DNA from: Bacillota bacterium
Lineage (GTDB): Bacteria; Bacillota; UBA4882; UBA10575
Assembly (NCBI GenBank): GCA_029782135.1
Contig: JAKOVI010000131.1
Coordinates: forward strand, 1-32,142
Length of the DNA stretch: 32,142 bases
Direction: 5' to 3'
Part shown: one piece after another, positions 1 through 32,142 of the stretch
Position numbering within the stretch: the stretch's first letter is position 1
Layout: each line of letters begins with the position of its first letter
Made by a program: the position numbers and the translations under genes
The notes under the pieces: generated by a model
Told to the model about the DNA's origin: nothing
Databases searched by the model: none
What the model saw: only the letters and a program-made list of their open reading frames with translations

Positions 1-315
<315 letters not shown>

Positions 316-342
316 TCCCTTAACTTGTCAGGAGGTGAAATT

Positions 343-1374
343 TTGACTGGGAAAGAGCTATTTAAAATGATGGCGGACGGGAAGATGCCGCCACGCATCC
401 CGTTTGTGCCGACCATTTATGAGCACGCCGCCAAGGTGATCGGGCAACCGGTGTCGCGTCTTTGTCAGGACGCGGATTTATTGGTTGCGGCACAGTTGAA
501 GTGTTACGAAATTTACCGGCATGATCTGATTGTGCTCGGGGTGGATATTTATAACGTTGAGTACGAAGCGATGGGGGCCAGGTTTGAGTATTTTGACGAT
601 CAGCGGTTACCGGAAACCCGTGATCTCCTGGTGACCGGCACGGAAGACTTAGAAGCCCTGAAAATCCCCGACCCGGAAAAGGACGGGCGGATGCCGGTCT
701 TCCTTGCGGCTGCGGAGCGAATCAAGAAAGAAGTGGGCGATGAAGTGGGTGTCAGCGGGACGGTCATCGGTCCTTTTACCCTGGCGGCTATTGCGCGCGG
801 CTATGAAAGTTTTATCCTCGACATGATCGAGGATCCGGATTTTGCCCATGCGCAACTGAAGTTTGCGCTCCAGGTCGGGCTCACTTATGGAAAAGCCTTT
901 GTCGACCGGGGGTTAAGTGTGGCAATTAATGAGTCATGGATTGCGCCGCCCCTCCTCTCGCCCGCCTTTTATAAAGATTTTGCCGCACCGTATGAGCGGG
1001 AATTGATTTCGGGGTTAAAAGCGTACGGTGCTTCATCCGTCAACCTGATTAGCGGCGGGGACACGACGCCCATCGTCGCAGAGATGGCGAAAACAGGCAC
1101 TTCGCTTTTGATGTGCGACTACAAAAATGACCGTAGGCTGTTTACGCAAATCTGCCGGGAGCACGATATCTTCCTGCGGACCAGTATTCAGTCACGGACG
1201 GTGGCTGCCGGAACCGATGATGAGATCTACGAGGAAACGCAGGCGGTCCTCGCGGACTGTGCCGGTTACTACAAGTTTATCATGGGTTGCGGAGTCGTGG
1301 GTTATGATACGGAGCCCGCAAGGGTTATTAAATTCCGGGAAATGATTAAAGAGTTAAATCCGAGAAAATTGTAG
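343..1374 (+). CDS. Uroporphyrinogen decarboxylase (URO-D) family protein, methyltransferase-like
   Basis: A 343-residue protein of the URO-D fold, whose members include uroporphyrinogen decarboxylase and MtaA/CmuA-type methylcobamide methyltransferases. Seen: an N-terminal GKELFKMM...PRIPFVP segment, SGTVIGPFTLAA in the middle (about 137-148) and a GGDTTPIV motif near residue 235. I chose the TTG at 343 because an AGGAGGTG ribosome-binding site at 330-337 sits 5 bases before it; an in-frame TTG at 325 precedes that site and is unlikely. No heme genes are nearby and the neighbours are catabolic. A corrinoid or small-molecule methyl-transfer role is therefore more likely than heme synthesis, but no corrinoid-binding protein is in the window. 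Function uncertain, family clear. Confidence 0.85.
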   Translation: MTGKELFKMMADGKMPPRIPFVPTIYEHAAKVIGQPVSRLCQDADLLVAAQLKCYEIYRHDLIVLGVDIYNVEYEAMGARFEYFDDQRLPETRDLLVTGTEDLEALKIPDPEKDGRMPVFLAAAERIKKEVGDEVGVSGTVIGPFTLAAIARGYESFILDMIEDPDFAHAQLKFALQVGLTYGKAFVDRGLSVAINESWIAPPLLSPAFYKDFAAPYERELISGLKAYGASSVNLISGGDTTPIVAEMAKTGTSLLMCDYKNDRRLFTQICREHDIFLRTSIQSRTVAAGTDDEIYEETQAVLADCAGYYKFIMGCGVVGYDTEPARVIKFREMIKELNPRKL

Positions 1375-1389
1375 AGTGGAGGGATCAGG

Positions 1390-1752
1390 ATGGATATTCG
1401 AGAGGAATTGGGTTTTAAGGTAGCGCATATTGGGGTCAATTGCGCGGATGAAGAAAGCGCCAAAAAGACAGCGGACTTTTTCAACAGGATCTTCGGTTTG
1501 CCGTTGAAAGAAGGAAAGAGCTCAATCTTTGCCAGTCCCATGATCGAAGTGATGAAAGGCGCGGGCCCCGGCTGTTGCGGCCATCTTGCGATTGGCACCA
1601 ATGACCTGGAGAAAGCCAGAAAATACCTTGAAGGCCTGGGGCTGGAATTTGATGACCAATCGGTGAAATATGACAGCGAAGGGCAGCCGATTGCGATCTA
1701 CTTAAAAGAGGAAATCGCCGGGTTTGCCGTTCACATCCTTCTCCAGCGCTGA
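1390..1752 (+). CDS. Small VOC-superfamily protein, like the C-terminal domain of KDPG-aldolase fusions
   Basis: A 120-residue protein with the beta-alpha-beta-beta-beta layout of the vicinal-oxygen-chelate (glyoxalase/bleomycin resistance) superfamily: HIGVNCADEESAKKTADFF near residues 13-31 and GHLAIGTNDLEKARKYLE near 62-79. The run FNRIFGLPLKEGKSSIFA resembles, from memory, the VOC-like domain fused to the C-terminus of some clostridial KDPG/KHG aldolases. The sugar-acid-type dehydratase that follows fits that link. It starts 15 bases after the previous stop, with GGAGGGATC as ribosome-binding site. Its substrate is unknown and no aldolase is visible in the window. Confidence 0.75.
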   Translation: MDIREELGFKVAHIGVNCADEESAKKTADFFNRIFGLPLKEGKSSIFASPMIEVMKGAGPGCCGHLAIGTNDLEKARKYLEGLGLEFDDQSVKYDSEGQPIAIYLKEEIAGFAVHILLQR

Positions 1753-1862
1753 CGTGAAGGCAAGTGTTACATCGTACTTTGTGCTCAGGATTAACGGTCG
1801 TAAGATCCTGAAGGCGAACGGAGGCAACTGGTTGCTTTAAATATGAACCGGGAGGTAGGAAA

Positions 1863-3518
1863 GTGATTCGTCAATGGAACGAAGAGGCGCTTGATCATCG
1901 AAATACGCTCTTATACGCGATGGGGATTTCGGAAGAGGAAGCAAAAAGGCCGGTCATTGGGATTATTAATTCATGGAACGAAATGAATCCGGGGCACTAT
2001 CCCTTCAAGGATGTCATCGCGGACATCAAAAGGGAGATCTATGCGCAAGGTGCACTGGCCCTTGAACTGCCGGTGACCGGGGTCTGCGACGGGATCTGTT
2101 CCAATACGCCGGGTGACCGCTATACTCTCCCGGCGCGGGATATGGTCGCCACCGAGGTGGAGACCTTGGCGGAGCTTAACATGCTTGAAGGCATGGTTCT
2201 GCTGGCCAGTTGCGACAAGGTTGTGCCGGGAATGCTCATGGCCGCGCTGCGCGTCAACATTCCTGCCGTGATGTTTACGGGCGGCTTTATGGCGCCGGGT
2301 GAGCACAACGGGAAAATGATCACCTTGACCCATACCAAACAAGCATATGCGGCGTATGTCGCCGGCGATATCACAGTCGAGGAATATAAAGCTATCGTGC
2401 GCAAGGCCTGCCCGACCCCCGGCGTCTGCCCGTTTATGGGAACGGCCAACACCATGTGTGCCACCGCCGAGATTCTCGGTTTCTCACCCTTCGGGAATGC
2501 CAGCGTCCGGTCACAGACACCCGCATGGCGGGAAATGGCATGCGTCGCGGCCCGGAAAATTGTCGAATTGGTTGAAAAAGAGATCCGCCCCCAGGATGTG
2601 ATTAAAAAAGAGAATTTCGAAAATGTGGTCCGTTATATGATGGCGACCGGCGGATCGACCAATTCGCTCTTACATATTCCGGCGATTGCCAGGCAGGCCG
2701 GGATTGAGATTACCCCGGAGTTTTTTGACCAGATTAGCCGCGAGGTTCCGGTGATCAGTACCATTTATCCGAACCATCCGGCCTATACAATGGCCGACTT
2801 TGCGGCGGCGGGGGGACTCGGGGCGGTCATGGTCGAGCTTGCCGCCGCCGGGAAGATTAACCCTGAAACCAAGGGGATGTTTGGCACCCTGGGCGATCTC
2901 ATTGCCGCTTCCGCCAATAAAAATCCGGAAGTGATCAGACCGGTCAAAGATCCCATTCACGAACAAGGGGGTCTCGCGGTCCTGTCCGGGAACATCGCCA
3001 CCGACAGCGCAATCGTTAAATTTTCGGCGGTCGAAAAAGAGGCCTGGCAGTTTAAGGGGCCGGCCAAAGTCTACGATTCCCAAGATGAGGCCTGGCAGGC
3101 GATCCTGCGGGATGAGATTGTCGCCGGCGATGTGGTGGTGATCCGTTATGAAGGCCCGAAGGGCGCGCCGGGGATGCCGCACATGGAGACCTTCATGGCG
3201 GCCGTCCTGGGGAAAGGCCTCGGCAAGAAGATCGCGCTCGTTTCCGATGGCCGTTTTTCCGGCGCCACCGGCGGCCTGGCGATCGGGCATGTTTCACCGG
3301 AGGCTTATGAAGGCGGCAATATTGCCCTGATCCAAAATGGGGATCTAATTGAAATTGATATTGAAGCCCGTACATTAAAGGTTAATGTGACCGCCGAAGA
3401 GTTTGCGCGGCGGAGAAGAGACTGGAAGCCGGTTGAAAAACCGGCGACCGGCTGGTTGAAGTTGTACCGGAAAAACACGACCTCAGCGCACCGGGGAGCG
3501 ACGGTCTACTGGGATTAG
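1863..3518 (+). CDS. IlvD/Edd-family dehydratase (dihydroxy-acid or sugar-acid dehydratase)
   Basis: A 551-residue iron-sulfur dehydratase that removes water from a 2,3-dihydroxy acid or aldonic acid to give a 2-keto acid. Seen: NPGH near residue 42 where [2Fe-2S] members usually have a cysteine, [15 protein letters not shown] with Cys117, a [12 protein letters not shown] segment with Cys189, [13 protein letters not shown] near 264, and the C-terminal [20 protein letters not shown] that forms the active-site swivel domain. PGH in place of PCN also occurs in E. coli IlvD. Length is typical. The GTG start follows GGGAGGTAGG by a few bases. There are no branched-chain amino acid genes around it, while a LacI regulator and an epimerase follow. 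Sugar-acid dehydration (arabonate, xylonate or galactonate type) is therefore my preferred reading. Confidence 0.88.
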
Positions 3519-3583
3519 ACCAAATCCAGGGTGTTGCATTTGCGTTGCATATTTGCTAGGGGGTATGTTCTTTTTGCAATTTA

Positions 3584-3592
3584 TGCTATCAT
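3584..3592 (+). promoter_or_regulatory. Probable extended -10 promoter before the LacI-type gene
   Basis: In the 100-base gap before the regulator the sequence TGCTATCAT fits an extended -10 (TGn plus TATCAT at 3587-3592). I see no good -35 at 17 bases. Upstream, the string TTGCAT occurs twice (3536-3541 and 3545-3550), and TTGCAA lies at 3574-3579; these could be operator half-sites but do not form a clear palindrome. Confidence 0.4.
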
Positions 3593-3618
3593 TGATGGGA
3601 GGATAACGAGGTGGTCTG

Positions 3619-4629
3619 ATGACAACGCTGAAAAAGGTTGCCGAATACGCCGGGGTTTCGACGAGTACGGTCTCCCGGGTCATTGCCGGTAAACCCTATG
3701 TCAAGGAAGAAACGCGTCGGCGGGTCTTACAAGCGGTGCAGGAACTCTCCTATAGCCCCAACATCCTGGCCAAGAGTTTGAAAGAGGGACGGACCAATAC
3801 CATTGCTTTAATGATCCCCAGTATCCAGAACCAAATGTTCCCGATTGTGACCAGAGGGGTTGAGGATACCGCCCGCAAGTACGGCTATACGGTAATCCTC
3901 TGTAACACCGATGAGAACATTGAGGTCGAAAAGGAATACATAAGGAAACTCCAGGACCGTTGGATTGACGGCTTTATTGTCGGTTCGATGTTGCCCGCGA
4001 GCGACCATATCCGAAAGTTGAAAGCCGACGGATTTCCGGTCGTGTTAACCTCGCGTTACTACGGCGATCCGATTGATGCCGTGATTATTGACAACCATCG
4101 CGCCGCATATGATGCAGTCAGTTACCTCATCAAGACCGGCCATGAGAAGATCGCCATTGCCGTGGGGCGAAGACAGCTTTCGCTCTATCAACAACGGCTG
4201 GAGGGCTATCTAGACGCCCTCAAGGACCACGGCCTCCCTGTTGATGAAAGCTTGATTATGCACGAGACGCATGGGACAAATAGCTTTTACGGACTGACCC
4301 AGAAACTGCTTGACAATCTGATCCCGGACGCGATCTTTGCGACCAGCGACCCCAAAGCGATTGTGGTGATCAGAGCGATTAAAGACCGTGGGCTACGGAT
4401 TCCCGAAGATATTTCCGTCATTGGAATCGACGACATTGAAATGAGCGCATTAATCGAGCCCCCACTGACGACCGTCTCACAGCCGTTATATAAGATCGGT
4501 GCGCTGGCTGCCAAAAAGCTGATCGCCTTAATTGAGCATAAAAATAAAAGTAAGGACCCCCCTGCCCCGGTGGTGGATGTTTTAGAGACGGAATTGATCA
4601 TCAGGAAATCGACCGCCAGGAGGAAGTGA
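3619..4629 (+). CDS. LacI-family transcriptional regulator
   Basis: A 336-residue regulator. The N-terminal helix-turn-helix covers about residues 3-23 (LKKVAEYAGVSTSTVSRVI), followed by a hinge helix (SPNILAKSLKEG) and a periplasmic-binding-protein-like effector domain beginning TNTIALMIPS. The C-terminal domain keeps the usual GIDDIEMSALIEPPLTTV segment. It probably binds a sugar or sugar acid and controls the surrounding catabolic genes. Its likely target is the CG-centred palindrome at 5492-5507. The stop is only a few bases before the epimerase gene, so the two are co-transcribed. GGATAACGAGGTGG before the ATG gives a moderate ribosome-binding site. Confidence 0.93.
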   Translation: MTTLKKVAEYAGVSTSTVSRVIAGKPYVKEETRRRVLQAVQELSYSPNILAKSLKEGRTNTIALMIPSIQNQMFPIVTRGVEDTARKYGYTVILCNTDENIEVEKEYIRKLQDRWIDGFIVGSMLPASDHIRKLKADGFPVVLTSRYYGDPIDAVIIDNHRAAYDAVSYLIKTGHEKIAIAVGRRQLSLYQQRLEGYLDALKDHGLPVDESLIMHETHGTNSFYGLTQKLLDNLIPDAIFATSDPKAIVVIRAIKDRGLRIPEDISVIGIDDIEMSALIEPPLTTVSQPLYKIGALAAKKLIALIEHKNKSKDPPAPVVDVLETELIIRKSTARRK

Positions 4630-4634
4630 CTTTT

Positions 4635-5471
4635 GTGAACCGTTTTGGGATTAACATCTGGAACTGGGTGCCGGTCTTTACTGACGAGCATTTAAATTTA
4701 ATCGACCGGGCGGCGGCGATTGGCTTTGGCGCCGTGGAAATCGGGATGAACCAAGTAGACTTTGATTATGACGCCGTGCGGGAACGAATTGCCGCCAACA
4801 ACCTGGAGTTGACATTATGCGCGGCGATGACGAAAGGCCGTGACATTTCAAACTTTGATACAGAGGTTCGAAAGCAGACGAAAAAATATTTAAGTGCTTG
4901 CCTGCGTGCGGCCGAAGGAACGGGGGCCCGCCTGTTGGTCGGTCCGCTGTATGCCGGAGGCGGGAAAGCGCATTATCTAAGCGCGGATGACCGGAAAAGA
5001 GAATGGGAGTTGGCGGTCAGCGGCTTAAGGGAGATCGCGGCGATCGCCGGCGACTGCGGGGTTGTACTCGGCATCGAACCAATTAACCGGTACCGGACGA
5101 GCGTCGTCAACACTGTTGAACAGGCCCTGCGTCTGGTCGCCGATATTGATCAACCCAATGTGAAAATTCTCTTCGATACATACCAGGCGAATATTGAAGA
5201 AGCGGACCTTGGTATCGCCCTGGAGCGGGTCTTAAAAGCGGGGCAATTGGTCCATTTCCACGCCTGCGAGAACCACCGCGGGGCACCGGGGATGGGGCAT
5301 ATTCCATGGCAACAACTCGTCCCGCTCCTGAAAAAGTATAACTATGACGGGCATGTCACAATCGAGGCTTTTGTCGAAGGCGCGTTGGACGCCGGCTGGT
5401 ATGATTTCGGGTATACCCGTGACGAAATGGCGGCGATCGGCCTGCGGAACCTGCGAAAAATGTTTGGTTAA
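4635..5471 (+). CDS. TIM-barrel sugar isomerase/epimerase, ketose 3-epimerase-like
   Basis: A 278-residue xylose-isomerase-like TIM barrel close in layout to D-tagatose/D-psicose 3-epimerases. In those enzymes a metal is held by Glu152, Asp185, His211 and Glu246. Here GIEPINRYRTS gives Glu148, LFDTYQANIEEAD gives Asp181, HFHACENHRG gives His207, and TIEAF gives Glu244. The Glu-Asp (33) and Asp-His (26) spacings match the family, and Arg215 matches the conserved Arg of ENHRG. I chose GTG 4635: AGGAGG at 4618-4623 is too close (2 bases) to the GTG at 4626, which would overlap the regulator stop. It likely interconverts a ketose or related polyol-derived sugar; the exact substrate is unknown. 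Confidence 0.85.
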   Translation: MNRFGINIWNWVPVFTDEHLNLIDRAAAIGFGAVEIGMNQVDFDYDAVRERIAANNLELTLCAAMTKGRDISNFDTEVRKQTKKYLSACLRAAEGTGARLLVGPLYAGGGKAHYLSADDRKREWELAVSGLREIAAIAGDCGVVLGIEPINRYRTSVVNTVEQALRLVADIDQPNVKILFDTYQANIEEADLGIALERVLKAGQLVHFHACENHRGAPGMGHIPWQQLVPLLKKYNYDGHVTIEAFVEGALDAGWYDFGYTRDEMAAIGLRNLRKMFG

Positions 5472-5491
5472 ATGACAATCCATCCGTTTTT

Positions 5492-5507
5492 TTGCAATCG
5501 ATTACAA
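5492..5507. promoter_or_regulatory. Putative LacI-family operator
   Basis: TTGCAATCGATTACAA is an almost perfect palindrome centred on CG (one mismatched pair), the hallmark of LacI/GalR-family operators. It lies in the 97-base gap before the flavin oxidoreductase gene and overlaps a possible -35 (TTGCAA 5492-5497) whose possible -10 is TATTTT at 5513-5518 (spacing 15). The LacI gene ends 860 bases upstream. I found no second equally good copy in the window. Confidence 0.6.
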
Positions 5508-5568
5508 GGCGGTATTTTGTGATCAGCGATCAAAAATCCGGTGAAAATACAAAAGGAGTAGATATCTT

Positions 5569-6933
5569 ATGGCAGCTTTCGAAAAGTTTAACTTCAAGAC
5601 CCTGGATGAAATCAGGGACAAGATTGAAGAACTGGGCGTGAAAGTTAATCTGTCCACTGATCTTTCACCCTTGGCGCGACCTGTGAAAATTGCCAATATG
5701 ACCGCGCCGAATGCGATGGCGATCTTACCGATGGAAGGTTGCGACAGCGAACCGGACGGTAGTCCGTCCGAGCTGGTGAAGAGGAGATACAAACGGTTTG
5801 CTTCCGGGGGCGCCGGGCTGATCTGGTTTGAAGCCTGTGCCGTCGTTCCGGAAGGGAAAGCCAATCCGCTCCAGATGTCGTTAAACAAGGCAAACGCCCG
5901 TGCCTTTGCCGAACTGGTGAAAAATACGGATTTATGGGCGGCGGAGGCTATGGGCCGTAGTCATAAGCCGGTGAAGATCCTCCAACTCACTCACTCCGGC
6001 CGGTATTGCCGTCCGGTGGACGCCCCGGCCCCGCTGGTGCCCCAACACGACCCCCTGCTCGATCCGCGGGTCGGATTGGCGCCGGATGCTCCGGTGGTGA
6101 CCGACGCCTACCTGGACGGACTGATCGAAAAATACGTCGAGGTTGCCCTGCTAGCCAGGGAAGTCGGGTTTGACGGTGTGGACATTAAAGCCTGCCATCG
6201 TTATTTGGTCTCCGAACTGCTCGCCAGTCATACCCGCGAGGGCAAATACGGCGGCAGCTTCGAGAACCGTACCCGCTTTTTGCTCGAGACGATCAAAGCT
6301 GTTCGCCAAGCCGTGGGCGATGATTACATTATCGCCTGCCGTTTTAATGTCTTTGATGCGCATCCCTATCCTTATGGCTTCGGAGTCAGTAAGGATGATT
6401 GCTGGGTACCGGATTTAACCGAGCCGTTAGCCCTGGTCAAGTTACTCGTTGCGAACGGCGTTGATTTACTGAGCAACTCGGCCGGAAACCCCTATTACCG
6501 GTTCCCGCAAGTGACGAGGCCGCTCGATACACCGATTATTGGCGGGGAAGTACCCGACGAGCACCCCTTGGAGAGCGTAGCCAGGCTCTTTGAGTTTACG
6601 CGCCTGATTCAGAAGACGGCGGGGGATGTCCCGGTGATCGGGAATGGTTATAGCTGGTTGCGGCAATTCCTGCCCTACACCGGCGCGGCGAACCTGGCCG
6701 ACGGTTCCTGTACGATGGTTGGCTTGGGCCGGCAAGCATTTGCTTACCCGGATGCACCCAAGGATATCTTGACCAAAGGGGAGATGGATCCGAAAAAATC
6801 CTGCATTGCCTGCAGCAAATGTACGCAGATCATGCGGGATCACGGGCGCACCGGTTGTGTGATCAGGGATGCCGAAGTATATCTCCCGCTCTACAACGAG
6901 GCAAGGAGCAATGCGGAAAAAAGCGGGCATTAG
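5569..6933 (+). CDS. Old Yellow Enzyme-family NADH:flavin oxidoreductase with C-terminal Fe-S motif
   Basis: A 454-residue FMN TIM barrel of the OYE / 2,4-dienoyl-CoA reductase class, likely reducing an activated C=C bond. Seen: an N-terminal LSPLARPVKIANMTAPNA, QLTHSGRY (about 139-146), GFDGVDIKACHRYLVSELL, and the REGKYGGSFENRTRF signature. Near the C-terminus CIACSKC plus a further Cys (Cys412, 415, 418, 430) forms a 4Fe-4S ligand set as in dienoyl-CoA reductases. Unlike those enzymes (about 670 residues) it stops after the Fe-S segment and lacks the FAD/NAD(P) domains, so electrons must come from a partner. A ribosome-binding site AAAAGGAG precedes the ATG. The substrate is unknown; context suggests a sugar-derived or cyclic enone/enoate. 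Confidence 0.87.
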   Translation: MAAFEKFNFKTLDEIRDKIEELGVKVNLSTDLSPLARPVKIANMTAPNAMAILPMEGCDSEPDGSPSELVKRRYKRFASGGAGLIWFEACAVVPEGKANPLQMSLNKANARAFAELVKNTDLWAAEAMGRSHKPVKILQLTHSGRYCRPVDAPAPLVPQHDPLLDPRVGLAPDAPVVTDAYLDGLIEKYVEVALLAREVGFDGVDIKACHRYLVSELLASHTREGKYGGSFENRTRFLLETIKAVRQAVGDDYIIACRFNVFDAHPYPYGFGVSKDDCWVPDLTEPLALVKLLVANGVDLLSNSAGNPYYRFPQVTRPLDTPIIGGEVPDEHPLESVARLFEFTRLIQKTAGDVPVIGNGYSWLRQFLPYTGAANLADGSCTMVGLGRQAFAYPDAPKDILTKGEMDPKKSCIACSKCTQIMRDHGRTGCVIRDAEVYLPLYNEARSNAEKSGH

Positions 6934-6994
6934 TGGTCTTGTCCGGCAAGGTATGGTGTAATACGGTAAAACAAGGGTACGAGAGGAGACTGCC

Positions 6995-8023
6995 ATGAGT
7001 AAGTTAATCAATAGGGTTGGCCGGGTGGTGGCGCCAGGGGTGGTTGACTTTTTAACGCGCGAGGTGAAAGAACCGGGCCCCCGCCAGGTCGTGGTGAAAA
7101 TTGCTGCCAGCGCTATCTGCGGCAGCGACCTCCATATCTTCAAGGGTAAACATCCATCCGCCCCTTTGCCGGTGACGATTGGCCACGAGTTCTCCGGCGA
7201 GGTGGTGGCCACGGGCAGCGCCGTAACGAAAGTGAAATCCGGTGACCGGGTCACGGTCGAGCCGGTGCTCACCTGTGGCGAATGCAGTGCCTGCCGGACC
7301 GGCAATTACGGATACTGTGAGCGGATCAGCTTTACCTACCGTAACGGCGACGGGGCGATGGCGGACTATATTACAGTCGATGAGGTTTCGCTGTACAAAC
7401 TGCCTGAGCATCTGTCCTATGATGCCGGGGCGCTGATCGAACCCCTCTCCGTGGCGACGCATGCCGTGCGCCGGGCAGGGATCGAACTGGGCGAAAAGGT
7501 TCTGGTCATAGGGGCCGGCGCCATTGGCCTCCTTGTCGCGGCGCTCTGCCGGCGCCGGGGGGCAACCGAGGTCGCAGTGGTTGATTTTTCACCCAAACGC
7601 CTGGCAATGGCCTTGGAACTCGGGGCGACCACCGTCGTTAACCCGTCGGTACAAAGTGTGGAAGAGGCGGTCAAGGAATTAACCGGCGGGACGGGGTTCG
7701 ATAAATCCTTCGAGTGCGTAGGGCTGGAGGTAACCTTTAACCAAGCGATGATGGCGCTGCGCAAAAACGGCCTGGCAACGATTGTCGGGATTTTTGAGCA
7801 GCCGCTGATCACCATTCCCGCCACCCGTTTTATTACCCATGAGATCAAAGTCCAGGGTTCGCAGGGTTATTGTTGGGATTTTCCTGTAGCCCTTGAGATG
7901 TCGAAATCGATTGACTTAGAAAAGTTAATCACCCACCGCTTCCCGTTGGAGGAACTGCAACAAGCGTTGGAAACAAGTATCGACCGGGATTCAGGTTCGA
8001 TCAAAATAGTATTGCACCCATAA
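6995..8023 (+). CDS. Zinc-dependent alcohol dehydrogenase (sorbitol/threonine dehydrogenase-like)
   Basis: A 342-residue medium-chain dehydrogenase/reductase that oxidises a secondary alcohol with NAD(P). Catalytic zinc ligands are Cys42 (ICGSDLH), His64 and Glu65 (GHEFSGEV). The structural zinc lobe is intact with Cys94, 97, 100 and 108 (CGECSACRTGNYGYC). The cofactor fold shows VLVIGAGAIGLLVA near residue 170, followed by the acidic VVDFS. Length is typical for polyol dehydrogenases. A GAGAGGAG ribosome-binding site precedes the ATG, 61 bases after the flavoprotein gene. Together with the epimerase and SDR it supports polyol or deoxy-sugar oxidation. Confidence 0.92.
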   Translation: MSKLINRVGRVVAPGVVDFLTREVKEPGPRQVVVKIAASAICGSDLHIFKGKHPSAPLPVTIGHEFSGEVVATGSAVTKVKSGDRVTVEPVLTCGECSACRTGNYGYCERISFTYRNGDGAMADYITVDEVSLYKLPEHLSYDAGALIEPLSVATHAVRRAGIELGEKVLVIGAGAIGLLVAALCRRRGATEVAVVDFSPKRLAMALELGATTVVNPSVQSVEEAVKELTGGTGFDKSFECVGLEVTFNQAMMALRKNGLATIVGIFEQPLITIPATRFITHEIKVQGSQGYCWDFPVALEMSKSIDLEKLITHRFPLEELQQALETSIDRDSGSIKIVLHP

Positions 8024-8046
8024 ATCTTGCGAAAGGGAGTGGAGCG

Positions 8047-8814
8047 ATGAAGAAAACTGCGATTGTTACAGGTGGGAGCCGGGGAATTGGTTATGCGATT
8101 GCCCGTCAGTTAGGGGAAGACGGGTATAACATCGTGATTCTGGCCACCAAACCCGAGGAGAATTATAAAGAAAACTTGCAAGCGTTGACCAGGCGGGGGA
8201 TTGAGTATTTATACGTCCAGGGGACGATTGCCAATGCCGAAGACCGGAAAAAGTGCGTGGAGGAAGCGGTCCGGCGGTTTGGCCGCATCGATGTCCTGGT
8301 CAACAACGCCGGGGTGGCGCCCGAGGTCCGGGCCGACCTGCTCGAGATGACCGAGGAAAGCTTTGACCGGGTGATTGGGATCAATACCAAGGGAACGATG
8401 TTTATGACCCAGCTCGTCGCCAAGCAGATGCTGAAGCAGGAACCGATCGGACCGAAGCGCGGGACGATTATTAATATCTCTTCCTGTTCCGCTGTGGTCT
8501 CATCAACCAACCGCGGTGAATACTGCGTCTCCAAAGCAGGGATTGCCATGCTCACGACCTTATACGCCGATCGCCTGGCCGGGGAGGGAATTTTTGTCCA
8601 TGAGGTTCGGCCCGGCGTAATCGCGACGGACATGACGGCGAAAGTCAAAGAAAAATACGATAAACTGATTGCCGACGGTGTCTTTCCGATCAAGCGGTGG
8701 GGCCAGCCGGAGGATGTAGCCGGCGTCGTTTCGGCGCTCTGTTCGGATAAGTTCCTTTATACCACGGGTAACTATATCGATGTGGACGGCGGGTTCCATA
8801 TCAAGCGGTTGTAA
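8047..8814 (+). CDS. Short-chain dehydrogenase/reductase (FabG-like)
   Basis: A 255-residue classical SDR. Seen: TGGSRGIG (8-15) for the cofactor, NNAG (87-90), Asn113, and the catalytic Ser (INISSCSA, about Ser146), Tyr159 and Lys163 of the YxxxK motif. The C-terminus ends in GNYIDVDGGF, as in most of the family. It starts 23 bases after the alcohol dehydrogenase with GGGAGTGGAG as ribosome-binding site, so both are probably translated from one message. The likely role is NAD(P)-dependent oxidation or reduction of a pathway hydroxyl/keto group; a fatty-acid role is unlikely given the neighbours. Confidence 0.9.
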   Translation: MKKTAIVTGGSRGIGYAIARQLGEDGYNIVILATKPEENYKENLQALTRRGIEYLYVQGTIANAEDRKKCVEEAVRRFGRIDVLVNNAGVAPEVRADLLEMTEESFDRVIGINTKGTMFMTQLVAKQMLKQEPIGPKRGTIINISSCSAVVSSTNRGEYCVSKAGIAMLTTLYADRLAGEGIFVHEVRPGVIATDMTAKVKEKYDKLIADGVFPIKRWGQPEDVAGVVSALCSDKFLYTTGNYIDVDGGFHIKRL

Positions 8815-8989
8815 TAGGGAAAAACACTCGTAGATCTCTGACTTCTCTGTACCTTAGCCGGCTGGGTAAGGGAACGCATATGCTTGTTGGTAAAGGAAAT
8901 ATGGAAGACATTGAAAACAGACGTCCGGCGGACCGGCGGGCATGACGGCCGGGAAAGAAGATTGTACTTTCGAAAAACGGGGGGTCAAA

Positions 8990-10951
8990 ATGGCAGAAGC
9001 TGTAATCAAAATAAACGGTTATCCGATAAAGGTTTATTCCTTTAATACCGTTGTCGTTGGGACAGGTGCTGCCGGTTTGAATGCGGCGGACCGGCTGGCG
9101 GGTTACGGGCAAAAGGATCTGGCGATTGTGACGGAGCATATCAACGCCGGGACCTCCAGAAATACCGGTTCGGACAAACAGACTTACTATAAGTTGACTT
9201 TGTCAGGGGGAGAGCCGGACTCCGTGGAGGAACTGGCCAACACGCTCTTTGCCGGACAGTGTGTCGACGGCGATCATGCGCTCTGCGAGGCGGCGTTGTC
9301 GGCCCAGTGTTTCCTGCGCCTGGTGGAGCTTGGTGTTCCCTTCCCGCGGAACCGGTATGGTGAATACATCGGTTACAAAACCGACCATGATCCGCGCCGG
9401 CGCGCCACTTCTGCCGGCCCTTACACCTCAAAATACATGACTGAATGTCTTGAGCGCGCCGTCCGGGCGAAGGGGATTCCAATCTTCGACCGGTACCAGG
9501 TGATCAAAATTCTCGTCAGCGGGAACCGGCTCCGGGGGATTCTCTGTCTCAACCTCCAAAACCTGAAGGAGCCGGCCGAAAGGTATGCCCTCTTTAACTG
9601 CAAAAACTTAATCTATGCCACCGGAGGCCCGGCCGGGATGTACGCGGACTCGGTTTACCCCTTTGGCCATTACGGGGCGACGGGGATTGCGTTTGAAGCC
9701 GGGGTCAAGGGGAAGAACCTGACCGAGTGGCAGTACGGTCTGGCTTCGCTCAAGCCCCGCTGGAATGTCTCCGGTACATACATGCAGGCGCTGCCCAAGT
9801 TTATCTCCACGGACCAGGACGGGAAGGATCCGCGGGAATTTCTCTTTGATTTCTTCCCGGAGAAAGGTGTTATGCTCACGAACGTCTTTTTAAAGGGTTA
9901 CCAGTGGCCTTTCGATGTCCGCAAGGTCCGGAACGGTTCTTCGATCATTGATCTCCTGGTCTATATTGAAACTTGCCTGAAGGGGCGGCGGGTCTTCCTG
10001 GATTACCGCGAGAATCCGGGTAACGAAGCGATCGATTACACCGCGCTTTCCAGTGAAGCCCGGGAGTATCTGGAGCGAGCCGGGGCCACCTTTGGCACCC
10101 CGATTGAGCGGCTCGCCCATATGAACGCCCCGGCGGTCAGTTTTTATAAGGACAAAGGGGTGGACCTTTACCGGGAACCGTTGGAGATTGCCCTCTGTGC
10201 CCAGCACAATAACGGCGGTTTGGCGATCGATCACTGGTGGCAGACCAATGTGGAAGGTTTCTTTGCCGTCGGGGAAGTCAGCGCCAGTCACGGTGTTTAT
10301 CGCCCCGGGGGGTCGGCACTCAATGCCGGGCAAGTCGGGTCGACCAGGGCAGCCCAGTATATCGCGGCGCACGGGAAAGGTGAACCGGCCGCGGTCGAAA
10401 CCTTTAGCGCCGAGGTCGCCACGGCAGTGGCTGAGGCCTTGACAATGGGCGAGGCGGTCCTGGACGGGGATGATAATGTTGAAGCATTATGGGCGGAGGC
10501 CGCCAAGCGGATGAGCCGCGCGGGGGCGGCGATCCGCAGCCGGGATGGTTTATACGCGGCGATTGCCGCGACCAAAGAAGAACTCGCGAACTTTAAGCAG
10601 AAAGTTAAAATCTCTTCCCCGCAGAAGCTGTCGAAGGTTTACCGCCTGTACGATCTTCTGCTCTGTCAATACGTTTACCTCAACGCGATGGCCGATTACA
10701 TCGAAAGGGGAGGAAAGAGCCGGGGTTCCGCCCTTTATACCGATCCGGACGGCCTGCTTCCGGACGAAAGCCTGCCGGAGATTTTCCGCTTTACCCTTGA
10801 TGACGGCACACGGGGCGATCAAGTACAGGAAGTATCCTATTGCAATGGGGTCCTTGAGTTCAACTGGCGGAAGGTGCGGCCGCTTCCGAAAGAGGACGAC
10901 TTCTTTGAGAATGTCTGGCGCAGTTTCCGGGAGAACGGCAATGTGTATTAA
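8990..10951 (+). CDS. FAD-binding fumarate reductase/succinate dehydrogenase-like flavoprotein
   Basis: A 653-residue flavoprotein of the fumarate reductase / L-aspartate oxidase class. The N-terminus carries the FAD dinucleotide motif VVVGTGAAGLNAADRL, then RNTGSDKQT. The second FAD contact is seen in IYATGGPAGMYADS and in the C-terminal FFAVGEVSASHGVYRPGGSALN. CAQHNNGGLAID matches the conserved histidine region of the capping domain. A helical C-terminal domain like that of SdhA/FrdA follows. No Fe-S or membrane-anchor subunit is adjacent, so its electron partner is unclear. ATG 8990 is preferred (GGGGGTCA just before); an in-frame ATG at 8942 would add 16 unlike residues. It could be a substrate dehydrogenase of the pathway rather than a respiratory enzyme. 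Confidence 0.82.
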   Translation: MAEAVIKINGYPIKVYSFNTVVVGTGAAGLNAADRLAGYGQKDLAIVTEHINAGTSRNTGSDKQTYYKLTLSGGEPDSVEELANTLFAGQCVDGDHALCEAALSAQCFLRLVELGVPFPRNRYGEYIGYKTDHDPRRRATSAGPYTSKYMTECLERAVRAKGIPIFDRYQVIKILVSGNRLRGILCLNLQNLKEPAERYALFNCKNLIYATGGPAGMYADSVYPFGHYGATGIAFEAGVKGKNLTEWQYGLASLKPRWNVSGTYMQALPKFISTDQDGKDPREFLFDFFPEKGVMLTNVFLKGYQWPFDVRKVRNGSSIIDLLVYIETCLKGRRVFLDYRENPGNEAIDYTALSSEAREYLERAGATFGTPIERLAHMNAPAVSFYKDKGVDLYREPLEIALCAQHNNGGLAIDHWWQTNVEGFFAVGEVSASHGVYRPGGSALNAGQVGSTRAAQYIAAHGKGEPAAVETFSAEVATAVAEALTMGEAVLDGDDNVEALWAEAAKRMSRAGAAIRSRDGLYAAIAATKEELANFKQKVKISSPQKLSKVYRLYDLLLCQYVYLNAMADYIERGGKSRGSALYTDPDGLLPDESLPEIFRFTLDDGTRGDQVQEVSYCNGVLEFNWRKVRPLPKEDDFFENVWRSFRENGNVY

Positions 10952-10967
10952 GGTAAGGGGATGAATA

Positions 10968-12167
10968 ATGATGGTTTCACGTTCTTTGCAGTTAAAAGAT
11001 GAGACAAAATTAAAGCTCTTAACCGTCTGTCTACACCTGTTGATGCTCTTTTACGCCTTTTCTGTGACAATGATCGCGCCCATGCTGCCGGTCCTGATCG
11101 AACAGTTTAACCTCAGTTTGGGCCAGGGCGGGCTCTTTATGTCCTTTCTGAGTATCGGGGGGATTTTAGCGATCTTTGCCGGGGGGATCGTTGCCGACCG
11201 GCTTAAAAAATCATGGCTGGTGGGCGCCTCCTTTTTGGTTTATAGCGCCTGTCTGCTGATGATGGACTTGGTCCCCTCTTTTTATGTTCTTTTAGGGATG
11301 TTCTTTATCTTAGGGGCCAGTACAAAGCTGCTCGATACCACCATCAATGCGTATGTTTCCGATCTGCACCGGGATAACCGCGGTTTTCACATCAATCTAT
11401 TGCATACCTTCTTCGGAGTGGGGGCCTTGCTCGGACCCCTCTACTCAAGAGTTTTGCTTTCGCAGGGGGTGCTCTGGGGAAGCACCTTCCGGATTCTTGG
11501 CGTGATCTGCCTTGTTATCATGGGATTATACATCATTGCTGCAAAAGCATATCCGGAAAGGGAGCGCAAGCATAGTCCAGGCAGTGCTACAAACCGCCTC
11601 GGTTTTATTTTTAGCCGTGAGATCCTTCTTCTCTGTATCATTATGTTTTTGTACAAAGGACACCAGGCTGGGATGAACAACTGGCTTCCGATGTATATGC
11701 AAGAGAGTCTGCGTGTCGATCCTTTCTTCGCCAGTTTGGCCTTGTCAGTTTTCTGGGTGGGTTTGATCCTGGCCAGACTCACTTGCCCCTGGTTGATGCG
11801 CCGGTTTGATCCGCGGAAATTGCTCCTCTGGGGTAATCTTGCGGGGGGGATCATCCTGGTCGGGGGTTTTATCATCAATCTTCCGCTCCTTCTCATGCTG
11901 GCCGCCGGCATTACGGGTTTCTTAACCGGCGCAACGATGCCGCTCTTGATCGTCTTGGGCTGTGACTGGTACCCGGAAAACTCCGGGGCAGTCTCATCGA
12001 TGCTCTATTTAAGCTGCAATATTTCCAACATGTTTTCCCCCTGGTTAATCGGGGTGGTGAGCGAGACCAGCGGATTTCAAAGCGGAATGTTAATCACCGG
12101 TATTCCGCTGCTCATGATCTTGTTTTTCATTCTTCCACTGCTAAAAAAGGGGAGAAGCGGGAGATAA
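10968..12167 (+). CDS. MFS transporter
   Basis: A 399-residue integral membrane carrier with about 12 predicted helices in two halves joined near residue 200 by a charged loop (AKAYPERERKHSPGSA). The loop between helices 2 and 3 has the MFS motif-A remnant GGIVADRLKKSW. It follows the flavoprotein by 16 bases and lies at the end of the + strand cluster, so it probably moves the substrate or product of that pathway. The ATG at 10968 has AAGGTAAGGGG 7 bases upstream. An immediately following ATG (10971) is an equal alternative. It converges on the ROK gene with a 22-base gap and no visible terminator between. Confidence 0.9.
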   Translation: MMVSRSLQLKDETKLKLLTVCLHLLMLFYAFSVTMIAPMLPVLIEQFNLSLGQGGLFMSFLSIGGILAIFAGGIVADRLKKSWLVGASFLVYSACLLMMDLVPSFYVLLGMFFILGASTKLLDTTINAYVSDLHRDNRGFHINLLHTFFGVGALLGPLYSRVLLSQGVLWGSTFRILGVICLVIMGLYIIAAKAYPERERKHSPGSATNRLGFIFSREILLLCIIMFLYKGHQAGMNNWLPMYMQESLRVDPFFASLALSVFWVGLILARLTCPWLMRRFDPRKLLLWGNLAGGIILVGGFIINLPLLLMLAAGITGFLTGATMPLLIVLGCDWYPENSGAVSSMLYLSCNISNMFSPWLIGVVSETSGFQSGMLITGIPLLMILFFILPLLKKGRSGR

Positions 12168-12189
12168 ACCGGGATATAAAGGGGGAGGG

Positions 12190-13416
12190 TTAATCGTTTT
12201 GGGTAGCCCGTAAGACCAATTCTAACTTGCGTTCCAGGGGCAGGGAGGCCGCGCCGATGGCGCCGGAATAGATGCCGAGGCGGCTGGGGTGGATCTGGAC
12301 GACACTGAAGGGATAAACCATGGCGTATTTGGTTACTTCTTCCCGGACGAGATCCGTCAGTAACTCATGACGGGAGAAGGTCAAGGATCCGCCCAGCACA
12401 ATGGTCTGCGGATTGAGGAGATTGATCAGATTGCCAATCGCAATACCAAGACTTTTTGAAATTTCCCGGAGCGCCGCAAGCGCCACGGGATGCTGATTAC
12501 AGGCTGCGTCCATAATGACCTCACCGGGGATAAAATCGCCCCGTTTAAGATAGGGAAGCAGCACATCAACCGCCAGGGACGGGGGGTTGCTATGGTATTC
12601 CTCCCGGATCAGGCGGTTTAGTGTATTTAGGGAAGCCATTGCCTGCAGGCAACCATGTTTCCCGCATTGACATTGCGGACCGTTCGGATCGACAATCGTA
12701 TGGCCGATTTCACCGGCGTAATGATTGGTGCCGGTGAGGGGACGTCCATCAATGATGACCGAGGCGATGATTCCGGTATCAATCCCTAAATAAATAAAAT
12801 GATCAACTTTCTTGTAAAAGTTAAACTCGGCCAGGGCGCAGGCACGGTGACGGTTGAGGACGACCGCCGGCAGCCTGAGTTCCCGCCAGACGATTTCGGC
12901 GACCGGAATGTTGTGCCACCCAAGATCCTCGGCGTGCAAAATTACACCGGCCCGGTCGTCAATTAAGCCGGGGAGGCCAATCCCGATGAGCGGCAAGAGG
13001 CGGCCGGGACATTTCTTGAGGACATGCCGCAAGCCTTTGAGAAGAAAGTGGATGAACATCTCAGGGGTCAAAGCAGGCAGTTTCAAAGAATGCCGGTAGA
13101 CCACGCCGGCGGCGAGGTTCAAGATGGTAAAAAACCAGGTTGAGGTATGAAAACTGGCACCCACCGCATACCATTGATCGGTCCGGAGCTTTAGGGGAAT
13201 ACCGGGACGGCCGGGACCGTTGGTGGGCGTTGCCTCAAGAGCGGCGTTTTGCTCCTGGACCAGGCCAAGTTGCATCAGATCGGCAACCGCCGTCGAGACC
13301 GTTGTCCGGCTCAGTTTGAGCTTTTTGGCAATCTCGGCCCGGGTGATGCTTGCCCCCGCATCCTCAATACAAGTAAGTATGTCGTTTGTGGTCTTTAATT
13401 CATATAAGTCATTCAT
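12190..13416 (-). CDS. ROK-family transcriptional repressor (XylR/NagC-type)
   Basis: A 408-residue regulator. Residues about 8-55 form a winged helix-turn-helix (ITRAEIAKKLKLSRTTVSTAV). The rest is a ROK domain with IGIGLPGLID, YLGIDTGIIASVIIDG, GEIGHT and the zinc motif CQCGKHGCLQ. The catalytic Asp found in ROK sugar kinases is absent (VLNRHRACALAE where kinases have NDANA), and the Glu that closes the zinc motif is Gln. It is therefore probably a sugar-binding repressor, not a kinase. It is transcribed away from the permease operon, which it likely controls from the shared 287-base gap. No Shine-Dalgarno sequence precedes the ATG; see the promoter entry. Confidence 0.92.
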   Translation of the reverse strand: MNDLYELKTTNDILTCIEDAGASITRAEIAKKLKLSRTTVSTAVADLMQLGLVQEQNAALEATPTNGPGRPGIPLKLRTDQWYAVGASFHTSTWFFTILNLAAGVVYRHSLKLPALTPEMFIHFLLKGLRHVLKKCPGRLLPLIGIGLPGLIDDRAGVILHAEDLGWHNIPVAEIVWRELRLPAVVLNRHRACALAEFNFYKKVDHFIYLGIDTGIIASVIIDGRPLTGTNHYAGEIGHTIVDPNGPQCQCGKHGCLQAMASLNTLNRLIREEYHSNPPSLAVDVLLPYLKRGDFIPGEVIMDAACNQHPVALAALREISKSLGIAIGNLINLLNPQTIVLGGSLTFSRHELLTDLVREEVTKYAMVYPFSVVQIHPSRLGIYSGAIGAASLPLERKLELVLRATQND

Positions 13417-13425
13417 AATGAAATT

Positions 13426-13434
13426 ATTATAACA
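13426..13434 (-). promoter_or_regulatory. Extended -10 promoter of the ROK gene, close to its start codon
   Basis: On the - strand TGTTATAAT is a consensus extended -10 (TG-n-TATAAT). It ends 9 bases before the ROK start codon. Transcription from it would begin about 2-4 bases before the ATG, which fits the lack of any ribosome-binding site and suggests a leaderless message. There is no convincing -35. Confidence 0.55.
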
Positions 13435-13468
13435 TAAAAAGGTCCTGTTTTGCGCATGAAAAGATAAA

Positions 13469-13508
13469 TTTGTTATATAATTTTTTTATATATGTATAAA
13501 TTAACAAA
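13469..13508. promoter_or_regulatory. Inverted repeat in the divergent control region, possible ROK operator
   Basis: TTTGTTA (13469-13475) and TAACAAA (13502-13508) are perfect inverted arms around a 26-base AT-only-like spacer. The arms resemble the TTTGTT...AACAAA half-sites of Bacillus XylR (ROK) operators, but the spacing is much longer. The same gap also holds a one-turn direct repeat of CTGGTAA (13537-13543 and 13548-13554) and a weak 4-bp hairpin followed by a T run (13582-13600). Confidence 0.4.
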
Positions 13509-13649
13509 CCAGCCACTGGAAACTGGAACTTGCTCCCTGGTAAACAACTGGTAATGAACCTTGCGCAAAGCCTTGTAACACCGGCTATTGCCGCTTTTTT
13601 ATTTCCAGCTTTCCTGTAACGAAAAGCTGCTTTTATTTTGTCCATTCTA

Positions 13650-13679
13650 TTGACAAATTAACATTTATCATGTTAAGAT
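13650..13679 (+). promoter_or_regulatory. Promoter of the permease operon
   Basis: TTGACA (13650-13655) is separated by 18 bases from TAAGAT (13674-13679), which is preceded by TGT and so is an extended -10. Transcription would start near 13686. That leaves about 18 bases of leader, with GGAGGG at 13691-13696, before the GTG at 13704. Confidence 0.65.
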
Positions 13680-13703
13680 AGGGTTAAGATGGAGGGATTA
13701 AAT

Positions 13704-14489
13704 GTGGAAAAAAAAGCCAAACAATACTTCAAAGCGACCGGGAAAAAACTCCTCTCTTTTCTCTGCTTTTTAGGGTTATGGCAATTGATTGTGACCGTCT
13801 TCCAGATCAAGGTCTTTATTTTACCCTCTCCGGTTGCGGTCATGAAAGCATTATTTGATTCCCGTTATCAATGGTGGGACCATATCTTCGCCACCAGCGG
13901 GGAGATTATCCTGAGTTTTCTGGTGACCGCGGTTGTCGGGGTCGGGCTTTCACTCCTGATCGCCTGGTCGAAGTTTCTTAACAAGCTGATTATGCCGATT
14001 ATTGTTCTATTTAATTCCTTACCCAAGATTGCGTTGGCGCCTCTGTTTCTGATGTGGTTCGGTTACGGGTTGGTCCCGAATATCCTGGTGGCGACGCTGA
14101 TCGCCTTCTTTCCGGTGGTTATTAACACCACGACCGGTCTGCATGAAGTGGAAAGTGACTTATTGGATCTCGTCCATTACTTAAATGCTTCCAAGTTGCA
14201 GGTCTTTATGAAGATCCGGATTCCCAATTCCTTACCTTATATTTTTGCCGGATTTAAAATTGCCGCCACTATGTGTGTCGTCGGTGCCATTGTTGGCGAA
14301 TTTATCGCTTCCAGCAAGGGCTTGGGTTACCTGCTCCGTGACGCACAGGCTTTTATTAATACCCCGCCGATGTTCGCCTGTTTATTGCTGCTTTCCTTTC
14401 TGGGTTTGCTTTTCTTTACGATCATCGGCCTCCTGGAAAGGATCTGTATGCCGTGGAATTTTAAAGAGGGAGGGGAAATGGAGCAATGA
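13704..14489 (+). CDS. ABC transporter permease 1, SsuC/TauC-type
   Basis: A 261-residue inner-membrane permease of the BPD_transp_1 family that serves sulfonate, taurine, nitrate or pyrimidine-type importers. It has about six helices and the EAA loop near residues 155-185 (YLNASKLQVFMKIRIPNSLP, then the family glycine), which docks on the ATPase. The GTG at 13704 is 7 bases after GGAGGG; the in-frame ATG at 13689 lies too close to the predicted transcription start and lacks a ribosome-binding site. Its stop overlaps the next start by 4 bases (ATGA), which implies translational coupling with its paralog. The ATPase and binding protein are further down the operon. Confidence 0.9.
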   Translation: MEKKAKQYFKATGKKLLSFLCFLGLWQLIVTVFQIKVFILPSPVAVMKALFDSRYQWWDHIFATSGEIILSFLVTAVVGVGLSLLIAWSKFLNKLIMPIIVLFNSLPKIALAPLFLMWFGYGLVPNILVATLIAFFPVVINTTTGLHEVESDLLDLVHYLNASKLQVFMKIRIPNSLPYIFAGFKIAATMCVVGAIVGEFIASSKGLGYLLRDAQAFINTPPMFACLLLLSFLGLLFFTIIGLLERICMPWNFKEGGEMEQ

Positions 14490-15310
14490 AAAGGATGCGC
14501 CGGTCAACAGGAGCGCCCGCGCTGGTGCAGTGGCTGACAAAACTGATCAGGGATCATTACCAGACCGTACTGGTTGTCCTGGGCTTCTTTGTTCTTTGGG
14601 AAGTTCTCGTCCGGATCTTCGAGGTGCCGGAGTTTATTTTGCCGACACCGTCCAGCGCCCTATCCCACCTGTTCCTGCCCCAACCGGATGCCAATTATAA
14701 CTGGAGATTACATATTTCAACGACGGTTTATGAATTTGTGATCAGCTTTTTAATCACAAGCGTGGTTGCAGTCGGCCTTTCGATTGTGATGATCTGGTCA
14801 AAAGCGATCCGCCAATTGTTAATGCCGGCCTTTATCTTCGTCAATAGCCTGCCGATCATTGCGATTGCGCCGATTATCCTCCTCTGGATGGGTTATGGTT
14901 TGAAGACCAACATCCTGATCGCCTTTTTGATCAGCTTCTTCCCGGTGGTCGTCAACACGGTAACGGGTCTGGAGGATATCGAAGAAGATCTCCTGGATTT
15001 AGTGCGGTATTTAAACGCCAGTAAGTGGCAGATCTTTTATAAAATCCGGATCCCCAACTCGCTGCCTTATATCTTTTCCGGTCTGCGGATCTGTACCACG
15101 ATGAGTGTGATGGGAGCGATTGTCGGCGAGTTTATCTCTTCCGACCGCGGCCTCGGTTATATCATCATCAACTCGCAGTACGCGATGGATACCCCGCCAA
15201 TCTTTTCGTCTTTGATTGTTATCTCCTTCACCGGTGCAGTTATGTATGCCCTCGTCGTGCTGCTTGAACGGTTGTGTATGCCATGGACCTTGCTGAGGGA
15301 GCAAGTGTAG
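14486..15310 (+). CDS. ABC transporter permease 2, SsuC/TauC-type paralog
   Basis: A 274-residue permease with the same six-helix layout and EAA loop (YLNASKWQIFYKIRIPNSLP) as the preceding gene. By eye the two proteins match at roughly half of positions over their cores (for example FFPVV-NT-TGL, GAIVGEFI, ERLCMPW/ERICMPW). They look like a tandem duplication that has become a heterodimeric pore; SsuC/TauC systems normally use one permease gene as a homodimer. An AT-rich N-terminal arm precedes the first helix. Translation is coupled to permease 1. Confidence 0.9.
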   Translation: MKRMRRSTGAPALVQWLTKLIRDHYQTVLVVLGFFVLWEVLVRIFEVPEFILPTPSSALSHLFLPQPDANYNWRLHISTTVYEFVISFLITSVVAVGLSIVMIWSKAIRQLLMPAFIFVNSLPIIAIAPIILLWMGYGLKTNILIAFLISFFPVVVNTVTGLEDIEEDLLDLVRYLNASKWQIFYKIRIPNSLPYIFSGLRICTTMSVMGAIVGEFISSDRGLGYIIINSQYAMDTPPIFSSLIVISFTGAVMYALVVLLERLCMPWTLLREQV

Positions 15311-15354
15311 AAGGGAAAAAACCAAAGGAGAACAACAGAGAGGAATAATTGCAG

Positions 15355-16725
15355 ATGAAAAAAGACATCCGTATTATCGATGCCAACCTTTATTTTAAAG
15401 AGATTGAGACCCGGGTGCCGTTAAAATTCGGACCGGAGGTTACCACGCGGGTAACCTGCGCCCGGGCGGCGCTGACCGTCTGTAACGGTGAGGGAAAAAC
15501 GGCGACCGGCTGGGGCGAGACACCGTTGAGTGTCACCTGGGTTTGGCCGTCCGGACTAACATATGAGGAAAGGAACAACCGGTTAAAAGAATTTTGCCGG
15601 CGGTTGTTGACCTTGTGGCGGAATTATGAAGTGCCGGGGCACGCGATGGAGATCGGCCACCAGTTTATCCGCGACCGGCTGCTCACTGCCTGGGAGGCGG
15701 AGAATGAAGGGCGTGACGAGGCCCACCAAATGCCGTACCTGGCAGCCCTGGTCTGTAATTCCCTCTTTGATCTGGCCCTGCACGATGCTTATGGCGTCTG
15801 TAACGAAGTGGCGACCTTTAATACCTATAACAGTGCTTACATGAATCATGATCTGACGTGGTATTACACGCCGGAATACCGGGAGATCTTTACCGGCAAA
15901 TACCCCGAGGATTTTTTGGTGGACCGGGCGAAGGTGCCAACGGAACTGGTAGCCTGGCATTTGGTCGGCGCAAAGGATGCCCTGGAGGAAGAGGACCTGA
16001 CCGGGGAAGAACCGCAGGACGGTTATCCGGTGCTGCTCCGGGATTGGATCGCCCAGGACGGATTGCGTTGCCTGAAAGTGAAATTAACGGGCCTCGATCC
16101 GGTCTGGGATTACCGGCGGTTGATCCGCGTCGGTCAGATCGCCCTGGAAACCGGAGTCCAGTATTTGAGCGCCGATTTTAACTGCATGGTGCAAGATCCG
16201 GCTTATGTCTGCCAAATGCTGGACCGTTTGCAGAAGGAGCATCCGGAGATCTTTCAGCTGATCTTATACGTCGAACAGCCTTTCCCGTACGATCTGGAGA
16301 AATATCCCCTCGATGTCCGGGAGGTCAGCCGGCGGAAACCTTTGTTTATGGATGAAAGCGCCCATGACTGGCAATTTGTCGCTTTGGGCTTGTCCCGGGG
16401 TTGGTCGGGGGTTGCCTTAAAGACCTGTAAAACGATGACCGGTGCCTTGCTCTCCTTCTGCTGGGCGAAAGCGCACGGGATGCAAATCATGGTCCAAGAC
16501 CTGACGAACCCGAGGTTGGCGCAGATCCCCCATGTCTTACTGGCTGCCAATGTCGGGACGATCATGGGCGTGGAGACCAATGGAATGCAGTTTTACCCCG
16601 AAGCTTCAAAGAAAGAGCAACGTATTCATCCCGGACTCTATACACGCCGCAACGGATGTGTTTCCCTCGCGACGCTTGGTAAAACCGGGTTCGGTTACCG
16701 GCTTGACGAAATTGGCTTGGATTAG
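15355..16725 (+). CDS. Enolase-superfamily enzyme (muconate lactonizing/mandelate racemase-like)
   Basis: A 456-residue enzyme that would abstract a proton alpha to a carboxylate with Mg2+. In the barrel, KVK (241-243) matches the KxK on strand 2. Metal ligands are Asp274 (SADFN), Glu307 (VEQPF) and Asp333/Glu334 (MDESA). ALKTCK (Lys356/Lys359) supplies the strand-6 lysine typical of the MLE subgroup. It is about 80 residues longer than usual. The extra material includes an acidic stretch near 205-222 between the capping domain and the barrel. I chose ATG 15355, 10 bases after AGAGGA; an in-frame TTG at 15349 would add two residues. Its place between transporter genes suggests that it acts on the imported compound. 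Racemase, dehydratase and cycloisomerase are all possible. Confidence 0.85.
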   Translation: MKKDIRIIDANLYFKEIETRVPLKFGPEVTTRVTCARAALTVCNGEGKTATGWGETPLSVTWVWPSGLTYEERNNRLKEFCRRLLTLWRNYEVPGHAMEIGHQFIRDRLLTAWEAENEGRDEAHQMPYLAALVCNSLFDLALHDAYGVCNEVATFNTYNSAYMNHDLTWYYTPEYREIFTGKYPEDFLVDRAKVPTELVAWHLVGAKDALEEEDLTGEEPQDGYPVLLRDWIAQDGLRCLKVKLTGLDPVWDYRRLIRVGQIALETGVQYLSADFNCMVQDPAYVCQMLDRLQKEHPEIFQLILYVEQPFPYDLEKYPLDVREVSRRKPLFMDESAHDWQFVALGLSRGWSGVALKTCKTMTGALLSFCWAKAHGMQIMVQDLTNPRLAQIPHVLLAANVGTIMGVETNGMQFYPEASKKEQRIHPGLYTRRNGCVSLATLGKTGFGYRLDEIGLD

Positions 16726-16864
16726 CCTGCCGGGGGAAAGCGATGTTTGAAAAACGAGCGAATAATTAGACCAGAAGTCCGTCAGGGAGGTGAGAGATGT
16801 TCTAGAAGGAACGGTCGTAGTCAATCCAATTGTCATAAAGGAGTAACAAAAAGGAGGAAGAGTA

Positions 16865-17875
16865 GTGAAAAAAGTGTTCAAAAAATTGACCCTATTCATC
16901 CTGGTTGTTTTAATGGTTGCCGTGTTGATCCCGCAAGGGATGGCCGCTCCCCGGCTGGAAAAGGTGGATTTCCTCTTAAACTGGAAAATCACCGGGGATC
17001 ATTCTCCCTACTATGTTGCCTTGAAGAACGGCTGGTATAAGGATGCCGGTTTGGATGTGAACATCATCGTCGGTCAAGGCTCCGGTTATTCGGTGCAAGC
17101 GGTCGACTCCGGGAAGGCGGACATTGCCATCTCCGACGCGCCGGTTCCGATCTCCAGCCGCGAACAAGGGGCGAAAATCAAAATTATCGGTGTGATCTTC
17201 GACAAGCATCCGAACTGCACCTATTTCTGGAAGGGCGAAGGGATCAACGAGCCGAAGGATCTCGCGGGCAAGACGGTTGCAGTGCCGGCGACCGACGGTC
17301 ATAAGGTTATGTTCCCCGCTTTCGCCAAGCTGATCGGGATTGATCCGAAGAGCGTAACCTTTGTCAACATTGAACCGGCCGCCAAGGTTGCCGCGCTGGC
17401 TTCGAAGAAGGCCGATGCGGTCTTTGAGCTCTATACCGGTAAACCGTTCATGGAAGCGGCGATTCCTGTCGAGAAACTCGGGTATTTCCTCTGGGCCGAT
17501 TACGGGTTTAACGCTTACGCCCACTCTTACATTGCCAGTGATGACACGATTAAGAAGCGCCCGGAAATGTTGAAAAAATTCCTGGATGTAACCTACCGGG
17601 CTTGGGAATACACCGCTAACCATCCGACCGAGGCGATTGATATTCTGGCCGAGTATCACCCGATCAACAAAGCCGAGTACAACAAGAACCTCGAAACCGT
17701 CCTCGAATTTGTGCGCACCGATCGTCTGCGCCAAAAAGGTCTCGGCTATATCGATCCCGCCCAGATTCAATCGACCTACAACTTGGTCAATGAGTACCAG
17801 ACCAAGTTGAGCTTCCCGATCAAAGACTGCTATGATGCCAGCTTCCTGCCGGCGAAACCCTACACCAATTTCTAA
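16865..17875 (+). CDS. ABC transporter substrate-binding protein, NMT1/SsuA-type
   Basis: A 336-residue secreted binding protein. A signal peptide with a KK...FKK n-region and a long hydrophobic core (residues 9-22) ends in GMA-A, giving a likely signal peptidase I cut after residue 27. There is no lipobox cysteine. The mature part begins LEKVDFLLNWKITGDHSPYYVA, shown here in pieces: FLLNWKI, then HSPYYVALKNGWY, as in NMT1/THI5-like and SsuA proteins. VDSGKADIAISDA near residues 79-91 is the usual ligand-contact region. GTG start with AGGAGG 7 bases upstream. The 139-base gap before it has no terminator. The ligand could be a pyrimidine, sulfonate, aromatic or sugar-acid-like molecule. Confidence 0.88.
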   Translation: MKKVFKKLTLFILVVLMVAVLIPQGMAAPRLEKVDFLLNWKITGDHSPYYVALKNGWYKDAGLDVNIIVGQGSGYSVQAVDSGKADIAISDAPVPISSREQGAKIKIIGVIFDKHPNCTYFWKGEGINEPKDLAGKTVAVPATDGHKVMFPAFAKLIGIDPKSVTFVNIEPAAKVAALASKKADAVFELYTGKPFMEAAIPVEKLGYFLWADYGFNAYAHSYIASDDTIKKRPEMLKKFLDVTYRAWEYTANHPTEAIDILAEYHPINKAEYNKNLETVLEFVRTDRLRQKGLGYIDPAQIQSTYNLVNEYQTKLSFPIKDCYDASFLPAKPYTNF

Positions 17876-18025
17876 AAAAATCACGCGGTAAGCCAGCGGC
17901 AATGGCGTCCCTTAATTGTGCAATGGCAGATAGGCTTAGGTGTCCAGCGGGTCGTTGGCGCCAGTTGTTTTTAAAAAAAGTGTTTGTTCGTCCCCGAAAC
18001 TATCTGGATTTAAGGATGGTGCGCT

Positions 18026-18790
18026 GTGAAGGAAAAAAAGACTTTTTTATCAATCCGTGAACTGCGAAAGACTTATCGCACCCGCGATGGGGAACTGGAA
18101 GCGCTGGGCAGTGTCTCTTTTGATGTTTACCCGCAGGAGTTCGTTTCCATTGTCGGTCCGTCCGGTTGCGGGAAGACTACTTTGCTCAAAGTGATTGCCG
18201 GTTTGTTGCCGAAAACCTCCGGAGAAATAATTGTTGACCGCGAGAATTTCGACCCTTCCCGGGAGGTAGGGTTTGTCTTTCAAAAGCCTTTGCTTCTCCA
18301 TTGGCGGAAAGTCTTGGACAATGTGCTGTTACCGATCGAGATTTTGAAGCTTGACCGGAAAAAGTACACCAAACGTGCAATGGAACTGCTCGAACTGGTC
18401 GGTTTGAAAGGGTTTGAAAACCGTTACCCCAATGAACTCTCCGGCGGGATGCAACAACGCGTTTCGATTGCGCGGGCGTTGATTCATGATCCGAAACTGA
18501 TTCTGATGGACGAACCATTCGGGGCACTGGATGCGATCACCCGCGAGAAAATGAATTTTGAACTGATGCGCATCTGGTCGGAGGCGCAAAAAACGATTCT
18601 CTTTATTACCCATGAGATCAACGAGGCGGTCTTCCTCTCCGACCGGGTGATTGTCTTGTCGGCCCGTCCTTCCAGAATGCTTGATTGTTTCGATATTGAA
18701 CTGCCGCGCCCGCGCACGCTCGAATTGAAGACGACACCGGAGTTTAACCGTTATGCGATCGGGATCTACAAGATGCTGGAGGTTAAATAG
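18026..18790 (+). CDS. ABC transporter ATP-binding protein, SsuB/TauB-type
   Basis: A 254-residue ATPase complete with Walker A GPSGCGKTT (44-52), Q-loop FVFQKP, signature LSGGMQQR (138-145), Walker B LILMDEP (158-164), D-loop and the switch His in FITHEINEA. It pairs with the two permeases and the binding protein of this operon. The gap from the binding-protein gene is 150 bases with no clear terminator. The GTG start has only a weak ribosome-binding site (AAGGATGG, about 8 bases upstream). The next gene starts two bases after the stop, so transport and catabolism genes are tightly linked. Confidence 0.93.
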   Translation: MKEKKTFLSIRELRKTYRTRDGELEALGSVSFDVYPQEFVSIVGPSGCGKTTLLKVIAGLLPKTSGEIIVDRENFDPSREVGFVFQKPLLLHWRKVLDNVLLPIEILKLDRKKYTKRAMELLELVGLKGFENRYPNELSGGMQQRVSIARALIHDPKLILMDEPFGALDAITREKMNFELMRIWSEAQKTILFITHEINEAVFLSDRVIVLSARPSRMLDCFDIELPRPRTLELKTTPEFNRYAIGIYKMLEVK

Positions 18791-18792
18791 AG

Positions 18793-19812
18793 ATGGAAAA
18801 GATCTATGGAGTCGGCATCCGGGGGACCGGCCAGGTGGCCGTAGAACATGTGGCGGCGCTGAAGGCTAATCCCTATACACGGGTGGTTGCCGTCTGCGGC
18901 CGCCGGAAAGAGAGCGCCGAGCAGTTTGTACGGCAATATGCGCCCGAAGCAAAGGTTTACCAGCACTACGAAGATCTGCTTGCCGATCCGGAGGTCGAGA
19001 TTGTTTCCGAATGTATGCCCAATTACCTGCATGCCGCCGAGGGGGCGGCCGCCCTGCAGGCCGGGAAACACCTGATTCTAGAAAAACCGGCCGGGATTAC
19101 CCAGGAGGAAGCCGACCGGTTGTATGCGGCGGCGCAGCAAAGCAAGAAGAAAACGGTGGTCAGCTTTGTCCTCCGCTGGCACCCGTTGATCCGTAATCTG
19201 AAACGTCTATTGGCACAGGATGCTTTAGGAGAACTTTATTATATCGAGGCCGACTATTGGCATGGCATTAAACCGACCTTTTCCAGTTACAACTGGATCC
19301 GCAAACGGGAGTTTGCCGGCGGGGCGATGATCACCGGCGGCTGCCATGCGGCGGATATCGCCCGCTACCTCGGGGGCGAAGTGGAAGAGGTTTCCGCTTA
19401 TGCAGTGAAAAAACGGGAGGATTTTGATTATGAGACCACCTATGTTGCGGCGGTGCGCTTTGCGAACGGCAGTGTGGGCAAGATCTCAGCCTCCCTTGAT
19501 GGTTTATATTTTCCCTACCAGTTTAATATCGATCTTTTAGGGACCAAGGGCGCGGCCCGCGACAACCGGATCTACTCGCAAACGCTCCTGGATAACCAGG
19601 CGGGGTGGCTGACCTTACCTTGTGATACGCCGAATACCGGTTCGGTGGCGCACCATCCCTTCCGTGCCGAGATCGATAATTTTATCGAGGCGATCCGGAA
19701 TGACACGACAACGCTCTGTACCGTCGAGGATGCCTGCCGGTCAATGGATGTCGTCTTTGCAATTACCGAATCTGCCCGGACCGGACGGCCGGTGAGGGTG
19801 AAAAAACGTTGA
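18793..19812 (+). CDS. Gfo/Idh/MocA-family oxidoreductase (first of three)
   Basis: A 339-residue NAD(P)-dependent dehydrogenase-type protein. The Rossmann fold starts YGVGIRGTGQVAVEH (GxGxxG-like), and the family lysine is in LEKPAG (Glu97-Lys98-Pro99). The C-terminal alpha/beta domain carries GGAMITGGCHAADIARYLGG, which holds the likely catalytic histidine. Substrates in this family are sugars, inositols, amino-sugar acids or biliverdin. GGAGG for its start lies inside the end of the ATPase gene. It is one of three dissimilar members in the operon, which suggests successive redox steps or a 3-keto intermediate pathway. Confidence 0.9.
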   Translation: MEKIYGVGIRGTGQVAVEHVAALKANPYTRVVAVCGRRKESAEQFVRQYAPEAKVYQHYEDLLADPEVEIVSECMPNYLHAAEGAAALQAGKHLILEKPAGITQEEADRLYAAAQQSKKKTVVSFVLRWHPLIRNLKRLLAQDALGELYYIEADYWHGIKPTFSSYNWIRKREFAGGAMITGGCHAADIARYLGGEVEEVSAYAVKKREDFDYETTYVAAVRFANGSVGKISASLDGLYFPYQFNIDLLGTKGAARDNRIYSQTLLDNQAGWLTLPCDTPNTGSVAHHPFRAEIDNFIEAIRNDTTTLCTVEDACRSMDVVFAITESARTGRPVRVKKR

Positions 19813-19825
19813 CTGGTGATGACCG

Positions 19826-20596
19826 ATGAAAGAGACCTTTTTGGTGGCGGAGATGACCGCCGCCGAGTATAAAGAGCGGGTGGCAGCCGCGCCGGCGGTG
19901 CTGCTTCCGTTAGGTTCGATTGAGGTGCTGGGGGCGCACGGCCCTTTGGGCGCTGATTATTTACTCGCCCAGCACGTGGCGGTTTTAGTGGCGGAGCGGA
20001 CAGGTTGTCTGGTTGCCCCGGCCATCCCCTACGGCGATACGCTGGAGCTGGCGGCCTGGCCGGGGACGGTTTGTGTGCCGCCGGCGGTCCTGGAAGGGTA
20101 TTACTACGCGGTGGCCCATTCTTTTATGACGACCGGTGCCGCGAAACGGCTGGTGTTTTTGAATTTTCATTCGTTGAACAATAATGCGGTGCACGCGGTC
20201 GGGCGCCGGCTGAAACATGAGGGACATCAGGTGTTTTTGGTTGACTGGTGGAAAACCGTCGGGATGCAGGCGGGGGATCTAATCGTCGACCGCGCGCACG
20301 GCTACGGCCACGGCGGCGAGATGATTACCAGTGTGGTGATGGCGCTCGATGCCGGGCTGGTCCGCGCGGAGCAGGCCCAAAATGAACAGCCGGCGGAAAA
20401 ACTGTCCTATTACGGGAAGTACCTGATGAACTCCGGTTCCCCATTTGTCGCGTACGGTGATTTCCATGATTACTGTACCGGCGGCGCCTGGGGGGATACC
20501 AGCCATGCCACGGCGGAGAAGGGCGCGGAGCTGATCCGGCGGGCGGTGGAAGCCATTGGTGATTTTTTGGCGGAGTCTTTCTCCCGCTTACCATAG
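19826..20596 (+). CDS. Creatininase-family protein with altered metal site
   Basis: A 256-residue protein of the creatininase superfamily (amidohydrolases on creatinine, lactams and formamides, with two metal ions). It has LLPLGSIEVLGAHGPLGAD, in which Glu33 and Asp44 match the Glu34 and Asp45 ligands of Pseudomonas creatininase. The position of His36 is Leu35. NFHSLNNN (His115) replaces the usual NGHGGN-type motif, and HGGEMITS (about 162-169) keeps His and Glu. The set is therefore only partly conserved and one metal may be lost or held differently. It lies 13 bases after the first Gfo/Idh gene. It probably opens a cyclic amide or ester-like intermediate, but it could also be a non-hydrolytic member. 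Confidence 0.82.
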   Translation: MKETFLVAEMTAAEYKERVAAAPAVLLPLGSIEVLGAHGPLGADYLLAQHVAVLVAERTGCLVAPAIPYGDTLELAAWPGTVCVPPAVLEGYYYAVAHSFMTTGAAKRLVFLNFHSLNNNAVHAVGRRLKHEGHQVFLVDWWKTVGMQAGDLIVDRAHGYGHGGEMITSVVMALDAGLVRAEQAQNEQPAEKLSYYGKYLMNSGSPFVAYGDFHDYCTGGAWGDTSHATAEKGAELIRRAVEAIGDFLAESFSRLP

Positions 20597-20685
20597 GATA
20601 TTTGTTGCCGTAACATTTTGGAGGAAAGAAGCGCGGTTGATTGTAGAATTAGATTATGAACAGGAGAAGCAAAAGGAGGAGTTTG

Positions 20686-21762
20686 ATGCAGAGAGCCGAC
20701 GGGATGAATTATGCTCCCAAGGGAAAAGTCAAACCGGTCTGCCAGCCCGGGGATTTTGTTTTTGCCGCAATTGCCCTCGATCACGGGCACATTTATGGGA
20801 TGTGCAACGGTTTAATCGAAGCCGGGGGGACGCTGAAATATGTTTATGATCCGGATCCAAAGAAAGTTGAGGCGTTTTGCCAAACTTACATGGGAGTGCA
20901 ACCTGCCCGTTGCGAGGAGGAGATCCTGGAGGATCCGGTCGTCCGCTTGGTGGCCGGTGCGGCTGTTCCCTCCGAACGCTGCGCGTTAGGCCTCAGGGTG
21001 ATGGAGCATGGGAAGGACTATTTTACCGATAAATCACCCTTTACCACTTTGGAACAGTTGGAAAGCGCCAAGGCGGCCGTCCAGAAAACCGGAAAGAAAT
21101 ACATGGTTTATTACAGTGAACGATTGCACTCCGAAAGCGCTGTCTTTGCCGGCCAGCTCATCAAGGAAGGGGCAATCGGACGGGTGCTTCAGGTGATTGG
21201 CCTCGGTCCGCACCGCTTGAACGCGCCGTCCCGGCCGGCCTGGTTCTTTGAGAAGGCGAAGTACGGCGGGATTCTCTGCGATATCGGGAGCCACCAAGTC
21301 GAACAGTACCTTTATTTTGCCGGAGCCAAAGACGCGCAGGTTGTCCGGAGCCAGGTGGCCAATTTTAACCACCCGGAATATCCGGAGTTGGAGGATTTCG
21401 GTGAAGCGATGCTGGTCGGCGATAACGGCACCACCAACTATTTCCGGGTTGACTGGTTTACGCCGGACGCCTTGAGTGTATGGGGGGATACCAGGACAAT
21501 TATCCTGGGGACCAAGGGCTATATTGAACTGCGGAAACATATTGATCTCTTACGTGAAGAGACGGCCGACCATGTTTACCTGGTCAATAATGAAGAGGCA
21601 ACGCATTTTGCGGTCAACGGGCAAGTCGGCTTCCCCTTCTTTGGCGAACTGATCCTGGATTGTCTCAACCGGACGGAGAAGGCGATGACCCAGGAACACG
21701 CATTTAAAGCGGCGGAATTATGTTTGAAAGCCCAAGCACAAGCGTATGTTATTAAGGCATAA
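20686..21762 (+). CDS. Gfo/Idh/MocA-family oxidoreductase (second, atypical)
   Basis: A 358-residue protein. ATG 20686 follows AGGAGG by 6 bases; an in-frame ATG at 20656 lies before that site and is unlikely. The Rossmann start is FAAIALDHGHIYGM instead of the classic GxGxxG. The family EKP motif is changed to TDKSP (about 114-118), keeping the lysine. GGILCDIGSHQVEQYLYF carries the expected catalytic-domain histidine. This matches a recognisable Gfo/Idh subgroup common near sugar-utilisation genes. It lies 89 bases after the creatininase-like gene, a larger gap than others in the operon. No terminator is seen there. Confidence 0.88.
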   Translation: MQRADGMNYAPKGKVKPVCQPGDFVFAAIALDHGHIYGMCNGLIEAGGTLKYVYDPDPKKVEAFCQTYMGVQPARCEEEILEDPVVRLVAGAAVPSERCALGLRVMEHGKDYFTDKSPFTTLEQLESAKAAVQKTGKKYMVYYSERLHSESAVFAGQLIKEGAIGRVLQVIGLGPHRLNAPSRPAWFFEKAKYGGILCDIGSHQVEQYLYFAGAKDAQVVRSQVANFNHPEYPELEDFGEAMLVGDNGTTNYFRVDWFTPDALSVWGDTRTIILGTKGYIELRKHIDLLREETADHVYLVNNEEATHFAVNGQVGFPFFGELILDCLNRTEKAMTQEHAFKAAELCLKAQAQAYVIKA

Positions 21763-21788
21763 GCAGTTGTTAGTGAATAGGGGTTGAT

Positions 21789-22955
21789 ATGATGGATCAA
21801 GTACGGATTGGCCTGATTGGACTGGGCACGATGGGGATGGGCCATGCCAAAAATCTGCTCGCCAATAAAATTCCCGGCGGAAGACTGACTGCTGTCTGTG
21901 ATAGCGGACCGCAGCGCCGGCAATGGGCGAAAGAGGCTTTTGGCGGGGAGATCCAGGTCTTCGACCAGGTTGAGGCGTTGCTGGATTCCGGACTGGTTGA
22001 CGGGGTACTGGTTGCCACCCCGCACTACACGCACCCGGAGTTGGCCGTGCAAGCATTGGAAAAAGGGTTGCACGTCCTGATTGAAAAACCGGCCGGAGTC
22101 TACACCAAGCAAGTACGGCGTATGAATGAAGTGGCGGCGCAACACAAAGACTTGGTTTTCGGGATTATGTATAATAAGCGGACCAACCCGGTCTACCGGA
22201 AACTCCGGGAGTTGGTGAAAGACGGGGAACTGGGCGAGATTAAACGGACGAACTGGATTGTGACCACTTGGTACCGGTCGCAAAGTTATTACGATTCGGG
22301 CGGGTGGCGTGCGACCTGGGCCGGCGAAGGAGGCGGCGTCCTGTTGAACCAGTCGCCGCACCAACTTGATCTTTGGCAGTGGATCTGCGGGATGCCCAAA
22401 CGGGTCCGGGCTTTCTGCGCGTTTGGGAAATACCATCAGATCGAAGTGGAAGATGATGTGACCGCCTATGTCGAATATGAGAACGGGGCGACCGGCGTCT
22501 TTATCACTTCAACCGGGGAAACACCCGGTACCGACCGTTTTGAGATCATCGGCGACCGGGGGAAAGCCGTTGTTGAGAACGGCGAATTGCAGTTCTGGCG
22601 CCTCCGGGTCCCGGAAAGACAATTTAACCGGGAATATACCGGTGGTTTCGGGGAACCGGAATGCTGGAAGTGTACGGTACCGGTTGACGGGGAAGAAACC
22701 GCCCATGTCGGGATCATGACCAATTGGGTGGAGGCGATTCTGAAAGGGACTCCGTTGTTGGCCCCGGGCAGCGAAGGGATCAACGGTTTGGAACTTTCCA
22801 ATGCGATGTACCTCTCAACCTGGACCGACAGTTGGGTAGAGCTTCCGATCGATGATGACCGGTTCTACGAACTGTTGCAGGAAAAAATAAGGACTTCCAC
22901 TTTTAAAAAGCCGGAAGGCGAGAGCAAAATGATGGATGTGTCCAAGTCATTTTAA
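21789..22955 (+). CDS. Gfo/Idh/MocA-family oxidoreductase (third)
   Basis: A 388-residue dehydrogenase-type protein with a canonical Rossmann start (IGLIGLGTMGMGHA, residues 7-20), EKPAG (99-103) and GGGVLLNQSPHQLDLWQWICG, which holds the catalytic histidine. The TSTGETPGTDRFEIIGDRG strand region is typical. It is the last gene of the operon, 26 bases after the second member, and ends at a strong terminator. The ATG at 21789 and the next codon ATG 21792 are equivalent; GGGGTTGAT upstream is a modest ribosome-binding site. Sequence similarity to the other two members is limited to the family motifs, so it is not a recent duplicate. Confidence 0.9.
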   Translation: MMDQVRIGLIGLGTMGMGHAKNLLANKIPGGRLTAVCDSGPQRRQWAKEAFGGEIQVFDQVEALLDSGLVDGVLVATPHYTHPELAVQALEKGLHVLIEKPAGVYTKQVRRMNEVAAQHKDLVFGIMYNKRTNPVYRKLRELVKDGELGEIKRTNWIVTTWYRSQSYYDSGGWRATWAGEGGGVLLNQSPHQLDLWQWICGMPKRVRAFCAFGKYHQIEVEDDVTAYVEYENGATGVFITSTGETPGTDRFEIIGDRGKAVVENGELQFWRLRVPERQFNREYTGGFGEPECWKCTVPVDGEETAHVGIMTNWVEAILKGTPLLAPGSEGINGLELSNAMYLSTWTDSWVELPIDDDRFYELLQEKIRTSTFKKPEGESKMMDVSKSF

Positions 22956-22980
22956 TAATCCCAGCCCCAAAAGCTTGAAA

Positions 22981-23013
22981 AAACAAACCCGGACTTAAAG
23001 TCCGGGTTTGTTT
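22981..23013. terminator. Bidirectional rho-independent terminator
   Basis: A perfect 33-base palindrome: AAACAAACCCGGACTT, one base, then its exact complement ending GGGTTTGTTT. A GC core flanked by A-rich and T-rich arms can stop transcription from both sides. It sits between the converging oxidoreductase (+) and lyase-like (-) genes. Confidence 0.92.
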
Positions 23014-23035
23014 AATATTGCCTTATTGGTCAGGT

Positions 23036-24745
23036 TTAATGATTCCAAATTACCCTAAAATCATAGGTGCGGCCGGCGCCATTAAAGTGGCCATGGATAT
23101 AGCCTTCCCCGCCGTTGTAGGGGGGGACCAGTTCCGGAAGATCACGGTAAGCGGCCTCCAAAGCGAGTAAGGCTAGAGGTTCGAGCGCGGAGAAGCGGGC
23201 GTTGACACGGGAGGGGCTTTCCAGGAAAAACTTGTTCCGGTACTTGGTCTTGAGAATATTGTTACCGATCACGGTGGCCAGTTCCAGATAAGCAGGATCT
23301 TTGTACGCCTGGTAGAGGTTTAAGACTCCCAGGAGCGCGACCGGATCCGCATTTTTCGTCACCAGGTTAACCTTGACGTTTTGCCCGGGAAGGGTACCCA
23401 AATCTCCTAAGTCGTGCCCCCGCGCAATGCTGCGGGCGACCTTCCAGAGCTCCAGATCGTTAATTAAACGAAAGGCGTAAGCGTAGGTGTAGAAAAAGAG
23501 GGAGTTGGCTTTTTTGGCTTTGAAGACGGTCCCGGCCGCGCCGTAATAACCATATCTGGGGAGGACAAACCCGGTCAGATCGGTGCCGTCCGCCCAGAGC
23601 GGACGGAGGAGATTGCTTTCGGGAATGTACGCATATTTCGCGTAAGCCAGCAAACCCTCATGCGTCCATTCCAGGAACTCTTTCCCCTCTTCCCCAAGCA
23701 GTTCGGCGATTTGGAGCTGGATCAGACCATTGTGGGCATAGATATTCTCCGCGCTACTGGGCAGGATGAGGTAACCTTCCTTGGCAATGGGACCGAACTC
23801 AGGGCCCAATTGGTTTTCCGCCCGGTCGCCATATTTCGATTCAGTATATTTAGACTCCGTGAAGTTAAATGGCGGGATCTCCCTGCGGATCGGCTTACTG
23901 TACTGGTAGACGCCGAGCTTCGTTTCTGGATGCCGCGCCTTGACGTACTGATAAGCGAGGCGTTTGCTCCAGGTCAAGGCGTCGCGGTCACCGGTATAAT
24001 GGTAGAGCATCGCCGCAGCATAGATAAGATCGGTTCCGGCGTTGATAAAGGTTAAGCCGCTCCCCTCAAAAAATGGTTCGGGATCGGTAAAGTTGCTCTT
24101 CCACAAGCGGTCGATCGGTTTTGTCCAGCTCCCGTGCCGGTTCATATCCAGGATGCTCCAGTCGATGACATGGGCATTCCAAACGGCTTGCAGGTATAAT
24201 TTGGTGGCCGCCGGGTCAACCTCCCACATTAAATCGTAAAACGGGAAATGGTTCTTCAATTCGTGACTGTCGGTATCAAACCCGTAAACACGGGTATCGG
24301 ACTCCAGATCAACAAAGGTATGCCCGCCCCAGTAGAGAAGGCCGTTCTTACTCCGGTAGTTTTTAAACATGTAGGCGATTGCTTCTTTGGCGGCGTTTTT
24401 ATATTTGGGGTCGCCGGTCAGATTACTAAGGGCGGTTAAGGTCCGGAAGAGGTTTTGTTGACTTGCCTGGTTGGAGATGATCCACCGGTTATTCAGGTAT
24501 AACCAGCGCACAGGCTCCAAGGTGTTGATATTTAAGCCGTCAACAAACAAGGGGGTGTGCTTTTCCCCATAGACGTCGCGCCCTTTTGCCAGGACTTGGT
24601 CGCCAAACTCACGGACTGCCTTCAGCCAGGGGCTCTCCTCTTCTACCGGGGCGGCGGAGAAGATGGGATGGGCTCCGGCAATCAGCAAGCACAGCAGGAG
24701 GAAAAACAGGCCGCGCCGGGAAGTTTTACCAGGAGAAAACCGCAT
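23036..24745 (-). CDS. Secreted pectate-lyase-2-like (alpha/alpha)-barrel protein
   Basis: A 569-residue exported protein. The signal peptide has basic residues, a LFFLLLCLLIAGA core and a likely cut near residue 31 (FSA-A). There is no clear lipobox. The mature part is rich in paired helices with WGGHTFVDLES, SHELKNHFPFYDLMWEV, IDWSILDMNRHGSW and LTFINAGTDLIYAAAMLYHYTGD. This is reminiscent of periplasmic pectate/exopolygalacturonate lyases of family PL2 and related helical toroid enzymes. It would cut plant pectin or a similar uronan outside the cell or in the periplasm. Assignment is by motif memory, so an unclassified glycan-active enzyme is also possible. AAGGTGATC is the ribosome-binding site, and the leader is structured. 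Confidence 0.6.
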   Translation of the reverse strand: MRFSPGKTSRRGLFFLLLCLLIAGAHPIFSAAPVEEESPWLKAVREFGDQVLAKGRDVYGEKHTPLFVDGLNINTLEPVRWLYLNNRWIISNQASQQNLFRTLTALSNLTGDPKYKNAAKEAIAYMFKNYRSKNGLLYWGGHTFVDLESDTRVYGFDTDSHELKNHFPFYDLMWEVDPAATKLYLQAVWNAHVIDWSILDMNRHGSWTKPIDRLWKSNFTDPEPFFEGSGLTFINAGTDLIYAAAMLYHYTGDRDALTWSKRLAYQYVKARHPETKLGVYQYSKPIRREIPPFNFTESKYTESKYGDRAENQLGPEFGPIAKEGYLILPSSAENIYAHNGLIQLQIAELLGEEGKEFLEWTHEGLLAYAKYAYIPESNLLRPLWADGTDLTGFVLPRYGYYGAAGTVFKAKKANSLFFYTYAYAFRLINDLELWKVARSIARGHDLGDLGTLPGQNVKVNLVTKNADPVALLGVLNLYQAYKDPAYLELATVIGNNILKTKYRNKFFLESPSRVNARFSALEPLALLALEAAYRDLPELVPPYNGGEGYIHGHFNGAGRTYDFRVIWNH

Positions 24746-24747
24746 CG

Positions 24748-24854
24748 GATCACCTTCTTTAAAAAGTGGATGTATACTCCTTATTCCACTAAAGGGGTGA
24801 AACCCCTGCTAAAGATTTCCTGCTTCCCAAGGCCGGATTTTTAAACACCCGGCC
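24748..24854 (-). promoter_or_regulatory. Structured leader upstream of the lyase-like gene
   Basis: Read on the - strand, three hairpins precede the start codon: GGCCGG/CCGGCC (arms at 24849-24854 and 24831-24836), AGGGGTTTCACCCCT (24793-24807) and AGTGGA/TCCACT (arms 24785-24790 and 24765-24770). The ribosome-binding site GAAGGTGATC follows (24748-24757). GCAGG (24819-24823) and GGAATAA flank the middle hairpin. A further hairpin (24889-24903) lies upstream. No known riboswitch is recognised. Confidence 0.45.
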
Positions 24855-25002
24855 GCCTCGAAGAGCTTGGAATAATCATGTAGTTAAATCGCCTCTTTGG
24901 CGACGTACTAGTATTTTATTTAGAATTCCGATTGGACGCGGATTGACAATCCGGGTAAGTAGGATTTTGGCTTAAGGAGAAAGGGGTAAAAAAGGCGGTT
25001 AA

Positions 25003-25443
25003 TTAGCTGTACCTTTTGAGGAGCCAGCAGGTGGTCCCGCCATAGATCATATGGGGAAAGATTAAGAGGAGGTTTGGCAGCGGGGTCAAAAGGCTTGCCC
25101 GCGTGATATCGAGCGCCATAAAGGCGCCATAGAAGATCAGGTACAAAAGGGCTCCACATCCGATCCCCTTGATCACGGCATAATCGGTTCCGAAACGCTT
25201 CAGCATGAGGTGCATGAGGAAACCAAAAAACGCGGCGGTGGTATAATCGGCGATGAAACCCGTGGCGAGCGAGACCGGATTATCAATAAATCGCGCCGGG
25301 ACAAAGTAACCGGCGGCAATGTGCGTAAAAGTATAGCGCAAAACGCCGGCGAAATGAAAGCTCCAGGCAATAATATCCTTCGGGAGATTGCCGATTAATC
25401 CGGCAATCATCCCGGAAACGATCGTATCTTTAACTTTGAACAA
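25003..25443 (-). CDS. Small conserved-type membrane protein, about four helices
   Basis: A 146-residue protein with four hydrophobic segments (about residues 6-33, 57-80, 88-110 and 117-141) joined by short charged loops such as LKRFGTDYAVIKG. No catalytic motif is seen and I do not recognise a named family; small YqhR-like Bacillota membrane proteins are similar in size and layout. The start is TTG 25443, 10 bases after AAGGAG on the - strand; an ATG at 25450 is out of frame. It stands alone between the lyase-like and GH95 genes. Function unknown. Confidence 0.65.
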   Translation of the reverse strand: MFKVKDTIVSGMIAGLIGNLPKDIIAWSFHFAGVLRYTFTHIAAGYFVPARFIDNPVSLATGFIADYTTAAFFGFLMHLMLKRFGTDYAVIKGIGCGALLYLIFYGAFMALDITRASLLTPLPNLLLIFPHMIYGGTTCWLLKRYS

Positions 25444-25491
25444 TCAACATTAACTCCTTACTTCTTGATTTCAATAGTATTTTACAATTTA

Positions 25492-25547
25492 GCAGGGGAT
25501 TTTATACTGAATGGAGGCGGCGGGAAGCCCCTTGCCGCAATGAATAG
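25492..25547 (+). repeat. Hairpin element resembling the lyase-leader element
   Basis: GCAGGGGATTTT (25492-25503), then a GC hairpin GCGGC/GCCGC with an inner GGG/CCC (25517-25538), then AATGAATAG. The layout GCAGG, AT-rich spacer, hairpin, GAATA recurs on the - strand at 24781-24823 before the lyase-like gene. The two copies share layout more than letters, so homology is uncertain. Confidence 0.35.
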
Positions 25548-25555
25548 TTAGTTTA

Positions 25556-25564
25556 TGGTATAAT
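25556..25564 (+). promoter_or_regulatory. Extended -10 promoter before the GH95 gene
   Basis: TGGTATAAT is a perfect extended -10 (TG-n-TATAAT). There is only a weak -35 (TTGCCG at 25532-25537, spacing 21). It gives a leader of about 165 bases before the GH95 start. Confidence 0.55.
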
Positions 25565-25735
25565 AGTTTTAGTTTTAAACAACGTTCCGGACATAACAGA
25601 ATAATGGTAACCCCCAGGAAGACCAGCGCGGTTGATGGATCCTGTCATGGAGCGAGTAGAAGCCCTGCTCGCTTTATTTGTCGTTCTGGTGATGATTCCA
25701 ATTGTGCTAAAATGTGACGAAAGGTGGGGTTGGGG

Positions 25736-28114
25736 ATGGGGCGGAGTTTCCACCCTAAAAAAGACCTGTGTTTATGGTATGAAAAGCCGGCGGCCGAATG
25801 GAATGAAGCCTTACCGATCGGGAACGGCCGGTTGGGGGCGATGGTCTACGGGCAGGTCGGGGAGGAGATCCTGGCCTTAAATGAGGACAGCCTCTGGTAC
25901 GGCGGGCCGCGCGACCGCAACAACCCGGATGCCCGCCGCTTTCTGCCGGAGATCCGCCGCCTGATCTTGGCCGGTGAAATAAAAAAGGCCGAACGCTTGG
26001 CTGTTTTAACCCTCTCCGGGACGCCGGAAAGCCAACGGCATTACCTGCCCCTCGGCAACCTGTACTTAAGTTTTCTGACGGAGGGGTTGTTCAGCGACCA
26101 ACCGGGGCCGGTGGAGAATTACCGCCGGGTTTTGGACTTAGACCAGGGACTGGTCCAGGTTACCTACCAGGCGGGAGAGACCGGATTTGCCCGCGAGTAC
26201 TTCGCGAGCGCCGTCCACCAGGCCTTGGTTGTCCGGCTTATCGCCAGCCGGCCGGGGCGAATTTCTTTTCTCGCCCGTTTTCGGCGGGGCCGCTACCTGG
26301 AGAAAACGATCGCCTCCCCCGGGACCCTGCGCATGCTCGGCCACAGCGGCGGAGAAGACGGCTTGGAGTTTTGTGTGGCCGTGCGGGCGCTGGCCGAGGG
26401 TGGCCGGACCGCGACCCTGGGGGAGAACTTACTGGTGGAGCAGGCGGATGCCGTTACATTAATCATCACCGCGGCTACGACTTTCCGTTTTCCGGAGGCG
26501 GAGGCCGCCTGTCTGGTGCAACTGGAGGAAGCTGCCCGTTTCCCGTATCAAACTTTAAAAGCGGAGCATCTTAAGGATTACCAGGCGCTCTTTCGCCGGG
26601 TGAGCCTAAGCATTACCGGAAGGGAGGACCAGGAGCGATCATCCGGTTCCGGAGAAAGGGACCCTGGGGATCCGTCCGAACTGCCCACCGATGAACGGTT
26701 GAAGCGTTTCCAAGCGGGGGACGATGATCCCGGCCTGGTGGCGCTCTATTTCCAGTTCGGGCGGTACCTTTTAATCAGCAGCAGCCGCCCGGGGTCGTTA
26801 CCAGCCAACCTGCAGGGGATCTGGAATGACAAGATGCTGCCGCCCTGGGACAGCAAATACACGATTAACATCAATACCGAGATGAATTACTGGCCGGCGG
26901 AGGTCTGCAATTTAGCAGAATGTCACCAGCCCCTCTTTGATCTGATTGAAAGGATGCGGGAGCCCGGGCGGCGGACGGCGCAAGTAATGTACGGCTGCCG
27001 CGGTTTCGTCGCCCACCATAATACGGACCTCTGGGCGGATACCGCCCCGCAGGACCAGTGGCTGCCCGGGACTTATTGGCCAATGGGGGCGGCTTGGTTA
27101 TGCCTGCACCTCTGGGAACATTATGCCTTCTCCGGGGACCGGGCTTTTCTGGCGCAAGCCTATCCCACGCTGAAGGAAGCAGCCGAGTTTTTCCTGGATT
27201 TTCTCGTCGAGGACGACCGGGGGCGGCTGGTCACTTGCCCGTCGGTTTCACCGGAGAACCGCTATCTGCTGCCAAACGGGGAACGGGTCTCCTTATGCGC
27301 CGGCCCGGCGATGGACAACCAGATCCTGACGGCCCTGTTTACCTGTTGTATAAAGGCTGCAGATCTTTTGCAACGGGACGAAGAATTTGTGCAGAAACTC
27401 AAGGAGGTTCTGGCGAAAATCCCCCCGATTCAAACCGGGCGTTACGGCCAGATCCAGGAATGGGCAGAGGATTATGCGGAGGCCGATCCCGGGCACCGTC
27501 ATCTCTCACACCTCTTCGCTCTCTATCCAGGGGATTTAATTACCCCGCGGGGGACACCGGAACTGGCGAGGGCGGCCCGGATAAGCTTGGAGCGGCGCTT
27601 GGCCCATGGCGGGGGGCATACCGGCTGGAGCCGGGCTTGGATCATCAATCTCTGGGCGCGGCTGGAAGAGGGGGAAAAAGCCGGGGAAAACCTCAGGGAG
27701 TTGTTAGCCCGGTCAACCTTGCCCAATCTCCTTGATACCCATCCTCCCTTCCAGATCGACGGTAATTTTGGCGGAACCGCAGGGATTGCCGAAATGCTGC
27801 TCCAGAGCCATGCCGGCGAGCTTTGCCTTTTGCCGGCGCTGCCGAAAAACTGGGTGAGCGGCCGGGTGACGGGGCTGAGGGCGCGGGGCGGTTTTACAAC
27901 CGACATTGAATGGGAGAAGCAGGCCTTTAAGGCGGCTTGCCTTCGCCCAACTTTGGGCGGGCAGTGCCGGGTCCGGATCAAGCAGCTTGCTCCGGAGGCG
28001 CGCGCGATTGTTGTTTTGTGCGGAGACCGGCCAGTAATGCAAGTTCCGGCTGACGCTGCCGTAGTTGAGTTTACGGCCGCTGCAGCGGCGGAGTATGTGA
28101 TAAAAACGGAGTGA
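25736..28114 (+). CDS. Glycoside hydrolase family 95 (alpha-L-fucosidase-type)
   Basis: A 792-residue inverting glycosidase that removes terminal L-fucose (or L-galactose) from glycans. The N-terminal beta domain begins [25 protein letters not shown] and continues with [18 protein letters not shown], both family hallmarks (pieces of the first: [23 protein letters not shown]). The (alpha/alpha)6 catalytic domain holds the Asn pair in [12 protein letters not shown] (about 376-387), the acid Glu in SVSPEN (about 503) and the Asp of QIDGNFGG (about 671). No signal peptide is seen, so it acts on imported oligosaccharides. ATG 25736 is 9 bases after AGGTG; GTG 25724 and TTG 25730 are in-frame alternatives. 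No fucose catabolic genes are adjacent. Confidence 0.9.
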
Positions 28115-28315
28115 TCCGAAGAACCCTTCCGGTTAAAAAAGCAGGATGAAAAACGGGCGATTCATTGATCGCAAGGCGCTGTTTTTATTCTCGCTTTGGG
28201 TAAAAAATAAAGGCAAGCGTTGAATCGTAAAGGAAGGGAGATAAAAAAAGAGGAATTTACGGCTGGGCATCTAATATACTGGATTATCAACTAAATTATA
28301 GAAAGAAGGGAATTT

Positions 28316-28480
28316 ATGAAAAAATACATCTGTACGGCATGCGATTTTATTTACGATGAAGCGGAAGGCTATCCGGATGACGGGATTGCGCCGGGGACCA
28401 AGTGGGAGGATGTACCGGAGGATTGGGTATGTCCATTATGCGGGGTCGGCAAGGACTTTTTTGAGCCCTACGAAGGATGA
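28316..28480 (+). CDS. Rubredoxin
   Basis: A 54-residue mononuclear iron electron carrier of the cytoplasm. Iron ligands are Cys6 and Cys9 (CTAC) and Cys39 and Cys42 (CPLC). The conserved [17 protein letters not shown] and the aromatic core (Tyr4, Tyr13, Trp30, Trp37, Phe48-49) are all present. Spacing and length are those of classic anaerobe rubredoxins. GAAAGAAGGG is the ribosome-binding site; a possible -10 (TATACT) lies at 28275-28280. It has its own terminator, so it is monocistronic. Rubredoxin supports an anaerobic or microaerobic lifestyle with oxygen/superoxide detoxification partners elsewhere. Confidence 0.96.
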
Positions 28481-28502
28481 AGTTTTCGCGATGAGTTAAG
28501 TT

Positions 28503-28531
28503 GAAGGAGGAGTTTTCCTCCTTCTTTTTTT
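28503..28531 (+). terminator. Rho-independent terminator after rubredoxin
   Basis: GAAGGAGG, loop AGTTTT, CCTCCTTC, then an unbroken T run. It is an 8-bp stem followed by T7, directly after the rubredoxin stop. Confidence 0.92.
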
Positions 28532-28544
28532 GGCGGGTGGTCTC

Positions 28545-28572
28545 TTGACAACCGGAAAGCAAGCGATATAAT
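28545..28572 (+). promoter_or_regulatory. Sigma-A promoter of the SOS operon
   Basis: Perfect TTGACA (28545-28550) and perfect TATAAT (28567-28572) spaced 16 bases. Transcription would start about 28579, just before the LexA box. Confidence 0.88.
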
Positions 28573-28584
28573 ATAAATATGAAT

Positions 28585-28598
28585 CGAACATACGTTCG
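28585..28598. promoter_or_regulatory. LexA (SOS) box
   Basis: CGAACATACGTTCG fits the Gram-positive LexA/DinR consensus CGAAC-N4-GTTCG exactly. The flanking T and A extend the palindrome to 16 bases. It lies just downstream of the predicted transcription start, so bound LexA would block the umuDC promoter until DNA damage. Confidence 0.93.
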
Positions 28599-28618
28599 AA
28601 AAGGAAGGGTAAGACAGC

Positions 28619-29041
28619 ATGAAGCTCAAACTATTTTATCCCAACCAAAGTTCAGAACTTGCTTTACCGGCTGTCGGTCCACTCTCAGCCGGTTTTCCTT
28701 CCCCGGCCGAGGATTATCTCGAAGCCGTTCTCGATCTTAACCAGGCGCTCGTGAAGAATCCCAGTTCGACCTTTTACGGGACGGTCAAAGGGAACTCGAT
28801 GACGGAGGCAGGCGTCGACGACGGGGATCTGCTGGTGATCGACAAAGCGCTGCCTTACCGCCATCAGGCGCTGGCCGTTTGCTATCTGGACGGTGAATTT
28901 ACGCTGAAGCGGATTAAAATTGAAGGTCAGAACTTATACCTGATGCCGGCCAACCCGACGTATCAACCAATTATGGTCCGTGCCGAGCAGGATTTTTGCG
29001 TCTGGGGCATTGTCACTTATGTGATTAAGAAGGTCTACTAA
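28619..29041 (+). CDS. umuD: UmuD, DNA polymerase V accessory protein
   Basis: A 140-residue LexA-like S24 peptidase. The RecA-stimulated self-cleavage site is Ala24-Gly25 (LSAGFPSP). The catalytic dyad is Ser60 (KGNSMTEAG) and Lys97 (FTLKRI), the same numbers as E. coli UmuD. After damage it cuts itself to UmuD', which joins UmuC to form a translesion polymerase. It starts 20 bases after the LexA box region, with AAGGAAGGGTAAG as ribosome-binding site. Its stop is followed directly by the umuC start. Confidence 0.96.
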   Translation: MKLKLFYPNQSSELALPAVGPLSAGFPSPAEDYLEAVLDLNQALVKNPSSTFYGTVKGNSMTEAGVDDGDLLVIDKALPYRHQALAVCYLDGEFTLKRIKIEGQNLYLMPANPTYQPIMVRAEQDFCVWGIVTYVIKKVY

Positions 29042-30301
29042 ATGTATGCGCTGGTGGATTGTAATAATTTTTATGTCTCTTGTGAACGGGTTTTCCGCCC
29101 GGATCTGAACGGCCGGCCGGTGGTGGTCCTCAGCAATAACGACGGTTGTATTATCGCCCGCTCCAATGAAGCCAAGGAGCTAGGGATCAGAATGGGTGAA
29201 CCGGCTTTTAAAATTGCGGATTTCCTCCAGCAAAACCAGGTGGCGGTTTTTTCTTCAAATTATGCCTTGTACGGGGATCTATCGCACCGGGTAATGAGTA
29301 TTTTGGGCCGTTTCACTCCCGAACTGGAGATTTACTCGATTGATGAGGCTTTTTTAGGGTTGGCCGGTTTGAACGTTGACTGGGAAGATTACGGGCGAAA
29401 AATCCGGGAGACGGTCCTGCGGCATGTGGGGATCCCGGTCAGTGTGGGGATTGCGCCGACCAAGGTCCTGGCGAAGGCCGCCAATCATCATGCCAAAAAA
29501 GGCCGGGGGAAACAGGGAGTAGGGGTTTTGGACTCACCGGAAAAAATCGAGGCGGCTTTGAAGGAATTGCCGGTTGACGAGGTCTGGGGGATCGGCCGGC
29601 AGTATACAAAGTTGTTGAAAGCCCAGCAGGTGGAGACGGCCTGGGAGTTCCGGCAGTTGGACGATGACTGGGTCCGGCGGCGGATGACCGTGGTCGGGCT
29701 GCGGGTGAAAAAAGAGTTGGAAGGGATCGCGTGCCTGGAGATGGAATTAATACCACCGGCGAAGAAAGTGATCTGTACCTCCCGCTCGTTTGGGGCAGAC
29801 CAGACCGACCTGGGACCGCTGGAAGAGGCGGTGGCGACTTTTGCGGCCCGCTGTGCGGAGAAACTGCGCCGGCAACGCTCCTGCGCCGGGATGATGATGG
29901 TTTTTCTCCATACCAACGGCTTTAAGGAGGATGAACCGCAATACGCCAAAAACCTGGTCTTTAAATTGCCGGCCGCGACGAACAGCACAATCGAACTGGC
30001 CCGTCATGCCCGGGCCGCGCTACGGGTTATTTATAAAAAAGGTTACCGGTACAAAAAAGCCGGGGTGATCGTGATGGGGATTGTCCCGGAGGAGCGGGTG
30101 CAGGGCTCTTTATTTTCCGGTGTGGATGAGGCCAAACATGCCGCGGTGATGAAACAGATTGACCGGATCAACGCGAAATACGGACGGGACACGATCAAAA
30201 TCGCGGCGCAGGGTTCGGGGGAAAAATGGAAACTCCGCCGCCAGAAGCTCTCCCCGTGCTATACGACTAGGTGGGAGGATATTATCAAGGTAAGGGTGTA
30301 G
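29042..30301 (+). CDS. umuC: UmuC, Y-family DNA polymerase V catalytic subunit
   Basis: A 419-residue translesion polymerase that copies damaged DNA. Catalytic acids are Asp6 (LVDCNNFYVSCE) and Asp101-Glu102 (YSIDEAF). SNNDGCIIARS is the nucleotide-binding finger typical of UmuC rather than DinB. The helix-hairpin-helix thumb and the little-finger region (about 240-345) follow. The C-terminus near residues 350-390 has VQGSLFSGVDE, a possible beta-clamp contact (QGSLF). It starts one base after umuD ends, so translation is coupled. Confidence 0.96.
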   Translation: MYALVDCNNFYVSCERVFRPDLNGRPVVVLSNNDGCIIARSNEAKELGIRMGEPAFKIADFLQQNQVAVFSSNYALYGDLSHRVMSILGRFTPELEIYSIDEAFLGLAGLNVDWEDYGRKIRETVLRHVGIPVSVGIAPTKVLAKAANHHAKKGRGKQGVGVLDSPEKIEAALKELPVDEVWGIGRQYTKLLKAQQVETAWEFRQLDDDWVRRRMTVVGLRVKKELEGIACLEMELIPPAKKVICTSRSFGADQTDLGPLEEAVATFAARCAEKLRRQRSCAGMMMVFLHTNGFKEDEPQYAKNLVFKLPAATNSTIELARHARAALRVIYKKGYRYKKAGVIVMGIVPEERVQGSLFSGVDEAKHAAVMKQIDRINAKYGRDTIKIAAQGSGEKWKLRRQKLSPCYTTRWEDIIKVRV

Positions 30302-30304
30302 CCG

Positions 30305-31042
30305 ATGTGTTTCTTTTATGCGTTAAGCCAAACGGCCCAGAGTTTGAAAAATCGCTATCAATTGGCGGATGACTTTATCTTTGAGTTGGGGCCGGAGTTG
30401 AGCGGGCCGATCTATTACGTCTCGGGTTTCGACTTCCCAAAAATGCCGGTCCTGACCAACGAGCAACCGGCGCGGCTGCAGGTTTTCCGCTGGGGGCTGG
30501 TTCCCTCCTGGGTGAAAACAGCAGCCCAGGCGGCGGAGATCCGGGCGAAGACCCTGAACGCCCGGGCGGAGACGGTTTGGGAGAAACCGGCGTTCCGGCA
30601 GGCGGCCCGTCAGCGCCGCTGCTTGGTCCCGGCGGATGGTTTTTACGAATGGCGGGCCTTTAACGGGAAAAAGTATCCGTATTACATCTATCTCCGGGAC
30701 AAAACGGTCTTTTCCTTTGCCGGGCTCTGGGAAAAATGGGTCGACCCGGCGACCGGGGAGATTCTAAAGACCTATACGATTCTGACCACCGCGGCCAACC
30801 CGTTAATGGAAAAGATCCATAACACCAAAAAACGGATGCCGGTGATTCTGCCCCGTGAGTGTGAACGGGACTGGCTCCGGGGTGATCTGAGCGAGGCGGA
30901 CCTGCGGGCGTTGACGGAACCGCTGCCGGCCGAGTTGCTGGCGGCGCATCCAATCAGCCGGTTAATTACCGCGCGGGTCCCGGACCGCAACGTGCCGCAG
31001 ATCCAGGAGGCGTATCATTATCCGGAGTTGGACGAGGTTTAA
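30305..31042 (+). CDS. SRAP-domain protein (YedK/HMCES type)
   Basis: A 245-residue SOS response-associated peptidase-like protein that crosslinks to abasic sites in single-stranded DNA through its second residue. Seen: Cys2 (MCFFYAL), Asn85 (LNARAET), Glu115 (DGFYEW) and His172 in IHNTKKRMPVIL, the complete active-site set. HNTKKRMPV in place of the common HDRMPV adds a few residues to that loop. It starts 3 bases after umuC and ends at a terminator. It is thus the third gene of the LexA-controlled operon and would shield abasic sites met during translesion synthesis. Confidence 0.95.
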   Translation: MCFFYALSQTAQSLKNRYQLADDFIFELGPELSGPIYYVSGFDFPKMPVLTNEQPARLQVFRWGLVPSWVKTAAQAAEIRAKTLNARAETVWEKPAFRQAARQRRCLVPADGFYEWRAFNGKKYPYYIYLRDKTVFSFAGLWEKWVDPATGEILKTYTILTTAANPLMEKIHNTKKRMPVILPRECERDWLRGDLSEADLRALTEPLPAELLAAHPISRLITARVPDRNVPQIQEAYHYPELDEV

Positions 31043-31052
31043 TAGAAAGAAG

Positions 31053-31084
31053 CGGGTCTGGCTTTAAAGCCAGACCCGTTGTTT
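31053..31084 (+). terminator. Rho-independent terminator of the SOS operon
   Basis: CGGGTCTGGC, loop TTTAAA, GCCAGACCCG, then TTGTTT. A perfect 10-bp stem directly after the SRAP gene. Confidence 0.92.
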
Positions 31085-31347
31085 AAATGATGCCTGAGCA
31101 AAATTTCCTGAGAGATTTGTTTCTTTTTCCGGAGCGACCATCTGACGAGATTGTTCGCTGTCGCATTGCAGGATCTTGGTCAGAAGGGTCCGGGATATTT
31201 TATATAAATGTTTCTTCTCTAGAAGCAGGGCTAAGCAGACCAAACCACTACCAGTATGACCTCCAATACAGGCTTAACGGTAGTGGAAAATGTTAACTCT
31301 AAAGGTTAATTATGGTAAATTGTGCGGAAGGAAAATATTGGAGGGAT

Positions 31348-31425
31348 ATGAAGGTATTTAATCGCCGTTTGCAGAGAATTATACTGTTTCTTGGGAGTAA
31401 GCCATTGCGGTATCCAGGGAAATGA
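31348..31425 (+). CDS. Possible 25-residue cationic peptide
   Basis: An ATG frame of 25 codons (MKVFNRRLQRIILFLGSKPL, then RYPGK) preceded by TTGGAGGGAT, although the ribosome-binding site is rather close to the ATG (2-4 bases). A terminator hairpin follows 10 bases after the stop and a possible extended -10 (TGGTAAATT, 31313-31321) precedes it. That gives the outline of a small independent unit. The peptide is basic and amphipathic with a short hydrophobic core. No known family; may be chance. Confidence 0.25.
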   Translation: MKVFNRRLQRIILFLGSKPLRYPGK

Positions 31426-31434
31426 AGCAGAAGA

Positions 31435-31471
31435 AAAAGCCATAAGCTTATTTAAGCTGCTTATGGCTTTT
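31435..31471. terminator. Terminator-like hairpin, bidirectional
   Basis: AAAAGCCATAAGC, an 11-base loop, then GCTTATGGCTTTT. A perfect 13-bp stem with A and T arms on both sides, typical of a two-way terminator. No well-supported gene ends here. Confidence 0.75.
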
Positions 31472-31534
31472 GTTATAAGTTATAAGGTATGCTGCGGGCG
31501 AAAAGAAGATTTTTGGATACATTGCTAATACTGC

Positions 31535-31563
31535 TTGACAAGGGGATAAAGATTTGCTAATTT
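31535..31563 (+). promoter_or_regulatory. Promoter of the T-box transcript
   Basis: TTGACA (31535-31540), 17 bases, then TAATTT (31558-31563) preceded by TGC as an extended -10. Transcription would start near 31570 and run straight into the T-box leader. Confidence 0.8.
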
Positions 31564-31569
31564 AAATGA

Positions 31570-31897
31570 CATATATCAAAATAAGCTAAATGCGTGGAAC
31601 GGGACAACACCCGGCCGTAAGTTGCTGCAGAGAGCTGTTGGCTGGTGGAAAACAGCGCACGAAGGCCAGGGAACTCGCCCGGGAGCAGTCACCTGAAAGC
31701 TGCCGTTTCGGTTGGCAAGGCAGTGAGTAAGCGTGAACGGGGTTCTCGCCGTTATCAAGAGAGGGCATTCATCTTTAAAGGTCGTTCCTATAAAGGTCGA
31801 TGCTGCAAAGTGGGTATCTTTATACCAAGAAGAGTGGTACCGCGGAAGGTTAAGCTTTCGTCTCTTGCTGTTAGGCAAGGACGAAAGCTTTTTTTAT
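31570..31897 (+). ncRNA. T-box leader riboswitch
   Basis: A complete tRNA-sensing T-box leader. In order: Stem I with AGAGAG (31629-31634) and its apical hairpin GCTGTT/AACAGC around GGCTGGTGGA, then GAACTCGCCC; the AACGG/CCGTT hairpin with the usual CCGTTATC; a stem III GGTAT-CTTT-ATACC (31813-31826); the T-box AGAGTGGTACCGCG (31831-31844); and a terminator whose arms AAGCTTTCGTC and GACGAAAGCTT (31852-31862, 31880-31890) precede a T run. Uncharged tRNA would favour antitermination. I cannot assign the specifier codon safely: the 3' side of Stem I seems to hold an extra hairpin. The downstream gene is not a tRNA synthetase. Confidence 0.93.
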
Positions 31898-31978
31898 AAA
31901 ATTGCGGCCGTGTAGACTTCCCTGCGGATCAGTAGGGATAAAATAAACAATGTCTGTGCTAACAAGGAGGCGATTACA

Positions 31979-32142
31979 ATGAAAATTGCTTTTTCCACCC
32001 TAGGTTGTCCGGATTTCAGTTGGAACGAGATCTATTCGATGGCCAAGGACTTAGGCTTTGACGGGATTGAAATCCGGGGGTTGGGGGAGGAGATCTTTGC
32101 CGTCAAGGCGCCGCCGTTTACGGACAGCCAATTGCCGGAGAC
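31979..32142 (+). CDS. Sugar-phosphate isomerase/epimerase-type TIM barrel (5' part)
   Basis: The first 54 codons of a gene cut by the window end. The start MKIAFSTLGCPDFSWNEIY followed by AKDLGFDGIEIRG is the typical first strand and helix of the xylose-isomerase-like AP-endonuclease-2 superfamily (inosose, hydroxypyruvate and hexulose isomerases). The ATG is 8 bases after AGGAGG (31965-31970). It lies 81 bases downstream of the T-box terminator, so its expression should depend on a tRNA charging level. It differs from the ketose-epimerase-like protein at 4635. Substrate unknown. Confidence 0.85.
   Translation, partial: MKIAFSTLGCPDFSWNEIYSMAKDLGFDGIEIRGLGEEIFAVKAPPFTDSQLPE

Follow-up and report, generated by a model that had tools for sequence, protein, structure and literature searches.

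A leucine-type T-box leader before a TIM barrel–acyl-CoA synthetase fusion gene in a Bacillota bacterium points to possible tRNA-controlled salvage of branched-chain acids

We propose that leucine starvation in this Bacillota bacterium turns on the activation of a branched-chain acid, which would then be reductively carboxylated and transaminated to leucine; we put the probability of this reading at about 0.6. It starts from a T-box leader at the right-hand end of the window (the whole 32,142-nt stretch of DNA analysed here, which is the entire contig C15). The sequence supports the T-box and its specificity for leucine, as well as the fusion of a TIM barrel and an acyl-CoA synthetase in the gene that it precedes, the conserved pairing of leader and gene, and a link to VOR-type oxidoreductase operons in other families. 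The leader is best explained as a canonical transcription-antitermination T-box that would read tRNA-Leu(GAG) and control a single gene. Its features in the window are the following:

31535–31563, forward strand: promoter, with a perfect -35 TTGACA at 31535–31540 and an imperfect -10
31586–31868, forward strand: T-box leader RNA of the tRNA-Leu type (RF00230, full model)
31674–31676, forward strand: specifier codon CUC (Leu) in the stem I specifier loop AACUCG (alignment with the leuS and leuA leaders; fold)
31835–31838, forward strand: antiterminator bulge UGGU, complementary to the ACCA of tRNA-Leu(GAG) (covariance alignment)
31852–31896, forward strand: intrinsic terminator (hairpin 31852–31890, run of seven T at 31889–31895)
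31965–31970, forward strand: ribosome-binding site AGGAGG (from the sequence)

The RF00230 match (109.7 bits against a gathering score of 93, E = 1.2e-23) is the sole RNA-family match that cmscan returned in the window. It runs over the full model (1–219) and covers stem I, stem III and the antiterminator, which confirms that the leader is real and complete, as a sequence-only reading of this DNA had claimed. The same reading had given the leader its own terminator, and a competing intrinsic terminator is indeed present between the T-box and the gene start: its hairpin has a folding energy of -27.5 kcal/mol (z -4.2), and 0 out of 200 shuffles were equally stable. A simple terminator scan of the window returned no match for this hairpin. 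The claim of a consensus promoter holds for the -35 hexamer but not for the -10, since the two candidates, GCTAAT (31556–31561, 15-nt spacing) and TAATTT (31558–31563, 17-nt spacing), both fall short of the full consensus and a sigma-70 scan of the window at 16–18 nt spacing reported no site. The promoter pattern of the leader occurs once in the window.

The specifier codon was fixed by covariance-model alignment, as the sequence-only reading had advised. The CUC of the window aligns exactly with the CUC of the leuS (L005) and leuA (L010) leaders of the same genome, and in the fold of the leader AACUCG sits in an internal loop. In TBDB, the distance between the specifier and the end of its loop is two to four bases, and CUC is the commonest leucine specifier (PMC7778990); a CUC triplet confers leucine-dependent control on the B. 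subtilis ilv-leu operon (Marta, 1996, as cited in PMC2494555). The anticodon of the host tRNA-Leu(GAG) matches CUC, and this tRNA ends in A73-CCA, matching the UGGU bulge that the window shares with the leuS and leuA leaders. A serine reading, in which the specifier is UCN one base later, was weighed and rejected as very improbable. CUC is followed by G, A or C, so that UCN would also encode serine in each of these CUC leaders, and tRNA-Ser(CGA) and tRNA-Ser(GGA) exist in the genome. However, the third base would then vary freely while CUC stays fixed, one related leader with CUG keeps leucine and breaks UCN, and the window leader aligns with those of leuS and leuA. Moreover, the UGGU bulge matches the A73 of tRNA-Leu, but both tRNA-Ser genes that were read end in G73-CCA, and the serA leader of the same genome uses UGGC. 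The genome contains 16 further T-box matches, and most of them precede genes that fit their specifiers, with product names taken from our reading of the translations (tyrS, valS, ileS, leuS, trpS, metS, leuA, pheS, cysE-cysS, serA, homoserine dehydrogenase and thrS). On sequence grounds (specifier, bulge and alignment), we regard it as established that the window T-box reads leucine. Separately, T-boxes with UGG-type specifier regions at L008 and L012 (contigs C83 and C6) each precede a TrpB2-like tryptophan synthase beta gene, the two genes being paralogues in one genome.

The gene behind the leader enters the window with 54 codons, which encode the N-terminus of a PF01261 TIM barrel, and its reading frame is cut at the contig end. 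The last 201 bases of the window (31942–32142) recur without a mismatch at the end of contig C110, where the whole gene is found. This match is probably an assembly-graph overlap, and with it contigs C15 and C110 can be ordered. The two parts of the gene are:

31979–32142 of the window, forward strand: 5' end of the fusion gene, 54 codons from the ATG at 31979 (201-base overlap and translation)
L052:8206–10728 on contig C110, minus strand: full fusion gene, 840 amino acids (overlap and translation)

In the 840-residue protein, the first ~290 residues form the TIM barrel and the remainder is an AMP-forming acyl-CoA synthetase. The isomerase-like first gene of the sequence-only reading is therefore correct as to the PF01261 barrel, which turns out to be merely the N-terminal third of a fusion. 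On an orthologue with 92% identity (L053), Pfam places PF01261 at 22–244 (112.2 bits), PF00501 at 303–692 (320.9 bits) and PF13193 at 743–818 (75.9 bits). The downstream gene on contig C110 is convergent and the transcription unit is thus one gene. An amino-acid gene later in the same operon, which would have made the pairing ordinary, can be discarded: beyond position 32142 the unit holds the fusion only, and the neighbours differ between relatives.

The synthetase motifs YTSGTTGFPKG and NAAGK are invariant, the latter with its catalytic-type lysine. The synthetase half is closest to the PRK12583 fatty-acid-CoA ligases (NCBIfam), and the closest solved structures of the domain are feruloyl- and fatty-acyl-CoA synthetases. 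The fusion shares with these ANL fatty-acid/medium-chain ligases the AMP-binding and AMP-binding_C domains and both motifs, but it scores below the curated cut-off (714 against 832 bits) and has in addition an N-terminal TIM barrel and a leucine T-box. Neither the sequence family nor the solved structures fix the acid; isovalerate is the predicted substrate. The model of the N-terminal domain (pLDDT 77.5, pTM 0.82) matches the folds of D-tagatose 3-epimerase, IolI, UlaE and AsbF in Foldseek (probability 1.00, TM about 0.7). It shares with these PF01261 barrels the fold and the E-D-H-E pattern, and differs from them in its sequence (about 20% identity or less) and in being fused to an acyl-CoA synthetase. 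E143, D171, H198 and E240, which we take to be metal ligands by comparison with known PF01261 members, are invariant among 18 sequences, and this makes the TIM barrel probably a metal-dependent enzyme. The full-length fold model of the 840 residues (pLDDT 57.9, pTM 0.36) is too poor to judge domain arrangement or channelling. The genome of the window also encodes a second, standalone TIM barrel (L233:7899–8741), 41% identical to the N-terminal half of the fusion.

Thirteen full-length orthologues, 80–92% identical over the full length, come from relatives in the genus, family, order and class. Conservation of the leader was counted on the nearest 80 named loci of the 559 confirmed. By title, these best 80 of 559 all belong to Bacillota or Clostridia-type organisms, among them Desulforamulus, Pelotomaculum, Acetivibrio, Ruminiclostridium, Thermoclostridium, Pseudobacteroides and Petroclostridium, and 63 out of the 80 have a T-box core motif in the 800 bases that precede the gene. 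Among the 64 leaders obtained by adding that of the window, the bulge is UGGU in every one and the specifier is CUC in 58, the synonymous CUG in one and atypical in two, with stem I unreadable in three; a TTGACA and TATAAT-like pair lies upstream in 31 out of 64. Some leaders without the full motif keep terminator-like remnants, read by eye (L073, L084, L087, L098 and L117). The sequence-only reading had also considered that the leader was captured after a rearrangement. Taken as a chance event, such a capture would leave the control metabolically meaningless. The convergent and unrelated downstream gene would fit such an event, but the pair and its specifier are conserved across many genera with different neighbours, and degraded leaders persist in some relatives. 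Because the pair is conserved while the neighbouring genes vary widely, we rejected chance capture, to which we give a practically negligible probability.

In other families of the phylum, the TIM barrel and the synthetase are separate genes. Compared with the fusion, these unfused synthetases are 58–61% identical and the unfused TIM barrels 41–43% identical, and the two genes are adjacent in L234 and L236. In seven genomes (L234, L268–L271, L273 and L279) they form an operon with a 2-oxoacid:ferredoxin oxidoreductase of the VOR/POR type. The gene order in L234 is ilvD, ilvH, acyl-CoA synthetase, TIM barrel and the gamma, delta, alpha and beta subunits of a ferredoxin oxidoreductase of the pyruvate/2-ketoisovalerate family. 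The synthetase-TIM-oxidoreductase order recurs in L268, L269, L270, L271 and L279, and in L273, where delta and beta subunits were recognised; partial arrangements are found in L272 and L236 (synthetase-TIM) and in L235 (TIM-oxidoreductase). In the operons with all three components, the oxidoreductases score for both the pyruvate and the 2-ketoisovalerate families. These operons suggest that the fusion joins two proteins which elsewhere are probably co-expressed with an enzyme that interconverts acyl-CoA and 2-oxoacid. The sequence-only reading had offered an isomerase in an amino-acid-linked pathway; the amino-acid link is supported by the leucine T-box and by the oxidoreductase operons, one of them with ilvD and ilvH, but the protein concerned is a fusion and not an isomerase alone. 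The tie between CoA ligase and oxidoreductase was found in the genomic context of other families, and in the genome of the window the genes for VorB-like and other 2-oxoacid:ferredoxin oxidoreductases lie elsewhere.

Upstream of the L279 operon lies a T-box antiterminator remnant (27.1 bits, E = 3.2e-4) that shares AGUGGUACCGCGGAAG...CUUUCGUCUC with the window leader. This T-box (L279:5718–5875) consists of an antiterminator and a terminator without a normal stem I. The other synthetase-TIM-oxidoreductase operons showed no T-box at the gathering threshold. Leaders that are stem-I-less or reduced to the terminator, resembling that of L279, were also seen in L081, L073, L084, L087, L098 and L117.

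From these observations a mechanism can be proposed. When leucyl-tRNA runs short, uncharged tRNA-Leu(GAG) would pair with CUC and UGGU, the antiterminator would form and the fusion gene would be read. The synthetase domain would then most likely activate a scavenged branched-chain acid, with isovalerate as the candidate; a VOR-type 2-oxoacid:ferredoxin oxidoreductase encoded elsewhere would reductively carboxylate isovaleryl-CoA to 2-oxoisocaproate, and transamination would yield leucine. Four elements of this scheme are inferred: which acid is used, in which direction the pathway runs, which oxidoreductase takes part, and the role of the TIM barrel. Synthesis is favored over breakdown because the T-box is on when the tRNA is uncharged. 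The TIM barrel possibly isomerises or hydrates the acid, the acyl-CoA or the 2-oxoacid, or its role may be structural. What looks like a de novo leucine route is also encoded in the genome, by leuA, itself preceded by a leucine T-box, and by an aconitase-family gene adjacent to a leuB-like one; salvage would thus supplement it as a second and shorter route. Carboxylation of isovalerate to leucine in rumen anaerobes goes back to Allison (1962, 1966; cited in PMC7356843), and its two steps, acid activation and then reductive carboxylation, would require just these enzymes, a CoA ligase together with a 2-oxoacid:ferredoxin oxidoreductase; here, in contrast, both the candidate gene and the way it is regulated are put forward on sequence grounds alone. 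Several findings count against isovalerate salvage: the synthetase matches the general ligase family PRK12583, below its cut-off; no step on the way from the acid to leucine obviously calls for the TIM barrel, despite its invariant metal ligands; the operon oxidoreductases score for pyruvate too; and most of the synthetase-TIM-oxidoreductase operons have no T-box.

A parallel case occurs in the same genome. At L017 a T-box with a UUC (Phe) specifier precedes a phenylacetate-CoA ligase (TIGR02155, 612 bits, just below the cut-off), and this pair, UUC included, is kept in 20 out of the 41 genomes searched, these 20 being of the family and class. Its positions are:

L147:5684–7295, genome G000, contig C151: Phe (UUC) T-box and phenylacetate-CoA ligase; in relatives, L157–L181

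On contig C151 the ligase gene is followed by a gene for an ACT-domain protein. Two acid-CoA ligases under amino-acid-matched T-boxes suggest a shared scheme in which an acid is converted to its acyl-CoA, then to a 2-oxoacid and finally to an amino acid. Rumen anaerobes make leucine from isovalerate and phenylalanine from phenylacetate, according to earlier work cited in PMC7356843.

The main rival with the same chemistry as leucine salvage is the supply of isovaleryl-CoA for the priming of iso-branched fatty acids, a process that draws on leucine. Low leucine would mean less isovaleryl-CoA, and the T-box would turn on the activation of free isovalerate, protecting the membrane and sparing leucine. 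The predicted activity would be identical, and the pool to be sensed would be the one that a leucine T-box monitors. However, the unfused homologues lie in oxidoreductase operons, once beside ilvD-ilvH, and not with fatty-acid synthesis genes, and a Phe T-box before a phenylacetate-CoA ligase is hard to explain by lipids; we consider lipid priming improbable. Somewhat less improbable, though still doubtful, is a leucine-related pathway set by the TIM barrel, in which an undescribed metal-dependent isomerisation, dehydration or hydration would be combined with CoA activation, with no salvage of isovalerate. The invariant E143, D171, H198 and E240, the fold match to enzymes with epimerase or dehydratase activity (D-tagatose 3-epimerase, IolI and AsbF among them), and the unfused TIM gene that still adjoins a synthetase or oxidoreductase gene would all agree with it; on the other hand, TIM homologues also stand alone beside unrelated genes (L274–L278 and L280–L282) and the substrate is conjectural. 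A bolder form of our own proposal, which we hold as a tentative and on balance unlikely extension, is that many anaerobic Bacillota possess an undescribed module for leucine formation under T-box control, with the fusion as its dedicated enzyme. The TIM barrel, as a metal-dependent enzyme, would then catalyse a new step between the acid, its CoA ester and the 2-oxoacid of the ferredoxin-dependent oxidoreductase, and the Phe T-box with its phenylacetate-CoA ligase would be a sister module. If this were true, tRNA sensing would govern acid-to-amino-acid salvage as a general scheme.

The window leader shares with the leucine-class T-boxes of B. subtilis ilv-leu and leuS the full model match, CUC, UGGU and the terminator/antiterminator pair, and its antiterminator AGUGGU...CGUCU is a mild variant of the T-box GGGUGGU...CGUCCC. 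It differs in its target, a TIM-synthetase fusion in place of the usually listed synthetase, leucine-biosynthesis or transport gene. In the literature covered, whose scope does not include the surveys of Vitreschak (2008) and Gutierrez-Preciado (2009), we found no report of T-box control of the isovalerate route or of a TIM-synthetase fusion, and none joining a T-box with a phenylacetate-CoA ligase. The T-box RNA itself is ordinary; its target, as far as this literature shows, is new. Leucine formation from isovalerate by carboxylation has been reported in anaerobes since the 1960s, and there is now a concrete candidate gene for the activation step. The proposal indicates a way in which cells might decide whether to build leucine or to recycle the acids of their community. 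It also points to a role for a widespread fusion protein, and likewise for a phenylacetate-CoA ligase under T-box control, and would extend the list of T-box targets to acid salvage.

Two minor observations concern gene neighbourhoods. Just upstream of the leader, at 28619–31042 of the window, UmuD-like, UmuC-like polymerase and SRAP-type genes lie in a row, and their homologues occur near the fusion gene in several relatives of the same family. Standalone TIM-barrel homologues without a synthetase are found in complete genomes of one genus (L274–L277 and L278); those at L274–L276 adjoin a threonine cluster (aspartokinase, thrB and homoserine dehydrogenase), and that at L278 adjoins an aromatic amino-acid cluster.
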